Source: Fimbriimonadaceae bacterium (lineage in GTDB: Bacteria; Armatimonadota; Fimbriimonadia; Fimbriimonadales; Fimbriimonadaceae). From it: a stretch of DNA of 64,000 nucleotides. Within the stretch, counting starts at the first letter, position 1; every line of letters starts with the position of its first letter. The notes below the pieces were generated by a model that made no database searches, was not told the DNA's origin, and worked only from the letters and a program-made list of their open reading frames with translations. The stretch is from NCBI GenBank assembly GCA_019638795.1, contig JAHBTB010000006.1, positions 1 to 64,000 on the forward strand. The letters run 5' to 3'. A program made the translations under genes and the position numbers. Positions 1-64,000 of the stretch are shown here, one piece after another.

Positions 1-2180
1 TCGAGACCGTTATCAACCAAACGGTTGAACATCTGAGACGCCGGCATGTAGCACCTCGACGTGTACTCGCGGACCATGCGCAGGGTGCTGAAGGTCGGGG
101 CGAGCTCGGCCATGCTGTCCTTCATCATCTCTACCCATCCCACGGGGACACCGGTCTCCCCGCGGTGATAGAAGGTGGGCGCGATCTCTTGCTCGATGAG
201 TTGGTAGAGGGCGCGCGAGTCGAGCCAGTCTTGGTGTCCCTCGTCGGGGCTGCTGCTTTCGTCGCCGATCGCCCAGCCGAGGCCCTTGCGGTACCCCTCG
301 GCCCACCAGCCGTCGAGGATCGAGCAGTTCAACCCGCCGTTGGGCACGACCTTCATGCCGCTGGTGCCGCTGGCCTCCAGAGGGCGGCGCGGGTTGTTGA
401 GCCAGACGTCCACGCCCTGGACAAGGCGTCGGGCGACGTGCATGTCGTAGTCCTCGAGAAAGACCATCCGTGTCCGAGCCCCCTCGTGGCGGATGAACTG
501 GACGATGTCCTGGATCAGCTTTTTGCCGCCGTCGTCGCGGGGATGCGCCTTTCCGGCGAAGACGAACTGGACGGGCCGCTCGGGGTGGAAGAGCAGGCTC
601 TTGAGACGCTCCTTGTCCTTGAAGAGCAGGGTGGCCCGCTTGTATGTCGCAAACCTTCGGGCGAACCCGATGGTCAGGACGCGCGGGTCCAGGATGTCTT
701 GAACGCTCCTGAGGTCGATTGTCCCCGTCTGGGCCCGCAGGCGCTTGCGGAGGTGGGCCCGGCAGAAGCGCACAAAGTCACCGCGGGCGTTTTCTCGTGA
801 CTCCCACAGCGCCTCGTTGGGGATGTCGCGGACCTTGGCCCACATCTGGCGGTCGCTAGGGTCGTCACGCCATTCGGGGCCGATGTGTTTGTCGAGCAGA
901 GCGCCGATGCGGTTGCCCACAAATGTCATCGTGTGGATGCCGTTGGTCACCGCGTCCACCGGCACGTCTTCCAGCGGGTAGTCGGGCCAGCGGTCTTGGA
1001 ACATCTCGCGCGTGACTTGGGCGTGGAGCTTGCTCACGCCGTTCACATGGTTCGAGTTCTCCATGGCAAGGACGGCCATGTTGAGGGGCTCGGCCTCGTC
1101 ACCCTTGTTGATGCGGCCGAGGCGGAGGAACTGGTCGAACGGCATCCCCAGTTCGCCGACGAGCTTGGAAAGGTGCTTCTCCAACATCGGCTTTTGGAAG
1201 ATGTCAAACCCCGCCGGGACGGGAGTGTGCGTCGTGAAGACGTTGCCGGCGACCACGCACTTGCGGGCGGTGCGTAGGTCGCAGTTGTGCTCGGTCATGA
1301 ACTGGCGGAGCCTTTCCAAGCTCAAAAATGCGGCATGGCCTTCGTTCATGTGGCAGACGGTCGGCTTCTTGCCGAGGACCTGCAGGGCCCGGAAACCGCC
1401 GATCCCCAGGATGATTTCCTGGCGGATGCGCATCTCCTCGTCGCCGCCATAGAGGTTGTCGGTGATGGACTGGTCGACGGCCGCGTTGTCGAGGATGTTG
1501 CTGTCGAGCAGGTAGAGCTCGACACGGCCGACTTGGGCCTTCCAAATCTGGCAGGTGACGGCGCGGTCGGGGAACTCGACCCGTACCCGCACCGGGTGGC
1601 CGTCGTCGCCACGCACCAAGGTCAGGGCCATCCGGTAGAAGTCGTGCTGCGGATAGACCTCGACCTGCCATCCGTCGGGGTTCAGTTGCTGACGGAAATA
1701 GCCGCGGGAATAGAGCAGTCCGATGCCGACCAGCGGGATGCCGAGGTCGCTGGCCGCCTTCAGGTGGTCACCGGCGAGGACGCCAAGGCCGCCGGAGTAG
1801 ATCGGCACCGACTCGCTGATCCCGAACTCAAAGCAGAAATAAGCGATGTTCGTCGAGGCGCGTTCGCCGGGGTACTTCTGGTCGAACCACGTCTCCGACG
1901 CCATGTACTCGCGCAAGTCCTTCACGCAGAGTTGCAGGCGGGCCAGGTACACCTCGTCCTTCAGGAGCTCGTCCACGCGGTCGCCGGAGAGCTGGTTGAT
2001 CACCTCGATAGGGTTCTGGTCGGTGGCGCGCCACAGCTCCGTGTCGGCGTCACGGAAGAGTTGCTGCGACTCATGGTGCCACGTCCAGCGCAGGTTGTAC
2101 GCCAACTCCTTGAGCCCGGCCAGCTCCGGCGGGAGTTCTCGGACGACTTCGAACGAATGGGCGTACTTCAAACTGCGCAT
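1..2180 (-). CDS. glgP: alpha-glucan (glycogen/maltodextrin) phosphorylase, 3'-truncated
   Basis: Cytosolic PLP enzyme releasing glucose-1-phosphate from alpha-1,4-glucans. Reading the minus strand from ATG at 2180 gives MRSLKYAHSFEVVRELPPEL, then the N-terminal region typical of the long 'alpha-glucan family phosphorylase' branch (DUF3417 type). Family stretches follow: YFCFEFGISESVPIYSGGLG, HMNEGHAAF, TNGIHTMTF, RRFATYKRA and EASGTSGMKVVPNGGLN (near the PLP/phosphate site). The frame is open to base 1, so the last part lies outside the window; about 726 residues are visible of an expected 800 or more. A CATAAT hexamer sits 13 nt before the start. A long open frame on the opposite strand is its antisense shadow. 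The identification is firm; the exact glucan substrate is not readable. Confidence 0.93.
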   Translation of the reverse strand, partial: MRSLKYAHSFEVVRELPPELAGLKELAYNLRWTWHHESQQLFRDADTELWRATDQNPIEVINQLSGDRVDELLKDEVYLARLQLCVKDLREYMASETWFDQKYPGERASTNIAYFCFEFGISESVPIYSGGLGVLAGDHLKAASDLGIPLVGIGLLYSRGYFRQQLNPDGWQVEVYPQHDFYRMALTLVRGDDGHPVRVRVEFPDRAVTCQIWKAQVGRVELYLLDSNILDNAAVDQSITDNLYGGDEEMRIRQEIILGIGGFRALQVLGKKPTVCHMNEGHAAFLSLERLRQFMTEHNCDLRTARKCVVAGNVFTTHTPVPAGFDIFQKPMLEKHLSKLVGELGMPFDQFLRLGRINKGDEAEPLNMAVLAMENSNHVNGVSKLHAQVTREMFQDRWPDYPLEDVPVDAVTNGIHTMTFVGNRIGALLDKHIGPEWRDDPSDRQMWAKVRDIPNEALWESRENARGDFVRFCRAHLRKRLRAQTGTIDLRSVQDILDPRVLTIGFARRFATYKRATLLFKDKERLKSLLFHPERPVQFVFAGKAHPRDDGGKKLIQDIVQFIRHEGARTRMVFLEDYDMHVARRLVQGVDVWLNNPRRPLEASGTSGMKVVPNGGLNCSILDGWWAEGYRKGLGWAIGDESSSPDEGHQDWLDSRALYQLIEQEIAPTFYHRGETGVPVGWVEMMKDSMAELAPTFSTLRMVREYTSRCYMPASQMFNRLVDNGL

Positions 2181-2267
2181 GGCGACCAGTTACATTATGG
2201 GTCGCCCTTGACCGTATATTTACTGGACTCACCGCCAGTTCGGGACGCGCCCGGGCTGTGTGGCGCC

Positions 2268-3725
2268 CTAGTTGTAGGGCACCCCTTGCACCCACGACCG
2301 GAACATCGCCGCCTGGGACTCGCTCGGTCCGGCGACGACCGCGCCGTCCGCGTCGACGCCAAACGACTTGGCGGCGAGGCGGCAGTCCACCGGCCCCAAC
2401 CCGTCCACCCAGGCGTCGTAGAGCGGCCCCAGCTGTTCGCCACCGTAGCGGACGACCAGTTCTCGAATACGCGAGTCGCGGTATCCGGGCCCGCCGTGGC
2501 ACTCCTTGTAGAGTTGACGCACCACGTCGTCCAAGCTGTGCTTGCCCTTGCTTTCGGCCCGGACCGCCCAATCGAGGGCCTGGCCGACGACGGCTCCCTT
2601 GCTGTAATAACTGAGGCCACCGTAGCCAAAGCTGCCCCGGACATCCCACACCTTCAGGCTGGCCTCGCTGGCCGTCACCTTTTGGGCGCCCGCCGACTTG
2701 TTCAGGTTGTCGCAAGACCGGAACATGCCCCGCACCGTCTGTTGCGGGTCGTTGAGGCCGGCGCGCATGGCGAGGACGTCGGCGTAGTAGTCGGTGACCC
2801 CTTCCAGCCACCAAAGCGTCGACGATTTGGCCGCCTTCGTGTAGTCAAACGGGCCGAGCGGCAGGGCGCGCACCGTCTTGACATTGACGCAGTGGAAGAA
2901 CTCGTGGAAGATGATGCCGGCCATCTGTTTGGCGTCGCTCCCGTACGCGCCGATACGGCAGGACTCCAGGTGCTCAAGGCCCCCGCCTCCTCCGCCGAAG
3001 TCGAAGAAGAACCGGTACTCCTTCCACGGCAGGTCACCGACCAGGCGCAGGGTCTGTTCCGCCGCCTGGGCACCAACTTTGGCGAATCCCGACATGTCGG
3101 CGGGGATCCGGCCCGGCCCATAGCCGACCGCGATGACTTTGCGCCCGCCGAGGTCGACTTCGGCTGACTTGACCGTCGTCCCCATCACGAGCGGGCTGTC
3201 GATCAGGCGGTCAAAGTCTGGGGCGGTCCAGCCTTCTGGCGTCGTCCGAAGCGCTGTCTCGGTCTTGGCGTCAGCGCCATAAGGGTTGGCGATCGTGAGG
3301 GTCTGCTTTTCGGCCGCATGGCCGTCAAACCAACCAAACACGCCGCCACCGCTGATAAACAGCTCGTTGGCGCGGGCCCTCAGGTTGGGGCTGAAATTGC
3401 CGCGGGATTCGGCGACGGTGTACGTGACGGTGTCAGCTCCGCCCGGTACCGACCAGAGGTCTGGATCGGAGTCATTGTGGTCGGCCTGCACGGACGTGCC
3501 CTTGAGGGTGAAGCTCACGTCGCTGATCTTCTTGCCGTAGTGGACCAACTCATAGTCCCCCGGGATCCATGAACACATGCGGAAGGCCTTACTGGACCGG
3601 CCCGGGGCCAGAGTGACGGTGACCTTGGCCGTCCGGGTCTCGGGCTGGGGCACCACATGGTAGTGCGCCGCACCGGCAAGGGTCGAGAGGACGGCGAGTC
3701 CCAGGGTCAAGCTCGTGCGCGCCAT
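2268..3725 (-). CDS. M61 family (glycyl aminopeptidase-like) secreted metallopeptidase
   Basis: 485-residue protein with a signal peptide (MARTSLTLGLAVLSTLAGAA), so probably acts outside the cytoplasm. The zinc motif HEFFH lies at about residues 274-278 and the third-ligand region EGVTDYY at about 308-314, in the spacing typical of M61. Many M61 enzymes carry a C-terminal PDZ domain; here the protein ends soon after the catalytic part and I see no clear PDZ core, so it may be a PDZ-less form. Its start overlaps the end of the upstream epimerase gene by 19 bases, implying co-transcription from the promoter in front of that gene. Substrate unknown. Confidence 0.85.
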   Translation of the reverse strand: MARTSLTLGLAVLSTLAGAAHYHVVPQPETRTAKVTVTLAPGRSSKAFRMCSWIPGDYELVHYGKKISDVSFTLKGTSVQADHNDSDPDLWSVPGGADTVTYTVAESRGNFSPNLRARANELFISGGGVFGWFDGHAAEKQTLTIANPYGADAKTETALRTTPEGWTAPDFDRLIDSPLVMGTTVKSAEVDLGGRKVIAVGYGPGRIPADMSGFAKVGAQAAEQTLRLVGDLPWKEYRFFFDFGGGGGGLEHLESCRIGAYGSDAKQMAGIIFHEFFHCVNVKTVRALPLGPFDYTKAAKSSTLWWLEGVTDYYADVLAMRAGLNDPQQTVRGMFRSCDNLNKSAGAQKVTASEASLKVWDVRGSFGYGGLSYYSKGAVVGQALDWAVRAESKGKHSLDDVVRQLYKECHGGPGYRDSRIRELVVRYGGEQLGPLYDAWVDGLGPVDCRLAAKSFGVDADGAVVAGPSESQAAMFRSWVQGVPYN

Positions 3726-4669
3726 TGTGCCAATAGTTCCTTTTCTCGTTCGGGGGCAAGGCCGGGCCTCGAGTCGGGCACACCCGACTCGTCCACCCAG
3801 GCCATCAAGTCTCTGACGGTCTCGGCCAGCGGTCGGGTACGCAATCCCGCCGCGCGCGCCGCTGACGTGTCGGCAAGGGGAAACTTCTTGCGCAGGTAGA
3901 TGGGCAGCTCCGTCCAGTCTTGGACGTTGTTCTCGGTGAGAAACGCGTCGCTGACATGGACGGGCCGACCGCCGGTCCCTGCCGACGCGGCCTCGACCAG
4001 GGCGCCAAAGGTCAGGTCGGCATTGTCCACGTTGAAGACTCCGGTCACTGACTGTTCGAGCAAGTTGACCTGGAAATCGGCCAGGTCGCGGACGTCCACG
4101 CTCGTCACCCGCTTCTCGGCCGCGTCGGGCACGAGGACGTCACCACCCTCTCGGAACCGGTGGGGCCAGTAGGTGAACCGCCAGGTGTGGTCGTGCGGCC
4201 CGATGATCACGCCGGGTCGGACGATCGTCGCGAGGTCGCCCAGCGCCTCGCGCAGAACCACCTCGGTCGCCACCTTCATGGGGCCGTATGTCTCGCTGGT
4301 GATCTCCCCGTCGCCGAAGTCCGGCCCAGAGAGCCGGTCGGTCTCAACGACAAACGGCGGGTTGTCGTCGGAGTAGACGGAGATCGTGGAGACGTAGAGG
4401 TACCTGCCGACCCGGCTCCCGAGGAACGACGTGCTGGTTTGGAGGTCGACCGCCCGATAGCCGCATGTGTCGACGACGGCGTCCCATGTGCGGTCAGGCA
4501 ACCGGTGCAGGTCGGTCTTGCGGTCGCCGAGGACAGTCTCGACCTGGGGGAAGACGTCGGGGCCAGACTGGCCCCGGTTGAAGTGGGTGACCCGATGACC
4601 TCTGGCGAGGAGGGCGTCGGTGAGGGCGCGGCCGACGAACTTCGTGCCGCCGATGACGAGGACGTCCAT
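3707..4669 (-). CDS. extended SDR NAD-dependent epimerase/dehydratase
   Basis: Rossmann-fold protein of about 320 residues opening with MDVLVIGGTKFVGRALTDAL, the glycine-rich NAD-binding motif of extended SDRs (GGTxFxG). The middle reads GRYLYVSTISVYSD, with the conserved Ser/Tyr region. It resembles the NAD-dependent epimerases annotated generally as sugar-nucleotide or mRNA-binding-type epimerases, but the substrate cannot be told. An in-frame ATG exists 12 bases further upstream (4681). I prefer 4669 because a perfect TATAAT hexamer lies 10 nt before it, overlapping the upstream ATG. It is the first gene of a two-gene unit with the M61 peptidase. Confidence 0.82.
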   Translation of the reverse strand: MDVLVIGGTKFVGRALTDALLARGHRVTHFNRGQSGPDVFPQVETVLGDRKTDLHRLPDRTWDAVVDTCGYRAVDLQTSTSFLGSRVGRYLYVSTISVYSDDNPPFVVETDRLSGPDFGDGEITSETYGPMKVATEVVLREALGDLATIVRPGVIIGPHDHTWRFTYWPHRFREGGDVLVPDAAEKRVTSVDVRDLADFQVNLLEQSVTGVFNVDNADLTFGALVEAASAGTGGRPVHVSDAFLTENNVQDWTELPIYLRKKFPLADTSAARAAGLRTRPLAETVRDLMAWVDESGVPDSRPGLAPEREKELLAQWRARA

Positions 4670-4679
4670 GGCTCGCCCC

Positions 4680-4685
4680 ATTATA
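4680..4685 (-). promoter_or_regulatory. -10 element (TATAAT) for the epimerase gene
   Basis: Perfect TATAAT on the minus strand, ending 10 nt before the ATG at 4669. With a start site 6-8 nt downstream, the mRNA would begin within a few bases of the start codon. No TTGACA-like -35 is obvious. Confidence 0.55.
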
Positions 4686-4711
4686 GGGGTCTTCGGGCCT
4701 TGTGGTGGCGA

Positions 4712-6361
4712 CTAGACCGAAACGACGACCGGAATGACCACGGGCCGTTGCTGGCACTTGCGCTGGACGACCCGCTTGGTGACGTCGACGATGACGCCCT
4801 CCAGGGCCTCGCGGGACTTGAGTTCGGCGGGTTTCAGCTTGGCCAGTTCGTCGCAAAGGGTGTCGAGGGCGTCCTCGATGACTTCGCCAGGGCCGCTGAA
4901 CCCGCGGACTTGGGCTTCGGGCCGACCTTCGAGGTGGCCTGCACCCAGGTCGGCGGCCAGCGAGACGACGACGACCCCGTCCATTGCCAGGGCCGACCGT
5001 TGCCCCAAGACCGTGTCGGTGACCGGGACGTTGCCATGTTGGTCGATGAGGACCTCGCCCCATTCGACGGACTTCTCGTCAACCCACGCCTTCTGGTCGT
5101 CGAAGCAGAGTTGCGACCCGTTGTGGATGTGGAACATCCGGTGTTCGGGGTGGCCCATCGCCTTGACCATGTCGAGATAGAGCAGTTGATGGCGGGGCTC
5201 GCCGTGGACGGGGGCGACGTAGAACGGCTTGGTCAGCTGGACCATCATCTTCAGTTCGTCCTGGTAGCCGTGGCCGCTGACGTGGATCGGGGTCGGGGCG
5301 TCGGTGACGACGTTGGCCCCGAGGCGGATCAGACGGTTGACCGTGCGCCAGATCATCCCCTCGTTTCCGGGGATGGGGCGGGCGGAGTAGAGGACGGTGT
5401 CGCCCTCGACGATGCGGAGGCGGGAGTACTCCTGCCGCGACATCTGGCTCAAGGCTGCCATTGGCTCGCCTTGGCTGCCGGTGACAAGGATGACCACCTT
5501 GTCCGCCGGTTGCTTGTTGATCTCCTCCAGGGGCAGGTACACGCCCTCGGCGACGTTGAGATAGCCCGTGCGCTGGCACATGCGGACGGTCTCGTCCATC
5601 CGGCGGCCGGCGACAGCGACCTTGCGGCCCAGCTCTTTGGCCACGTCGAACACCTGCTGCATCCGGTGGATGTTGCTGCTGAACATCGTCACCATGATCC
5701 GCCCGGTGGCCTTGGCAAACTCGCGGCGGTATCCCTCGGTGACCGCCGACTCGCTGGGGCCCCAGCCCGGCCGGTCCACGTTGGTCGAGTCACTGAGGAG
5801 GACAAGGACGCCCTCGTCGCCCAACTCGGTCAACCGCTTGATGTCGCTCGGTTGGTTGTCGACCGGGGTGAAGTCGAACTTGAAGTCGCCGGTGAACAGC
5901 ACCGCCCCGTGGGGGGTGTGCACGGCCAAGGCGCACATTTCCGGAATCGAGTGGGTGAGGCGGACCGGTTCGACTTCCAAGGCCCCGACCTTGACGCGCT
6001 TGCCCGGTGCCATCCGTTCCAGGTTGACCTTGAGGAGTTTGACCCGCTCTTCCAACTTGGCCCTCACCATCGCTTCGGTGAACTCGGTGCAGTAGATGGG
6101 GCAGTCGAACTCGGTGACGAAGAAGGAGAGGGCACCGACGTGGTCTTCGTGGGCGTGGGTCAGGAAGACGGCTTTGAGGCGGTGCTTGTTCTGCCGAAGG
6201 TAAGTGAAGTCGGGGACGACGATGTCGACGCCAAAGTGTTCTTCGTGGGGGAAAGACAGTCCGCAGTCGACCAGCACCAGGTCGTCACCCATCTCCACGA
6301 CGGTGCAGTTCTTGCCGATCTCACCTGCACCACCGAGGGGGATGACCTTGAGCAAACTCAT
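4712..6361 (-). CDS. rnj: ribonuclease J
   Basis: 549-residue metallo-beta-lactamase-fold RNase with 5'-3' exo- and endonuclease activity in mRNA decay and rRNA maturation. It opens MSLLKVIPLGGAGEIGKNCT, the strand-and-turn signature of RNase J. The zinc motif HAHEDH lies at residues 69-74, followed by the FTGDFKFDFTPVD and SDSTN regions and the beta-CASP part (GSQGEPMAALSQMS, HVSGHGYQDEL). The C-terminus ends with the small domain conserved in the family. It is transcribed towards the epimerase gene, with 42 bases between this gene's end and the epimerase start. Confidence 0.96.
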   Translation of the reverse strand: MSLLKVIPLGGAGEIGKNCTVVEMGDDLVLVDCGLSFPHEEHFGVDIVVPDFTYLRQNKHRLKAVFLTHAHEDHVGALSFFVTEFDCPIYCTEFTEAMVRAKLEERVKLLKVNLERMAPGKRVKVGALEVEPVRLTHSIPEMCALAVHTPHGAVLFTGDFKFDFTPVDNQPSDIKRLTELGDEGVLVLLSDSTNVDRPGWGPSESAVTEGYRREFAKATGRIMVTMFSSNIHRMQQVFDVAKELGRKVAVAGRRMDETVRMCQRTGYLNVAEGVYLPLEEINKQPADKVVILVTGSQGEPMAALSQMSRQEYSRLRIVEGDTVLYSARPIPGNEGMIWRTVNRLIRLGANVVTDAPTPIHVSGHGYQDELKMMVQLTKPFYVAPVHGEPRHQLLYLDMVKAMGHPEHRMFHIHNGSQLCFDDQKAWVDEKSVEWGEVLIDQHGNVPVTDTVLGQRSALAMDGVVVVSLAADLGAGHLEGRPEAQVRGFSGPGEVIEDALDTLCDELAKLKPAELKSREALEGVIVDVTKRVVQRKCQQRPVVIPVVVSV

Positions 6362-6370
6362 TACTTCAGG

Positions 6371-7075
6371 TCAGGGTACCTCTGGAGGCTGGCCCTGGCC
6401 AGGACAGGGGTTGACTGAGAGGGCGAGGCGGCGCTGGGCGAGGTGGGCCCGCCAGTCCCACGAGTCGGGGTCGTCACACACTCTGAGCGGCTTGGGAGAG
6501 ATGGCCCGTGAGGCAAGGGTGGCCAAGGTTTTGGCGACACCCTCGGACAGAGGGTATGCGGTGTCGGTGTAAGGCTTGGTCCGCGAACAGGCCGCGCAGA
6601 CGGCGCGCAGGTGGAGGGGGCGGTTGCACCCGCTGCCGATGTTCTCGACCGTGACCATGGGCTCACCGCAGGACTCGCACCGCCCCCCGCAACGCTTGTT
6701 CACCTGCCGCTTGGCCGATTCTGGGATGCGGCTCTCACGCAAGGGCAGTCCGCCGCCCAACAGCCACCAGAGACGCTCGCCGAACACGACCTGCTTTTCG
6801 GCGGAGATGATCGTGCCCGTCGCCAAGGCCCCGCGGAACTGTCGGACAAAGGACGCCTGGTTGCGGCACGGCTCAGAGCAGTAGGGGCTGGAGAGTCCGT
6901 GATGGACGGCGTCACAGTTGGGGCACCGGAGCGGGTCCTCGGGGACGGCTTGGGGCTGGTCACTGTCGGCCAGCAGAACGTGTCGGAGTACCGACCTTGC
7001 CTGGTCTTCGAGGCTCTGGCCAAGGTCACCGACCGGGGGCAGGCTGGCGACGAGTCGGGCGGACGAGGTGGCGAT
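6371..7075 (-). CDS. cysteine-rich zinc-ribbon / HNH-like protein, start unresolved
   Basis: The frame ending at 6371 contains a zinc-knuckle-like stretch (CPNCDAVHHGLSSPYCSEPC) and then CGGRCESCGEP, about 20 residues, and LRAVCAACSRTK. This pattern is like a degenerate HNH/Zn-ribbon module. The reading frame continues upstream without a stop through the oppositely oriented DUF1275 gene, but I find no ATG, GTG or TTG between that gene and the first CxxC. ATC at 7075 or CTG at 7042 are the only nearby possibilities, so the stated start is approximate. Possible nucleic-acid-binding protein; no function can be assigned. Confidence 0.55.
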   Translation of the reverse strand: MATSSARLVASLPPVGDLGQSLEDQARSVLRHVLLADSDQPQAVPEDPLRCPNCDAVHHGLSSPYCSEPCRNQASFVRQFRGALATGTIISAEKQVVFGERLWWLLGGGLPLRESRIPESAKRQVNKRCGGRCESCGEPMVTVENIGSGCNRPLHLRAVCAACSRTKPYTDTAYPLSEGVAKTLATLASRAISPKPLRVCDDPDSWDWRAHLAQRRLALSVNPCPGQGQPPEVP

Positions 7076-7143
7076 GGCACCGTCATTATCGCCTGAACGG
7101 CCCGGCCGTCGGGACGGTGCCTGAGAATCTGCCGGGTTCTCGT

Positions 7144-7149
7144 CACAAT
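7144..7149 (+). promoter_or_regulatory. -10-like CACAAT before the DUF1275 gene
   Basis: CACAAT ends 7 nt before the GTG at 7157. The same hexamer stands 6 nt before the Maf and TfoX genes. Consistent with leaderless transcription. Confidence 0.4.
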
Positions 7150-7156
7150 TTGTCGC

Positions 7157-7813
7157 GTGACCCGCTATGACCGCCAGTCCATTACCTTTGCGATGGCCCT
7201 TTCCCTCCTGGCAGGTTATGTCGATGCATCGGGGTTCCTGTCGACGGGCGGTCTGTTCGTCTCGTTCATGAGCGGCAATTCGACGAGACTCGGGGTCAAG
7301 AGCGCGGCCAGCCAAGGGCTGATGGTGGTGCTCATCTTCGGCGTCATCGCGCTCTTTGTGTGCGGGGTCATCGCGGGGACGCTGGTCTCGCGGTTCTCGG
7401 GTGACCGGCGCAAGACGGCTGTCCTTGGTCTGGTCGTGACCTTTCTCTTGGTCGCCGCCGTCGCCCTCTCCATCGGCTCGACCTACGTGGCGACTGCTTT
7501 CATGGTCATGGCCATGGGGGCGGAGAACTCCGTTTTTCAGCGGGACGGCGAGGTGAGTATCGGCGTGACTTACATGACCGGGACGCTTGTGAAAATGGGC
7601 CAGAACCTCGCGGCGATGCTGCTGGGTGGCTCCAGGACATCCTGGTTCCCCTACTTCCTTCTCTGGGTCGGGCTCGTGAGCGGGGCCACCCTGGGGGCGT
7701 TGACCCACGCGCACCTGCGGTCTTTCAACCTCTGGCCCGCCTGCGTCCTGGCCCTCGTCCTGCTGGCTTATTCGCCAAGGGTCAAGGTCAGCGCCGCAGT
7801 ACCGAACGAGTAG
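7157..7813 (+). CDS. DUF1275 (YoaK-like) integral membrane protein
   Basis: 218 residues with about six hydrophobic segments. The family signature GYVDASGFLSTGGLFVSFMS followed by GNST sits near the N-terminus, as in YoaK/DUF1275 membrane proteins, whose function is not established. The GTG at 7157 is preferred: it precedes the conserved first helix at the usual distance and has a CACAAT hexamer 7 nt upstream. The gene is divergent from the zinc-ribbon ORF and ends before the tRNA-Gln gene on the other strand. The 485-codon open frame on the opposite strand over this region is a shadow. Confidence 0.85.
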   Translation: MTRYDRQSITFAMALSLLAGYVDASGFLSTGGLFVSFMSGNSTRLGVKSAASQGLMVVLIFGVIALFVCGVIAGTLVSRFSGDRRKTAVLGLVVTFLLVAAVALSIGSTYVATAFMVMAMGAENSVFQRDGEVSIGVTYMTGTLVKMGQNLAAMLLGGSRTSWFPYFLLWVGLVSGATLGALTHAHLRSFNLWPACVLALVLLAYSPRVKVSAAVPNE

Positions 7814-7840
7814 GGGGTGGCTTGACAAGCCAGGGGGAAC

Positions 7841-7914
7841 TGGCTGCCGGACTAGGATTCGAACCTAGACGTACGGCACCAAAAACCGGTGTCCTACCGT
7901 TAGACGATCCGGCA
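7841..7914 (-). tRNA. tRNA-Gln (anticodon UUG)
   Basis: Minus-strand cloverleaf: acceptor TGCCGGA/TCCGGCA with discriminator G and encoded CCA, D-arm GTC/GAC, T-arm CTAGG-TTCGAAT-CCTAG. The anticodon loop TTTTGGT puts TTG at positions 34-36. It starts with U1, as bacterial tRNA-Gln does. The outermost anticodon-stem pair (27-43) is a C-U mismatch and 31-39 is U-G, so the stem is weaker than usual. Confidence 0.93.
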
Positions 7915-7945
7915 AGCCGAGTGCGAGGATACCCCCGCACCACGC

Positions 7946-8746
7946 TTACTTGCGACGGGCCCGTCGGGCCACTGCGGCGGCCATGCCGCCGGCTACGAAG
8001 AGGGTCGCCGGCTCAGGGACGGGTTCCCGTCCTCCGTCGTCGCCCCCGCCTCCCCCGAACGGAACCAGGATACTGACCGCAGGGATCAGGACGCCGGGGT
8101 TGAACCCGGTGGGGATGACGGGTGGGGCCATGAGGCTCGGCACGCCTGGTTCGATGAGGGCCACGAGCTCGGCTGGGGCGGCCTCCAACTCCGCCGGAGC
8201 CGTCATCGCGACAAGGTCGCTCGGGACGGTCTCACCAGGCCGCTCGACCCCAGTCAGGTCGCGGACTGTCTCGTCACCGGGTTCCATGTCGGCGAGGACC
8301 GGCTGGTCCGGCTTGTCGCTACCGCGCATGAGCGGGTTGCCGCACGACGCCTTAAGCACCGGCTGACCGGATTTGTCGACCCAGATCTTGGTGCCTTTCC
8401 GATAGAAGATCGAGCGGGCCCGCAGCTCACCGGACTCGGGGACGTTGTAGACGAGGAAAACCCCGTCTTCCTGGGTCGCGCCCAGTCGGAGCCCCGACAT
8501 CATGTCGATGACCTGTTCACGGGTCATGCCGAAGTGGCGCTCGTAGCGGTCCATGACGGTGCGGTCGTTCTTGATCTGCCGCATCAGTTCGGCATGGTTC
8601 CTCACCGATTTGTTGAGGAACGCGTTGGGTTCGGCGCGGCCGGTGACCGCGTCCCCAGGTTGCCGGTGGTACTGAGTCAAAGTTTGGGCTGGGGCGACCA
8701 TGGCCATCAACCCAAGGACCGCCATGACGAGGCCAAGGCGCTTCAT
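7946..8746 (-). CDS. PEP-CTERM sorting-domain secreted protein
   Basis: 267 residues. The N-terminal signal peptide is MKRLGLVMAVLGLMAMVAPA. The C-terminus carries PEPATLFVAGGMAAAVARR plus basic residues, the Pro-Glu-Pro, hydrophobic helix and Arg cluster recognised by exosortase. The middle is not recognised; it ends in a Pro/Ala/Glu-rich linker and a Gly/Asp-rich run before the sorting signal. I start at the ATG of MKRLGL (8746) because it begins the signal peptide; the open frame runs further upstream without coding character. It implies an exosortase elsewhere in the genome and an envelope or exopolysaccharide role. Confidence 0.78.
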   Translation of the reverse strand: MKRLGLVMAVLGLMAMVAPAQTLTQYHRQPGDAVTGRAEPNAFLNKSVRNHAELMRQIKNDRTVMDRYERHFGMTREQVIDMMSGLRLGATQEDGVFLVYNVPESGELRARSIFYRKGTKIWVDKSGQPVLKASCGNPLMRGSDKPDQPVLADMEPGDETVRDLTGVERPGETVPSDLVAMTAPAELEAAPAELVALIEPGVPSLMAPPVIPTGFNPGVLIPAVSILVPFGGGGGDDGGREPVPEPATLFVAGGMAAAVARRARRK

Positions 8747-8876
8747 ACCGCGGGAGTCCCTTCCATCCTGCAGACCGACCGACTCGACCAATATGTGACG
8801 GCCGAACACCGTAACATTACCATGTGCGCGGCGTGGGCTTTGGCTCCGACTTCCATGTTCGTTTGACGACGCCATG

Positions 8877-8916
8877 AAAAGCCTGTTCTGCAAGAGCTAG
8901 GTCAGAACGGGCTTTT
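8877..8916 (-). terminator. intrinsic terminator of the aminotransferase-rnc unit
   Basis: Inverted repeat AAAAGCCTGTTCTG ... CAGAACGGGCTTTT (one G-T type mismatch) with a 12-nt loop, just downstream of rnc on the minus strand and ending in a T run in that direction. A-rich on the other side, so it may act both ways. Confidence 0.75.
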
Positions 8917-8930
8917 CCCAAAGAATCTAG

Positions 8931-9641
8931 TTAGATTTCCTGTTCGAATCTGGCATCCATGCCGGCGCGGGCGCGGTTCGCCCTGTCAATAACCTCTAGG
9001 GCGTCTTTGGCGGCGGCCTGCTCGGCCTCCTTCTTGCTGCGGCCGTCTCCTTCGCCCATGACCTCGTTGTCGAAGATCACTTGGACCGTGAACCGGCGCT
9101 CGTGGGCCGTCCCACCCTCCCGGGAGACCCGGTAGACCGGCGTCTTTCTCCATAAAGATTGCGCGACTTCCTGGAGGCGGGACTTATGGTCGTTCGGGCT
9201 GACGTCCCCCGCACTGACTTGCATCAAGTAGGGGTGGAGTTGCTCAAGGACGAACCATCGGGCCTTTTCCAGACCCGACTCGATGTAGACCGCGCCGACG
9301 ACCGCCTCGAAGATGTCGCACAAGACGGACGGGCGCGTCCGCCCTCCGGTGGTCTCTTCACCGGGGCCGAGGACGAGGTGCTGGTCCAGGCCGAGGGTCA
9401 GCGCCCGCTCGGCCAAGGGGCCCTCCTGGACCACGGACGAGCGGGCCTTGCTCATCATCCCCTGGTCCCAATCGGGCTGGTGCTCGTAAAAATATTGGGC
9501 GACGATGAGGCCGACGACAGCGTCACCGTAGAACTCCATCCTTTCGTAACTGTCTTGCACCGAATTGGCCGCCGCGGAGCGGTGGCACATGGCCACCCGG
9601 AACAAGTCCTCGCTCTTCAGGGGGATTGCTTTCGGGATCAT
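8931..9641 (-). CDS. rnc: ribonuclease III
   Basis: 236-residue double-strand-specific endoribonuclease for rRNA and mRNA processing. The signature ERMEFYGDAVVGLIVAQYFY matches the ERLEFLGDAVL-type motif with its catalytic acidic residues. CDIFEAVVGAVYIESG is the second acidic motif. A dsRNA-binding domain occupies the last 70 or so residues (DHKSRLQEVAQS ... KKEAEQAAAKDALEVI). Its ATG overlaps the stop of the upstream aminotransferase by 4 bases, indicating translational coupling. A strong terminator follows. Confidence 0.96.
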   Translation of the reverse strand: MIPKAIPLKSEDLFRVAMCHRSAAANSVQDSYERMEFYGDAVVGLIVAQYFYEHQPDWDQGMMSKARSSVVQEGPLAERALTLGLDQHLVLGPGEETTGGRTRPSVLCDIFEAVVGAVYIESGLEKARWFVLEQLHPYLMQVSAGDVSPNDHKSRLQEVAQSLWRKTPVYRVSREGGTAHERRFTVQVIFDNEVMGEGDGRSKKEAEQAAAKDALEVIDRANRARAGMDARFEQEI

Positions 9642-10825
9642 GTGCGGAGTTTGTCGAGGGCCTCGGCGATGCGGGAGATGCCTTTCTCGATGTTCGATCG
9701 GCTGGTGGCATAGCTGAGGCGGAGGTGGCCCGGCCCCTCGAACACCGATCCGGGCACCGTGGCGACATGGGCGTCGGCGAGGAGGCGCTCGGCCAGCGCG
9801 AGGTCGTCGGGAATGTCACCGCCGATATGCTCCCGGAAGTCGGCAAAGAAGTAGAACGCGCCCTTGGGTTCGGCGATCTTCACGCCGGGGATCTGCCGGA
9901 GGAGCTTGACCCCGATGTCGCGACGGGCTTCAAACTCGGCCCGCATCGCCTCCACCTCGGCCGGCGGTAGGTTCAGGGCGGCCACCGCGCCAGCCTGGGC
10001 GAACGTCGTCGCGTTGCTCGTCACCTGGTCTTGCAGGTTCGCCATCGCGGCAGCGACCGGCTTGGGGGCGACGGCGAAGCCGATGCGCCAACCGGTCATC
10101 GCGTAGGTCTTGCTGCAGCCGAGGATGGTCACGGTTTGGTCGGCGACGTTCTTTCCCAAGGTCGCGACCGAAACGTGCTGGTGGCCGTAGGTCAGGCGCT
10201 CGTAAATCTCGTCGCTGATGATCCAGACCCCGTGCTTGACCGCCAACTCGGCGGCGGCCCTCAGCGTCTCCAGGGGCCAGGCCCCGCCAGTCGGGTTGCT
10301 CGGCGAGTTGATCACGATGGCCTTCGTGCGCGGGGTGATCGCCCCGGCGATCTGCTCGGGTGTCGGCACGTAACCGGACTCGATGCCGGTGTGGACTACG
10401 ACGGGGGTGGCGCCGGCCAGACGGACCTGGTCGGCATATGTCATCCAGTACGGGGCAAAGAGGACCACTTCGTCGCCCGACTGGACGAGGACCATCATCG
10501 TGTTGTAAAGGCTGTGCTTCGCGCCGCAACTCACGACGATCTGGTCGCCCGTGACCTCCAGCCCGTTCTCCCGGGAGCACTTTTCGACGATGGCCTGGCT
10601 GAGGGCAGGGAGGCCTCGGCTGGGGGCGTACTTGGTCAGGCCTTTGTCGATCGCCTCCTTCGCCGCCGTGTTGGCGGCGTCCGGACTGTTGAAGTCGGGT
10701 TCGCCCGCGGCAAAGCTGATCACGTCGATACCCTCGGCCTGCATCTTCCGGGCCCGGGCGGTCATGGCCAGCGTCGGCGAGGGCTTCAGAAGGGAGGTGC
10801 GGTCGGCAAGGGCCAGGGTGTCCAC
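9638..10825 (-). CDS. class I pyridoxal-phosphate aminotransferase (aspartate-type)
   Basis: 395-residue fold-type I aminotransferase, probably aspartate aminotransferase of the Ib group. Visible are FAAGEPDFNSPDA, the substrate loop NSPSNPTGGAW, the PLP-lysine region GCSKTYAMTGWRIG and the C-terminal arginine region GHLRLSYATS. GTG at 10825 (MDTLALADRTSLL) is chosen because it aligns with the family N-terminus and TATTAT ends 9 nt upstream. The open frame beyond it reads through the divergent permease gene and is spurious. It overlaps rnc by 4 bases. The exact amino-donor specificity is inferred. Confidence 0.9.
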   Translation of the reverse strand: MDTLALADRTSLLKPSPTLAMTARARKMQAEGIDVISFAAGEPDFNSPDAANTAAKEAIDKGLTKYAPSRGLPALSQAIVEKCSRENGLEVTGDQIVVSCGAKHSLYNTMMVLVQSGDEVVLFAPYWMTYADQVRLAGATPVVVHTGIESGYVPTPEQIAGAITPRTKAIVINSPSNPTGGAWPLETLRAAAELAVKHGVWIISDEIYERLTYGHQHVSVATLGKNVADQTVTILGCSKTYAMTGWRIGFAVAPKPVAAAMANLQDQVTSNATTFAQAGAVAALNLPPAEVEAMRAEFEARRDIGVKLLRQIPGVKIAEPKGAFYFFADFREHIGGDIPDDLALAERLLADAHVATVPGSVFEGPGHLRLSYATSRSNIEKGISRIAEALDKLRT

Positions 10826-10833
10826 TGAACCTG

Positions 10834-10840
10834 CATAATA
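10834..10840. promoter_or_regulatory. shared divergent -10 core between the aminotransferase and FecCD genes
   Basis: The 22-base intergenic region holds CATAATA. It reads TATTAT on the minus strand, ending 9 nt before the aminotransferase GTG, and CATAAT on the plus strand, ending 8 nt before the permease ATG. One 7-base sequence could thus serve both start sites. Confidence 0.5.
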
Positions 10841-10847
10841 CCGGACG

Positions 10848-11849
10848 ATGCCCCCCACGGACCGACGTCCGCCCAGGTTCGGCCCGACCTTGGCCGGGGT
10901 GTGCGTGTTGGCCTTGGCCGTCCACGTCCTCTGGGGCGGGTCGGCCCACTTTGGGCCGGCCGAGTTGATCGGCGCGTTCGGCCGACCAGGCGCGGACGAC
11001 CCGGTGGCCACGGTCTTGTGGCAGGTCCGGTTGCCGCGTGGCCTGGGCGCAGGTTTGGCCGGAGCGCTCCTCGCCGTCGTCGGGGCGGCGTTCCAGTCGC
11101 TGTTCCGCAACCCTCTGGCCGAGCCCTACGTCGTCGGCGTCAGCAGTGGGGCGTCGGCGGCGGGGGCCCTTGCCGTCGTCGCGGGGGTCGCGGGCGGGCT
11201 TGGGCTCCTTGTGGCGGCTTGGCTGGGCGGTATGGCGAGCCTGGCCCTGGTGTTCGCCCTGGGGCGGCCCCAAGGGTCGGCCTCGGTGGGCAGGCTCCTG
11301 TTGGCCGGTGTCGTCGTCGGCACCTTGCTCGGTGCCGTCACCGTCCTTGTGCTCCTGATGGGGCACCGCGACACAAACCAGGTCTTGCGGTGGATGATGG
11401 GTTCGACGACCCCCATGTTTTGGGACCGCGTCGGCGTCTTGGCGGTGGCTTTGGCGGCGGGGACGGCGGTCCTGGCCCGCCAGGCCAGGGCGCTGAACAC
11501 GGTCGCGATGACGGGGCAATTGGCCGACACCATGGGGGTCGACGCCAAGTCGTTGACAAGGACGGTCCTTTGGACCGGGTCGGCGATGGTCGGGGTCAGT
11601 GTCGGGGCGGTGGGGCTCGTCGGGTTTGTCGGACTGGCCGCACCCCATATTGCCCGGACCCTCCTGGGGCCGGACCTGCGGCGGACCTTACCGGCGTCCA
11701 TGGCCCTGGGGGCGGCGATGCTCCTCGTGGCCGACGTGCTCGCCATCCGGTTGCTGCCTGGCATCGAGCTACCGGTCGGGGCGGTCACCGCCGTCTTGGG
11801 CGCCCCGCTTCTCCTCTACTTGTTGCGCGACCGCGAGATCTATTTGTAA
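10848..11849 (+). CDS. FecCD/BtuC-family ABC transporter permease
   Basis: 333-residue polytopic membrane protein of the iron-siderophore/cobalamin importer permease family. Family stretches are RLPRGLGAGLAGALLAVVGA, FRNPLAEPYVVGVSSGAS, MGSTTPMFWDR and GFVGLAAPHIARTLLGPD, the loop that contacts the ATPase, with nine or ten hydrophobic segments. No ATPase, binding protein or TonB receptor gene is next to it in this window, so it is orphaned and partners must lie elsewhere. Its last 10 bases overlap the end of the convergent TIGR03790 gene. Substrate (siderophore, haem or B12) unknown. Confidence 0.87.
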   Translation: MPPTDRRPPRFGPTLAGVCVLALAVHVLWGGSAHFGPAELIGAFGRPGADDPVATVLWQVRLPRGLGAGLAGALLAVVGAAFQSLFRNPLAEPYVVGVSSGASAAGALAVVAGVAGGLGLLVAAWLGGMASLALVFALGRPQGSASVGRLLLAGVVVGTLLGAVTVLVLLMGHRDTNQVLRWMMGSTTPMFWDRVGVLAVALAAGTAVLARQARALNTVAMTGQLADTMGVDAKSLTRTVLWTGSAMVGVSVGAVGLVGFVGLAAPHIARTLLGPDLRRTLPASMALGAAMLLVADVLAIRLLPGIELPVGAVTAVLGAPLLLYLLRDREIYL

Positions 11850-12892
11850 GGGTTGCAGAGCGGGTCACCGACGACGAGGTCTTTCCACTTGACCACCGGC
11901 GACGCCATGTAGAAACTTTCGGCGAGGTTGTATCCGGAGACGTACCGGTCGAAGAGGATGTCGGGCCGCGCAAGGGCGAAAGTGTAGGGCTCGCTGACGT
12001 AACCCTTCACCCCGGTGACCCCCGAGGAAATGAGATCGGCGATCAGGCTTTGTCCGCCGGTGGTCCGCTTGAACGTCCGGGCGCTGGTGGACACAAACGT
12101 CTCGCACAAGGCGCCCGGAAGAAACTTGATTCCACGGTAGACCTTGAGGTTGAACTTGCCGTCGTTGCTGCCCCAGGTGATGTATCCCATCACGGCGCGT
12201 CCGGGGTCACCGTAGACGGCGCTGTTCTCGACGACCGCCTCCTTACCCGCCTTTCGCAGGAGCCCCGCCGCCGTCGCCATCGTCCCCTGGAGTTCGCCAT
12301 AGCCGCCCGTCGTCCGGTTGCCGGCCTCGTCCATGTAGAACGGCCCGGCCACGGGTTTGGCGGCCAGAGAGTGGTCGACCAGGCCCTTGGCGTCCTCGAT
12401 GGTGTAACCGTCCAGCCGGGTGACCAGATACATGTTGAACTTTGCGCTGTCGAAGTGCTCCTTCTTGCCGAAGTAAGGGTTCATGCTCTTGCGGATCTCC
12501 TCCTCGGTCAGCTTGCCGATGCCGGGCATGTCGCGGTTCATCACCGCGAGGTAGGCGTCGGTGCTGGGGCCCCCGCCGTCCCCGATGCGGATGGGGACAC
12601 CTTTGGTGAGCACGATGTAGTCGATCCGGGTCTTGCTCGCCTTGACCGCCTTCTGGACCGGCTTGAGCAGGGCGTAAGTGAACTCGTCTTTGCTCACGGT
12701 CTCGGTCTGGCTCATGTCCACCGTGACCACATTTTCTTTGGGAATGTTGCGCTTGAGCCGGTAATAGCCCCCGATGGAGCGACTCTCCAGGCTCGCCATG
12801 TTGATGACGACCATCACGTGCGACGTCTCGTCCTCCGCGGGGGCTAGGAGGGTCGGGTAGATGAGGACGGGAGCGAGGAGGTAGGTGAGCAT
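11840..12892 (-). CDS. TIGR03790 family secreted protein
   Basis: 350 residues beginning with a signal peptide (MLTYLLAPVLIYPTLLAPA). The body shows VMVVINMASLESRSIGGYYR, IDYIVLTKGVPIRI and GAVGYI/GSNDGKF-type stretches characteristic of the TIGR03790 family, a conserved group with no established function in environmental bacteria. I start at 12892 rather than at earlier in-frame codons because the signal peptide begins there and GAAGG precedes it. It is convergent with the FecCD permease and divergent from ada. Confidence 0.75.
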   Translation of the reverse strand: MLTYLLAPVLIYPTLLAPAEDETSHVMVVINMASLESRSIGGYYRLKRNIPKENVVTVDMSQTETVSKDEFTYALLKPVQKAVKASKTRIDYIVLTKGVPIRIGDGGGPSTDAYLAVMNRDMPGIGKLTEEEIRKSMNPYFGKKEHFDSAKFNMYLVTRLDGYTIEDAKGLVDHSLAAKPVAGPFYMDEAGNRTTGGYGELQGTMATAAGLLRKAGKEAVVENSAVYGDPGRAVMGYITWGSNDGKFNLKVYRGIKFLPGALCETFVSTSARTFKRTTGGQSLIADLISSGVTGVKGYVSEPYTFALARPDILFDRYVSGYNLAESFYMASPVVKWKDLVVGDPLCNPYK

Positions 12893-12999
12893 GGGCCTTC
12901 GAGTGTTACAACGCTTCAGTTCTTTTTGACGAGGGGCAAAAGACCGTCGTGTCGTTTTTTTGTCGGCAGGGCCATCATGGTGGCAGGTACCAAGGCTCC

Positions 13000-14067
13000 A
13001 TGACCACGGCCGCACAAAGCAATGAATGGACCAGGGCATACCTGGAGAACGACGCCGCCTACGACGGTCTCTTCTTTGTCGCGGTGAAGACGACAAAGAT
13101 CTTCTGCCGGCCCGTGTGTCCGGCGCGGAAGCCGTTTCCCAAGAACGTCGAGTTCTTCGAGTATGCCAAGGACGCTTTGACGGCGGGGTACCGGCCCTGC
13201 AAGCGGTGCCGCCCCATGGACATGGGAGTCAAGCCGCCGGAGTGGGTACGGCCGGTCATATCGATGGTCGAGGCCGAACCGCAGACACGGTGGCAGGCCC
13301 GTCACCTGGTCGAGCAAGGCGTCGACCCGGCGCGGGTCCGGCGATACTTCAAGCGCCAGTACGGCATGACCTTCGCCGCGTACTGCCGGGCGCGGCGCCT
13401 GGGGACGGCGATGGACGCCCTGCGCCGGGGTCAGATGGCATTGGAGGCAGGCATGGACAGTGGGTTCTCGTCAAGCAGCGGGTTCCGGGCGGCGTTTGAC
13501 CGGGTGTTCGGGGTGAGTCCGAACCGGGTCGGCCACTTGTGCACCGTGACGATGCGGTGGTTTGATTCGCCGCTCGGGCCCTTGGTGGGTTGCGCGACGG
13601 ACACCCATCTTGTCTTGCTTGAGTTTGCCGACCGGCGCATGCTGGAGACCCAGATGAAGACGCTCCAGAACCGACTGGGTTGCGTCGTGGTCCAGGGCCC
13701 CAGCGGACTGCTCGACGAAGTCGGCCGCCAGTTGGACGAGTATTTCGCCGGCCAGCGGACCAGGTTTGATGTCCCCCTAGCGACGCCGGGCACTCCGTTC
13801 CAGGAGGAAGTGTGGCGTTATCTGTGCACGATCCCCTTTGGCGAGACGCGTTCTTACGGCCAAATGGCCAAGGAACTTGGTAGGCCGGACGCCCAGCGGG
13901 CGGTGGGCAAGGCCAACGGAGACAACCGGGTCGCGATCATCGTGCCGTGCCATCGGGTCGTCCGGTCGGACGGCACGCTGTGCGGCTACGGCGGCGGGCT
14001 CTGGCGCAAGAAACGGCTCCTCGAGCTTGAATCTGGCCAATGCACCTTGGCGGGCGTCGAGGACTGA
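13000..14067 (+). CDS. ada: Ada: methylphosphotriester-DNA methyltransferase / O6-alkylguanine-DNA methyltransferase and regulator
   Basis: 355 residues with three parts. The N-terminal Zn domain has Cys at about 36, 40, 67 and 70 (IFCRPVCPARKPF ... CKRC) that accept methyl groups from phosphotriesters. An AraC-type HTH follows (RVRRYFKRQYGMTFAAYCRA ... AFDRVFGVSPN). The C-terminal methyltransferase has active site PCHRVV near residue 317. It repairs alkylated DNA and activates the adaptive response. ATG at 13000 has AGGT about 15 bases upstream; the longer open frame before it lacks homology. Complete, with no missing key residues. Confidence 0.95.
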   Translation: MTTAAQSNEWTRAYLENDAAYDGLFFVAVKTTKIFCRPVCPARKPFPKNVEFFEYAKDALTAGYRPCKRCRPMDMGVKPPEWVRPVISMVEAEPQTRWQARHLVEQGVDPARVRRYFKRQYGMTFAAYCRARRLGTAMDALRRGQMALEAGMDSGFSSSSGFRAAFDRVFGVSPNRVGHLCTVTMRWFDSPLGPLVGCATDTHLVLLEFADRRMLETQMKTLQNRLGCVVVQGPSGLLDEVGRQLDEYFAGQRTRFDVPLATPGTPFQEEVWRYLCTIPFGETRSYGQMAKELGRPDAQRAVGKANGDNRVAIIVPCHRVVRSDGTLCGYGGGLWRKKRLLELESGQCTLAGVED

Positions 14068-14071
14068 GCCT

Positions 14072-15184
14072 TCACACGTTGGCAGTCGAGAAGCTCCGCA
14101 CAGACTCGACCACCCAGGCCGCTTGCTCGTCGGTCATGTTTTGGTGGACGGGCAGACACAGAACTTGGTCGGACACTTCTTCGGTGACCGGCAACGAACC
14201 CTTGCCCTTTCCAAAGTGCGCGTACGGCTCGTGCAAGTGGAGCGGCACGGGATAGTAGATCGCGGAATCGACCTCGTTCTCTTTCAGGTGGGCCATGAGG
14301 GCGTCGCGACGGGGAGTGCGGACGCTGAACTGGTGCCAGGTGTGATGGTTGCCGGGTGAAGTGGTCGGCAGGTGCAGCGGCAGACCCGCCATGTCCCGCA
14401 GGTAGGTCGAAGCGACCGACGCCCGTCTCGCGTTCCAATCGTCGAGGCGGGCCAGCTTCGCGCAGAGGAAGGCGGCCTGCAACTCCGGCATGCGGCTGGT
14501 ATAGCCGACCTCGTCGTAGTAGTAACGCTCACGGCCCATCCCATGGATCCGCAGGCTGCGGCTGCGCCGGGCGACTTCATCGTCGTTGGTCAGGATCAGG
14601 CCGCCGTCGCCCGCCGCGCCCAGGTTCTTGGTCACGTAGAAGCTGAGGCCGCTCGCCACGCCCCACGCTCCGGTGTAAATGCCTTCGTGGTGGCTCAGCA
14701 CCGCCTGCGCGCCGTCCTCAAAGACAAGCAACCCATTCTCCTTGGCGATCGCGTCAAACGCCTTGACGTCGGCGAGCTGGCCGTAGAGGTGCACGGGAAG
14801 GACGGCCTTGGTCTTGCTCGTCACCGCCCTCTTGACGGCCTCGGGGTCCAGGCAGAAGGTGTCGGCGTCAATGTCGGCGAAGACGGGAGTGGCCCCGATC
14901 TGGACGACGACCTCCACCGTGGCGACGAACGTGAAAGCGGGGACGATGACCTCGTCGCCCGGGCCGACGCCGGCGGCCTGCATCATGATGCGCAGAGCGT
15001 CAGTGCCGCTGTTCACCGCGATCCCGTGCTTCACGCCGTGGCGCTGGGCGAGGCCCTCCTCAAGCTCCTTGTTGAACCTGCCCAAGACGTAGGCTCCGCT
15101 CGACAGAATCTCGGCGAACGACGCCTCGACGGTGTCCTTGACTTCGTTGTACTGCGTTTTCAGGTCGATGAAAGGCACGCGCAC
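14072..15184 (-). CDS. DegT/DnrJ/EryC1/StrS-type sugar aminotransferase
   Basis: 370-residue PLP enzyme that aminates keto-sugar nucleotides for glycan biosynthesis. The N-terminus is MRVPFIDLKTQYNEVKDTVE. It contains GTDALRIMMQAAGVGPGDEV, the region PVHLYGQLADVKAFDAIA and the catalytic area SGLSFYVTKNLGAAGDGGLI, with the PLP lysine in the TKNLGA motif. The GTG at 15184 has CATACT ending 8 nt upstream; a second GTG two codons later is also possible. Everything upstream in frame is antisense to maf. Its partner sugar genes are not adjacent, so the sugar is unknown. Confidence 0.9.
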   Translation of the reverse strand: MRVPFIDLKTQYNEVKDTVEASFAEILSSGAYVLGRFNKELEEGLAQRHGVKHGIAVNSGTDALRIMMQAAGVGPGDEVIVPAFTFVATVEVVVQIGATPVFADIDADTFCLDPEAVKRAVTSKTKAVLPVHLYGQLADVKAFDAIAKENGLLVFEDGAQAVLSHHEGIYTGAWGVASGLSFYVTKNLGAAGDGGLILTNDDEVARRSRSLRIHGMGRERYYYDEVGYTSRMPELQAAFLCAKLARLDDWNARRASVASTYLRDMAGLPLHLPTTSPGNHHTWHQFSVRTPRRDALMAHLKENEVDSAIYYPVPLHLHEPYAHFGKGKGSLPVTEEVSDQVLCLPVHQNMTDEQAAWVVESVRSFSTANV

Positions 15185-15192
15185 GGTGCCCC

Positions 15193-15239
15193 AGTATGGG
15201 GCTGGTGACGGAGAGGTCCAGGGGCCGGAGGGGCACAAT
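15193..15239. promoter_or_regulatory. divergent promoters of the DegT and maf genes
   Basis: In the 61-base gap, CATACT on the minus strand (15193-15198) ends 8 nt before the DegT GTG. CACAAT on the plus strand (15234-15239) ends 6 nt before the maf GTG. Both fit near-leaderless transcripts. GGAGGGG at about 15227-15233 could alternatively be a ribosome site for maf. Confidence 0.4.
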
Positions 15240-15245
15240 GGCGGG

Positions 15246-15836
15246 GTGCGCCCTTTGCCCTGGCCCGTAGTCCTCGCCTCGGCGTCACCCCGCCGCCAAG
15301 ACCTGCTCCGGCGCTTGGTCCCGGAGTTCGAAGTCCTGCCGGCCGACATTGACGAGGACGCCCTCACTGTCGACGACCCGTACGCGACGGCGCAGAAGTT
15401 GGCGCGGACAAAGGCCTTGGCCGTGGCGGAGTCTCGCCCCGAGGCCATGGTGGTCGCCGGGGACACCGTCGTGGCCCTCCAAGACGGCAATGAATGGCGG
15501 CAGTTGGCAAAGCCAATTGACGAGGCCCACGCTGTGGCGATGCTGACCTTGCTTTCTGGACGCACCCACACCGTCGTCACCGGCGTCTGCCTCCGCTGGC
15601 CTGGTGGCCTTTCGGCGTTCACCGAGGCGAGCAAGGTGACGTTTCGGGCCCTGAAGCCGGGTGAGGCGGAGGCATACGTGGACACCGGCTCGCCGATGGA
15701 CAAGGCGGGGGCCTACGGACTGCAGGACGGGTCCCAGAGCTTTGTCGAGAAGGTGGAAGGCTCGGTGACGAACGTGGTCGGCCTGCCCTTGGAGCGGTTG
15801 GAAGAGGCCTTCGCGAGTCTGACGGCCCGCAAATGA
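15246..15836 (+). CDS. maf: Maf-family nucleotide pyrophosphatase
   Basis: 196-residue house-cleaning nucleotide pyrophosphatase, cytosolic, hydrolysing non-canonical or UTP/dTTP-type nucleotides. The signature LASASPRRQDLLRRL is at the N-terminus, then AGDTVVAL and the GRTHTVVTGVCL region, ending KVEGSVTNVVGLPLERL. GTG at 15246 is the only start giving the usual short N-terminus. It is divergent from the DegT aminotransferase and ends 3 bases before the end of the convergent nucleoside phosphorylase gene. Confidence 0.92.
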   Translation: MRPLPWPVVLASASPRRQDLLRRLVPEFEVLPADIDEDALTVDDPYATAQKLARTKALAVAESRPEAMVVAGDTVVALQDGNEWRQLAKPIDEAHAVAMLTLLSGRTHTVVTGVCLRWPGGLSAFTEASKVTFRALKPGEAEAYVDTGSPMDKAGAYGLQDGSQSFVEKVEGSVTNVVGLPLERLEEAFASLTARK

Positions 15837-15839
15837 CGG

Positions 15840-17108
15840 TCAGTCGAGGAACAGAGGTGACGCAGGCACGGGCCCCGGGGCCACGTGGACGGCTCCAGCG
15901 ATGTCGGGCGGGGCGGTTCGCCGGGAGTGGACCCGCAGCACGACCTGGCCGACCTCGACACGGTCGCCCACGGTGACGAGGGTCTCGACGCCGACGGTAG
16001 GGTCGATCCGGTCCGCCTTGGACTCGCGGCCGCCCCCGAGGTGGACGACGGCCAGGCCGACCGCTTGGGCGTCGATGCGCTCCACCCAACCCGCCGGGCC
16101 TGGCCAGACCACGTCGTGGACGTGAGGGGCGCATGCCCAGTCGTCGGAGTCAAAGACGGTCATGTCTGCACCCTGGGCGGCGAACCAGTCGCGGGCCTTG
16201 GCCAAGGCCCGGCCGTCGACGAGGGCTCGGCGGACCTCGTCGATGTCGGTGGGGCGGCCGACTTCCGCCAGGGCCGAATGGGCGAGCCTGACGCACAGGT
16301 CGGCGAACCGGCCCGTCTCCCTCCCGGCGAGGACGGCCAGCGCCTCCTTGACTTCGAGGGCGTTTCCCGCGCAGCGGCCCAAGGGCTGGTCCATGTCGGT
16401 GACATGGGTCGCGACGTGGAGCCCGGCCCGGCGGCCCACCTCCGTCAGCCAACTGGCGAGCTCTCGGGCCGAAGTGGCGTCGCGCATGAACGCCCCCGAT
16501 CCGCATTTCACGTCGATCACCACGGTCTCCGCCCCGCCGGCGATCTTCTTGCTGAGGATGCTGCTGGTGATGAGGGGGATCGACGCGACCGTCGCGGTGA
16601 CGTCGCGGAGGGCGTAGAGCTTGCCGTCGGCGGGGGCGAGACGGGGCGTCTGCCCGGTGAGGGCGAGGCCGATCTGCCCGGCCTGGGCGACCATCTCCTG
16701 CGGCGTGAGGTCCACCCGGAACCCGGGCACGGACTCCAGTTTGTCAATCGTGCCCCCGGTGATTCCCAGGCCACGGCCGCTCATCTTGACCATGGTCAGG
16801 CCCAAGCTGGCGAGGAGGGGGAGGAGGACAAGGGTCGTCTTGTCGCCGACTCCGCCGGTGGAGTGCTTGTCCAAGCGAGGACGGGGAAGGCCGCCCAGGT
16901 CCAGCCGCTCACCAGAACCGGCCATCGCGAGGGTGAGGTCCGCGGTCTCGTCGAGGGTCAAGGGACGGAGGTAGGCGGCCATCAGCCAGGCGGCGAGTTG
17001 GTCGTCGGTCCAGGTACCGTCGGCGGCCGCATTGGCGAGGGCGCTGAGTTCCTCGGCGGTCTGCACAAGGCCGTCACGGCGATGGGCGATGACCGAGACG
17101 GCGTCCAT
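15840..17108 (-). CDS. pyrimidine-nucleoside (thymidine) phosphorylase
   Basis: 422-residue glycosyltransferase of the thymidine/pyrimidine phosphorylase family, salvaging pyrimidine nucleosides to base plus (deoxy)ribose-1-phosphate. The signature KHSTGGVGDKTTLVLLPLLA is near residue 85, followed by KMSGRGLGITGGTIDKLESV and a C-terminal domain of the family. I choose ATG 17108 (MDAVSVIAHRRDGL) over one three codons earlier because TAAAAT ends exactly 7 nt before it. deoA and pdp types cannot be separated by eye. Confidence 0.93.
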   Translation of the reverse strand: MDAVSVIAHRRDGLVQTAEELSALANAAADGTWTDDQLAAWLMAAYLRPLTLDETADLTLAMAGSGERLDLGGLPRPRLDKHSTGGVGDKTTLVLLPLLASLGLTMVKMSGRGLGITGGTIDKLESVPGFRVDLTPQEMVAQAGQIGLALTGQTPRLAPADGKLYALRDVTATVASIPLITSSILSKKIAGGAETVVIDVKCGSGAFMRDATSARELASWLTEVGRRAGLHVATHVTDMDQPLGRCAGNALEVKEALAVLAGRETGRFADLCVRLAHSALAEVGRPTDIDEVRRALVDGRALAKARDWFAAQGADMTVFDSDDWACAPHVHDVVWPGPAGWVERIDAQAVGLAVVHLGGGRESKADRIDPTVGVETLVTVGDRVEVGQVVLRVHSRRTAPPDIAGAVHVAPGPVPASPLFLD

Positions 17109-17115
17109 GCCGCCC

Positions 17116-17135
17116 ATTTTACGCGGGGCTACAAT
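17116..17135. promoter_or_regulatory. back-to-back -10 elements, nucleoside phosphorylase / SpoU genes
   Basis: Only 34 bases separate two divergent ATGs. TAAAAT (minus, 17116-17121) ends 7 nt before one start and TACAAT (plus, 17130-17135) ends 7 nt before the other. There is no room for 5' leaders, and any -35 contacts must lie inside the opposite coding sequence. Confidence 0.55.
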
Positions 17136-17142
17136 CGCGCCC

Positions 17143-17664
17143 ATGGAGACGATCCGGAGCAAGACGGGAGCGCGCCAACTGCAGAAGGCGGCCCGCCGGC
17201 AGTTTCCGCCCCGGGTCGAGGTCTCTTTCTACCTGCAAGACTGGGACGACGCCTACAACGTCGGTGGGATGTTCCGTGTCGCGGACGCCTGTGGGGCGAC
17301 CGAGCTGGTGATGTCGGGGAAGACCCCGACTCCGCCAGACCCGATGATCGGCGTCACGTCCCTGGGTAACCACCGCCGGGTGCCGTACCGCCACTTTGCC
17401 CGCCACGACGACGCGTGCGCCGCCCTCTTGGCCGACGGCTGGTCGCTGGTCGCGGTGGAGATCGCGGAGGGCGCGGAGCCCTACCAGGAGTTCGATTTCC
17501 CCGAGCGGACATGCCTGGTGATGGGGAACGAGGAGAAGGGGGTCTACGCCAACGTCCTCAAGAAGTGCGCCGGGGCGGTGTACGTGCCCATGTACGGCAA
17601 AGGCCGTTCGATGAACGTCCACGTCACCGCGGCGGTCGTCGCCTACCGGGCGTTGCTGGGTTGA
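17143..17664 (+). CDS. SpoU/TrmH-family RNA 2'-O-methyltransferase
   Basis: 173-residue SPOUT methyltransferase, SAM-dependent, methylating a tRNA or rRNA ribose. Motif 1 is around DAYNVGGMFRVADACGATEL, motif 2 LVMGNEEKGV and motif 3 PMYGKGRSMNVHVTAAVVAY, which forms the SAM-binding knot. It lacks the N-terminal substrate-binding extension of larger TrmH/RlmB proteins. Start at ATG 17143 from the TACAAT 7 nt upstream. Convergent with the binding-protein gene, 4 bases apart. RNA target unknown. Confidence 0.9.
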   Translation: METIRSKTGARQLQKAARRQFPPRVEVSFYLQDWDDAYNVGGMFRVADACGATELVMSGKTPTPPDPMIGVTSLGNHRRVPYRHFARHDDACAALLADGWSLVAVEIAEGAEPYQEFDFPERTCLVMGNEEKGVYANVLKKCAGAVYVPMYGKGRSMNVHVTAAVVAYRALLG

Positions 17665-17668
17665 CGAC

Positions 17669-18946
17669 CTACTGCTTGGCCAGGTAGCGGTCGATCTCCC
17701 CGGCGGCTTGGCGTGCCCCTTGCCGAAGGTCCAGACCGTTCTTGAGGACGCCGTCCATCAGCTTGGCCCCTTCGGTCTCGACAAAGTCGTACCCCCGCAC
17801 CCGGCTGCCCCAGGGTGGCCGGGCCGTGGCGGTGATGGCGAGGAACGCCTTTTCCCGGTCGTCCTTGGCCAACTCACGGGCCACGTCTTTGCGGGCGCAG
17901 ACCGCGACCCGGGAGGCCTGGATCTTTCGCTGGACGGGGGCGCTCGTCATGTATTTGACGAACTCCCACGCGAGCCCAGGGTCTTTCGCGTCCCTCGACA
18001 CCCCCATGGCGGCGGCGTAAACCACCGTCTTGCTCGGCTTGCCGTTGGCGCGCGGCATGGGGAGGACGACAATGTCGTCGAGGTCCAGGTGCTCGGACTC
18101 GGCGAACGACGTCAGGGCCCAGTGTCCGCTCACTTCCATCGCGCAGTCTCCGTTGGCGAAGGGGTCGACCCCGGCCGCGGCGGCCTGGGAGAGGGCAGGC
18201 GCCGACTTGTCGACCAAGACCATGTCGGCAAGCATTTGGAGTGCGGCGGTCGACTCGGGCCCGTCCAGGTGGCCAGAAGCTTGGCCGCCGTCCGCAGAGA
18301 GGACGTCACCACCGTTGTTCCAGACCCACATGATCCAGCCGGGCATCCAGGTGGTGAAGTTGAACCCGTATTTGTTCCCTTTGGTGAGTTGGCGGGCGGT
18401 CTGGCGGAAGTCGTCGACCGTCCAATCGGGCTTGGGGACGGGGACTCCCGCCTCGCGGAACAGTCTACGGTTCGCGTAGACGACCATCGGTGTGAAGTCG
18501 AGGGGCACCCCATACTGCTTCCCGCCGCGCCGGTAGATGTCGAGGACGTTGGGAAAATAGGCGTCGATCGAGAACTGCTTGTCTTGGGCGATGAACGGAG
18601 TCAGGTCGCGCATCAGCCCGTTGTCGACGAAGACGCCGCTACTGGAAGCGTCGAGCGTGATCACGTCGGGGGCTGACTTGGCGACAAAGCTGAGGAGCAT
18701 CTTGTTGACGTAGTCCTGCGACCCGGGTGTCCCCTCGACCTGGATTTCGACACCGGGGTGTTGCCGCTCGAACTCTTCGAAGACCTCGCGATAGGCGACC
18801 ATCACCGCGCTGTCATCGCCCGCCCCGCCCCAGTTGGCGACGCGGAGGACTTTACGGTCTCCGTCCGGAACGCACCCGGACGCCCAGACAGCCCCTAAGG
18901 CCATGACGACGGCTAACTTCCAGGGGCCAGGGTTCGACATGGACAT
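17669..18946 (-). CDS. extracellular solute-binding lipoprotein (sugar ABC type, family 1)
   Basis: 425-residue lipoprotein. Signal peptide and lipobox are SMSNPGPWKLAVVMALGAVW then ASGC, with Cys as the lipidated residue. The mature part has VLRVANWGGAGDDSAVMVAY, PDVITLDASSSGVFVDNGLM and YGVPLDFTPMVVYANR, typical of sugar-binding proteins that dock to MalFG-like permeases. No permease or ATPase gene flanks it, so it is an orphan in this window. Start codons at 18961 (TTG), 18946 (ATG) and 18940 (ATG) are all possible; 18946 is chosen for signal-peptide length. The wHTH gene upstream on the same strand may regulate it. Confidence 0.88.
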   Translation of the reverse strand: MSMSNPGPWKLAVVMALGAVWASGCVPDGDRKVLRVANWGGAGDDSAVMVAYREVFEEFERQHPGVEIQVEGTPGSQDYVNKMLLSFVAKSAPDVITLDASSSGVFVDNGLMRDLTPFIAQDKQFSIDAYFPNVLDIYRRGGKQYGVPLDFTPMVVYANRRLFREAGVPVPKPDWTVDDFRQTARQLTKGNKYGFNFTTWMPGWIMWVWNNGGDVLSADGGQASGHLDGPESTAALQMLADMVLVDKSAPALSQAAAAGVDPFANGDCAMEVSGHWALTSFAESEHLDLDDIVVLPMPRANGKPSKTVVYAAAMGVSRDAKDPGLAWEFVKYMTSAPVQRKIQASRVAVCARKDVARELAKDDREKAFLAITATARPPWGSRVRGYDFVETEGAKLMDGVLKNGLDLRQGARQAAGEIDRYLAKQ

Positions 18947-18982
18947 GGCTGCTGACCGCAAGTATGGCCCGGTGCCGACCGA

Positions 18983-19279
18983 CTACTTGCCAAGAAACTG
19001 AAGCAGTTCGCCCACGGTCCGGTCCTTGACCAAGCCACATCGGAACGGCGAGTCCATGGCGATCGTGTACGTGTTGCGCCGTCCCACCCGCGTCCGGGTC
19101 AAGACTCCGTCGGCCTCAAGTTCGGACACGATCCGTTGGACGGCCCGTTCCGTGACTCCCACGGTGAGAGCCACCTCGCGAAGGCGCACATCGGGGTTCC
19201 TAAACAGGCACAGAAGGACGAAGGCGTGGTTAGTCAGATACGACCACATCGGGCTGTCGGCGAGAGTCTTGGTGGCCAT
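18983..19279 (-). CDS. winged-helix transcriptional regulator (MarR/ArsR-like)
   Basis: 98-residue single-domain winged-helix protein. The recognition-helix region is LREVALTVGVTERAVQRIVS, followed by the wing ELEADGVLTRTRVGRRNTYT. No effector or metal-binding residues stand out. It precedes the solute-binding lipoprotein gene on the same strand with a 36-base gap, so it may be co-transcribed with and control that gene. A TATAGT hexamer lies 17 nt before the ATG. Confidence 0.78.
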   Translation of the reverse strand: MATKTLADSPMWSYLTNHAFVLLCLFRNPDVRLREVALTVGVTERAVQRIVSELEADGVLTRTRVGRRNTYTIAMDSPFRCGLVKDRTVGELLQFLGK

Positions 19280-19499
19280 TGATCGTTGAGTCGTGAACTA
19301 TAAAAGTTGCAGACGCACTGAATTATGGCTCAAACCATGAAATCTGTGCCGCGACATAGACCGTGGGGCCTACTGTTTCCGGCCAATGTCGCAACGGGGC
19401 GATGTCACAATAGTTCGATAAGTCACCGCGTCAGTCAGCGGTTTTTTCTTGTCCTGACGCCCAGAAGTGTCACAATAGGGGTGCGGGCGGAAGGTGCTT
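19280..19499. promoter_or_regulatory. divergent regulatory region between two small HTH genes
   Basis: 220 bases without a gene. An 11-bp direct repeat TGTCACAATAG occurs at 19403-19413 and 19469-19479; its CACAAT core looks like a -10. The second copy, with TTGTCC 16 bases upstream (19448), is a plausible promoter for the ArsR gene. AAGG before ATG 19500 is a ribosome site, so this transcript is leadered. Confidence 0.4.
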
Positions 19500-19871
19500 A
19501 TGGATATGGGGTCAGAAATGAGCAACAAGGTGCGTACCAGGTCTGGGCCGGGCGAACACGATATCGAAGACATTTCGCGGGCGTTTAAAGCGTTGGGCGA
19601 CTCCACACGCCTCGGCATTGTCGCCTTCCTTTGTCAGGTGACAGCAGCGGGTCAAGACGGCGCCACCGTCGGCGAGGTGAGCAAAGCCGTCACCGGGATC
19701 GACAAGGCCAACCCAAGGATCAGCTTCCACCTCAAGGAACTCAAATCTGCCGGTCTGATCACGGTCGAGAAGCAAGGCAAGTTCATCGTCTGCCGGCCCG
19801 ACGTCGGCCGCTTGGCGAAGGTGATCTCCTACATGTCTGCGCTGGGCCACAGTGCGGGCGTGGGGCTCTGA
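19500..19871 (+). CDS. ArsR-family HTH transcriptional regulator
   Basis: 123 residues. The core [20 protein letters not shown] is the classic ArsR helix, followed by [20 protein letters not shown] as recognition helix and wing. The metal-binding ELCVCDL motif of arsenic sensors is absent, so it senses something else or is constitutive. ATG 19500 is preferred over the GTG two codons before because AAGG sits 7 bases upstream. It lies just before icd but appears to have its own promoter. Confidence 0.85.
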
Positions 19872-19903
19872 GCGGTCCGGTAGGGACCGACGACGAGGGT
19901 TGG

Positions 19904-19909
19904 TATGCT
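19904..19909 (+). promoter_or_regulatory. -10-like TATGCT before icd
   Basis: TATGCT ends 11 nt before the icd ATG in the 49-base gap after the ArsR gene. Weak but in the position seen at other genes here. Confidence 0.35.
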
Positions 19910-19920
19910 CTGCCCTCGCA

Positions 19921-21210
19921 ATGCCTAGCGTCGTCACCATGTCGCCGACCGGGCTCGTCGTGCCCGACGAGCCGATCATCCCGTACATCGAGGGAGACGG
20001 GACGGGCCCGGACATCTGGGCCGCGTCAGTCCGTGTGTTTGACGCCTCGGTGGAGAAGGCCTATGGCGGAAAGAGGAAGGTCTCGTGGCGCGAGGTCTTG
20101 GCCGGTGAGAAGGCGTTTATCCAGACAGGCGAGTGGTTGCCCCAAGCGACGCTGGACGACTTCAACTCCCACCTGATCGGTATCAAGGGCCCCCTGACGA
20201 CGCCCGTCGGTGGCGGTATCCGGTCGCTCAACGTCGCCCTTCGCCAGATCCTCGACCTCTATGTTTGTCTGCGCCCTGTTCGTTGGTTCGAGGGGGTGCC
20301 ATCTCCGGTGAAAGACCCCGGTGCGGTGGACATGGTCATCTTCCGCGAGAACACCGAGGACATCTACGCGGGCATCGAGTTCGCCGCCGGCACGCCGGAA
20401 GCCCAGGAGACGCTCGACTTTCTCCGCGCGAAGTTTCCCAAGATGTTCGACAAGGTGCGGTTCGGCACCGTTGAGAAGACCAGAGACTTTCTCACGGCGA
20501 CCGGTCAAGACTCTGAACCCGAGGTCATGGTCGGGATCGGCATCAAGCCGGTCTCCGAGTCGGGCTCCATGCGCCTCGCCTACGCGGCGATCAAATACGC
20601 GATCGACAACGGGCGGAAGAGCGTGACCCTGGTCCACAAAGGCAACATCATGAAGTTCACCGAGGGCGCGTTCCGCGACTGGGGCTACCAGTTGGCGAAG
20701 GAAGTCTTCGGAGCCGTCGAGATCGACGGCGGGCCGTGGTGCCAAATCCCCGCCGGTAAGCCGGGTGCAGGCCTGGTCATCAAGGACGCCATCGCGGACA
20801 TCACCCTTCAGCAGGTGTTGACCCGGCCGAAGGACTTCGACGTCATCGCCACGCTGAACCTGAACGGGGACTACTTGAGCGACGCCTTGGCGGCGCAGGT
20901 GGGCGGCATCGGCATCGCGCCTGGGGCGAACATCAACTACCTGACCGGTCACGCGATCTTCGAGGCCACCCACGGCACGGCTCCCAAGTACGCCGGTCTC
21001 GACAAGGTGAACCCGAGCTCGGTGATCCTGAGCGGCGAGATGATGTTCCGGTACCTGGGCTGGACCGAGGCGGCTGACCTGATCCTGAAGGGCATGGACG
21101 GGGCGATCGGGTCAAAGAAGGTGACCTACGACTTTGCCCGGCTCATGGAAGGTGCGACTGAGATCAGTTGCAGCGCTTTTGGGGACAACATCATCGCCCA
21201 CATGGGCTGA
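19921..21210 (+). CDS. icd: isocitrate dehydrogenase (NADP-type)
   Basis: 429-residue TCA-cycle enzyme, oxidatively decarboxylating isocitrate to 2-oxoglutarate. It has [16 protein letters not shown] at the N-terminus, [20 protein letters not shown] (substrate-binding Ser and Arg), [19 protein letters not shown] and the dinucleotide-binding region [20 protein letters not shown]. Overall it resembles the E. coli-type NADP enzyme. ATG 19921 gives the standard N-terminus. The next gene, gmhA, starts 70 bases later. Confidence 0.95.
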
Positions 21211-21279
21211 CCCGTGGCACGACCGCGGATTGGGGCCGGTGGTCTGCCTGCCGAAGCGGCGCGGGTACCCTCGGCCCCG

Positions 21280-21861
21280 ATGGCTGGCGTCTTTGCGCGT
21301 TCCTTCTTCGACGCGGAACGTCTGATGCGCGAGTTCAGGTCCGACGAGTCGGCCATGGCGACGCTGGACGACCTTGCCGCGCGGCTGACCCAGTGCTTCA
21401 GGGACGGGAACAAAGTGATGGCGGCGGGCAACGGTGGGAGCCATGCCGACGCCCTCCACTTCTGCGAGGAGTGGACGGGACGGTTCAAGAAGGACCGCGT
21501 CCCCCTGCCCGCCATCGCCTTGGGCGAGGCCACCCACATGACTTGCGTGGGGAACGACTACGGCTTCGAACACGGCCTGAGCCGTCTGGTCACCGCATTG
21601 GCAAAACCGGGTGACATGCTCGTCCTCTTGAGCACGAGCGGGAACTCGGACAACCTGGTCCTGGCCGCCCAGGCCTCCCGCGAGGCTGGTGCCCGCACCG
21701 TAGGGTTCCTCGGTCGGGGTGGCGGTCGGCTTGCCCCGCTTTGCGACGACGTCGTCATGGCTCCGGGAGAGACGTCGGACAGGATCCAGGAGGTCCACAT
21801 GTGCGCCCTGCACGCGTGGATCGAAGAGGTCGAGGTCCGGCTTGGGGTGGCGGGTGTCTGA
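21280..21861 (+). CDS. gmhA: sedoheptulose-7-phosphate isomerase
   Basis: 193-residue SIS-domain isomerase, first step of ADP-heptose synthesis for the LPS core. Key stretches are KVMAAGNGGSHADALHF, EWTGRFKKDRVPLPAIAL and LLSTSGNSDNLVLAA (phosphosugar-binding Ser/Thr loop), ending EVHMCALHAWIEE. An upstream in-frame GTG (21214) would add 22 residues unlike the family, so ATG 21280 is used. It lies 7 bases upstream of hldE in a three-gene heptose unit. Confidence 0.93.
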   Translation: MAGVFARSFFDAERLMREFRSDESAMATLDDLAARLTQCFRDGNKVMAAGNGGSHADALHFCEEWTGRFKKDRVPLPAIALGEATHMTCVGNDYGFEHGLSRLVTALAKPGDMLVLLSTSGNSDNLVLAAQASREAGARTVGFLGRGGGRLAPLCDDVVMAPGETSDRIQEVHMCALHAWIEEVEVRLGVAGV

Positions 21862-21868
21862 CGGACTC

Positions 21869-23359
21869 ATGAGCACGGCGTTCGACAACCCGGAGGCGGT
21901 CAAAGCGGCCCTCCTGCACGGGTTCAGGGACTTGCGGGTGTTGGTCGTCGGCGACCTGATGCTCGACATGTACGTCCGGGGCGCCGTGCACCGGGTTTCG
22001 CCCGAGGCCCCTGTGCCGGTCGTCCGTGCCGCCGATCAAGACCCAGACCAAGACGTGTGCTTGGGCGGCGCGGCGAACGCCGCGCTCAATCTGGCCCGGT
22101 TAGGAGTCAAGGTCGAGTTGGTCGGGTGCCTTGGCGACGACGCGCCGGGCAGGTCGTTCCTCGCCCGGGCGGCTGATGAGCAGATCGGGACCGGAGCGGT
22201 CGAGACCGTCGCCGGACGCCGCACGACGACCAAGACCCGCGTCCTCGGCGGGGGGCAGCAGGTGGTGCGGGTCGATGTGGAGGACACCTCGGACTTCGAG
22301 AACTCGGTGTACGAGCGGCTGTCCGATTCCTTGGTCACCGCCCTGTCCGCGGACAAGTTCGACGCCGTCGTCTTGTCAGACTACGCCAAGGGCGTCTGCG
22401 CGCCAAACCTGTGTGCAAACCTCATGCGCACCGCCGGGCTGCGCGGCGTGAAGGTCTATGTGGACCCGAAGGGGGTTGACGTGGAGAAGTATCGGGGCGC
22501 GTGCCTCGTCAAACCCAATGAGGCGGAGATGTCGGCGATCGCCCGCCATCATGGCTGGGCCGAGGACGCGGTGGCCGCGTCGGTCCAGATGGCCGGGCAC
22601 TTGGACTCCCGGGTCGCCGTGACCCTGGGCGAACGCGGGATCCAGATCGACACGGAGGGAAGGTTTGCCAGTGAAAGCGCCGACCAACGCGAAGTCTTCG
22701 ATGTGTCTGGGGCGGGTGACACCGTGATGGCCACGCTCGCCGCCGCCTCGGCGGCTGGCATCGGATGGGCGGACGCCGCGCGGTTGGCGAACCTCGCCGC
22801 TCTTCAGGTGATCCGAGAGGTCGGCACTCGGCCGGTAGATCGGGCCCGGCTGCTCGTGTCTGTCATCAGCCACGTCCGCCGCGACTCGGACAGCAAGCAC
22901 TTCGCGCTGGACGAGTTGGTCGACCTGCGCGAGGCCTGGCGCGCCCAGGGCTTGTCCGTCGCCCTCACCAACGGATGCTTCGACCTTCTCCACGCGGGGC
23001 ACGTCAAATTGCTCGAGTCATGTGCCAAGACCGCAGACCGGCTTGTCGTCGCGTTGAACTCTGATGAGTCGATCACCAGGCTGAAGGGCGAGGGCAGGCC
23101 CCTCATGCCGGAAGACCAGCGACTGACCGTCCTGTCCGCCCTCCAGTCGATCGACGCGGTAGTCGTCTTCGGCGAAGACACTCCGATCAACGTGGTCAAG
23201 GCGTTGAGGCCCGACGTTTTGGTCAAAGGGGCCGACTACACCAAGGACCGGGTCGTCGGAGCCGACATCGTCGAATCGTATGGCGGGCGGGTCGAGCTTG
23301 TCCCGCTCTGGGAGGGCCTCAGCACAACGCGCCTGGCCGCCGCGATCAACAAGCTGTGA
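21869..23359 (+). CDS. hldE: bifunctional heptose-7-phosphate kinase / heptose-1-phosphate adenylyltransferase
   Basis: 496 residues. The N-terminal PfkB-type kinase (about 1-330) has VLVVGDLMLDMYVRGAVHRV, GGAANAALNLARLG and the catalytic DVSGAGDTVMATLAAAS. The C-terminal nucleotidyltransferase (from about 360) has TNGCFDLLHAGHVKLLESC and KGADYTKDRVVGADIVE. It makes ADP-D-glycero-beta-D-manno-heptose together with a GmhB phosphatase, which is not seen here. ATG 21869 or GTG 21854 (overlapping the gmhA stop) are both possible starts. hldD follows with a 4-base overlap. Confidence 0.95.
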   Translation: MSTAFDNPEAVKAALLHGFRDLRVLVVGDLMLDMYVRGAVHRVSPEAPVPVVRAADQDPDQDVCLGGAANAALNLARLGVKVELVGCLGDDAPGRSFLARAADEQIGTGAVETVAGRRTTTKTRVLGGGQQVVRVDVEDTSDFENSVYERLSDSLVTALSADKFDAVVLSDYAKGVCAPNLCANLMRTAGLRGVKVYVDPKGVDVEKYRGACLVKPNEAEMSAIARHHGWAEDAVAASVQMAGHLDSRVAVTLGERGIQIDTEGRFASESADQREVFDVSGAGDTVMATLAAASAAGIGWADAARLANLAALQVIREVGTRPVDRARLLVSVISHVRRDSDSKHFALDELVDLREAWRAQGLSVALTNGCFDLLHAGHVKLLESCAKTADRLVVALNSDESITRLKGEGRPLMPEDQRLTVLSALQSIDAVVVFGEDTPINVVKALRPDVLVKGADYTKDRVVGADIVESYGGRVELVPLWEGLSTTRLAAAINKL

Positions 23360-24303
23360 GCGGCTTGGTCGTCTTGACCGGCGGAGCCGGGTTTGTCGGG
23401 TCACGCCTCTTGCGCGCCCTGAACCAGGGGGGATGCGACAACGTCCTTGTCGTTGACAACTTGGACAGTGATCCGGCGAAGCTGCGCAATCTCGACGGCC
23501 TCAAGCTGGCCGACTACATCCACAAGGACATTTTCATCCGGCTTGTCGATGACGGGAAGTTCAACCAACAGGTGGATGTGGTGTTCCACCAGGGCGCATG
23601 CACGGACACACTGGTGCGTGACGAGGCCTATATGATGGCGAACAACACCGCTTGGTCCAAGAGGCTGCTCCATTGGGCCGTGCGCAACTCGACCAAGTTC
23701 GTCTACGCGTCGAGCGCGGCGGTGTACGGTCTGGGGTCATCTTATTCGGAGTCCGAACGAGATATCGTCCCCCTCAACATCTATGGGTACTCCAAGCTGA
23801 TGTTCGACCGCCATGTCGAGACGCTTGCTCCGGGAGTCGACTCGACGATGGTCGGCCTCCGCTACTTCAACGTGTACGGCCCCGGTGACCGTCACAAAGG
23901 TCGGATGGCGTCGATGGTCACTCAGTTCGCCGACCAGGTCAAGGCGACGGGCGTCGCCAAGCTCTTTGGCCCCTCGCCAGGCTACGCGGCGGGCGAGCAG
24001 ACCCGTGACTTCGTCCACGTTGACGACGTTGTCGCCCTCAACCTCCACTTTTGGCAGAGCGACCCTCGACAGGGTGTCGTGAACGCGGGGACGGGTGTGG
24101 CGCGGACTTGGAACGACTTGGCTCGGGCCGTCGTGGCCGCGTTAGGGACGGGTCGGATCGAGTACGTTCCGTTCCCTGCCGGACTGCTGGCCCACTACCA
24201 AACCCACACCCAAGCAGACTTGTCCAGGCTCAGGTCTTGGGGTTGTCCACATCAGTTCCGGACACTTGAGGACGGTGTGGCGCAAACATTGTCGGCTTCC
24301 TAG
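23356..24303 (+). CDS. hldD: ADP-L-glycero-D-manno-heptose 6-epimerase
   Basis: 315-residue extended SDR. The NAD-binding motif is LTGGAGFVGSRLLRALN, then VFHQGACTDTLVRDEAYMMA (HldD-specific FHQGAC) and the SSAAVYG / YGYSKLMFD catalytic Ser-Tyr-Lys. It completes ADP-L,D-heptose for LPS inner core. The GTG start overlaps the hldE stop (GTGA), so translation is coupled. The presence of this pathway argues for an outer membrane with heptose-containing glycolipid or glycan. Confidence 0.95.
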   Translation: MSGLVVLTGGAGFVGSRLLRALNQGGCDNVLVVDNLDSDPAKLRNLDGLKLADYIHKDIFIRLVDDGKFNQQVDVVFHQGACTDTLVRDEAYMMANNTAWSKRLLHWAVRNSTKFVYASSAAVYGLGSSYSESERDIVPLNIYGYSKLMFDRHVETLAPGVDSTMVGLRYFNVYGPGDRHKGRMASMVTQFADQVKATGVAKLFGPSPGYAAGEQTRDFVHVDDVVALNLHFWQSDPRQGVVNAGTGVARTWNDLARAVVAALGTGRIEYVPFPAGLLAHYQTHTQADLSRLRSWGCPHQFRTLEDGVAQTLSAS

Positions 24304-24324
24304 TTTGAAATGGCACCCGTTGTG

Positions 24325-24330
24325 TAGAAT
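24325..24330 (+). promoter_or_regulatory. -10 element (TAGAAT) for the NahK-like gene
   Basis: TAGAAT ends 9 nt before the ATG at 24340. TTGAAA at 24305-24310 is too close (14-base spacer) to be a standard -35. Consistent with a leaderless or nearly leaderless transcript. Confidence 0.45.
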
Positions 24331-24339
24331 GGAACCCGC

Positions 24340-25635
24340 ATGTCATTAGACGCCCAAGGAGTGGCCGTCTCTCGCCCCATGAATCTTGCTGGGTCGACCC
24401 GCGACTTTTCACCCGAAGACCTTTACTGGATCGCCAGCGAGTTTGACGTCGGCCCGATCACCGGGCTCGAGTACTTTGTCGAACGCGGCAACATCAACCT
24501 CCACACCTTCTTTGTCCAAAACGAGGAAGGCGGCGGATTTCTCCTCCAGCGCCTGAACACCGACGTGTTCACCAACCCTTACCGGCTGATGGACACGATG
24601 CAAGAGTGGATCAGGCACCAGTCGGCGTCGGTGGCGTCGCGCGGGGTGCAGTGGGTGCCGATCACTTTGGTTCCCACACGGTCTGGCGCCCCCTATCTGG
24701 ACCTGTCCGACGAGTCGGGGCTCTCCGTCTGGCGCACGATGGTGCGCATCACTGACACCCTTTCCTATAAGAGTCTTGGTCAAGTCCCCACGCGGACGAA
24801 GTCGCTCAACCTGGCCGAGGAGACGGGCCGTGGCCTTGCCTTGAACTCTGACCTTGTGTCTGAAATGCCGACTGACCAATTGGTCAGTTCTCTGCCCGGT
24901 TACCGTGACACCGCCGGCTACTTCAAGCAGTTCCATTCGGTCTTGGCGGGTAACTTCGCCGCGGAGGATGTCGAGCACCTCCTGCCTGCCTCAGACGAGG
25001 TCCGCCATGCGACGGCTTCACTGTATCGCTTGGCCCTCGACCCGGCTGAGGCCGAGCGAAGGCGGGAAGACCCCGAGTTGGCGCCGTACATCGAGCAAAT
25101 CCTGGCCGACGAGCAGTGGGCCATGGGCCTCCAACAGGCCGTCCAAGCGGGCGAGGTGCGCCAGACCGCCGTCCACGGCGACACCAAAATCGAGAACTTC
25201 CTCTTCTGCAAGTACACCGGCCAAGTGCGAAGCCTTGTCGACCTCGACACGATCATGCCTTACACGTGGCTGGCCGACTGGGGGGACATGGTGCGGTCGC
25301 TCGCGAATGTCGCCGGGGAGAAAGAGCCTGACACCAAGCAGATCCAGGTTGACAAGGACGTCTACGCCGCGGTGACCCGCGGTTTCCTGAGCACCGCACA
25401 GGAGGCCACTCCTGCCGAGACCGCCTTGATGCCGGAGGCGGTAGAGACGATCGCCACCGAGCTCGGTGTCCGGTTCCTGACCGACTATCTGCGGGGAGAC
25501 AATTACTTCCTGCTTGGCCCAGAAGACCCGGCGGATCTGAACAAGACCCGGGGCATTGGCCAACTGACCCTGGCCAGACGCCTCCGAGAGCTCCGTCCCT
25601 GGGCCCGGGACACCGTCCGCCAGTACTCGCGCTGA
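24340..25635 (+). CDS. APH-fold sugar kinase, N-acetylhexosamine 1-kinase-like
   Basis: 431 residues of the aminoglycoside-phosphotransferase fold. The catalytic loop VHGDTKIENFLF is near residue 280, then SLVDLDTIMPYTWLADWGDM, which matches the NahK/LnpB branch (HxDTKxxN ... DLDTVMPG ... DFGD), with Trp in place of the usual Phe of DFGD. It would phosphorylate a hexosamine or related sugar at C1, cytosolic. It sits just after the heptose genes but has its own TAGAAT element, so a link to envelope sugar supply is inference. Confidence 0.72.
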   Translation: MSLDAQGVAVSRPMNLAGSTRDFSPEDLYWIASEFDVGPITGLEYFVERGNINLHTFFVQNEEGGGFLLQRLNTDVFTNPYRLMDTMQEWIRHQSASVASRGVQWVPITLVPTRSGAPYLDLSDESGLSVWRTMVRITDTLSYKSLGQVPTRTKSLNLAEETGRGLALNSDLVSEMPTDQLVSSLPGYRDTAGYFKQFHSVLAGNFAAEDVEHLLPASDEVRHATASLYRLALDPAEAERRREDPELAPYIEQILADEQWAMGLQQAVQAGEVRQTAVHGDTKIENFLFCKYTGQVRSLVDLDTIMPYTWLADWGDMVRSLANVAGEKEPDTKQIQVDKDVYAAVTRGFLSTAQEATPAETALMPEAVETIATELGVRFLTDYLRGDNYFLLGPEDPADLNKTRGIGQLTLARRLRELRPWARDTVRQYSR

Positions 25636-25723
25636 ACTGGTGCCACCTAACCACCTTCCCAACGTTGATAATAAGGAGGGGTCGCCGTCGGCGACCGAAC
25701 ATTGACTAGGGAAGCGCCGCTGT

Positions 25724-27412
25724 ATGCCCCAGACACCCAACACGCTGGGTAAGTACCAAATCATCCGGGAGATCGCCCGCTCGAACGACATCGTCTACGA
25801 GGCCTACGATCCCGTGATGCACCGGCGTGTCGCGGTCAAGGAACTCGACATGCCGGGCGGGGCGACGGCCCAGCAGAAACAAGACCGCATCAAGCGGTTT
25901 TTGCGCGAGGCCCGGGCGGCCGGCTCGCTGGTGCACCCCAACATCGTCACCGTCTACGAGGTGGCCGAAGAGGGCGACCGGCACTTTCTCGCCATGGAGT
26001 TCCTCGACGGGCAGACGCTCCGTCAAGAAATGGAAGCGGCCGGGTTCCTTGACCCGGCCCGGGCGTGTCTGGTCGCCAAGGAGATTCTCGCCGGCTTGGA
26101 GTTCGCCCACAAAAACGGCGTCGTCCACCGGGACATCAAGCCGGAGAACATCCAGATCCTCGAGAACGGTCAGATCAAGCTGACCGATTTCGGTATCGCC
26201 CGGCTCATGTTCGAACCCAACCTGACGATGGACGGCCAGGTCTTCGGCACGCCTAGCTACATGTCCCCCGAGCAGATCAACGGCAAGGAGATCGACGCGC
26301 GGAGCGACGTCTTCAGTGTCGGCGTGATCCTGTACGAGATGATCGCGGGGGTCAAGCCGTTCACCGGCGACAGCGTCATGGGCATCACCTACGCGATCAT
26401 GAACAAGGAGCCCGACCAACCGGCCCAATGCCCCTACGGGCTCTGGCAGGTCGTCAACCGGGCGCTTGACAAGAGCCCGGTGATGCGCTATGCGTCGGCC
26501 CAGGCCATGATCGACGCCCTGGCTTCGGCGGAGAAAGGACTCGCCCCTGGCGCGGTGATCGACCCCTTCTCCACCACGCAGTCGGCCCAGCCGATGCCCT
26601 ATGCGCAACCGAGCGGTGGCCCGGCGAACCCCTTTGCCCCGCCGGTCCAGACCGCGCCATTGAGCCAGCCCGCCCCCTATTCGACGGCTCCATACGGACA
26701 ACCGGTCCCGTATATCCAAACCCCCTACGGTGCGCCGGCCTATCCCCAGCCGCAGCCCTATGGGACGGCGACTCCTTACGGCTCCCAACAGCCGTACATG
26801 CCGACGGGGGTCAGTCCGGTCCAGCCCGTCCCGGTCTACTATCCTCCGCCCCCGCGCCGCCCCATCATCAGCGCGGAGGCAAAGGCCACGATGGGAAACC
26901 TGCTCAAGTGGACGATCATCGTCGGCCTCATGCTCCTGATCGTGCTGGTCGGTATCAACGCCCTGAGTTCGGCGGTCGCCGACGCGCAGCGTCAGCCCCG
27001 TGTGGCACCCCGGTCGTCAGCCTCGCCGGTGACGGCCCCGGCGGCAAGTCGTGGTCCGACACGGGTCGCTGATGGAGGCCCGGGGCGCCCCGCGATCGAC
27101 GTCCCTGCGACGTTGAGGCAGGCTCAAGAGACAGTGGCCCGGGCGATGAACGAGGACTTCGACAAGCGTCGTGGGGAACTTTGGGAAGAGGCGGCGAGCC
27201 TGTACGCCAAGGCGGCGACCGAGAGCCCCGCCGACGCGGACATGGTCAACCGGACGGCAGTGGAGACCTTTCTGAGCGCGGCCGACTACCTTGCCCAAGG
27301 CGGTGAGCGCACGCGGGCGAGGGAGGCTCTCTACCAAGCCCAGGCCTTCACGCGCGGCATGGACGACGAATACGCCAAGATCCGCGCCGCCCTCGACTCT
27401 CTCGGCGGCTAA
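25724..27412 (+). CDS. membrane serine/threonine protein kinase
   Basis: 562 residues. The N-terminal Hanks-type kinase (about 10-270) has ATP lysine K39 (VAVKEL), HRDIKPEN with D137, DFG with D155 and FGTPSYMSPEQ. A Pro/Tyr/Gln-rich linker of roughly 120 residues follows, then one transmembrane helix (LLKWTIIVGLMLLIVLVGI) and an extracytoplasmic helical tail that looks TPR-like. The glycine-rich loop is unusual: EIARSNDIVYEA in place of GxGxxGxVY, so nucleotide binding may differ. It overlaps the convergent SDR gene by 4 bases. Confidence 0.9.
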   Translation: MPQTPNTLGKYQIIREIARSNDIVYEAYDPVMHRRVAVKELDMPGGATAQQKQDRIKRFLREARAAGSLVHPNIVTVYEVAEEGDRHFLAMEFLDGQTLRQEMEAAGFLDPARACLVAKEILAGLEFAHKNGVVHRDIKPENIQILENGQIKLTDFGIARLMFEPNLTMDGQVFGTPSYMSPEQINGKEIDARSDVFSVGVILYEMIAGVKPFTGDSVMGITYAIMNKEPDQPAQCPYGLWQVVNRALDKSPVMRYASAQAMIDALASAEKGLAPGAVIDPFSTTQSAQPMPYAQPSGGPANPFAPPVQTAPLSQPAPYSTAPYGQPVPYIQTPYGAPAYPQPQPYGTATPYGSQQPYMPTGVSPVQPVPVYYPPPPRRPIISAEAKATMGNLLKWTIIVGLMLLIVLVGINALSSAVADAQRQPRVAPRSSASPVTAPAASRGPTRVADGGPGRPAIDVPATLRQAQETVARAMNEDFDKRRGELWEEAASLYAKAATESPADADMVNRTAVETFLSAADYLAQGGERTRAREALYQAQAFTRGMDDEYAKIRAALDSLGG

Positions 27413-28188
27413 CCGGGGCCCATCGTCAGTCCACCGTCGACAAGAACGCTCGTCCCCGTCACATAGGAGGCTTGCCGACTGGCCAAGAACGCCACCACCG
27501 CCGCGATCTCGTCTGCGTCCGCCAGGCGGCGGACGGGGACCTCTTCGGCCTGGATCCGCAACGCCTCGTCCGGCGTGATGCCGCTCCGTTCCGCGCGCAC
27601 GGAGGCGAGGTGCCGTTGCCGGTCAGTAAGGGTGTGGCCCGGCAGGACCCCATTGACGGTCACGCCGTGAGGGGCCAGGTCGCCCGCTTGGAGCCGGGTC
27701 AAGTTCATAAGCCCGCCGCGCAATGTGGAGCTGATCGGAAGGAGCGGGTTCGGCTGCTTGGCGACGAGGCTGGTGATGTGGACGATCCGTCCCCACTTAC
27801 GCTCGACCATCGCCGGGGAGGCGAGTCGGACCATACGCACGACGTTCAAGAGGGTGCTTTCAAACCCCGCGGTCCACTGCTCGTCGGTCATGTCCTTCCA
27901 GGCTCCCGCCGGGGGCCCGCCGGTGTTGGTGACAAGGATGTCGGCCGGGCCGTAGCTTTCTGCGGTCGCCTCGAACCATCGCTCGATGCCCTGAAGCGTG
28001 CTGACATCGGCCGAGAAGGCCTGAGCGTCACCGCCGATTTCGGCCAGGGCGGGCAAAAAGCGGTCCTCGTCCCGCCCGCAGATGGAGACGCGGCACCCCT
28101 CGGCGGCGAGGAGCTTGGCGCACGCCAAGCCGATCCCCCGCGTGCCTGCCGCGACCATGGCGACCTTGCCCCGCAACCCGAAGTCCAT
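27409..28188 (-). CDS. short-chain dehydrogenase/reductase, FabG-like
   Basis: 259-residue classical SDR. It has the NAD(P) motif AAGTRGIGLACAKLLAAEG, VTNTGGPPAGAWKDM, catalytic Ser in HITSLVAKQPNPLLPISST, then the C-terminal DEIAAVVAFLASRQASYVTG and VDGGL. The usual catalytic YxxxK appears altered: after the Ser the sequence reads STLRGGLMNLTR rather than YxxxKAA, as in the FabG3-type branch lacking the Tyr. Catalysis may therefore be changed. ATG 28188 has TAGAAT ending 5 nt upstream. Confidence 0.83.
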   Translation of the reverse strand: MDFGLRGKVAMVAAGTRGIGLACAKLLAAEGCRVSICGRDEDRFLPALAEIGGDAQAFSADVSTLQGIERWFEATAESYGPADILVTNTGGPPAGAWKDMTDEQWTAGFESTLLNVVRMVRLASPAMVERKWGRIVHITSLVAKQPNPLLPISSTLRGGLMNLTRLQAGDLAPHGVTVNGVLPGHTLTDRQRHLASVRAERSGITPDEALRIQAEEVPVRRLADADEIAAVVAFLASRQASYVTGTSVLVDGGLTMGPG

Positions 28189-28193
28189 GCCTG

Positions 28194-28199
28194 ATTCTA
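28194..28199 (-). promoter_or_regulatory. -10 element (TAGAAT) for the SDR gene
   Basis: TAGAAT on the minus strand ends 5 nt before ATG 28188; an alternative ATG (28203) overlaps it. The spacing suits a leaderless start at 28188. Confidence 0.4.
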
Positions 28200-28229
28200 A
28201 CATGGGCGGTATCCTCGTGGCCCCGTCGA

Positions 28230-28317
28230 GGAGAGATGGCAGAGTGGTCGATTGCGACGGTCTTGAAAACCGTTGGGCGGCAACGTCCCGTGGGTTCGAA
28301 TCCCACTCTCTCCTCCA
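28230..28317 (+). tRNA. tRNA-Ser (anticodon UGA), island attachment site
   Basis: 88-nt class II tRNA: acceptor GGAGAGA/TCTCTCC, anticodon arm CGGTC-TTGAAAA-CCG region with TGA at 34-36, long variable arm, T-arm GTGGG-TTCGAAT-CCCAC, encoded CCA. The discriminator is T where G is usual for serine. Its last 17 bases are repeated at 50995-51011, marking it as the integration target of the island; the gene itself stays intact. Confidence 0.95.
28301..28317 (+). repeat. attL: 3' end of tRNA-Ser
   Basis: 17-bp TCCCACTCTCTCCTCCA, identical to 50995-51011. It covers half of the T-stem, the acceptor strand and CCA, the usual target of tRNA-directed tyrosine integrases. Confidence 0.9.
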
Positions 28318-28527
28318 GCCTTTTTGATTTGGGTCTGAAACAGATTCAATCCCAATCTGCCACGGTCTCTCAGACTCAAAGGCACGCAAGGTTTCAAAGC
28401 ATGAGTGCGGCTTCCAGACCCTCTGCGACCTCTCCGCGCAGACGTAGATTTCTCGCGGCACCCCCCGGTGGGGTCAAAAATTTGAGTCTCCTTTCCCGAT
28501 TTGGGGAGCCCCAATCTTGCGAGAGGC

Positions 28528-28816
28528 TCAGCCGACAAAAAGGTCGTGCAAAGCTGAGAGAGCCATCGCACCGCCAAGCAGAACCATCAAAATGCCGCCT
28601 GCGAATCCGGGGGTGAAAAAGGACTGGAACCCCGCCGACCACGAGGAAAATCCCGAAGATGGCTTGGGCAGTCTTGCCACACCCAAGTGCACATCCTTGA
28701 GTGACATCACCACCAGAATGTGGCGCTTCCGTCTTGTTGGCGCAGCTTACGCAGGTGTACATCCTGCCAAACTTCTCTTGGGATGTCAGTGGCTTCATGC
28801 AGATCGGACAGTTCAT
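28528..28816 (-). pseudogene. zinc-ribbon plus two-TM small membrane protein, frameshifted
   Basis: Minus-strand N-terminus MNCPICMKPLTSQEKFGRMY then TCVSCANK forms a CxxC...CxxC ribbon, followed by a hydrophobic helix (AIFGIFLVVGGVPVL). The frame then shifts at a T5 homopolymer (about 28615-28620). The second hydrophobic helix and end (TPGFAGGILMVLLGGAMALS ... LFVG) lie in another frame, stopping at 28528. Joined, this would be a small protein of about 95 residues. Either recently inactivated or a homopolymer sequencing error. Function unknown. Confidence 0.5.
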
Positions 28817-28837
28817 CAGACCTCCCTGTGCCCTCTT

Positions 28838-29023
28838 TCAACGGCTTCTGCAACTCATATTCAGTTCGTGCGATTTCATGAGGATTTGGTTGCCGTCCCG
28901 ATAGGGGTGGAAAGTGTCGATGTATGACGTTGCATCAACGAAGCCCTGCAAAGTCAAGTCGGAGCCCTTGGGCTCACCGAGCAAATTGCTCCTGTACCAA
29001 AGCCCCCTTTCGAGCCCAATCAT
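28838..29023 (-). CDS. small hypothetical protein
   Basis: 61 residues (MIGLERGLWYRSNLLGEPKG...). No recognisable motif, membrane segment or ribosome site. It fills a gap between two other small minus-strand genes in the decayed left part of the island and may be a fragment. Confidence 0.25.
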   Translation of the reverse strand: MIGLERGLWYRSNLLGEPKGSDLTLQGFVDATSYIDTFHPYRDGNQILMKSHELNMSCRSR

Positions 29024-29041
29024 CTCGGCTGACCCGTCGAC

Positions 29042-29227
29042 CTAGCATTTCAGAACAGTGGCTATTCCCTTGGTCGCACCTGCGGTGGAAACGTAATCGA
29101 AGACGGTCACCGACGCTCGAACAGGCGACTTCTTCCATCCGGAGCACGAGATAATGGCGCAAAGGAGGGTGCAACCAAACAAGACGCTGCCAATCCAGCC
29201 GCTCAGTGGGTTAGCGCTGCTCCGCAT
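29042..29227 (-). CDS. small putative lipoprotein
   Basis: 61 residues: MRSSANPLSGWIGSVLFGCT then LLCAIISCSGW, a hydrophobic signal-like segment with a possible lipobox (AIISC), followed by a short polar tail. No homology recognised. A real small envelope protein or a degraded one. Confidence 0.35.
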   Translation of the reverse strand: MRSSANPLSGWIGSVLFGCTLLCAIISCSGWKKSPVRASVTVFDYVSTAGATKGIATVLKC

Positions 29228-29252
29228 GTAGTTCTCTTACCTACAGCCTTGA

Positions 29253-29552
29253 GTGCAACCCTGTCGCCAATACGTGCCAAAGCGCACTCGGCAGTCGTCC
29301 ATCTCTTTGGAAACGGACATCCTTCTCACGACGATTCGTGACGCAAGGGAGTCGGCTGGTTTGTCTCAGCGAGAAGTAGGCAAGAGTCTCGGTTTCAATC
29401 CCACCGTCTACCACAAGGTGGAGAATGGGTCGAGATTACTTGACGTTGTCGAGTTTGTTGCCCTCGTCCGAGCCATTGGAGTTGACTCCATCGAGTTGAT
29501 GGGGAAGTTCCTGGTCAACCTTCAGCAACCCTGTGTCGAGGATGCTCAGTAA
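29253..29552 (+). CDS. XRE-family helix-turn-helix regulator
   Basis: Up to 99 residues. The HTH core is ILLTTIRDARESAGLSQREV then GKSLGFNPTVYHKVENGSRL, a clear Cro/cI-type fold, followed by EFVALVRAIGVDSIELMGKF. The first 20 residues are not conserved in character, so the true start may be internal. It is one of the few intact-looking genes in the left part of the island and points the other way from its neighbours. Possible island regulator. Confidence 0.7.
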   Translation: MQPCRQYVPKRTRQSSISLETDILLTTIRDARESAGLSQREVGKSLGFNPTVYHKVENGSRLLDVVEFVALVRAIGVDSIELMGKFLVNLQQPCVEDAQ

Positions 29553-29591
29553 CCTTGGCAACTCTGCCCCATCTTCTGTGGCTCATCGGAG

Positions 29592-30214
29592 TTATGTTTG
29601 GCTACATGCGCCACTCGCATTCAGCCCTCGCTCGTAGTACGCATCCAGAACCTCATTGTCTGCCAGGAATTGCTGCGTCCATTGGTGTCTGCATTCCAAG
29701 GCTTCGTGCAATCTAGGGTTCTGAATTGGAGTGAGCGTGCGCCCAACCTTATTCAACCACGAACCCGATACGAGAACAAACACTTGCATCGCATCAGCTC
29801 CTTTGCCACCTTACGCCATGCTACTCGGCGAGCTACCAGCAGCGCGAATGTGCGTTCGACCATTTCGTCCATTTGGGCATAAACCTCGATGTCCCACTTT
29901 TCGCATCTCTCCATGAAGTAGCAGAAGTCGGTGTGACCTTCGAGATTGTGTGACCACCAAACATCATAGAAGTTCTCTCGGGTGAGAATGCACTCGGCGA
30001 CCACTCCTGCAAGGCCAAGTTCCGGCTGCATGTAGTCATCGAAGTGACCGTACGGAGTAAGGTCTTCCAAACGACAAACGCCAAGAGCACTGTCAAATGA
30101 GTCGCCACCGTAGTGTTCCAAGCTGCAGACGGATTCTGAATGGTTCATCAATGCAATTAGGGCGTGTCCTGCCTCGAGCCATGCCGTTCTTGTCGGTTCT
30201 TTGCACGTTGACAT
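29592..30214 (-). pseudogene. M41/M48-like 'AGH' protein, frameshifted, zinc motif lost
   Basis: From ATG 30214, MSTCKEPTRTAWLEAGHALI resembles the (H)EAGHA zinc helix of FtsH-type peptidases, but Leu replaces the first His, so it could not bind zinc normally. It continues LGLAGVVAECILTRENFYDV. The frame ends around 29755. A different frame (29592-29789: VLVSGSWLNKVGRTLTPIQN ...) appears to carry the natural C-terminus, implying one indel. A non-catalytic member of the family or a decaying gene. Confidence 0.4.
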
Positions 30215-30359
30215 GTCGTGAAACGGCTTCTTGTTGCGGCGCTTAGATCGTCTACTCCAGTTTCGATTCCTGGCGCTGGTGCTCGACCCTCTCCTCGCGG
30301 GCACCCACAACGGAATTAGCCTGGGGACACCTGCAGTTTTCGAAGAAGATTTGCTTTGA

Positions 30360-30605
30360 CGACATCAGGACGATTGCCAATCCCTTCATTGCTCGTCGCT
30401 CGACGAGATGGAAGGAGAAGCTCTGGCGAGGTGGTCTCTGGCTCAGCTTCCTGAACTCGATGCTGCGGTCATTGAACTCGTCAGGTTGCTGCAGTTGAGC
30501 TATCAAGACGCTGCAAATATCCTCGACATATCCGTTGACCGTGCTCAGTCGCGTCTTCGAGCCGCTTCCAATAAGCTCGCCAATTTGTTTGCTGATTTTA
30601 GGTGA
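30360..30605 (+). pseudogene. orphan sigma-70 region 4 fragment
   Basis: The open stretch from 30360 contains LAQLPELDAAVIELVRLLQL then SYQDAANILDISVDRAQSRL, a typical sigma region 4 helix-turn-helix of ECF-type factors. Region 2 is not found upstream because a stop precedes it at 30357. Either the 3' remnant of an ECF sigma gene or a short region-4-only DNA-binding protein starting at ATG 30408 (65 residues). Confidence 0.45.
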
Positions 30606-30957
30606 CCTCAATAGAAGGGCTGTGTTCGCAGGTTCCTCTCTGGGAATTGCCGAAGAAGAGGCGGGTCAGCGTAGCCGCACAATGCTTTCCTGCCCCACAG
30701 TTAACATCTCCCAGTTCCGCTGCGAGAGAAGCTGCCTCTTCCCAATGTCGCTCCACGGCTGTCGTGAATCGCTTCGTAGGGAGGTCATTCATGTACTGCG
30801 CCATCTCAATTGATGCATCACAAGACGACTTGAGCACGGGCAACTCATCGAGCACAATTGCCTTCGAGCCAGATACAAACTGTATCCTTGTGGTTTGGCG
30901 CGTGCGCTGCTCTCTCTCCCAGAGCCCCGATAGTGATGTTGGAAGTGGCGAATTCAC
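30598..30957 (-). CDS. hypothetical protein
   Basis: 119 residues, acidic and helical in composition (KAIVLDELPVLKSSCDASIE, VERHWEEAASLAAELGDVNC). No family recognised. Its 3' end overlaps the sigma fragment on the other strand by 8 bases. No clear ribosome site. Coding status uncertain. Confidence 0.35.
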   Translation of the reverse strand: MNSPLPTSLSGLWEREQRTRQTTRIQFVSGSKAIVLDELPVLKSSCDASIEMAQYMNDLPTKRFTTAVERHWEEAASLAAELGDVNCGAGKHCAATLTRLFFGNSQRGTCEHSPSIEVT

Positions 30958-31116
30958 GGATATTGAGAGGAACTATCCCCTTAAGGGGCTGTATTCATGA
31001 CCGCCAAGTGAGACTGCAAGCACATGCGTTGAAAAGTCTTCTGCAATTCTTCTCACGCTGCCGTGCCCACTGCCGATGTGCCCTTGTCTGCACATCCATT
31101 CGGAAAGCTCGTTCCT

Positions 31117-31266
31117 TTAGATGATGAGCCTCTCGTCCTCGTTGAAGTGAACTCCGTAGAGCAGATGCTGTAGGAACTCCCACCGCCCCGGCTTCGAATC
31201 GAGAGCCGGATTGAGTCTCAAGATCTCATCACGGAACCATTGCGAGCAATACCGGATGACGCTCAT
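31117..31266 (-). CDS. short hypothetical ORF
   Basis: 49 residues, MSVIRYCSQWFRDEILRLNP then ALDSKPGRWEFLQHLLYGVH and NEDERLII. It reads like a compact, charged helical protein or a fragment of a longer one. It lies between the AAA pseudogene and the hypothetical gene at 30.6-31.0 kb. No function assigned. Confidence 0.3.
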   Translation of the reverse strand: MSVIRYCSQWFRDEILRLNPALDSKPGRWEFLQHLLYGVHFNEDERLII

Positions 31267-31348
31267 GACTGTGACTCTCCATCTGCTGAGCGGTCTCGAT
31301 TGCGGCGCTCCATGAACCTGTTCAGGTCTCAGAAGTAGGTTGCCCTGC

Positions 31349-32110
31349 TCAGGTTAGCTTCGCATACTCCTCAAGCCTCTTTTCGGTTGGAGTGTCGAGC
31401 GTCTTCAAATCGACGAGCAGCCGAGTGGTGTTGTCGATGCCCAGCGTATCGAGGACGGTGCGCTACCAGTCCAGATTGCCTTACCTCAACTGCGACGCCG
31501 TGATGTAAAGTCGGGCGCTGACTGTGCCGACATATGGGAGCCATTTCCAAACGAAGTCAAGAACCTCTCGGTCGTCGAACCAGGTCTCGACGTAATTGTG
31601 GATGTCTTCCGGGCTCGGTGCAAGTGGATGAGAAGTCCCCCGTCTTCGATTGCGGCGACATTGCGATTCAGGGTGCGCCAGTCGTTGGCAATAATGACGA
31701 AGCGGCTCTTAGTCTCGAACTCAACCGGGACGCCTTCATCGCCAAGGTCACTATGCCTTGTCCGTCAGGACACCGTTTTCACAGGTACCGTCTGGCACGC
31801 TTGCTTGAGCAGTCTCATGAAGGCACGGTCGCCGTACAGGGAGTCCACATCGTCCAGCACAAAGAGTTCGTCCTGGTGCTGGTACAGCAGCTTGTAGAAC
31901 TCAAACGCAGAGAGGTTACCGTCAATGTGCTTACCGGAGCCACTAGTTGCCGCCTTGACAATGGAGGTTTTGGCAATTCCGGGCTCGCGAACAAGAATGA
32001 TGTTGTTTTGCGATTGAGGCAAAGTGCATCACAAGTTTCAAGCAGCCCTCGATGGCTGGTTGGATGACCTCGAAGCAATCATCAGTTTTGATTAGTCAGA
32101 GGCTCCCATA
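31349..32110 (-). pseudogene. AAA+ ATPase, heavily degraded
   Basis: Coding blocks in different frames on the minus strand add up to one ATPase. An N-terminal block DDCFEVIQPAIEGCLKLVMH comes first, then Walker A-like REPGIAKTS and Walker B LFVLDDVDSL (frame 31765-32022), then FVIIANDWRTLNRNVAAIED, then PEDIHNYVETWFDDREVLDF and finally TVLDTLGIDNTTRLLVDLKT. At least three frameshifts, plus TAA and TAG in the last block. It follows hsdR and is clearly dead. It may once have been a mobile-element or phage-type ATPase. Confidence 0.65.
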
Positions 32111-32127
32111 TTCAGGCAAGCGCTATT

Positions 32128-35100
32128 TCAGCGCCCGTCCTTGTACGTCGATTTGAAGTTCGTGTCCGACAGCCACTTCTTGAAGGCGGGATTATCCGAG
32201 AATTGTTTGAACAACTCCGTGTGGTCGGTGAGTAGCTCGACGAGAACCCGCTGCAGAGCCTTGTCATGCTCAATGCGAGCGTTCTGCTTGTCGGAATTGG
32301 CGATGGCGTTCTGGTACGCCTTGTCCGCCGCCACTTTCGCAGGAATCTCCTGAGTGATGACCTCTTTTATCTTGTCCCCGTCCTTCCACTCAATATTGCC
32401 GAACTGGTCATTGAACGACTTGAGGATGTTGCTCAGCCGGTCAAGCTCGGGCTCGGGAGGATGCCCTCCGCCAGCAGTCGGAACTGGTTCAATCTCGGAA
32501 TCCTCGTCCGTAAGTGAAATTGAGAGAGCCGACCGAACCTCGACCCGGTAACTGTCCATGTCGATGGACTCCAGGATTCCTTTGGACAAGTCCTCCTCTT
32601 TAGGGGCTGGAAGTTTGGGAATGAGGAAATTTAGGAAGATGGACAGTCGCTCCCATGAAGCGATGCTGTAGCTGAGCACAGAAGCAAGGAATCCGTATAT
32701 CCGCACGAATGCCTTGGCTTTGCCTTTGAACTCAACCTGACCATCCTCGTCGAGAGACGCCAGGTACGTTGCAACGCAGCCATCGAGAATCGGGTCAAGC
32801 GTGTCTCGGTCAGCACCAGCCAGATAAAGCTCGACAAGCTGCCGAATATTTGAGTCGCTGTAAACCTGAGCGGCATCGAGGTCAGCTTTGAGGTCATGCA
32901 GCTTGTTCGGGTCAGTCTCCCGAGCCAGAACGGTCGTGCGGTAGTAATCGTCAAACGCCATCTGAATGATGTCGATGTCGTTCACGAAATCCAGAACGAA
33001 CGTGTCGTGCTTCTTAGGGTGCGCACGGTTGAGCCGTGAAAGGGTCTGCACAGCCTTAATTCCCGAGAGCGGCTTGTCCACGTACATTGTGTGGAGAAGA
33101 GGCTCGTCGTAGCCAGTCTGGAACTTGTCGGCGCAGATGAGGAAACGGTATGGGTCATCTTGAATCATCTCGGCAATCTTGTTGCTTGCAAAGCCGTTCA
33201 ATGACGCCTCAGTCACTTTCTGTCCGCCGTATTCGTGCTCGCCAGAGAATGCAACGATTGCTTTGTACGGGCTCTTCCGATCCTTCAGGTAGTCCTGAAA
33301 AGCGTGGAAGTAGTCGATGGTTCGTTTGATGCTTCCAGTGATGACCATTGCCCTCGCCTGACCGCCGATTTTCTGCTTGGCAATCACATGGTCGTGGAAG
33401 TGGTCAACCATGATTTCGCTCTTCTCCCGAATGGCGTGGGTATGTGACTCGACGTACTTGCGGAGCTTCCGCTGAGCCTTCTTCGAGTCGAATTCGGGGT
33501 CATCCTCGACCGTCTTGATAAGATTGTAATAGCTGTTGACCGGCGTGTAGCTCTTTAGAACGTCCAAGATGAAACCCTCCTGAATTGCCTGCTTCATCGT
33601 GTAGCTATGGAACGGGCGATGCTTGACCACATCTCCCTCGGGATAGGGCTCGCCAAAGACCTCCAGCGTTTTGTTCTTGGGAGTCGCTGTGAAGGCAAAG
33701 TAGGAAGCATTCGGCAGCATCTTCCGGGCTGCCATGATGCGGTTAATCTGGTCTTCGGTGTCTTCATCCTCATCTGCAGCGGTGCCCGAGAGAGCAATGT
33801 TCATCTTGGCTGCGGTCTGACCACCTTGGCCGGAATGAGCCTCATCGATGAGGATGGCGTAGCTTCGCCCCTTGTGCTCACTTCCAATTTTGTCTAGGAC
33901 GAACGGGAATGTCTGGACGGTTGTGATGATGATTTTCTTGCCGTCTTTCAAGTAGTCGGTCAACTGGTGCGTTTTCGACTTGGAATCTCCTTCTTTGACG
34001 GCTCCGACAGTGCTTCCGACTTGTGCAAACTGCTTTACCGTGTCCCGAATCTGCTTGTCAAGAATTCTCCTATCCGTGACGATGACGACCGAATCGAAAA
34101 CGGAGACGGAGTCCTTCTCCAGACCCACAAGTTGGTGGGCGAGCCAGGCAATCGAGTTTGACTTACCGCTGCCTGCTGAGTGCTGAATCAGGTAGCGCTT
34201 GCCCAAGCCGTGAGTTCGAGTGTCCGCCAAAAGCTTCCGCACGACATCCCGCTGATGGAACCTTGGGAAGATGAGGAGGCGCTTGACTTTGCCTGTCTTG
34301 GGATCCTTCTCCTCGACTCGTTCAGCATAGTTTTCGATGATGTCGGTGAGACCCTCTTTGGTGAGAATCTCCTTCCATAGATAATCCGTTTTGAGCCCAT
34401 TCGGGTTCGTGGGGTTGCCAGCGCCGTTGTTCCAACCTTTGTTGAAGGGCAGGAACCAGGACGCCTTGTCCCGGAGGTGGGTGCAGAAGCGAACCTCGGC
34501 GTCATCGACAGCGAAGTGAACCAGGCACCGGGCGAACTGAAAGAGCAGTTCACGACTGTCCCTGTCTCTCTTGTACTGCTGAACGGCGTCCTCGACGGTC
34601 TGCTTGGTCAGGCTGTTCTTCAGTTCAAAGGTGGCAATCGGCAGCCCATTGATGAACAGGCAGAGGTCGAGGGCAAGCTGGGTTTCATCCTTGCTGTAGC
34701 ACAGTTGTCGGGTAATGCTAAAGATGTTGGCGTCCCAGCGTTCCCTCGCCTTCTGGTTGCCAGGAGAGGGCGTCCCGTAGAAAAGCTCGACGTGCGCCGC
34801 CTGGTGGGAGACACCCTTGCGAAGCACATCGACGATGCCACGCTTGGCGATTTCGCCTTGGAGCCGGGTCAAAAACTGGGTGCGCTTTATTCCATCCGTG
34901 CCAAGGTCAAGCTGAGAAAAAACCTTCGGTTGAGTCTGTGAGATGAACTTGAGGAGGTAGGTGAGGTCAACGCCATATTCCCTGCTGTAGTCTTGGGAGC
35001 GTCCGAGAACGTAGCCAGCGCCGCCGTAACCCGGCGGGTTCTTGGCAATGCCTGGAGCGACCGGTTTGAGAATCTGCTCGTTGGTCAGACCCGTGAGGCT

Positions 35101-35148
35101 GCGAATGATGAGCAGTTCAAGCCCCTTCTCACTTGTGTCTGTGCTCAT
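32128..35148 (-). CDS. hsdR: type I restriction enzyme, HsdR subunit
   Basis: 1006 residues, complete. The N-terminal nuclease of PD-(D/E)XK type has D161 and the ELK of FELKNSLTKQTVEDAV at about 175-177. The SF2 translocase has Walker A QHSAGSGKS (322-330), DEAH at 435-438 and motif VI region QTLSRLNRAHP. A C-terminal helical part binds the methyltransferase core. It cleaves unmodified DNA after ATP-driven translocation with HsdM and HsdS. The ATG overlaps the stop of the HTH gene by 4 bases. It is separated from hsdM-hsdS by 11 kb of inserted genes. Size and motifs suggest it is functional. Confidence 0.95.
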   Translation of the reverse strand: MSTDTSEKGLELLIIRSLTGLTNEQILKPVAPGIAKNPPGYGGAGYVLGRSQDYSREYGVDLTYLLKFISQTQPKVFSQLDLGTDGIKRTQFLTRLQGEIAKRGIVDVLRKGVSHQAAHVELFYGTPSPGNQKARERWDANIFSITRQLCYSKDETQLALDLCLFINGLPIATFELKNSLTKQTVEDAVQQYKRDRDSRELLFQFARCLVHFAVDDAEVRFCTHLRDKASWFLPFNKGWNNGAGNPTNPNGLKTDYLWKEILTKEGLTDIIENYAERVEEKDPKTGKVKRLLIFPRFHQRDVVRKLLADTRTHGLGKRYLIQHSAGSGKSNSIAWLAHQLVGLEKDSVSVFDSVVIVTDRRILDKQIRDTVKQFAQVGSTVGAVKEGDSKSKTHQLTDYLKDGKKIIITTVQTFPFVLDKIGSEHKGRSYAILIDEAHSGQGGQTAAKMNIALSGTAADEDEDTEDQINRIMAARKMLPNASYFAFTATPKNKTLEVFGEPYPEGDVVKHRPFHSYTMKQAIQEGFILDVLKSYTPVNSYYNLIKTVEDDPEFDSKKAQRKLRKYVESHTHAIREKSEIMVDHFHDHVIAKQKIGGQARAMVITGSIKRTIDYFHAFQDYLKDRKSPYKAIVAFSGEHEYGGQKVTEASLNGFASNKIAEMIQDDPYRFLICADKFQTGYDEPLLHTMYVDKPLSGIKAVQTLSRLNRAHPKKHDTFVLDFVNDIDIIQMAFDDYYRTTVLARETDPNKLHDLKADLDAAQVYSDSNIRQLVELYLAGADRDTLDPILDGCVATYLASLDEDGQVEFKGKAKAFVRIYGFLASVLSYSIASWERLSIFLNFLIPKLPAPKEEDLSKGILESIDMDSYRVEVRSALSISLTDEDSEIEPVPTAGGGHPPEPELDRLSNILKSFNDQFGNIEWKDGDKIKEVITQEIPAKVAADKAYQNAIANSDKQNARIEHDKALQRVLVELLTDHTELFKQFSDNPAFKKWLSDTNFKSTYKDGR

Positions 35149-35609
35149 GAGCCTCTCTCCACGTCAACAACTCTGTCATAGACGCCTGCCTCGACTAGTT
35201 CCTGAGTCATTTTTGAGAGCGCCTCTTGGCGGGCTGCGCTCCGCTGTTCCTGGAACGCCACCAAGTCCCGATACAGCACTCTCCTGTGAGTCCCAACTCG
35301 GTGGAAGGGAATCTCTCCGGCATCGAGCAGCCGCATCAGGTACGGGCGAGACATTCCCAGGAAGTTTGCTGCCGCCTGGGTCGTGAACGCCTCATCTTCT
35401 GGAATCAGGCAGACCGACTGCTGCTTCTCAAAGGCTCCCAGAACGAATGAGAGAACTCGGCGCAACTCACAAGGCAAAGCGACTTTCTCGCCGTTCCGAC
35501 CGACCAGTGAGGCTGTTTCTCCCTCTCGGCAAAGCTTGGTTAGCCTCTGCAGAGACTCTGCTGAGACTGCACCTGGCTCGACTCGGATGTCCTGACTTGC
35601 ACGCACCAT
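35145..35609 (-). CDS. excisionase/MerR-like HTH protein upstream of hsdR
   Basis: 154 residues. The centre reads FTTQAAANFLGMSRPYLMRL then LDAGEIPFHRVGTHRRVLYR, a helix-turn-helix of the excisionase/HTH_17 type often seen in antitoxins paired with PIN toxins. An N-terminal half of about 75 residues and a helical tail (EALSKMTQELVEAGVYDRVV) flank it. No PIN gene is adjacent; hsdR follows with a 4-base overlap. Four paired motifs lie in the 327 bases upstream and are candidate binding sites. It could act as an hsdR controller (inference). Confidence 0.7.
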   Translation of the reverse strand: MVRASQDIRVEPGAVSAESLQRLTKLCREGETASLVGRNGEKVALPCELRRVLSFVLGAFEKQQSVCLIPEDEAFTTQAAANFLGMSRPYLMRLLDAGEIPFHRVGTHRRVLYRDLVAFQEQRSAARQEALSKMTQELVEAGVYDRVVDVERGS

Positions 35610-35654
35610 CCAATTATGGCTCCAACTGAAATATCCGCAACCTTAGGAGAGCCT

Positions 35655-35941
35655 CCATCAAATGACCGTCAAATAAGATTCGGGCAGATTTTGAACCTAA
35701 AACCGGCTCTCAGAGGGCTCTCAATCAAATACCCATCAAATGAACTCTGACCTGGAGAGAGCCGGTCAACTCCGGCTGCAGTAGCTCCTGCGCTTCCTGA
35801 AATGCCTAGACACCCGTCTGTGAATCCTTTCAGGCTCCTGATTCGTCGTCAAATGCCCGTCAAATAAACTCAGCCCTAGATTTGAACTTGAATTCGGCTC
35901 CCAGAGGGCTCTCAATAAAATACCCATCAAATAAACTCAGT
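35655..35941. repeat. duplicated ~96-bp unit with four 20-bp paired TCAAAT sites upstream of the HTH-hsdR unit
   Basis: Two imperfect copies (35655-35750 and 35846-35941), exactly 191 bases apart with no internal indel. Each holds two 20-bp sites of the form TCAAATRMCCRTCAAATRA, at 35657-35676, 35724-35743, 35848-35867 and 35915-35934. Within each copy the sites are 67 bases apart. The TCAAAT boxes within a site repeat every 10-11 bases, one helical turn, as expected for cooperative protein binding. Apart from the last stop codon of the AlbA_2 gene the region is non-coding. Confidence 0.75.
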
Positions 35942-37427
35942 CAACCCAGAAGGGGACATATCGCTTCAGCCGATTGGAAGCATTCTCCGCATGAGGCTTG
36001 ATGAGTCCGCTCTCGACAGCCTCCTTAATGAGCCGGGACACAGTGGCGCTGTTTCGCTCAGGAATGCCAAATCGCTCCCTCAAGCTAGCGTTCGTCACGT
36101 ATTCTCGCCGGATTCGCTTCAGGCAGGCGTGCCAATAGCAAGCTCTCACCCGAGTGTCTGCGTCCATGTCCTTCAAGAGCCGAGTGCCAAAGAGAGTCGC
36201 TCTGGTGCTTCCATCCGGCACGCTGAACTCAGGTGCGGGAAGCTGTGAAGCCTCGACCAGTGCAACAACACGGTCAATTCCGCTCCCAAGCTCCTCGCAG
36301 AACCCAACACGTCGCATGTGGGAAGCAAGCGCCTCGTTTCGGGAGCGAGGTGGGAAGTCGAGCAATCTCCTGATGTCGCCGATCACAGGCTCGCCTGGAT
36401 TTGAAATTTCAATCCTGCCCTGGAACACCTCGACCAAAACACCCGCTCCAGCCACCGCTAAGTCCTGGTGAATCACGGCGTTGGCAAGAAGCTCTCGGAC
36501 AGCAACCGTTGGCACCATCGTAACTGTCTGCCGTCGAGCGCCTTCAATAATTTCACGGGAGGGCAGTTGCTCCATCACGGCATCGACTGCAGGCTCAAAA
36601 CCGGTGGCATAGCCCTTGGCAATCGTCCACTACTTCAGGATGGAGATTCGGTCTGTCCCTTCATAGCGAACGATTCGGATGACCTTGCGTGAAAGAGTTC
36701 TGAACGACTCCAGGTTGCGAGCGTACAGGAGCGCTCCGAGGTTCGTGATAGCCCAGCGACCAGAGGTTTCTCGCTTGATGAGTTCATCGACTTCGAGGCG
36801 TTCGAGGTTTCGAGCCAGATCATCCGATATAGGAACCCTATTCAGGGCGAAATATGCCTCGATGTCGAGAAGCTCGGCAACCTGCTCGTCGGTCAAGTCT
36901 TCGAGGGCAACGAAGTCTTCAAAAGGAACATCTGCAAACTGCTGCCAGAGTAGCGCCTCCTTCTCAGGATGCTCTTTGAACTTCTTGGTGTAACTCCCGA
37001 CCCGGACAAATTCCTCCGTCTTGAACCGGGTGGGATGGCGAAAGGCTCGGTCGATTTCTAAGAGCAGAATGGGCTTCGGAGCGCCTTTCACATTGACTTC
37101 GAACCGAATGAATCTAAGGTTGAGCCTCGGTGAAATCAATCGGCTCAGCCAGTTCTCGAGGTTCTCGTTCCCAACCTTCTTCGTAGCGTGGTCGAACTCC
37201 GTTCCAACGATTTCGAGAGAGTCGTCTTCGATTCCCCAAACGAGGAAGCCTTGAGGCATACCGGCAATCGCAGCAGAGTTTGAGAGGGCGGAAATGTACT
37301 CTCCGATGCCATCGGGCTCTGACCAGTTGTGCTTGAACTCAACCCACTCGCATTCCCGCCCGAGTTTCAGCAACCCATCTAAGAGTCGCTCAAGCGCACC
37401 TTGGTCTCTTGCATCGACTAACAACAT
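35937..37427 (-). pseudogene. AlbA_2/Schlafen-type DNA-binding ATPase, interrupted by one TAG
   Basis: The first part (37427-36630, 265 residues) has ECEWVEFKHNWSEPDGIGEY and SNSAAIAGMPQGFLVWGIED, the AlbA_2 (Schlafen) domain. The second part (36578-35937) has VAVRELLANAVIHQDLAVAG and RIEISNPGEPV, an HATPase_c_4 domain, then a winged helix. Both are in the same frame, separated by one TAG at 36632-36630 (CTG AAG TAG TGG), where CAG would restore a 496-residue protein. The start overlaps the split hsdS by 10 bases. Such ATPases are common passengers of type I loci. Inactivated, read through, or two peptides. Confidence 0.75.
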
Positions 37428-38029
37428 CCCACTTTCTCTCGCATCTCGATTGGAGTTCGGTGTCCCTTCACCACGTCCGAAACCAGCCTCGCCCGATACT
37501 TCCGCAGAAGAGCCAATTCCCTCACTAGCTTCTGCTTCGCCCTAAGGACATGACGTACTTGGTCGTCGAACCAGCGCACGGTCGTGCGCTGACTACCCAA
37601 CGATGGCAGGTCAACCTGAATCTCCGAGAGGCGACTCGTAGGAATTCCTATCGCACCGGCTCCGGTCGCAAGCCGTCGAAGCTCATCCTGAAATGCCCTC
37701 GACCGACACAGCATCAGCAGATACTCAGGAACCACCAAGTCCAAGCGAGGGCGGAAGGCGACCACCCGCTGGGCGATGGCGATGTCCGGGCGGTCAACCA
37801 GAGCAAAATGCCCCACCGGAGCCTCGGTTGTCATCAATAGGTCGCCTATCTCGGGCTGGCGGGCACTCTCCAATTCGTGAGACTCTGAGTCGAAGTCCAC
37901 CGACAAGTCCACATAGCCTTGCCGGACGTTCTTCGAGGTCACCAGACGACGTCCCAAGTCGGTGCGCTTGGGTGTCGTGCCTCGGTTGTCGATGCGAGTC
38001 GAGAAGCATCGGGTGAAGGGGAGTCTCAC
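37418..38029 (-). CDS. hsdS: HsdS-like half subunit (second TRD)
   Basis: 203 residues: one target-recognition domain (NVRQGYVDLSVDFDSESHEL ... PTSRLSEIQVDLPSL) plus a conserved helical repeat ending LRKYRARLVSDVVKGH, the usual C-terminal signature of type I specificity subunits. The GTG start overlaps the stop of the preceding half-gene (GTGA). Together the two halves make one HsdS. It could work as a two-chain subunit or be a frameshift product. Confidence 0.75.
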   Translation of the reverse strand: MRLPFTRCFSTRIDNRGTTPKRTDLGRRLVTSKNVRQGYVDLSVDFDSESHELESARQPEIGDLLMTTEAPVGHFALVDRPDIAIAQRVVAFRPRLDLVVPEYLLMLCRSRAFQDELRRLATGAGAIGIPTSRLSEIQVDLPSLGSQRTTVRWFDDQVRHVLRAKQKLVRELALLRKYRARLVSDVVKGHRTPIEMREKVGCC

Positions 38030-38742
38030 AATCTCATTGTTGCCGTATTCGTGTCCACCGCATGCTGAAGCAGTGCGTGCTCCTGTTCGTCCAAGAGCGC
38101 CAGCAACCGTACCTTGGCAGCGACCAGGCGGTTCATCTTCTCGTCGAACTCCGCCACGTGCCGAACAATGGCAACCTGCTCATCCAGAGGTGGTAGAGGA
38201 ATCTTCAGGGAGGCGAAGTTGCCAAACTGCAGGTCGGCGACTCGTTCCCGAACCCCACGGGCAGCCGCCAGCAGATAGCCGTTCCGAGCCATCTCTCGAA
38301 ACAACAGCGCAAGATAGTGAGCGTCGGCTCCGGGCAGGGTCGTGCAGACGGCGCAGGCAGGCGTGGTCTTTCCATCCGAGTCGGAAACCCCAATGGCTCC
38401 AGCGTAAGCGTCCAAGTCGTGAATAACCAGGTCACCCGCTCGGACTCCTTGATAGCCGACCTCATGCAGCGATTCCATGATGCCCTGGGGCTTCTTGGGG
38501 TGGCGCAGCGTGACCTCGCCGTCTCGAAAGCAAGTGACCACCTCGTCGCAGAGTCTCACCGGTCGCTGCATGCGGCGCAGGATGGTCTTGGGTCGAACGA
38601 TGCGCCAGTGAGCAGGGCATAAAGCGAGCCAAGGCAGACTAGAATCTTGGAGGTCAGAGCAAATGCGGCGGGAATCTGTGCGCAATGGATACGACAAAGC
38701 TCCCTCCGCCCCATCGAGCCCCGTAACGGTGGCTAAGCTCAC
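38026..38742 (-). CDS. hsdS: HsdS-like half subunit (first TRD)
   Basis: 238 residues: SLPWLALCPAHWRIVRPKTI is the HsdS N-terminal signature, then a target-recognition domain, then the central conserved helix PLPPLDEQVAIVRHVAEFDE. It stops right after the first conserved region, where a full HsdS would go on to TRD2; that half is the next, overlapping ORF. Its ATG overlaps the preceding gene by 4 bases. A second, intact hsdS lies upstream in the same operon. Confidence 0.78.
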   Translation of the reverse strand: MSLATVTGLDGAEGALSYPLRTDSRRICSDLQDSSLPWLALCPAHWRIVRPKTILRRMQRPVRLCDEVVTCFRDGEVTLRHPKKPQGIMESLHEVGYQGVRAGDLVIHDLDAYAGAIGVSDSDGKTTPACAVCTTLPGADAHYLALLFREMARNGYLLAAARGVRERVADLQFGNFASLKIPLPPLDEQVAIVRHVAEFDEKMNRLVAAKVRLLALLDEQEHALLQHAVDTNTATMRL

Positions 38743-39761
38743 ACCTCTGCCTCCGCTCCATCTGGTGGGGCAACTGGTACGTCTGCGGGGGCTGGAGCCG
38801 GTTCGTCAATTGCACCACCATCATAGGTTTCCGCAGGCTCTTCAGGCGGTTTCTCATCGTCCGCTTTAGATTTCTTGGTCAGGTGCGTTGTCACAAACGT
38901 GGCAATTCGCTCCTGTGCCCCATCAGGCTGTTCGGTCACCTCCCTTCCCAGAGAATAGGTAACAGAGTCCCCTCCGTTGACGACAGTAAACGAGTCAATC
39001 CGTGCGAGCACGCAGTGATAGGTTCGTTCATCAGCAGGAATCGGTAGAGGTTCAAGAACGAAGCATGTTGATTGGAACGTGATTTCTAGAGTGGCAAGTC
39101 CGACTCCACATGCGTCCTTAACGGCAGGTTTCTCTGAATCTATCTTGAATGTCTTGACCTCGTTCTGTCCCGCCTTGAGCAGCCCTTTGAGCCACAGTCT
39201 TTCTGTTCTCTTATTGCCATTCCCTGAATTGAAGCTCAAGCTCAGATGGTCACCTGGTTTGCGTGAATAAATGTGGAGCAAATAGCGACCGCATATGTCC
39301 ACATCCGGGTTTCTCGTCGAGGATGTCTTCGGTACGAGAGTGAGGAGCCTAATCAGGTCAGCCAGCAATGCGCCTTTGTTGACATCCTTGTTCCCAGATG
39401 CCCTTGGCTCCCCTGACGTGGGTTCAAAGCACCGGAAGAACTTCGCTTCAATCCAATTACTGTGCCTCCATCCATAGAGTGAGAGCAGCCTTGAGCCCAC
39501 TCTGGCCTTCGAACCATCCACATGAACGTCACAGCGGAAATAACGGGGCACACCTGTTGCTGTGAGTAACGGTGTACTTCTTGGTCTGAACGGGCGCTCC
39601 ATATGCAGCGCAGATATAGGGTTGTTGACGTTGCGCCCATTTAGCTCCTGAAGCAGAGCCAGAGCGTATGCGGCGACAATGCCGCCCTCGTAATCCTGGG
39701 ATGGATAACCGCTGCCCGTCAGGATTTCGGGCAGATTCATGAACGCCTGCTCTACTAGCAC
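38739..39761 (-). CDS. unknown protein embedded between two hsdS genes
   Basis: About 340 residues from GTG 39761 (ATG at 39740 and 39827 are alternatives). No family recognised. Visible features: a helical N-terminus (GGIVAAYALALLQELNGRNV), a beta-rich middle with FRCDVHVDGSKARVGSRLLS then LYGWRHSNWIEAKFFRCF, where D...IEAK is weakly reminiscent of a PD-(D/E)XK nuclease core, and a disordered Pro/Glu/Ala-rich tail (EEPAETYDGGAIDEPAPAPA). It ends in a 4-base overlap with the split hsdS. Position suggests a co-expressed restriction accessory factor. Confidence 0.6.
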   Translation of the reverse strand: MLVEQAFMNLPEILTGSGYPSQDYEGGIVAAYALALLQELNGRNVNNPISALHMERPFRPRSTPLLTATGVPRYFRCDVHVDGSKARVGSRLLSLYGWRHSNWIEAKFFRCFEPTSGEPRASGNKDVNKGALLADLIRLLTLVPKTSSTRNPDVDICGRYLLHIYSRKPGDHLSLSFNSGNGNKRTERLWLKGLLKAGQNEVKTFKIDSEKPAVKDACGVGLATLEITFQSTCFVLEPLPIPADERTYHCVLARIDSFTVVNGGDSVTYSLGREVTEQPDGAQERIATFVTTHLTKKSKADDEKPPEEPAETYDGGAIDEPAPAPADVPVAPPDGAEAEV

Positions 39762-39780
39762 TTTGACCTCGACGGCTTGC

Positions 39781-41178
39781 TCAGTCGCTCTCCTCTCCTT
39801 CGACCGATTCGTCCAACTCGTCGCCATCAACCGCATCAATAGCTTCGATGAGGGATTCTTCGACTTCGGGCAAATCAAGATGGCGGACATCGAGTTGACC
39901 GGTCACCACGTCGGCGACGAGGCGAGTGCGATACTCCCGAATGAAGTCGATTTCGGACTGTGCTTTGCCAATCGCTGCGTCCACTGCATGGGTGTCGGAC
40001 GTGATTCCGCTAACCATTGCAGCCTGAACTTTCAGGTCAGGAACTGGAAGCTTGAGCCTCTGCAACCGCTCGGTCACGAGCTTTCTAGTTCCGTGACCGC
40101 TCATCTCAACCATCGACGATATGGCAGGCTCGGCGGCTCTCATAACAATGTAAAGGAACTCCGGGAGAACTCGGCTCTGGTCTACGAGGAGCCCCTTCAT
40201 ATCCTGATTGATGGTGACCGGGGCTGAAGTGATGGCGACTGGCACCGTCCGAATCAAAATCATGCCCCTCACTACAATGAGCATCGTGCCGACAGGGAGC
40301 AGAGTGAGTCCTGAGGACGCTCGACCCTCTTCGGAAATGTGGTCTATGGCATCGCCGATGACCGGTTTCTTCATATCCTTCGGAGAGACCCACGGAATCT
40401 CACCAATCCAATACGAAGGCTCCGCTTTGCTCGGCGTGCCGCCGCTAACGAATTTTGCAAGGCGACGCAACTCGTGCGTCTGCCAGTTGCTGGGAATGTC
40501 ACCAAGCCAGTCGATGCCGGAGGGTTTGAGGGGGACGGTGGGGTCGAGACCTCGGGTGACGGCACGGTGGATGATGGCTTGCTTCTGTTCGTTCAGGAGT
40601 TCAATGAGCAGCCGCTTGGTCTTGATGAGTCGATTCACCCGCTGGTCGAGGTGGCGGATGAAGCGCCCTATCGCATCCTGTTCCTCGGGCGGAGGAACGG
40701 GCATGTAAGCTCGGCTGAGCCGCACGTAGTCGATGTTCTGCCCTTCTCGGATTCCCGTCACGAAGAGCGTCATGCTGCTGATGAAGTCGGCGGACTTGAA
40801 GAAGTGCTCGTAATAGCCACGCCGAATCTCTGGCTTGGGTTCGAGCACGGTGTAAGCAGGACTGATGATGCCTCGGACGTGGGCGTATTCAATGCCACCC
40901 TGGAACGACCTCAGCGAGATGACGTAATCACCTGGCTCGACCAATTTGAGCAGGTGCAGGTCTTTCTGAGCTTCAACCGTTCGAGAGCCGTAGTCTGATT
41001 TGGCGATGACGCCGTGACTCTGGGAGGCAGTCAAGAGGGGTTCGTCTGGATAGCCCTTCTCAACACGCTCATCGACTAGGTACTTCATCCTTCGCAGCGA
41101 CCAGTGAGCGGGACAGCGACCGACCCAAAGCAGCCCGGTGTCTTGATAGGCTTCGTATCCAGTCAAGGTGGCGCTCAA
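39781..41178 (-). CDS. hsdS: type I restriction-modification specificity subunit HsdS
   Basis: 465 residues, complete, with two target-recognition domains. TRD1 begins DTGLLWVGRCPAHWSLRRMK. The central repeat is PPPEEQDAIGRFIRHLDQRV then IIHRAVTRGLDPTVPLKPSG, followed by IDWLGDIPSNWQTHELRRLA opening TRD2, and C-terminal IREYRTRLVADVVTGQLDVR. It sets the DNA target for methylation and cleavage. It lies 34 bases after kwaB on the same strand. With the split copy downstream the locus encodes two specificities. Confidence 0.93.
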   Translation of the reverse strand: MSATLTGYEAYQDTGLLWVGRCPAHWSLRRMKYLVDERVEKGYPDEPLLTASQSHGVIAKSDYGSRTVEAQKDLHLLKLVEPGDYVISLRSFQGGIEYAHVRGIISPAYTVLEPKPEIRRGYYEHFFKSADFISSMTLFVTGIREGQNIDYVRLSRAYMPVPPPEEQDAIGRFIRHLDQRVNRLIKTKRLLIELLNEQKQAIIHRAVTRGLDPTVPLKPSGIDWLGDIPSNWQTHELRRLAKFVSGGTPSKAEPSYWIGEIPWVSPKDMKKPVIGDAIDHISEEGRASSGLTLLPVGTMLIVVRGMILIRTVPVAITSAPVTINQDMKGLLVDQSRVLPEFLYIVMRAAEPAISSMVEMSGHGTRKLVTERLQRLKLPVPDLKVQAAMVSGITSDTHAVDAAIGKAQSEIDFIREYRTRLVADVVTGQLDVRHLDLPEVEESLIEAIDAVDGDELDESVEGEESD

Positions 41179-41212
41179 ACCTTCACCTCGCCCGTCTTTA
41201 TGCGGAAAAGCA

Positions 41213-42094
41213 TCAGGGCCTAGCCTTCCCGACCTTATGCCGACTGTCGGCTTCGTAGATATCTGGGTTCACGGCAACAAGCGGGTCAGCGTATCTTCGC
41301 CGGTCGAGAAGCATCAGTAACCCTTCTTCGCTCCCCACTTTGACCATGTATTTGTGGTCGATGATTTCGTATTCGATGCCCTGTTTATCGCTTTCGTTCT
41401 TCAAGGCGGTTTCCGAAACAACCGCTAGGTCACCTCGTTTCTGAAGGTCGGCAACAATGCGTGCAGACCTCGTATAGCCTTCGACCCGAGCTATGAGTGG
41501 CTCCATGTTGAGGAATGGAATGTTGGGCGAGATTTCTGCTAAGCCATCAATTGCAGACTTGCGAATTGCTGGTGCTAGGTCGCAGATACGCTCCAACGCC
41601 GTCGCACTCACGATGAAAAGTCCCTTCCCCTCAGTGAGCAATTCCCAACTGTCGGAGAGGGTGACCTTCGGGCGCTTGTCCTCAGTCAGTTGACCTTCAG
41701 CGAAAGTCCAAACCGGCTTGGTTCTCAAGCTCTTGAAGGTTCGGGCTTGTCGAATGCCGAGCCGCTTTGGAGAGTTGGTTTCTTCAATCGCTCCGAAGTA
41801 GGCGACGACATGCTCCATATCATCGAGCACATCGGGGTTTACCTCTACACTCGTCGCATCAAACAGCCCCTTTATCGTTTCAGCAAGCGGGTCACTCAAG
41901 TCCAATTTTGCGCATTGGTCATCCGAATACTTCTCTGCAAGTTGAAACTGCTGAACCTGGGCACTCGCTACCTTCGCCTGGGTCTTTTCAAACATATGCT
42001 CGATGTGACCCTGCCCTGCCTGGTCAATGGGGACAAGGAATGCTTTCAAATCGCCTTGGTGTTTGACGAGGACTCCAAACGTGATGGTCTTCAT
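41213..42094 (-). CDS. kwaB: Kiwa defence protein KwaB (DUF4868)
   Basis: 293 residues. The layout (N-terminal FGVLVKHQGDLKAFLVPIDQ, middle MEHVVAYFGAIEETNS ... TFKSLRTKPVWTF, LSDSWELLTEGKGLFIVSAT, C-terminal LLMLLDRRRYADPLVAVNPD) matches the DUF4868 pattern of KwaB. I could not run a profile search. It is preceded with a 4-base overlap by a four-helix membrane protein of KwaA size, the expected Kiwa pair. Kiwa senses phage at the membrane through KwaA, and KwaB acts on phage DNA (established for the E. coli system). Confidence 0.75.
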   Translation of the reverse strand: MKTITFGVLVKHQGDLKAFLVPIDQAGQGHIEHMFEKTQAKVASAQVQQFQLAEKYSDDQCAKLDLSDPLAETIKGLFDATSVEVNPDVLDDMEHVVAYFGAIEETNSPKRLGIRQARTFKSLRTKPVWTFAEGQLTEDKRPKVTLSDSWELLTEGKGLFIVSATALERICDLAPAIRKSAIDGLAEISPNIPFLNMEPLIARVEGYTRSARIVADLQKRGDLAVVSETALKNESDKQGIEYEIIDHKYMVKVGSEEGLLMLLDRRRYADPLVAVNPDIYEADSRHKVGKARP

Positions 42095-42669
42095 GCTTCT
42101 TCTCTCTCGATAAAGACGGTGTTCGACAGCCTAACGCAGTGCAAGTCCATTTCAGTAAGGAAGGTTCGCTTGCTTAGGACAATAACTGGCTTGCGACAAT
42201 CGAGTGGGCTGTTGCCATGACCTTGAATCACGAATGTTCGGTAACCGCGTAGGGCGAACAGGAGGTTCATGTGGTAAAGGTCGAAGTGGCAGAAGAGGAA
42301 GACGATGACAATGAGAATGAAGACGCTGGCATACCAGTCCCGCACCGTTCCGAAGGAGGCACTGTAGAGCGGAGTTAGGACAGTGAGCAGGTAGACCAGC
42401 AGGTGGTCTTTGCTGTCGGCAGGACGAGCAACACGGATGACGGCGTGGTCATGGTTTGCTCTGGCTTGACGCCACCTGAAAGCTATCGCAGCGATTGGGA
42501 GGATTGCCAGAGCAGCGACCGCAATGTAATAGGTTAGGGCTGCCACTATGGGCTTCCCGTCCACTTTCGGCTCTCCTTTGATGAGGAGAACGATGAATAA
42601 TGGAGCCAAGCTGCCCAGAGCATAGAGAGGTCTAATCCACCTGGATGCTGAGGGAGCGTACGGAGCCAT
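42091..42669 (-). CDS. kwaA: Kiwa membrane protein KwaA
   Basis: 192 residues with four hydrophobic segments: ALGSLAPLFIVLLIKG, YYIAVAALAILPIAAIAF, LLVYLLTVLTPLYSASF and YASVFILIVIVFLFCHFDLY, followed by a C-terminal cytoplasmic part (FVIQGHGNSPLDCRKPVIVL). Size, topology and the kwaB gene directly behind it (4-base overlap) support KwaA. Its ATG overlaps the TAA of the DUF262 gene by one base (TAATG). Family assignment rests on gene pairing and pattern, not on a search. Confidence 0.72.
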   Translation of the reverse strand: MAPYAPSASRWIRPLYALGSLAPLFIVLLIKGEPKVDGKPIVAALTYYIAVAALAILPIAAIAFRWRQARANHDHAVIRVARPADSKDHLLVYLLTVLTPLYSASFGTVRDWYASVFILIVIVFLFCHFDLYHMNLLFALRGYRTFVIQGHGNSPLDCRKPVIVLSKRTFLTEMDLHCVRLSNTVFIEREEA

Positions 42670-44480
42670 TATGTCTTCACCTCACCGAGCCGTTCAAAGT
42701 AGGTTCGGAGCTTGGCTGCCATGAGGGCTCGGCGAGCTTGGAGGAAGTCCTCGTAACTGGGAACGTCACCATCGAGCATCGACTCTGGGATGCAGTGCAT
42801 TCGGAAGTTCGCTCGCATGGTCGCCTCATCCGTGATGCCACCGTACTTCGCACCAGCGCCCGTGACCTGGGCACGAAGCTCGCCAAAATAGACCTCTGGA
42901 GCCTTGTTGCCGATGGCGATGTTGATTTCGCTTTGGGCAAGCACGAAATTGGCAAGCTGGTTGTATTGCCCCCGTTGGAGCCCCTGCTTCTTCAGCAAGT
43001 CCTTGGGATAGACGTGATGAGCGTCCGACCGATTCAGGAGGAGCGCATCGACCGGGATGTGGCTGCTGAGGAAGCCCTTGTCCTGCATGACGACCTGAGC
43101 CGCTTGGTAGGCATGGAAAAGGGGGCTGGTTGCCGAGGAGGTCTCCAGTTCCTGAGGAAGCAAGTTCTGCCAGTAGGAGTCCGACATCTCCGCCTCGATG
43201 GTCGAGTTGATGTAGTCGAGAAGACCGACTGCCTCGATGCGACGAATGTCGAAATCGAACTGGGTCTCTGGGTTGCCCGAATACCGTCCCCGAAGAATCG
43301 AGAATACATACCAACGCCTTACCGCAACCTCGATTTGGCTGGGAGGCAGGTTCTGCGCTCGACCAAGCAGGAACACAATGTAGGCGAAGTTCAGGGCGTT
43401 CTGACCGCCAATGAGCCGATTGGTGATGAAGCCTGCCGAGCGCATTATCATCGTGAAGCGCTCGAAGTGGGTCTGGTTTACGAAAGCATGAACTCCCCTC
43501 TTGAGTTGGGCGAATGACGCTTCGGCGATTTCCTCCTCGTAAATCCGGGTCTCAAAGTTTCGCCCTGAGAGTAGCGCCACCAGGTCTTGAAGCTTGCCAC
43601 GTCGGAACTCAGAGGTGAACGCCACCCGGAGCATGTCGGTGTACGACGGGTCGTAAATGTCGTCGCTGGCGTCCTTGAGCCACTTGATTCTGCCGAAGTG
43701 CTCAGACTCGACAAACGCCTTGTCGAACTTGCTGATGCGGTCGAAGAACTCGGGCGAAATGGCGAGATGGCAGAAGTAGTCGATGGCTTTGCGAAGCAGG
43801 TTGCCGCCGTAGGTTTCGTTGGCGGCGATTTTCGACATGGCGAAGTCGGCTTGGCTGAGCGTGACGCCTGCCGAGTTGACCCGGATGAAGATTTCGGTGA
43901 CGGTCTCGATTTCGAGGTCTTCGGCGAGTTCGATGACGCCCACATGGTTGTTCGTTATCTTCTTCAGCTTCTCAAGCACCAGAGCGATTTCATCTACGTC
44001 GGTTTGCGGGTTGCGCTCCTGGTACTGGCGTGAAAGCTTCGTGAGGCTAGCATCAGGGGCAAAGACGATGGCAACATCTTCAATCTAGGCGCTGTCCTTT
44101 CGGATGGCAGGATTGGCGACTTCGAACTTCTCCTCCTGGGGATTGAAGGCGATGCGGATTCGGGTGGTCTCGTAATCCTTGGTGATGACCTCTTGACCGA
44201 GGAGCGCAGCCATCAGTGCGGTGACTCGCTGCTGCCCGTCGATGAGGATGCGCTTGCCGCTGCTGCTGGTTCCGTCTTTCAGCTTGATGTTGGGGTTGCG
44301 CCAAGCGATGAGGTAGCCGACCGGATAGCCCAGGTACAGGGAGTCGAGGAGGTTTCTGACCTTGCTGGCGTCCCACACAAATGGGCGCTGAATCTCCGGG
44401 ATGGCGATTTCGCCCGACTTGACCCAGGTCAGTAGGGTCTCGATGGGGTGGGGTGTGACAGAGTAGCGCTGGGTGCTCAT
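42669..44480 (-). pseudogene. DUF262 + HNH (GmrSD-like) protein, interrupted by one TAG
   Basis: Residues 1-131 (44480-44088) carry [20 protein letters not shown] and the nucleotide-site motif DGQQRVTAL of DUF262 (GmrS/BrxU-like). The frame then meets TAG at 44087-44085 and continues unbroken as [18 protein letters not shown] ... [20 protein letters not shown] to an HNH-like end, [11 protein letters not shown] ... [22 protein letters not shown] in place of TAG would give a 603-residue GmrSD-type enzyme that attacks modified phage DNA. The ATG overlaps the metallopeptidase stop. An alternative restart lies at 43979. Everything else is intact, so the nonsense codon is recent or read through. 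Confidence 0.8.
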
Positions 44481-45223
44481 GCTGCCCCATCAGGTTGGTT
44501 AGCCTTGGGACACGTCGAGCACAGTTCGATGTTCACTTGAGACCAAATCTCGGACAGTGCGTCACATGGTCTAGGGGTGTTGAACAGGCACTCGGTTGCT
44601 GTGTTGATTGAGTCTTTGAGTAGCTCTTCTCGTGAGCTAATCGAAGCGGTCAGGTCACCATCTTGGAACAGCATTGCAGAGCCAATGCTCATTCCCTTTT
44701 GAACTGAGGAACGCCTGGTGCATCCAGGAGGATGCGTCCTCGATTGGAAGGTGCTTCTCAGTTGAAAGGCGATGTTGGCGACAAGCTCTGCCACCCCGTT
44801 TCGCAGTTGCGGCGTAAGCCAAAATCCTGCGACAGTGTCCGCATGAGCTTCCATCAAAAGTCTATTTTTCAAAACCCGGTCGTCCCCATAGAAGTGGTGC
44901 TGAACGGCGTGGGTTAACTCGTGAAACAGACAGAAGAGCGCCGCAAGCTCTTCGGCATCTGCAGCGGCTGTCATACCTTTGTTGGCTCTTTGAGCCTGCG
45001 CATCCGTTTTGTCCAGGTTGAGATAGACAGACTTCGAGTCCAGAGCATAGCAACTGCCTCTGCTCTGAATCGTATAGATGGGCGGCACTGGCAATTGCCA
45101 GTTAGCCATAAAATGCTGAGCATAGGAAAGGAGAAAATTCTGAAATCCTTTGTTCGTTGACAGCGGAGTTGCATCATTGAGGTCGCCGCTCTCTTCTGCC
45201 AACTCGCTCCACAGAATTCTCAT
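44477..45223 (-). CDS. zinc metallopeptidase-like protein embedded in the restriction operon
   Basis: 248 residues. [11 protein letters not shown] (HExxH at 101-105) and 20 residues later [11 protein letters not shown] (Glu 125) form a gluzincin-like zinc site similar in layout to the YpfJ-type neutral metallopeptidases. No signal peptide, so it acts in the cytosol. The C-terminal third is unfamiliar and has Cys residues ([10 protein letters not shown]). Overlaps of 4 bases with hsdM upstream and the DUF262 gene downstream bind it firmly into the operon. Substrate unknown; a protease effector or maturation factor is possible. Confidence 0.7.
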
Positions 45224-47190
45224 GATTCCACCTCGACCAGAACCTCGTCGAGCAGACCTTCGGTTTCCTTCTCTAGCGCTTCAATATCCTTCCGAATCTC
45301 CTCCAATGTCCGCATCGGCTTGGGCTTATAGAAGTAGCGGGTGAAGCTGATTTCGTAGCCAATCTGCGTCTTGTCGTCATCAACCCATGCATCGGGCACG
45401 TGCGGCAAAACCTCACGTTTGATGAACGCCTCGATTCCGCCCTCTTCGAGCAGTGGCACGTTCTCAGTGTCCCGGAGGTCGGTGTCCGGCTCGTACTCGA
45501 CGACACAAGGCTTGCCGCCGATGACTATTTCAAACAGTCCATGCATCGGGTCGGGTGTGGCGCTCTTGTGAATCTTCTTGATGACGGGCGGAGCGGACTC
45601 GTCCACGCCGTTCGTCGCCTTCAATTCCTTGATTTCCTTCGAGGAGTAGGCTCTTGTTGGGTCGATTCCCTTGATGCGCAGAGGACGCTCGACGACGACT
45701 TTCCAATAGCCGAACGCCTCGTTGGGGAAGAGCTTGGATTGCTCCGATTCCGAGAAATCGAGGAAGACATCCATGACCCGCTGGATGTCCTCGGGCGCAA
45801 GCTCACAGTTCTTCTTGCCAAGGTTCTTGCGAAGCGGTTTGAACCACTGGGTGGCGTCGATGAGTTGGACTTTGCCTCTCCGATTCTCTGGCTTTCGGTT
45901 GGTCAGCACCCAGATGTAAGTGGCGATACCGGTGTTGTAGAACATGTTCAGCGGGAGAGCGATGATGGCTTCTAGCCAGTCGTTTTCCAGAATCCACCGG
46001 CGGATGTTGGACTCACCTTGCCCGGCGTCGCCTGTGAATAGCGAACTGCCGTTGTGTACTTCGGCAATGCGGCTCCCCAGCGGGGTGTTGTGCTTCATCT
46101 TGGCGAGCTTGTTCACCAGGAACATCAACTGCCCATCGCTGGAACGGGTGATGAGGCTGAACTCAGGGTCGCCTGCGTGCTCGATGATGAATCGTTGGTC
46201 GGTGAGTTCACCCTTGCCGCCCATGCGCTCCAGGTCGGTCTTCCAACTCTTGCCGTAGGGCGGGTTGGAAAGCATGAAATCGAACTCACGGGACGGGAAT
46301 CCATCCTGAGAAAGTGTTGAGCCGAGCCGGAAGTTCTCTGCCTCTTCTCCTTCACCTTTTAGGAGCAGGTCTGACTTGGTAATGGCGTAGGTTTCGGGGT
46401 TGACCTCTTGCCCGTAGAGGTGGATGGAGACGGCTTTCCCGTGCTCCTCGGCAAGTTCCTTCAGCCGTTCTTCCGCCACGGTGAGCATGCCGCCCGTTCC
46501 GCATGAGGCGTCGTAAACCAGGTACGTGCCCGATTCAATCTGGTCTGAGATTGGTCGGAAGATGAGTTCCGCCATGAGCTTGACGACATCTCTCGGCGTG
46601 AAGTGCTCGCCTGCTTCTTCGTTGTTCTCCTCGTTAAAGCGGCGAATCAACTCCTCGAACATCGTGCCCATCGCATGGTTGTCGAGGGCGGGAATCTTCT
46701 CCTTGCCATCCATTTCCAGTACTGGCTGAGGTGAGAGGTTGATTGACCGGTCGAGGAACTTCTCGATGAGGCTGCCCAGGATGTCGGCTTCGACCAGGGT
46801 TGGGATTTGATTCCGAAATTTGAACTTGTCGAGAATCTCCTGAACGTTCGAAGAGAACCCGTCTAGATAGGCGTCGAAATCGTCCTTGAGGCGCTGAGCA
46901 GTAGCCCTGGACTTGAGGTCTCGGAGGGTGAATGGGGAGGCATTGTAAAACGCCTGACCAGCAGCTTGCCGAAGTGCTGCCTCCTGGTTGGCGACTCCTG
47001 CTGCATCCAGGTTCTTCTTCATGTCGAGGACGGCTTGTTTGGTCGGTTCCAAGACGGCGTCGAGGCGTCGAATGACGACCATCGGCAGAATGACATCCCG
47101 ATATTTCCCCCGCACGTAGACATCCCGGAGCACGTCATCGGCGATGCCCCATATGAAATTCGTAATCCAGCCCAGCGTTTGTGCGTTCAT
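45220..47190 (-). CDS. hsdM: type I DNA methyltransferase, HsdM subunit
   Basis: 656 residues from ATG 47190 (MNAQTLGWITNFIWGIADDV). N-terminal helical HsdM domain; SAM motif DASCGTGG at about 227-234; catalytic NPPYGKSWK at about 309-317, the N6-adenine NPPY signature; C-terminal coiled coil ([19 protein letters not shown]). It methylates the HsdS target to protect host DNA. The longer open frame upstream reads the antitoxin remnant in another frame, so 47190 is used; it overlaps that ORF's stop. First intact gene of the defence operon. Confidence 0.95.
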   Translation of the reverse strand: MNAQTLGWITNFIWGIADDVLRDVYVRGKYRDVILPMVVIRRLDAVLEPTKQAVLDMKKNLDAAGVANQEAALRQAAGQAFYNASPFTLRDLKSRATAQRLKDDFDAYLDGFSSNVQEILDKFKFRNQIPTLVEADILGSLIEKFLDRSINLSPQPVLEMDGKEKIPALDNHAMGTMFEELIRRFNEENNEEAGEHFTPRDVVKLMAELIFRPISDQIESGTYLVYDASCGTGGMLTVAEERLKELAEEHGKAVSIHLYGQEVNPETYAITKSDLLLKGEGEEAENFRLGSTLSQDGFPSREFDFMLSNPPYGKSWKTDLERMGGKGELTDQRFIIEHAGDPEFSLITRSSDGQLMFLVNKLAKMKHNTPLGSRIAEVHNGSSLFTGDAGQGESNIRRWILENDWLEAIIALPLNMFYNTGIATYIWVLTNRKPENRRGKVQLIDATQWFKPLRKNLGKKNCELAPEDIQRVMDVFLDFSESEQSKLFPNEAFGYWKVVVERPLRIKGIDPTRAYSSKEIKELKATNGVDESAPPVIKKIHKSATPDPMHGLFEIVIGGKPCVVEYEPDTDLRDTENVPLLEEGGIEAFIKREVLPHVPDAWVDDDKTQIGYEISFTRYFYKPKPMRTLEEIRKDIEALEKETEGLLDEVLVEVES

Positions 47191-47384
47191 CCCTGCTTGC
47201 TTCCCTCTGCCCGGTCGAGTCGCTCCAGAAGCTCTTGATATCCCTCGGCGTCCTGGAGCACTAGCGCCGCCTTTCCTTTGACCGTCAACAAGACCGGCGC
47301 CTTGGATCCCGACAGTCGAGCAACGTGCTCTCAATGGTTCCGCAGGATGTCGGTCAGCGAGTAGACGTGTCTTAAATCCAGCAT
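47187..47384 (-). pseudogene. Phd/YefM-type antitoxin remnant with in-frame TGA
   Basis: Starting at ATG 47384 (MLDLRHVYSLTDILRNH), a TGA at 47333-47331 interrupts the frame, which continues EHVARLSGSKAPVLLTVKGK and LVLQDAEGYQELLERLDRAE, the signature of Phd-family antitoxins. CGA in place of TGA would restore 65 residues. Its stop overlaps the hsdM start, so it is the first cistron of the operon and may once have autoregulated it. No Doc/ParE toxin gene is adjacent. Confidence 0.65.
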
Positions 47385-47604
47385 CGGCGCACCCCTCCAA
47401 TCATACTTTTCTCAGACGATACCCGGATGAGGTTCCAGCCTCATATCCTCAAGTTGTGAAGGGCTGCGGATAAGAAAATGTGGCAGTTCAACCCGCTCCC
47501 TTCGTTCACTCCTTCAGCTTCGTTTGGGAGCATGACCCATGTGGTGAGCCCGACTACCTTGAGCGCTCCACTGCAGACCACTTTGGAGATGGCTGGAGCC
47601 AGTT

Positions 47605-47915
47605 TCCGATGCTGATAAAGCACGAGTCATCGAGCAGTTCGGGTCGATTGAGGCTGCCTGTCGTCACTACGCCGAAGAGGATGCTCAGCGGATTCGAGTT
47701 TTTCGAGCAGGTGGCTGGTGGTTCGAAAGTTGCCGAGCGGTCGCCGAGGTTCGCTACGAACTCTTCGATGGAGCTTCCGAATCGAGCGGCTTTCGAGCGG
47801 CGGACTGTATGGCATCGAGTCAGATTGCAGTGAAGACTATCGGCGGGAGGACGAATCCCAAGAGTTGTCTGACTTGCTGCACAGTTCGGAGTCGTTGACC
47901 TTCGCTCGAATATAG
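47605..47915 (+). pseudogene. small plasmid/phage-type protein remnant (GLYGIESD family)
   Basis: Plus strand, one frame reads KARVIEQFGSIEAACRHYAE then RVFRAGGWWFESCRAVAEVR. Another frame, after an indel near 47780, carries SSGGLYGIESDCSEDYRRED and ESQELSDLLH, a C-terminal signature seen in small hypothetical proteins of mobile elements. One short gene broken by at least one frameshift. No known function. Confidence 0.45.
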
Positions 47916-48087
47916 CCTGAATTCCTCAAATCTGCTCGCCATGCCTGTAAGCCTGCATGCGACAGGAAAGCAAACACAGGAAATCACGTTCGAGGCGATT
48001 CACCATGCCTTACATCGTTCACGGTCGAAATCGTCGGGCGAGGCTCTCGCCAGACTCACGTATCGTCAAGAAGGGGCTCGTGCAACG

Positions 48088-48552
48088 ATGAGCCAACCTT
48101 TCCCAGACACGTACAAGTGGCTACGAGAGGCGACCGCACTCGATGCAAAGATGGAATTGATAGGGATCTTGCATGAAGGTGCTCCGCTCGACTCAAGTGA
48201 CATTTGGGACGTTGTCGAAGAAGTGGCTTACAAGACGGTCATCCATCTTGTCCAGCACACAAGCCTGCTGACGACCTATCTGATGCGTGACCACGTGGTC
48301 TTCCCCTGCAGCGACCCGGATTACCTTGAGAAGATTCTTCAGGAAGTTCCACCAAAGGCTCCACTGAACTTCTTGCCCGACATGCACCGACGCATCGCAG
48401 CCGCAATCTATTTTCTTGCTCTTAAGGTCAAGAGGGACAATTTCACCCTTTTCTCCCACGCCGCCAATGGATTCATTCCCAACTGGGTCAAGGGGTACGA
48501 GGGAACGATTTCTGAAGGCAGACAGGACGCAGACAGATTTCCTCAAATCTGA
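48088..48552 (+). CDS. hypothetical protein
   Basis: 154 residues from ATG 48088 (MSQPFPDTYKWLREATALDA); an open frame extends to 47941 without clear character. Mostly helical: WDVVEEVAYKTVIHLVQHTS, HRRIAAAIYFLALKVKRDN. No domain recognised. It precedes the ArdC remnant on the same strand by 21 bases and may belong to the same former mobilisation module. Confidence 0.45.
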   Translation: MSQPFPDTYKWLREATALDAKMELIGILHEGAPLDSSDIWDVVEEVAYKTVIHLVQHTSLLTTYLMRDHVVFPCSDPDYLEKILQEVPPKAPLNFLPDMHRRIAAAIYFLALKVKRDNFTLFSHAANGFIPNWVKGYEGTISEGRQDADRFPQI

Positions 48553-48573
48553 TGCGCTTAGAGATACACAGGT

Positions 48574-49443
48574 GTGAAGAGCACCTATCAAAGAATCACC
48601 GACCAAGACATCCAGGCAATCGAGGCGGGCAGCGTGCTGCCGTGGGAAAAGCCGTGGGCTGTTCGACGACCATGCAATGCAGTGACCAACAGACCCTATA
48701 GAGGAATCAATAGGGTCTTGCTTTCGCTCAGAGAGTTCACCACCGATGCCTCACCTTAACCAGGCAAGGGCTCTCGGCGGTTCCGTTTGCAAGGGCGAGA
48801 GGGGTTCAACGGTGATGTTATGGTCGGACGTTGAAGACGAGGTGACGGGGAAGGAGCGAGTTGTTTGCCGAGCTTTCACCGTGTTCAACGTCGAGCAGTG
48901 CAACGGGCTTGAGTTGCCGAGCGGCTCAATTGCTCAAGCTCAGGGCTGCGGGTTCGAAGCTGCAGAGCGAAACGTCGCTGGATACAGAGACTGCCCAACT
49001 CTTCACTTCGGCACCGAGCAGGCGGCATATTATCCTGTTCGAGACGCAGTGGTGGTTCCCCACATGCGAGACTTTGAGACCCCAGAGGCGTGCAACGGAA
49101 CGCTCTATCACGAGCTTATCCATTCGACGGTCACCCTTCCCGCTTGGGTAGAATCTCCCTTGACGCAGGCATCGACTTTCACTCTGTAGAGTACGGTAGT
49201 GAAGAGGTTTTGGCTGAGATTGGGGCGGCATTCCTCTGTAGCGAGGCAGGCATCGAGAATCTGTCGCCGACAACGAACTACATCAACTCGTGGTCGAGCA
49301 AGGCACTGAAGTCTGATGCGAGCTTCATCATTAAGGCTTCATCGCAAGCTCAAAGGGCAGTTGATTGGATTCTTGGCGACGGTCATCATGATGGCAACTG
49401 GGAGCCAGAACCTCGGCTGACGGGCGAGCTAGTCGCTATGTAG
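48574..49443 (+). pseudogene. ArdC-like antirestriction protein, multiply frameshifted
   Basis: Pieces in three frames reconstruct ArdC. The start at GTG 48574 gives DQDIQAIEAGSVLPWEKPWA and NRPYRGINRVLLSL (ssDNA-binding domain). After an indel near 48740-48750: LNQARALGGSVCKGERGSTV and AFTVFNVEQCNGLELPSG. After another at about 49130: the metallopeptidase part HELIHST / GHPSRLGR, then YGSEEVLAEIGAAFLCSEAG and ASSQAQRAVDWIL. ArdC proteins protect incoming mobile DNA from restriction. At least three single-base losses make it dead here, in an island that itself carries restriction genes. Confidence 0.8.
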
Positions 49444-49595
49444 AGATTCGAACTCTGAGTTTTCTGAGTTGAGCGATTCGCCCAGGTTCAATGGAGACTG
49501 ACTTGAAGTCGTAAGTCACTCGACTTAAAGTCAGAATACCATCGACCGGTTGGAGAAATCCACCCGAGTTTAGGTCGAGGTTTACAGAGACACAG

Positions 49596-50865
49596 CTACC
49601 TGCTCTGCAACCCGAAAGCCTGCGTCACCTGGCGTCCTGCGGCATCGTTGACCCTTGCTTCATTCTCATCGCTGCCCCGCAAGTACAGCATTGTCGTGTC
49701 AAGCGTGGAATGTCCCATGCTCTGGCGATGGCATCTGGGCTCACCGACTCCGTGCGCATCAATCCCGTGGCATAGAGCCGACGACCATCGTGGGGTCTAA
49801 AGGAACCCCGACCTTGTCGGTCAACTCCTTGAGCGCAAAAGAGGAAGTTGTTATAATGCCAGTCCGCTCCATTGGCGTTCGGCACGACGAATCTGTGGCT
49901 CTCCCACTTCCGGGTCACCTCGTTGTAAACCTTTGTTGCTTTGGCTAGCTTCAGGGATTCATGAAGGATGTCGAGGTCAGCCTGAGTCAGTTCGAAGCTC
50001 TTTTCTTCGGCGTCGTGCTTGAGTTTTGCGAGTCCCCACACGCTCCTTGATTCAGCACCGTTCGGATTCCAAAGGTCATTGACTTGGTAAGAAACGGTGA
50101 GCATGCTGCCCTTGATGGAGTCCTCGGTCACAGCAAGTGCCTCTCCTGCCCGCAAACTTCGCCGAAGCAGAACCAGTGCCGCTTTCAGGCGAATGTCGGC
50201 GGCATCGAACAACTTCTGCAAGTCGCCGTCGCTGACTTGCAGCTTCTTCCGAGTCTTTCTTCGCTTCGCCCTTGGCAAGTCTTCCGCTGGATTGTCGGAA
50301 ACGTTGCGTAGCTTGATGGGCCGATTGAAAAGACCGTTGAGCATGTCCCGCATGAACGGCTGACTTTGGCCGACATGGTTTTTGCACCAGGCTCGATACA
50401 TCGGCTCCAGATGATGCAGTTGAATCTCGTTCAATAGGTAGTCCCCAAGCGGTCTGCCAACCCCCAAGGGCTGGAAGGTGCATGCGTACTCAACCACCGA
50501 GGGGTACTTCTTGAAGGAAGTGAATGGCTGATCGTTGTGCAAGTGGCGCTCGGTCAGTGCTTGGCGAAGCGTCGGAACGACCATGGGAGCCACTCCGTTC
50601 CTGAACTGCCATTCGGCGTCATGAGCATCTGCTTTTGCACGAGCAGCTCTGCCTGCGTTTTCGTTTTCCCGGAAGCGTAATGCTTGCGCAGCCCGTTGGG
50701 TAGTGGGTGCTTCGAGAAGACGTAGCCGTACGCAAATCTGGTCACTCGACCTGTTGCGCCCACTCGTTCTCGGTATTCGAAATGCCCTGTGGCGTATGCT
50801 CGCACACGGGGTCTGTCATGCGCTTTCGATTGTTTTCGGTCAGTCATTTGCAGCTTTTGCTGCAA
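49596..50865 (-). pseudogene. int: tyrosine recombinase (island integrase), two frameshifts
   Basis: N-terminal part 50865-50554 (GHFEYRERVGATGRVTRFAY ... KHYASGKTKTQAELLVQ) is out of frame with the main part 50593-49625. The main part has the Arg I region SLRAGEALAV and HDGRRLYATGLMRTESVSPD. A second shift at about 49718-49721 moves the end into another frame: MGHSTLDTTMLYLRGSDENE, with GHS and the nucleophile Tyr, stopping at 49596. The first shift is near an A4 run (about 50636-50639). All catalytic residues survive but in three frames. It lies next to attR, as expected for the integrase of this island. Confidence 0.85.
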
Positions 50866-50994
50866 GCGGTTCCGTGAGCCAGATTTGTACGCAGGTCTGT
50901 ACTCACGTTGTCTTCGCCCTCACGTCGAGCGCAGACTCAACCGCTGGTACACTTCGAGTCGGTCGGAGAAGGTTTAGGTTCCCTGTGTGGGTAT

Positions 50995-51011
50995 TCCCAC
51001 TCTCTCCTCCA
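50995..51011 (+). repeat. attR: 17-bp copy of the tRNA-Ser 3' end
   Basis: TCCCACTCTCTCCTCCA, identical to the end of tRNA-Ser. Upstream it reads GTGGGTAT, a shortened imitation of the T-arm, so no functional second tRNA is present. Sits 130 bases from the integrase 5' end. The GC-rich backbone resumes directly after it. Confidence 0.9.
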
Positions 51012-51054
51012 AAAGCTCAGTTGTGGCCCGAAGTCGGTAAAGCCGCGCCGACAC

Positions 51055-51531
51055 TCACCGGCCGGCCCCACCGACGATGCGGAAGTCCACTGTGTACACC
51101 CCTTGGTCGAGGGTCAGGCCGAGGGCATGGACGGTGGCCTCGCTGAGGTCGATGCCGGTGTGCAGGTATCGTCGCGCGGCACCACGCCCGACGTAAAGGC
51201 TCGGCCCCAGGTCGGCCAGTTCGGCCAGCACCGACCGGCCGGTGGCAGGGCAGAAGACGCGCACCGCCGCGCCCGGTGTTGAAGGAGTCTTGACCGCGAG
51301 CCGTGGCAGGGGCGAATCCTTGAACTGTCGGTGGCCGGGGACACGGTAGGGCAAGGCGACGACGGGCACGTCCGGACGGGCGGCGACGGGCCAGCCGCCC
51401 GAGCCGATGCCGTTGTCCTCCCGGTCACGGGAATGACCAAAGTGGGTCGCCCGCACGCCTCGCGCCACAAGGTCGGCCCCCTCCACCTTGACATTCAACC
51501 AATCCCACCGTCCCTGACCTTGTCCGCTCAT
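51055..51531 (-). CDS. RlpA-like double-psi beta-barrel protein
   Basis: 158 residues from ATG 51531. It contains RATHFGHSRDREDNGIGSGG, VALPYRVPGHRQFKDSPLPR, VRVFCPATGRSVLAELADLG and the ending LHTGIDLSEATVHALGLTLD. The pattern (G-rich start, VxCPATGR, LADLGPS, then DLS...LG) is that of RlpA/expansin-like barrels. No signal peptide is seen at this start. Enzymatic role unknown; the barrel fold is an inference from the motif pattern. Confidence 0.55.
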   Translation of the reverse strand: MSGQGQGRWDWLNVKVEGADLVARGVRATHFGHSRDREDNGIGSGGWPVAARPDVPVVALPYRVPGHRQFKDSPLPRLAVKTPSTPGAAVRVFCPATGRSVLAELADLGPSLYVGRGAARRYLHTGIDLSEATVHALGLTLDQGVYTVDFRIVGGAGR

Positions 51532-51584
51532 GACGCTGTCCAGGTGGCGCCGGTGCGACAAGTCAACCAACCGGTGGGCATGCG

Positions 51585-51938
51585 CTACTTCTTGGGCTTC
51601 TTCTTCCCCTTCCGGGCAGCCGCACGGCGGGCCGCGTCGACCCCGAGACTGGCCCACGGCTCGACGGCCTCGGCCGACGATGTGTCGGGGCAGAGGCGGT
51701 ACCGCATCTCCTGCAGTGTCCCGTCCTTGAGAGGATAGGTGAAAGGGGCGGCCCCGGCTTCGTCGAAGGCCCTGGCATTCTCCGCGTCGACTTTGATCCA
51801 GAGTTTCCCGTCGTCGACGATGGCGAAAACCAAGCCGTCGCAATAGAGGCAGTGTCCGCCGAACATAGCCCGCCATCGGATCTCTCCCAGGGCCGTGCAA
51901 AGGGCGGCGTACTTCTCGACGGCAGTGTGGTCGGCCAT
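51585..51938 (-). CDS. TfoX/Sxy N-terminal domain protein
   Basis: 117 residues. The core RWRAMFGGHCLYCDGLVFAI and KLWIKVDAENARAFDEAGAA then PFTYPLKDG is the TfoX N-terminal domain (MFGG...G..FA). It lacks the C-terminal half of the competence regulator Sxy, so a competence role cannot be assumed. A very basic tail (AARKGKKKPKK) ends the protein. ATG 51938 has CACAAT 6 nt upstream; divergent from the M20 gene with 29 bases between. Confidence 0.85.
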   Translation of the reverse strand: MADHTAVEKYAALCTALGEIRWRAMFGGHCLYCDGLVFAIVDDGKLWIKVDAENARAFDEAGAAPFTYPLKDGTLQEMRYRLCPDTSSAEAVEPWASLGVDAARRAAARKGKKKPKK

Positions 51939-51944
51939 GGCGAC

Positions 51945-51961
51945 ATTGTGCCCGGTAAAGT
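51945..51961. promoter_or_regulatory. divergent -10 elements between the TfoX and M20 genes
   Basis: CACAAT (minus, 51945-51950) ends 6 nt before one ATG and TAAAGT (plus, 51956-51961) ends 6 nt before the other. The 29-base gap leaves no space for leaders. Confidence 0.45.
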
Positions 51962-51967
51962 AGCCCC

Positions 51968-53164
51968 ATGCCGACCTTGCGCGAGCGTGTCCTGGCCGAC
52001 CACGCCTACATCACCGAGATCCGCCACGACCTGCACCAGCATCCCGAACTGATGTACGAAGAGCACCGCACCAGCGGGGTCGTGCGCCGGGAGTTGGAGA
52101 AAGTCGGGGTGCAGTTTGTCGGCGGGCTCGCCAAGGGCACGGGCGTCCTCGGCTACTTGCCGGCGACCGAGCCCGAAGGGGCCAAGACGGTCGCTCTCCG
52201 GGCGGACATGGACGCACTGCCGATCCACGAGGAGACCGGACTGCCGTACGCGAGCCAGACTGCCGGCAAGATGCACGCCTGCGGCCACGACGGCCACACT
52301 GCCAACCTGATCGGCGTGGTGAGGGCCCTGGCCGGCGAGGCCCACCGACGTAACCACACCCTCTTTGTGTTCCAGCCCGCCGAGGAGGGCGGGGCGGGCG
52401 GCGACCTTATCTGCAAGGAGGGTGCCCTCGACGGATCGGTCCTTGGCCCAAAGGCCGACGTGGTGTACGGGCTGCACGGGTGGCCCGAGGTCCGGGCTGG
52501 CGAGATCCAGACGCGCACCGGCCCGCTCCTTGCGGCGACCGACGACTACCGCGTGACGGTCAAGGGGCGGGGGGGTCACGCCGCCGCGCCTCACCTGGCC
52601 AAAGACCCCGTCGTCGCGACCGCGCACATCTTGACCGCATTGCAGACGATCGCCTCCCGCAGCGTCGACCCTCTAGACTCGATCGTTTTCACCGTCGGCG
52701 CGGTGAACGGGGGCACCGCCCACAACATCATCCCCGAGTCGATGAAGTTTGTCGGGACGATGCGGACACTGAAGCCGGAGACCCGGGTCCTCGGGCGGTC
52801 TCGGTTCTATGAGGTCGTTGAGGCCGTGGCCACCGCGTTCGGATGCACCGCCGACATCGACTGGAACGTCGGCTATCCGGTCACCGCCAACGACCCTTGG
52901 GCGACCGACCGGTTCCGCACGGTCTGCCGTGACGTGGTCGGGGCCGACAACCTCCGCGAGAAGGAGACGCCGGTCATGGGGGGCGAGGACTTCAGTTTCT
53001 ATGGCGCCTATGCGCCTGCCTCGTTCTTCCTCGTCGGCCTACGGCGGCCAGGAGACGATAGCCCGGCCAGCGTCCACACCCCACGGTTTGACTTCAATGA
53101 CGCGGTGTTGCCCCAGTCGATCGAGATCATGTGCCGCCTGGCCCTTGACGAAGTGTCCCCTTAG
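51968..53164 (+). CDS. M20-family amidohydrolase (N-acyl-amino-acid / IAA-amino-acid hydrolase-like)
   Basis: 398-residue di-metal hydrolase. It has RHDLHQHPELMYEEHRTSGV, LRADMDALPIHEETGLPYAS, the metal motif HACGHDGHTANLIGV, FQPAEEGGAGG (acidic metal ligand), the HNIIPESMKFVGTMRT dimerisation region and GGEDFSFYG near the C-terminus. Members remove acyl groups from amino acids or hippurate-like compounds in the cytosol. The gene ends in a 4-base overlap with the convergent secreted-protein gene. Substrate not readable. Confidence 0.93.
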   Translation: MPTLRERVLADHAYITEIRHDLHQHPELMYEEHRTSGVVRRELEKVGVQFVGGLAKGTGVLGYLPATEPEGAKTVALRADMDALPIHEETGLPYASQTAGKMHACGHDGHTANLIGVVRALAGEAHRRNHTLFVFQPAEEGGAGGDLICKEGALDGSVLGPKADVVYGLHGWPEVRAGEIQTRTGPLLAATDDYRVTVKGRGGHAAAPHLAKDPVVATAHILTALQTIASRSVDPLDSIVFTVGAVNGGTAHNIIPESMKFVGTMRTLKPETRVLGRSRFYEVVEAVATAFGCTADIDWNVGYPVTANDPWATDRFRTVCRDVVGADNLREKETPVMGGEDFSFYGAYAPASFFLVGLRRPGDDSPASVHTPRFDFNDAVLPQSIEIMCRLALDEVSP

Positions 53165-53901
53165 TCCCCGGATCCGCCGCCTTTGTCCGCAGGCGGGGCG
53201 ACCCACAGGGTCTTGTCTCCTTCGGTGAGGGTGACCTTGCCTTCCCCGGTGATCTGGCTGGAGGTCTTCTTCTTGGAGTCCTTCAACTCCATGGTGCCGT
53301 TGGTGCCGGTGAACCCGAGCGTCGCGAGGGGCTGACCGCTGTCGTCGGACATGGAGAGTGTCCCCCGGTTGGTCGAGAACAGAATCTCCAGGGCGGTGCG
53401 GCCGGCCCGGTTCGCCATGCTTAATCGCGAGCCGTTCGCAGCGTCGTCCTTCAGCACCACGGAGTCACGCCCCGCGCGCTCCAAAGAGATGCCGGTGCCT
53501 TGTCCCGAAGCGTCCAGCGAGACCACGTTCGCCCGGTTGTTCGAGCTTGCCTTGATCTGCGCCCCGGTGGCGGTGGAGATGTTGACCATGCCACCGTTGC
53601 CCGCCGCGATCGTCACCGACGGCGTTCCGTTGCTGTCGAAGAGGGCCAGCGTCGATTGGCTGCCTTGGGCGGCCAAGACCATGACCGGGCGACCCTCCGA
53701 ATTGACAAACCGCACGCCCTGAGGCGGCACCAAGAACGTGTCGGTGAAGGTGGGCTGGACCCGAGGGTTACCCTGGGAGGGTAGCGACCTGATCTGGGCG
53801 AGGGCCGGCTTCGGGCCGAGGTTGGCGGCGTATCCACCCAAGAATGCCCCGACACCGATCACCGCCAACTTGGCAAAATTGGAGACAGGCGGACGTTCCA
53901 T
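53161..53901 (-). CDS. secreted repeat protein of unknown function
   Basis: 246 residues with an N-terminal hydrophobic segment (FAKLAVIGVGAFLGGYAANL) acting as signal or anchor. The rest is a run of short beta-strand repeats of the type GTPSVTIAAGNGGMVNISTA and GRTALEILFSTNRGTLSMSD, each with G-x-hydrophobic alternation, suggesting a beta-solenoid or phage-tail-like sheet. Ends with a Gly-rich tail (APPADKGGGSGD). No enzyme motif. Extracellular or envelope location inferred. Confidence 0.6.
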   Translation of the reverse strand: MERPPVSNFAKLAVIGVGAFLGGYAANLGPKPALAQIRSLPSQGNPRVQPTFTDTFLVPPQGVRFVNSEGRPVMVLAAQGSQSTLALFDSNGTPSVTIAAGNGGMVNISTATGAQIKASSNNRANVVSLDASGQGTGISLERAGRDSVVLKDDAANGSRLSMANRAGRTALEILFSTNRGTLSMSDDSGQPLATLGFTGTNGTMELKDSKKKTSSQITGEGKVTLTEGDKTLWVAPPADKGGGSGD

Positions 53902-53996
53902 ACATCTTGGACGACGTCACCGACGGGTTGTTTCCGCCAGGCCCGGATGAACGAGTTCCCGCCCAAGGGACTTGGGCGGGAGAGGTGAGGTCGAAG

Positions 53997-54317
53997 TCAG
54001 CGGACGCCAGGGCCGCTCGCGGGCGGCCCCCCCGGGGCTGCCCCGGCACCTCGGCTAGGCACCATGTAGCTAAACGCCTTGCGGGCGTTGTCTTCCGTGC
54101 CGACGAGTTTGACAACCTCGGCCTTGTCCGTCGGACTCAGGGCGTCGAAATTGCCGTTGCACTTGTCGAAGTAGGTCCGGAGTTTGGTGCCGTTGTCGGC
54201 GCGGGCCTTCTCCTGGGCCGGAGACTCGGCCGGAGGGACTTTATCATCGCAACCGACCAAGGTAAGCCCGCTCAGCACCAAGGCGGCGGCAGTGACGGCG
54301 ATAGCCAGGTTCTTCAT
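53997..54317 (-). CDS. small putative lipoprotein
   Basis: 106 residues. The signal peptide with lipobox is MKNLAIAVTAAALVLSGLTL then VGCDDK. The mature part is short and charged (LRTYFDKCNGNFDALSPTDK), ending in a Gly/Pro-rich tail. ATG 54317 is used because it opens the signal peptide. It lies 61 bases after the prepilin-like gene on the same strand and may be co-transcribed with it. No family recognised. Confidence 0.6.
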   Translation of the reverse strand: MKNLAIAVTAAALVLSGLTLVGCDDKVPPAESPAQEKARADNGTKLRTYFDKCNGNFDALSPTDKAEVVKLVGTEDNARKAFSYMVPSRGAGAAPGGPPASGPGVR

Positions 54318-54377
54318 AGATCGTGTTCGTGTCTTGGGCCGCACCCCGACCAGAGGCGGGGCGCGGCCCGGTGTGCC

Positions 54378-55259
54378 TTACTTGAACTCGTTCGGCAAGG
54401 TCTGGCAGTACTGCTCGACCGCGCCGGCCATCCAACCTTGGCCCGTCGCGTTGATTTCGTCGATCGAGAAGTTCCAGAAGGTCTTGTAGGCGGGGTCGGT
54501 GACCGTCACGGTGCCACCCGGTGCGGTGACGGACATCCACGGGCCGCACATCGACGAGTAGCTCGTCCGCTTGGCATGGCCGTCGAGGTAGGCGACGTTC
54601 ATCGCCTTTCCACCGTACTTGCCGCCGTTGCCGTTGTTCCATCCGCCGCCGGTCACCGGGGCGATGCCCGCGCCGAGCCACGAGGTGTCGTCGTCGACCG
54701 GCGTGTGCCAGACGGCGAACGGGCCAAGGTCGGCGAAGAGGTTGCTGGCTTCGGCGATGTCACCGGTGGACGCCGGGGCGTCCACCGCGCTCAGGCTGAG
54801 GCCGTGGCCGTCCCAATACCCGCCGTTACCGCGGGCGCCGAAGAGGTTGACCCAGTCGTAGCCGCGGCGGTACCGCTTGAGGTTGCCGATCGGCGCCGAG
54901 GTCACGGGGCAGATCACGTTGCGGATCGCTTGGTCGGAGAAGCCCTCGTAGTAGCGGGCGAGCGGGTTGACAGGATCTGTGAAGATCTCGGAGCTCTTGG
55001 CATAGGGGTCGGTCAGTTGACGGTAGCTCATGCACGTGCTGTCGTCGATCTGCTGGCGTCCCATGCGGGTGTCGTCGTAGTCAGCGTAGTAGAGCTGGTT
55101 GCTGACCGCCAACTGCTTGACGTTGGACAGACCCGCGGCAGTCTTCGCTGACATCTTCGCCTGGGCGAAGACGGGGAACAGGATGGCCGCCAGGATCGCG
55201 ATGATCGCGATGACCACCAGCAGCTCAATGAGGGTAAAGGCTCGTTTCTTTCGTTTCAT
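54378..55259 (-). CDS. prepilin-type cleavage/methylation protein with H-X9-DG-like C-terminus
   Basis: 293 residues from ATG 55259: MKRKKRAFTLIELLVVIAII, the type IV prepilin signal with cleavage before the Phe of AFTLIE and methylation, then a long hydrophobic helix (ILAAILFPVFAQAK). The C-terminal part has MNVAYLDGHAKRTSYSSMC, the DUF1559-like H-X9-DG region common in Planctomycetes and Armatimonadota. Probably a pseudopilin of a type II/IV-like system. No pilin assembly genes are near. Confidence 0.88.
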   Translation of the reverse strand: MKRKKRAFTLIELLVVIAIIAILAAILFPVFAQAKMSAKTAAGLSNVKQLAVSNQLYYADYDDTRMGRQQIDDSTCMSYRQLTDPYAKSSEIFTDPVNPLARYYEGFSDQAIRNVICPVTSAPIGNLKRYRRGYDWVNLFGARGNGGYWDGHGLSLSAVDAPASTGDIAEASNLFADLGPFAVWHTPVDDDTSWLGAGIAPVTGGGWNNGNGGKYGGKAMNVAYLDGHAKRTSYSSMCGPWMSVTAPGGTVTVTDPAYKTFWNFSIDEINATGQGWMAGAVEQYCQTLPNEFK

Positions 55260-55593
55260 CGATATCCCACCGTTGGAATGAGGCGGGGCGTCTGTGCCGT
55301 CGCCGGTACGTCTACCGCCACCTGGCCGCAGCCATCGAGGCGTGCGCAAGCCAACTGGTCGCATTATATCATAGGTTGCTAGATTTCGCAAGAAGAAATG
55401 TTGAAAACTGTGTCGTTTGACGACGCATGATCACTCGATAAGAGTTCAATCTACAGGCAAAGCAAAGATCCGATCAAGAGCCGAATATTCGGCCCGGTAC
55501 ATCACTGTGACATGACTCTCATCTTGTCAATGAGAGATATTGTATATATCTATCTGGAAAAGGCTTCTTCGTCTGCTTTCTCCATTGGTCTTT
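55260..55593. other. AT-rich intergenic region upstream of the prepilin-like gene
   Basis: 334 bases without a gene. It contains a perfect 14-bp palindrome GCCGAATATTCGGC (55480-55493) and a 7-bp stem CTCTCAT/ATGAGAG with a 7-nt loop (55516-55536), neither followed by a T run. It is much more AT-rich than its surroundings, so it probably holds the prepilin promoter and the end of the halogenase transcript. No open frame of coding character seen. Confidence 0.4.
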
Positions 55594-57336
55594 TTATGTG
55601 CTCTTGGCGACTTCTTTACTCATCCGGACGGGGTTGTCAAGATCAATGTGCCAGTGCATGTTTTTGAACTCAGTGTCCCGCGGAAAGAGCGGTAGGCTTG
55701 GATCATAAGAGGGGACGACCCAGCCCGAATGGATGAGAGCCTCCAACGCGACGGTCACCTGTCCCAAGATGAACTTCTGGAAATGCTGGTTGTCGGGATT
55801 GAGGCTTGCGACGCGCCTGATCTCGGCGCCGATCTCAGGGAGCTTCTGATACTTTTGCAGCACATCATGGATCAAGATGTACGGGCCTTCGAGAGGGAAC
55901 ATCCGGCCGTTGCGGAAATAAGCTTGATAGCGTCGGACTTCGCCCTCCACATAACGCGCACGCTCGATGATCTCGGACTCGTCTAGAGCGAGAGTGAACA
56001 CATTGTTCGTGCTCAATGGGTCGGTGACGTCCAGGGGCGAGAGGTGCTGGCCCAGGCCCTTGATCGCCGAGACAGAGTACGTCGCCCGGCCGGCGGTGAG
56101 GTCGTCGTCGATGAACCCGCCCTGGGCCAGCCACGCCCAAGCTTTGTCCGGGGCCAAGTCCAGGCCGTTCATCTCCGCGACCTCCTTGGTGAAGTCCTGG
56201 AGGTCTTTGAACTGGGCGTTGGCCGAGTACCAGTAGTCGGCGAACCGGATGTGGTTGCGCACGCGGTTGAACTGGAGCCGTTCGTACTCGTTCTTGAGCC
56301 ACGTGGGGTCCTCTTGCCCGCGTTCCAACTCAAGGATCGTGAAAGCGGCCTCCCGGCCCGCCGCGTGGGTGATGGTCAGGCCCGCCGACAGGATCGGGTC
56401 GGCAAAGCCCGCCGACTCGCCCACCAAGAACCAATTCTCCCCATAGAGGCGTCGGGCCAAAAACGACCAGTCCTTCGTGGTGGTGAACTTGCCTTCGCTC
56501 ACCGCGTCGCGCATCAGGGCGGCGATGCGGTCCTCCATGGCCAAGGCCTCGGTGTAGAGTTCTTCTGGACGTTTGCCGGACTTCTTGTAGTACTCGGCCG
56601 GCATGACCAGTCCGACGCTGGTGCGCGTCGGGCCGAGGGGGATGAACCACAGCCATCCGAATCCGACGCTCATGATTTGGATGCGCGTGCCGCCGACCCC
56701 GATCGACTCAGCCCAGTCGGCGTTCTGCCAGTAATCCCAGACCGCAATGTTCTGCAGGCTGGTGGGGACCTCGACGGGCACATCGAGCGCGCGACGGAGC
56801 ACCCCGACATGCCCTGAGGCGTCGATGTAGTGCTTGGCCTCGACGGTCTCGCCTGAGTCCAGGGTCAGGTGGGTGACGCGGTCGCCCTCGCGGGCGACCT
56901 TGGTCACCTTCGTCTCCTCATAGACGGTGCACCCCAACTCGGCCGCGTGGTCGAGAAGGATCTTGTCGTACACCGCGCGGTCGACCTGGAATGCGGTGAA
57001 CTGGCGTGGCCCTTCGAAGTCTCCGGGCCGCTGCATGTCGGCCAAGCGGGCGGGCGGGATAAAGTCAAAGTCCCACAGCTCGTTGGTGACGCCCCACTTA
57101 TAGGTCGCCCCCACCTTCACGGGGAAGTCTGCCGCCTCGACCTTGTGCCAGCAACCCATCTCGGCAAGGAAGTGGGACGTGAGCGGCAACTGGCTTTCGC
57201 CGACATGGTCGCGGGGGAACTTGTCCCGCTCGAAGATGCGGACGTCCAGCCCTTGGCCATACCGCCTCAGGAACGAGCCCAAAGTGCTACCGCCCGGCCC
57301 GCCTCCGATGATCGCCACGTCGCAACGCATCTTCAC
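55594..57336 (-). CDS. FAD-dependent monooxygenase, flavin halogenase-like
   Basis: 580 residues. The FAD motif is CDVAIIGGGPGGSTLGSFLR, then RDHVGESQLPLT and, near residue 228, GWLWFIPLGPTRTSVGLV, which corresponds to the WxWxIP motif that distinguishes flavin halogenases, here as WLWFIP. GESAGFADPILSAGLTITHA is the second FAD contact. Members halogenate phenolic, pyrrole or indole groups, or act as reductase-like relatives; the substrate cannot be told and halogenation is unproven. GTG 57336 has TAGAAT 5 nt upstream, and a LacI-type palindrome sits directly before that. Confidence 0.75.
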   Translation of the reverse strand: MKMRCDVAIIGGGPGGSTLGSFLRRYGQGLDVRIFERDKFPRDHVGESQLPLTSHFLAEMGCWHKVEAADFPVKVGATYKWGVTNELWDFDFIPPARLADMQRPGDFEGPRQFTAFQVDRAVYDKILLDHAAELGCTVYEETKVTKVAREGDRVTHLTLDSGETVEAKHYIDASGHVGVLRRALDVPVEVPTSLQNIAVWDYWQNADWAESIGVGGTRIQIMSVGFGWLWFIPLGPTRTSVGLVMPAEYYKKSGKRPEELYTEALAMEDRIAALMRDAVSEGKFTTTKDWSFLARRLYGENWFLVGESAGFADPILSAGLTITHAAGREAAFTILELERGQEDPTWLKNEYERLQFNRVRNHIRFADYWYSANAQFKDLQDFTKEVAEMNGLDLAPDKAWAWLAQGGFIDDDLTAGRATYSVSAIKGLGQHLSPLDVTDPLSTNNVFTLALDESEIIERARYVEGEVRRYQAYFRNGRMFPLEGPYILIHDVLQKYQKLPEIGAEIRRVASLNPDNQHFQKFILGQVTVALEALIHSGWVVPSYDPSLPLFPRDTEFKNMHWHIDLDNPVRMSKEVAKST

Positions 57337-57341
57337 GCTGG

Positions 57342-57347
57342 ATTCTA
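57342..57347 (-). promoter_or_regulatory. -10 element (TAGAAT) for the halogenase-like gene
   Basis: TAGAAT on the minus strand ends 5 nt before GTG 57336, or 11 nt before the ATG two codons on. The palindrome TGAACCGGTTCA begins 6 bases further upstream, in the spacer where a bound repressor would block RNA polymerase. Confidence 0.5.
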
Positions 57348-57352
57348 TCCGC

Positions 57353-57423
57353 TGAACCGGTTCACCACAAGAGCTTTTTTGCAGATTCGCCGCAATGGGC
57401 GAGAACTTTGCTGAATCGGTTCA
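57353..57423. promoter_or_regulatory. pair of LacI-type operator palindromes
   Basis: TGAACCGGTTCA at 57353-57364 is a perfect 12-bp palindrome with central CG. TGAATCGGTTCA at 57412-57423 differs in one position. They are 59 bases apart in the gap between the divergent halogenase-like and GHL10-like genes. LacI/GalR-family repressors bind such even palindromes with central CG. No regulator gene of this family is in the window. Confidence 0.6.
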
Positions 57424-57504
57424 CCAAGTCGGGCTCTGCCAGTGGGCCAGAAGTCCCATTGGCGCAACCCGGCCACCTGAGACCTGGACCAGGTAAACCG
57501 GGCT

Positions 57505-58977
57505 GTGTCCTTAGTCACGTTCGCCGTGATGGCAATCCTGCCATGGCGCAGCCTGCCCCAGTTCACCGAGCCGAGCTTTGCCTATCGCGCCGCGCGCGAC
57601 CGCGGGTTGCAGGGCAGGCTCCTCTGGATCGACGGCACCGCGAACATCGACTTGGTCGCCGACCGGGCAAGGCTCGGCCGGTTTATGAAGCAGGCGAAGG
57701 ACGTCGGGTTCAACACCGTGGTGTACGACATCAAGCCGATCGTCGGCCGCACGCTCTACCCGTCAGAGTTCGCCGCCCCCCTGACCTCTTGGAAGGGCGT
57801 CGCGTTCCCTCCCGGATACAACCCGCTGGCCGAGGTCTTGCAGGCCGGGCACCACGTCGGCCTCAATGTCTGCGTCTCGATGAACGCGTTCAGTGAAGGG
57901 CACAGTTACGCGAAGGCGGCGGTGGGGAAGCCTGACAGCCCGTTTGGTGACGCCGGGCCGGGTTACCGGTGGCCGGAACGACAGGCCGTCGTCCTTCGGT
58001 CAGAACCCGATCCGATGGACCCGACGAAGGCGGCCTACACGTTCCGGCCCTCGGGCGCCGTGCAAAACCAGATCCCCCTGATGATGAACCCGTTTGACCA
58101 ATTGGTCAGAGACCATGTCCTGGTCATGGTCGACGAGGTGGCCCGGGGCTACCCCATCGACGGCCTGCTCTTCGACGACCGGCTCCGGTTCACCGGCCTT
58201 GACGGCGGGTTCAGCCCCGAGGCAAGGTCCGCCCTCGAGAGAAAGGTCGGTGCGGTGGCATGGCCGGAGGACGTCTACACCGTCCGCCACCAACCGGACA
58301 AGTCGACGACGATCATCCCCGGCAAGTACTTCCAGGACTGGCTGGTGGTCCGGGCCGAGGCGGTCAAGTCGTTTGTGACACGCGCCCGGGCCGTGCTCAA
58401 GCGAGCCCGTCCCGCTGCCTCCTTCGGCGTCTACGCCGGCTCGTCATACGGGCACTACTACAAGTTCGGCAGCAATTACGGGTCGCCCGACAACCGGGCG
58501 GGATTCCCGTTCCTCACCAGCGACTACCGTAAGGCCGGGTTCGCCCCGTGGCTCGACCTCCTCGTCACCGGGTGCTACTATCCGACCCCCACCGTCGCCT
58601 CGGCCCAGGCCAGCGGCAAGCCGGTCGGCTTCACCGTGGAGGCGGGGGCCCTCGTCAGTGTCGCCGCCGCCTATGACGCCACGTGGACGTACGCAGGCGT
58701 CATGCTGACGGACTACACCGACCGTCCCGCCGCACTGGAGACCGCTCTCCGCGCGGCGACGACGAACAGCGAAGGCGTCATGGTCTTCGACGCTTCCCAC
58801 GGGATCGACAAGTTTTGGCCGGTCTTCGCCAAGGTCTTCGCCAAGCCAGCCAAGGCGCCCCACAACGTGCCCGGACTCATCGACAAAGTCCGCCGGGCCC
58901 GCTTGAGGGCCGACCGGCGCGGTGAGGCGGTCTGGAACTTCCCCATGCTGGACGGCCAGGCCGACGCCGGGTTCTAA
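57505..58977 (+). CDS. GHL10-like putative glycoside hydrolase
   Basis: 490 residues. Body: RGLQGRLLWIDGTANIDLVA, then FMKQAKDVGFNTVVYDIKPI and GLNVCVSMNAFSEGH, with the likely catalytic region PIDGLLFDDRLRF. This is the pattern of the GHL10/DUF187 TIM-barrel group (AK..GFNTVV.D.K). GTG 57505 is the first start; a short hydrophobic N-terminus (VTFAVMAILPW) may be a signal. It is divergent from the halogenase-like gene, and the two LacI-type palindromes between them fit carbohydrate-responsive control. Glycan target unknown. Confidence 0.7.
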   Translation: MSLVTFAVMAILPWRSLPQFTEPSFAYRAARDRGLQGRLLWIDGTANIDLVADRARLGRFMKQAKDVGFNTVVYDIKPIVGRTLYPSEFAAPLTSWKGVAFPPGYNPLAEVLQAGHHVGLNVCVSMNAFSEGHSYAKAAVGKPDSPFGDAGPGYRWPERQAVVLRSEPDPMDPTKAAYTFRPSGAVQNQIPLMMNPFDQLVRDHVLVMVDEVARGYPIDGLLFDDRLRFTGLDGGFSPEARSALERKVGAVAWPEDVYTVRHQPDKSTTIIPGKYFQDWLVVRAEAVKSFVTRARAVLKRARPAASFGVYAGSSYGHYYKFGSNYGSPDNRAGFPFLTSDYRKAGFAPWLDLLVTGCYYPTPTVASAQASGKPVGFTVEAGALVSVAAAYDATWTYAGVMLTDYTDRPAALETALRAATTNSEGVMVFDASHGIDKFWPVFAKVFAKPAKAPHNVPGLIDKVRRARLRADRRGEAVWNFPMLDGQADAGF

Positions 58978-59017
58978 AGGCCGACGCGCAGTGCGCAGAA
59001 GGCACGTCTGGAACGGT

Positions 59018-59860
59018 ATGGGCTCGCGCCCCCTCGAACCGACGATCGAGACCGACTTCACCGGCCGGCTCGACTACAGCGGATACCTCTGTCTCGACAG
59101 TCTTCTCGGTGCGCAGAAGACCTTGAGCGACCCGCCCCATCACGACGAGTTGCTCTTCATCATCCAGCACCAGACGAGCGAACTCTGGCTCAAGCTTGTC
59201 GTGCACGAACTCCGCGCCGCCCGACGGTCGGTCCAGGAGGACGACCTTGGGCCAAGCTTCAAGGTCCTTGCCCGGGTGAAACAAGTCCAGCGGATGCTCT
59301 TTGAGCAGTGGGCCGTCCTGGAGACGTTGACCCCCACCGAGTACGCCCAGTTCCGGGGTGTCTTGGGTCGGGCGAGCGGCTTCCAGTCGCACCAGTACCG
59401 GCTCGTCGAGTTCCTGCTCGGTAACAAGGACGCCGACGCTGTCAGCGTCTTCCGACACCGGCCCGAGGTCTACGACGAGCTCCAGACGGAGTTGAATTCG
59501 CCCAGCGTCTACGACGAGTTTCTGCGCCTCCTCGCCCGTCGGGGGTTTGACTTGCCTGCGGAGGCCGTGGACCGGGACTGGAGCCGACCGTACGCCTCGC
59601 ATCCTGCCGTCGTGGCCGCCTTCAAGCGGGTGTACGACGACCCCGCCCGACATTGGGACGCCTACGAAATGGCGGAGAAGCTGGTCGACGTCGAGGAGTA
59701 CTTCCTTCTTTGGCGGTACCGGCACCTGAAGACGGTGGAGCGGATCATCGGGTTCAAGATGGGCACGGGAGGGAGTTCGGGGGCCCGGTTCCTGGAGCAA
59801 GCCCTCAAGATCCGCCTGTTCCCCGAGCTGTGGGACGTGCGGACGGAGATCGGTCGTTGA
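59018..59860 (+). CDS. kynA: tryptophan 2,3-dioxygenase
   Basis: 280 residues, haem enzyme opening the indole ring of tryptophan to N-formylkynurenine. LDYSGYLCLDSLLGAQKTLS is the N-terminal signature. DELLFIIQHQTSELWLKLVV contains the substrate-contacting Phe and the His-Gln-x-x-Glu region. GFQSHQYRLVEFLLGNKDA and YFLLWRYRHLKTVERIIGFK with GTGGSSG close the haem/substrate site. ATG 59018 gives the standard start; the open frame extends upstream into the GHL10 gene. kynU follows 17 bases on. No formamidase gene is seen here. Confidence 0.95.
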   Translation: MGSRPLEPTIETDFTGRLDYSGYLCLDSLLGAQKTLSDPPHHDELLFIIQHQTSELWLKLVVHELRAARRSVQEDDLGPSFKVLARVKQVQRMLFEQWAVLETLTPTEYAQFRGVLGRASGFQSHQYRLVEFLLGNKDADAVSVFRHRPEVYDELQTELNSPSVYDEFLRLLARRGFDLPAEAVDRDWSRPYASHPAVVAAFKRVYDDPARHWDAYEMAEKLVDVEEYFLLWRYRHLKTVERIIGFKMGTGGSSGARFLEQALKIRLFPELWDVRTEIGR

Positions 59861-59877
59861 ACCTGCCCCCGGGGCCG

Positions 59878-61047
59878 ATGGACGCCGCGTATGTCGAGCG
59901 CCACGTCAACCCCCTGTTCACGAGGGTGCTGGCCCGAAACGAGGTGTATCTGGCCAACCACTCCCTGGGCCGTCCCCTCGACCGCACCGAGGCGGACGTC
60001 CAGGAGGGTGTCGCCTCCTGGTACGGGGAGATGGACTCCGCGTGGGACGCGTGGATGGCGGAGTCGGACTCGTGGCGGGCTGGCGTGGCCGACTTGGTCG
60101 GGCTCCCTTCTGGGGACGCGGTCGTCCCGCGGGCCAGCTGCGGCCAGGCCCTTCGGGCGGTGTTGAACTCGTTCCCCACCGGACGCCGGGTCAATGTCGT
60201 CACCACCGACGTCGAGTTCGACAGCATCGACTTTGTCCTCCGGTCGTACCACGAGGCCGGTCGGGCCGACGTGCGGTTCGTGGCCTCCGGTCGCCAGGGT
60301 GGGGCCCCGTGGGTGGACGTCGGACAATTGGTCGAGGCGGTCACGCCAGGCACCGACCTCGTCGTCGTCAGCGCGGTGGTCTTCATGACCGGCCAGGTCG
60401 TCTCCGGCTTGGACACCCTCGTCCATGAATGCCAAGCGCGGGGGACCCAGGTGCTCGTCGACGCCTACCATGCGGTCGGCGTCTTGCCCTATGCCGTCGG
60501 CCAGGCCGACTTTGCCATGGGTGGATCCTACAAGTACCTACGGGGAGGCCCCGGTTGTTGCTGGCTGGCCGTGCACCCACGCCACCTGGCGTCAGGCGGC
60601 CCCCGGACCCTGGACACGGGATGGTTTGCCAAGGCCGACACGTTCGGTTACGCCCGGCCCGAGAAGACGGAGCGCAAGCCGGGCGGGGACGGATGGCTGG
60701 AGTCGACCCCAGCCGTATTGCCCGTGTTTCAGGCACGGGCAGGGCTGGAGTTCACCCGGCAGATCGGTCCCGACCGGTTGAGAGATCACGGTCTTAGGAT
60801 GTCCCGTCGGTTGCGGGCCAAGTTTCTGGATGCCGGCATTCCCGTCTTGGGCGGGGAGGACGCCGACCAGTTCGGAGCATTTGTCTGTGTGGGCCACCCT
60901 GCGCCGTCGTCGGCAGCCCAGGAGATGAGGGAGAACGGGGTCAACACCGACGCTCGCGGGGCGTTCGTCCGGTTCGGGCCCGACATCCTCACGACCGACG
61001 ACGAACTCGACGTCGCGGTGCGCGTGGCGGCGAAAGTCTGGAGGTAA
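59878..61047 (+). CDS. kynU: kynureninase
   Basis: 389-residue PLP enzyme cleaving kynurenine or 3-hydroxykynurenine to (hydroxy)anthranilate and alanine. ANHSLGRPLDRTEADVQEGV is the N-terminal signature. TTDVEFDSIDFVLRSYHEAG follows; VDAYHAVGVLPYAVGQADFA and MGGSYKYLRGGPGCCWLAVH hold the PLP lysine in SYKYL. ATG 59878 is used; a TTG at 59857 overlapping the kynA stop is an alternative. With kynA it forms a tryptophan-catabolic pair. A strong hairpin follows. Confidence 0.93.
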   Translation: MDAAYVERHVNPLFTRVLARNEVYLANHSLGRPLDRTEADVQEGVASWYGEMDSAWDAWMAESDSWRAGVADLVGLPSGDAVVPRASCGQALRAVLNSFPTGRRVNVVTTDVEFDSIDFVLRSYHEAGRADVRFVASGRQGGAPWVDVGQLVEAVTPGTDLVVVSAVVFMTGQVVSGLDTLVHECQARGTQVLVDAYHAVGVLPYAVGQADFAMGGSYKYLRGGPGCCWLAVHPRHLASGGPRTLDTGWFAKADTFGYARPEKTERKPGGDGWLESTPAVLPVFQARAGLEFTRQIGPDRLRDHGLRMSRRLRAKFLDAGIPVLGGEDADQFGAFVCVGHPAPSSAAQEMRENGVNTDARGAFVRFGPDILTTDDELDVAVRVAAKVWR

Positions 61048-61048
61048 G

Positions 61049-61081
61049 GAAAAACCGCCCCTAGCAGTCGCTAGGGGCGGT
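61049..61081 (-). terminator. intrinsic terminator between kynU and the thioredoxin gene
   Basis: Perfect 12-bp stem ACCGCCCCTAGC / GCTAGGGGCGGT with a 4-nt loop (61054-61065 and 61070-61081). On the minus strand it is followed by a T run, so it ends the thioredoxin transcript and probably kynU from the other side. Confidence 0.85.
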
Positions 61082-61103
61082 ACTTCATGTCAGCGGCGCT
61101 GAC

Positions 61104-61541
61104 TCAGGCCTTCTTCAAAATCTTGTCGGCCTTGGCGATCCACTTCTTGGGGCCGCCCTCATCGTAACCGTACTCGCCGATGACCTTACCGTCAGCCTTC
61201 AGGAAGAGGACGGTCGGGTAACCCTGGATCTTGTACTTCTGCTGCAGGGCTTGGTTCTGGCGCTTCAAGGAATCGCTCTGCTTGACGGCCCGCGGGTAGT
61301 CGAGCTCAAGAAGGATGACGTGCGATTTGGCCCAGGTGGCGAACTCCTTGGTGACCAGCACCTCGGCGTTCAGCTTCTTGCACCAGCCGCACCAATCGCT
61401 GCCGGTGAAGAACGCCAAGATCGGCTTGCCCGACTTCTTGGACATCTCGACGGCCTTTGCGTAATCGTTGGTCCAGGTGTCGGCGGCAGTCGCGAAGGCG
61501 GCGACGGCCAGCAGGGCTACGGCGGCGAAGATCTTTTTCAT
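61104..61541 (-). CDS. secreted thioredoxin-like protein
   Basis: 145 residues. The signal peptide is MKKIFAAVALLAVAAFATA. The active site is TGSDWCGWCKKLNAE (CGWC), and the cis-proline region is IQGYPTVLFLKADGKVIGEY. Periplasmic thiol-disulfide exchange, DsbD-gamma/thioredoxin_7-like. ATG 61541 opens the signal peptide. Its mature length, about 125 residues, is typical. Partner unknown. Confidence 0.9.
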   Translation of the reverse strand: MKKIFAAVALLAVAAFATAADTWTNDYAKAVEMSKKSGKPILAFFTGSDWCGWCKKLNAEVLVTKEFATWAKSHVILLELDYPRAVKQSDSLKRQNQALQQKYKIQGYPTVLFLKADGKVIGEYGYDEGGPKKWIAKADKILKKA

Positions 61542-61593
61542 GTTCCCAAATGTTGAAATACCACAAGACTTGGGATTGTTCCAGGGTCCCGCG

Positions 61594-61968
61594 CTATTTT
61601 TTGCCCTTGTCACGGACCGCCGCCACCGCCAAGACAAGGAGGGTGACAATCCAAGTCGCCCCACCGATCGGCGTGATGGCGCCGGCGACACGGGGTGCAC
61701 CGAGGGCCAGGGCATACAAGCTTCCGGCAAAGAGCACGGTCCCGGCCAAGAGCGCCCATGCGCCGCCCCGCTTCGCCTTGTCCGTCAGAAAGGGCATGCC
61801 GAACAGGGCGAGCACCGCGACCGCGACACCCATGTGGTAGCTCTGGCCGACCCGCCACACCTGGAGTTGGTCGGGGGCAAGACGTTCCTGGAGCGCGTGG
61901 GTGCCGAAGGCGCCCAACATCACCGCCAAAGCCAGGTTAGCGAAGGCCACGCCGGCCGCCGCCCTCAT
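61594..61968 (-). CDS. DUF423 membrane protein
   Basis: 124 residues with four hydrophobic helices. It has LALAVMLGAFGTHALQERLA then WRVGQSYHMGVAVAVLALFG, the DUF423 signature (GAFGAHxL ... W....YH), and RVAGAITPIGGATWIVTLLV. Function of the family is unknown. Its start overlaps the stop of the Rieske oxygenase gene by 4 bases, so the two are co-translated. Confidence 0.9.
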   Translation of the reverse strand: MRAAAGVAFANLALAVMLGAFGTHALQERLAPDQLQVWRVGQSYHMGVAVAVLALFGMPFLTDKAKRGGAWALLAGTVLFAGSLYALALGAPRVAGAITPIGGATWIVTLLVLAVAAVRDKGKK

Positions 61969-63053
61969 GGCCTCTCCATCGCCGCCGCGACCATGCGGTG
62001 GAACTGGTGGACGCCGCCTTCACGCTGGACGGAGTACCGCCCCCGGTCATAGAATCGGGACCTCAACCCCTTCTGGACCATCTCGACGACCGCCTCGTCC
62101 TCGCGTTCGACGCGGTCCAGAGCGGAACCGGCCCCCTGGTCCAGCTTGCCCTCGTCCCAGACAAACGGAAGAAACGAGACTTTGGTGAGGGAGGGGCCGA
62201 GGGGGCGGACGACGTTCACCGAGAGTCCCCACGGATAGAAATTGAGCATCAGGTTGGGGAAGAGCCAGTAGTAGTACGCCCCGATCCGCCTTCCGTGGTC
62301 GGGAGACCCGGCGGGGAGGTCGAAGCAGGGCTCACCGTCTCCGGCGACCCCCAACTGGAGGTTGCCATGGGCGAAGAGCTCGGTGGTGTACGCCCCGTAG
62401 TCGAGGGTCGAGTTCAATGCCGCGTGGATGTAGGGGATGTGGAAGCCTTCCAAGTAGTTGTCGACGTACAGCCCCCAGTGCGCCTTGACCAGGTAGTCGC
62501 GGGCGCGGGAAGGGGCGAAGACGAACTGCTCGACCGGCATCCATCCGACACGCTGTTCCACCGCCTGGAAGACGTCCGGCAATGCGTCCTGGGGTGCCAG
62601 AGAGGTGAAGAGGAATTGCCGCCAGAGGCCCAGCGGCACTTCCTGGAGGTCGTCGGCGGGACAAGGGAACCCCTCCACTCCCTCAAACTCGGGCATGAAC
62701 GTGCATTTCCCGTCGAGCCCGAACCGCCGACCGTGGTAGCGGCAACGCAGGCTGCGCTCGTTCCCGGCGCCTTCGCAGACCAGGTTGCCGCGATGGGTGC
62801 AGACGTTGCTCAGACACCTCACTGTGTCGTCCATGTCGCGGGTCAGGAGCAGAGGCTCGTCGAGGCATCCTTCAAGGAGAGTAAAGGGAAAAACCTGCCC
62901 GGGGACCTTGACCGCCTCGGCCGGTGACACCCACTGCCAAGTACGGGCAAAGACCTTTTCTTTGGCCTCTTCAAACACCGCCGGGTCGGTGTAGAACGCG
63001 CTCGGAAGAGTCGAGGCACGGCACAACTCCTCGGCGACTTCAAAGCGACGCAT
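61965..63053 (-). CDS. Rieske non-haem iron oxygenase, alpha subunit
   Basis: 362 residues. The [2Fe-2S] motif is CTHRGN (C85, H87) plus CRYHGR (C104, H107). The catalytic domain has NYLEGFHIPYIH, with the two iron His after DN, and a C-terminal acidic third ligand region. It resembles choline monooxygenase/aromatic-ring hydroxylase alpha subunits. No ferredoxin or reductase gene is adjacent. TATCCT ends 6 nt before the ATG. DUF423 is coupled downstream. Substrate unknown; aromatics from the nearby kynurenine route are a guess. Confidence 0.9.
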   Translation of the reverse strand: MRRFEVAEELCRASTLPSAFYTDPAVFEEAKEKVFARTWQWVSPAEAVKVPGQVFPFTLLEGCLDEPLLLTRDMDDTVRCLSNVCTHRGNLVCEGAGNERSLRCRYHGRRFGLDGKCTFMPEFEGVEGFPCPADDLQEVPLGLWRQFLFTSLAPQDALPDVFQAVEQRVGWMPVEQFVFAPSRARDYLVKAHWGLYVDNYLEGFHIPYIHAALNSTLDYGAYTTELFAHGNLQLGVAGDGEPCFDLPAGSPDHGRRIGAYYYWLFPNLMLNFYPWGLSVNVVRPLGPSLTKVSFLPFVWDEGKLDQGAGSALDRVEREDEAVVEMVQKGLRSRFYDRGRYSVQREGGVHQFHRMVAAAMERP

Positions 63054-63059
63054 GAAGTG

Positions 63060-63065
63060 AGGATA
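63060..63065 (-). promoter_or_regulatory. -10-like TATCCT before the Rieske gene
   Basis: TATCCT on the minus strand ends 6 nt before ATG 63053, the same placement as at other leaderless candidates here. Confidence 0.35.
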
Positions 63066-63101
63066 CCGGGAGGCGCAGTTCGTCCGGGAACCGTGTCGGT
63101 C

Positions 63102-64000
63102 TCACCGGCCTCGGCGACGCATCTTCCGTTTGTCGACTCCGATCCGGCCCTCGCTGAGGCCCATCGTCTTACGTAGTTCGGCGATTTCGTCGCGGACCGC
63201 CGCGGCTTTCTCGAACTCCATGGCGCGGGCCAGGTCTTTCATGTCCTTCTCCAGCTTGTCGATGAGCATGGGGATGTCTTCGACCCGGATCGGGCTGCCG
63301 GCCTGGCCCGCCTTGGCTTCACCTTCGACACTGTACTGGGCGACGACTTCGGCCACCGCGTCGTAACTTCGGACGGTCTCGCGGACTTCCTTCAGGACGG
63401 TCGTCGGGGCGACCCCGTGGGTGTCGTTGTAGGCCTGCTGGACGGCCCGGCGTCGGTTGGTCTCCTCGATGGCCCGCTCCATGGAGCCGGTCACCGTGTC
63501 GGCGTACATGATCACCTTGCCGTCCACGTTGCGGGCGGCGCGGCCGATGGTCTGGATCAGCGAGGTCTCCGAACGAAGGAACCCTTCCTTGTCGGCGTCG
63601 AGGATCGCCACGAGGGTGACCTCGGGAAGGTCGAGGCCCTCGCGGAGGAGGTTGACGCCGATGACGACGTCGTAGACGCCAAGGCGTAGGTCGCGCAGGA
63701 TCTCGGGCCGGTCCAGGGAATGGACTTCGCTGTGGATGTAGTTCACCTTGACGTGGAGGTCCTGGAGGTAACCGGTCAAGTCTTCGGCCATCCGTTTGGT
63801 CAGCGTGGTCACCAGCACCCGCTCCTTCTTGGCGACCCGCGTCTGGATCTCGCCGATCAGGTCGTCGATCTGACCCTTGGTCGGACGGACGACGACTTCG
63901 GGGTCGACGACGTAGGTCGGCCGGATGACCTGCTGGACGCGGTTGCTCTCGTGCTCGGTCTCAAAGGGGCCGGGCGTGGCCGAGACGAAGACCACCTGGG
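63102..64000 (-). CDS. uvrB: UvrABC system protein B, 5'-truncated by the window
   Basis: C-terminal ~298 residues of the nucleotide-excision-repair helicase. It has VFVSATPGPFETEHESNRVQ, VVRPTKGQIDDLIGEIQTRV, TKRMAEDLTGYL and SEVHSLDRPEILRDLRLGVY, then GVNLLREGLDLPEVTLVAIL, the motif VI LIQTIGRAARNVDGKVIMYA, and the UVR motif (MKDLARAMEFEKAAAVRDEI) that binds UvrC. The N-terminus lies beyond base 64000. Clear identification. Confidence 0.95.
   Translation of the reverse strand, partial: QVVFVSATPGPFETEHESNRVQQVIRPTYVVDPEVVVRPTKGQIDDLIGEIQTRVAKKERVLVTTLTKRMAEDLTGYLQDLHVKVNYIHSEVHSLDRPEILRDLRLGVYDVVIGVNLLREGLDLPEVTLVAILDADKEGFLRSETSLIQTIGRAARNVDGKVIMYADTVTGSMERAIEETNRRRAVQQAYNDTHGVAPTTVLKEVRETVRSYDAVAEVVAQYSVEGEAKAGQAGSPIRVEDIPMLIDKLEKDMKDLARAMEFEKAAAVRDEIAELRKTMGLSEGRIGVDKRKMRRRGR

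What the first reader, a model, noticed from the sequence alone, without database searches (positions are those of the whole stretch)
57337..57504. Two LacI-type palindromes between a halogenase-like gene and a GHL10 glycosidase
Seen: perfect TGAACCGGTTCA and a one-mismatch copy TGAATCGGTTCA 59 bases apart; the perfect one directly abuts the TAGAAT element. Inference: a sugar-responsive repressor controls both divergent genes, tying a flavin halogenase-like enzyme to carbohydrate use, which is unexpected.
Basis: partly seen in the sequence, partly recalled or inferred. Interest (0 to 1): 0.5.

Follow-up and report, generated by a model that had tools for sequence, protein, structure and literature searches.

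The report
Sugar-repressor operators before a halogenase-like gene
Two short palindromes in front of a halogenase-like gene of an uncultured Armatimonadota bacterium look like the binding sites of a particular LacI-type sugar repressor, so an enzyme type usually tied to natural-product chemistry appears to be switched on together with glucan-degrading genes.

Summary
The palindromes are real (57353-57364 perfect, 57412-57423 one mismatch; 59 bp apart). Two such copies in one 168-bp gap are not chance, although the 12-mer is not enriched genome-wide. The first fills the 17-bp spacer of a TTGTGG-N17-TAGAAT promoter of the halogenase gene and is conserved, with that promoter, in the same-genus orthologue. 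The regulator can be named: a LacI-family gene elsewhere in this genome (G000:C3:146252-147301). Upstream of its orthologues in other genera lie the same palindromes (11 of 31 within 2 mismatches; 0 of 38 other LacI genes). A weight matrix built only from those foreign sites ranks the two window palindromes first and second in the 64 kb. In Fimbriimonas sp. MAG_BO249 the halogenase orthologue, this LacI gene and a PF10091 glucanase-like gene sit together, with TGAACCGGTTCA and TGAATCGGTTCA in the halogenase and glucanase promoters. Other predicted targets: a GH94 phosphorylase beside a sugar ABC transporter, a solute-binding protein, a second halogenase. GH94 and PF10091 relatives suggest a beta-1,2-glucan-type sugar (inference). 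Regulation of the GHL10 gene is not shown: copy 2 is absent in the same-genus relative. Whether the enzyme halogenates is untested. No experiment exists.

The parts
57353..57364 (.). Operator 1, TGAACCGGTTCA (perfect palindrome); 20-bp matrix window 57349-57368
   Evidence: conserved in same-genus orthologue promoter; matrix rank 2 of all positions of the 64 kb
57412..57423 (.). Operator 2, TGAATCGGTTCA; 20-bp matrix window 57408-57427 TTGCTGAATCGGTTCACCAA
   Evidence: matrix rank 1; not conserved in G001
57342..57370 (-). Promoter reading for the halogenase gene: TTGTGG (57365-57370), 17-bp spacer holding operator 1, TAGAAT (57342-57347)
   Evidence: Sequence; same arrangement, TTGTGG-N17-TAAAAT, in G001
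55594..57336 (-). Flavin-dependent-halogenase-like protein (PF04820), likely start ATG at 57330
   Evidence: motifs GGGPGGS, FPVKVGA, WLWFIP, FADPILSAG
57505..58977 (+). GHL10 (PF02638) + DUF4985 protein, divergent neighbour; regulation by these operators not shown
   Evidence: synteny kept in G001
54378..55391 (-). Prepilin-type protein (PF07963 N-methyl motif) downstream of the halogenase, with its own promoter-like site
   Evidence: 51% identical to the prepilin at the MAG_BO249 LacI/halogenase locus
53997..54344 (-). Small lipoprotein-like ORF, relative of lipoproteins encoded beside the LacI regulator in other genomes

Best explanation
The palindromes are operators of one LacI-family sugar repressor, encoded elsewhere in the genome at G000:C3:146252-147301 (recognition-helix region GKVTVSYVLNG). 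In the absence of its sugar a dimer on operator 1 occupies the -35/-10 spacer and blocks RNA polymerase at the halogenase-like gene; operator 2, 59 bp away, adds occupancy. The sugar releases the protein and the gene is transcribed together with the rest of a small carbohydrate regulon: the LacI gene itself, a PF10091 glucanase-like gene, a GH94 phosphorylase and a sugar ABC transporter. The inducer is probably a beta-1,2-glucan fragment. Shown by sequence: the sites, their conservation, the motif shared with the regulator's own promoters, and the joint locus in MAG_BO249. Inferred: binding, repression rather than activation, the inducer, and the enzyme's reaction.
For: (1) 31 upstream regions of orthologues of this LacI: 11 hold a site within 2 mismatches of TGAACCGGTTCA (9 within 1; shuffles 0.05% within 1 and 1.1% at 2); 38 other LacI genes: 0; Fisher 5e-5. 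(2) Of 12 perfect copies in 16 genomes, 3 lie within 400 bp upstream of this LacI gene: G035, G043, G002. (3) A matrix from the 11 foreign sites scores the window palindromes 29.9 and 20.6; next best position 10.9; largest value in 20 shuffles 17.1. (4) A 25-bp block holding TTGTGG and operator 1 is identical between two species in an otherwise diverged gap. (5) MAG_BO249 (L188): halogenase orthologue (63%, better than the three other own-genome paralogues compared), this LacI (51%), PF10091 protein (47%), prepilin (51%), lipoprotein (43%) in one locus; TTGGTGAACCGGTTCATCAA before the halogenase, ACGGTGAATCGGTTCAGCGA before the PF10091 gene. (6) Other sites: GH94/ABC gap in both species, SBP gene, F5/8-type-C-domain gene and a second halogenase in G001. 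(7) In G035 the LacI gene with the perfect site lies near a GH94 gene.
Against: 20 of 31 orthologue upstreams hold no site within 2 mismatches, among them the window genome's own, whose site GCTGAAGGCGTTCAGC differs at three of the twelve central bases. Operator 2 is not conserved in G001, and the 65% orthologue L187 has no site in its promoter. Only 3 of 36 halogenase-family genes examined have a strict TGAANCGNTTCA within 250 bp upstream, all in this genus. In G061 the LacI orthologue lies 3 kb from a 59% homologue whose promoter has no site. No genome-wide enrichment of the palindrome. No expression or binding data. The 59-bp spacing is not a whole number of helical turns, so looping is not favoured.
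Confidence: 0.83

Rival explanations
1. The sites are operators, but of another regulator of similar half-site preference (a different LacI paralogue or a different family), and the likeness to the promoters of the C3 LacI gene reflects cross-regulation.
For: The own-genome site at the C3 LacI gene differs in the centre, TGAAGGCGTTCA; several LacI genes exist in both species (6 and 10 over the cut-off).
Against: None of 38 other LacI upstream regions has the motif; the LacI clade that sits beside other halogenase paralogues has a different one, CGAAWCGTTTCG; the MAG_BO249 locus links this LacI, the site and the halogenase.
Confidence: 0.1
2. The regulator controls both divergent genes, GHL10 and halogenase, by looping or by blocking two back-to-back promoters.
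For: Two operators lie in the shared gap, and operator 2, the best matrix match, lies on the GHL10 side.
Against: No promoter found for GHL10; operator 2 missing in G001 although synteny is kept.
Confidence: 0.3
3. Chance palindromes without function.
For: No genome-wide excess of the motif.
Against: Two sites in 168 bp (P about 6e-7), conservation in the promoter, independent matrix ranking, orthologous locus.
Confidence: 0.02

Closest known systems
LacI-family sugar regulons (LacI/GalR type; e.g. SuxR of Xanthomonas campestris, PMC1790865, passages seen)
   Same: HTH plus periplasmic-binding-protein-like domain, short palindromic operators at promoters, own-promoter sites, carbohydrate enzymes and transporters as targets
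   Different: A flavin-halogenase-like gene with prepilin and small-lipoprotein genes takes part; I noticed no TonB-dependent receptor gene beside the site, but did not search for one
Flavin-dependent halogenases of the CmlS / PltA / CndH kind (PDB 3i3l, 5dbj, 3e1t; that 3e1t is CndH is recalled)
   Same: FAD motif, conserved Lys, WxWxIP, and the Fx.Px.Sx.G signature in the window copy
   Different: Controlled with sugar genes; many paralogues; the Ser of the last signature is Ala in the same-genus orthologue and others; activity unknown
Beta-1,2-glucan enzymes: GH94 domain of cyclic beta-1,2-glucan synthase (8rf9) and endo-beta-1,2-glucanase (5gzh)
   Same: Best or good solved-structure matches of the GH94 and PF10091 regulon members
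   Different: Specificity of the members here not tested

Membership tests
LacI-family regulator (C3 gene) | LacI HTH (PF00356) and sugar-binding domain (PF13377) | tested here: met
   PF00356 62.3 bits over cut-off 27; PF13377 127.1 bits
LacI-type operator of that regulator | Same palindrome in the regulator's own promoters | tested here: met
   11 of 31 orthologues against 0 of 38 other LacI genes
LacI-type operator of that regulator | Central CG in an even palindrome (that this is typical of the family is recalled) | tested here: met
   TGAAC-CG-GTTCA; the own-genome LacI site has GC at its centre, so the rule is not strict here
LacI-type operator of that regulator | Physical binding and release by a sugar | not testable with these tools
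   needs EMSA or footprinting
Flavin-dependent halogenase | GxGxxG, WxWxIP and Fx.Px.Sx.G (motifs from PMC7336383 and PMC12871659, passages) | tested here: met
   Window copy: GGGPGGS at 11, WLWFIP at 228, FADPILSAG at 311. WxWxIP in 36 of 36 family members, FxxPxxSxG at this strict spacing in 14 of 36
Flavin-dependent halogenase | Halogenation of a substrate | not testable with these tools
   needs assay
GHL10 | PF02638 over the curated cut-off | tested here: met
   62.3 bits, cut-off 27.9

The most novel reading that the evidence does not exclude
In Fimbriimonadaceae a large family of true flavin halogenases belongs to sugar catabolism: each paralogue is switched by its own LacI or GntR regulator, travels with a prepilin and a small lipoprotein, and modifies something met together with a given glycan, which gives halogenases a role outside secondary metabolism.
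Probability: 0.3. Interest if true: 0.75.

Novelty: new member of a known kind. Interest (0 to 1): 0.5.

Why it matters
The regulon names the condition (probably a beta-1,2-glucan or its fragments) under which a halogenase-like enzyme of unknown substrate would be made, and so gives a place to look for that substrate. It also gives a regulator-motif pair for a little-studied phylum, and a cassette (LacI or GntR, prepilin, lipoprotein, halogenase) that may mark carbohydrate loci there.

Tried and rejected
Global enrichment of the palindrome as a test: uninformative, 18 sites against 34 for the reversed pattern; the relaxed extended pattern was also below its control. A LacI gene adjacent to the site in the own genome: none. 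LacI C1:160779, beside a halogenase paralogue, as the regulator: rejected, since its promoter sites are GCGAATCGTTTCGC-like. A shared operon of halogenase, prepilin and lipoprotein: doubtful, the prepilin gene has its own promoter-like site. The halogenase upstream regions of 36 family members mostly lack the site. A first regex version for LacI starts failed, a second missed 8 of 30 loci, and tblastn replaced it.

Papers: full-text searches for halogenase with LacI, TonB-dependent receptors, carbohydrate utilisation or glycoside hydrolases gave no paper on point (most papers listed by 35 and 46 hold the word halogenase zero times, and one search listed 25 of 150). The association of tryptophan-halogenase genes with TonB receptor loci in Proteobacteria is recalled by me; I found no paper for it here. 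Searches (beta-1,2-glucan, LacI; Armatimonadota, halogenase) likewise gave nothing on point; one search listed 10 of 46 papers. Papers opened, passages only: PMC5945002, PMC7336383, PMC12871659, PMC1790865.

LacI rows: 168, with three below the family cut-off left out. The loci are related by descent, so the P value is optimistic. The 400-bp limit behind the upstream count was chosen after seeing the hits.

Full report
WHAT IS THERE. The window lies on contig 6 of a 2.70-Mb genome. Relatives found by protein search are mostly Armatimonadota, several named Fimbriimonadaceae or Fimbriimonas. The gap 57337-57504 separates a flavin-halogenase-like gene (minus strand; PF04820 115 bits, nearest solved structures halogenases, E down to 2e-47) from a GHL10/DUF4985 gene (plus strand). 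TGAACCGGTTCA is at 57353-57364 and TGAATCGGTTCA at 57412-57423. On the minus strand the first copy fills the 17 bases between TTGTGG and TAGAAT; five bases separate it from TAGAAT. The strict promoter scan did not list this pair.

IS IT CHANCE? The 12-mer is not enriched in the genome as a whole: 18 sites at <=1 mismatch against 34 for the reversed pattern, 2 perfect copies against 0, one of them inside an ORF. At that density two sites in 168 bp have P about 6e-7. The second copy is not there.

WHICH REGULATOR? The own genome has six LacI HTH genes. The one at C3:146252-147301 has matches at E <= 1e-50 in 35 of 101 relatives searched. I took 300 bp upstream of 31 of these genes (30, one from G061): the best match to TGAACCGGTTCA has 0 mismatches in 1, 1 in 8, 2 in 2, and 3 or more in 20; shuffles of the same stretches reach <=1 in 0.05% and 2 in 1.1%. 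Of 38 other LacI genes none reaches 2. G016 has exactly the window's second version, G035 the first. Two further perfect copies lie a little farther upstream, in G043 (15 bp before a lipoprotein gene that precedes the LacI gene) and G002. A symmetrised 20-base matrix from the 11 foreign sites puts 57408-57427 first (29.9) and 57349-57368 second (20.6) in the 64 kb; the third position scores 10.9, and shuffle maxima averaged 11.6 with a largest value of 17.1.

THE JOINT LOCUS. The strongest single observation came from a record not used for the matrix. In Fimbriimonas sp. MAG_BO249 (L188) the 63% orthologue of the window halogenase is followed, after one short ORF, by the LacI gene (51% identical to the C3 protein) and a convergent PF10091 gene (47% identical to the gene next to the C3 LacI). 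TTGGTGAACCGGTTCATCAA lies in the halogenase promoter and ACGGTGAATCGGTTCAGCGA in the PF10091 promoter, each a short way upstream of a TATAAT. Divergent from the halogenase are a prepilin and a lipoprotein, 51% and 43% identical to those downstream of the window halogenase.

THE REGULON. The site recurs between a GH94 gene and a sugar ABC ATPase gene in both species (TGAACCGGTTCT), and in G001 before an ABC solute-binding protein gene, before a large ORF with an F5/8-type-C domain, and 15 bp before a second halogenase paralogue. In G035 the LacI gene stands near a GH94 gene. The GH94 protein is nearest to the GH94 part of cyclic beta-1,2-glucan synthase (2e-120), and the PF10091 protein matches, among others, an endo-beta-1,2-glucanase (2e-31). 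A beta-1,2-glucan fragment as inducer is therefore my best guess, not a result.

A WIDER PATTERN. The halogenase family has several copies in many of these genomes. 8 of 53 loci have a LacI gene within 5 kb, against 1.4 expected. Several loci run regulator (LacI or GntR-like), prepilin, often a small lipoprotein, halogenase (GntR is my reading of the sequence). One LacI clade found beside such paralogues has its own motif, CGAAWCGTTTCG. Linking halogenase-like enzymes to carbohydrate control is thus probably not confined to this gene.

WHAT IS NOT SHOWN. Binding, direction of control, inducer, control of GHL10, and the enzyme's chemistry. The window copy has all three halogenase signatures, but the Ser of the last one is Ala in the same-genus orthologue. 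Against the reading: only 3 of 36 family members carry the strict site upstream, the 65% orthologue L187 lacks it, and 20 of 31 LacI orthologues lack a close match in 300 bp.

Noticed in passing
window 59015-61047 (+): A tryptophan 2,3-dioxygenase gene and a kynureninase-like class-V aminotransferase gene follow the GHL10 gene, in the same order in G001.
   Followed up: no
L114, L124, L127, L130-L133, L137, L142: Repeated cassette of regulator (LacI or GntR-like), prepilin-type protein, often a small lipoprotein, and halogenase-like gene; it may mark carbohydrate loci in this family.
   Followed up: partly
L021 1300-1500 (G000:C1 about 160.6-160.8 kb): A second LacI gene, divergent from a halogenase paralogue, with GCGAATCGTTTCGC-like operators in the gap and one before the next prepilin gene; GH97 and GH16 genes nearby.
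   Followed up: partly
window 55479-55494: Near-perfect palindrome GGCCGAATATTCGGCT (minus strand) between the halogenase and the prepilin gene.
   Followed up: no
L196, L199, L200 (Phycisphaerales/Phycisphaeraceae), L201 (labelled Tropicimonas): 47-50% identical halogenase-like proteins in records outside Armatimonadota, so transfer between phyla or mis-binning is possible.
   Followed up: no
window 57330-57347 and L188 4985-5002: The -10 hexamers lie only about 6 to 11 bases before the start codons, which suggests nearly leaderless transcripts.
   Followed up: no
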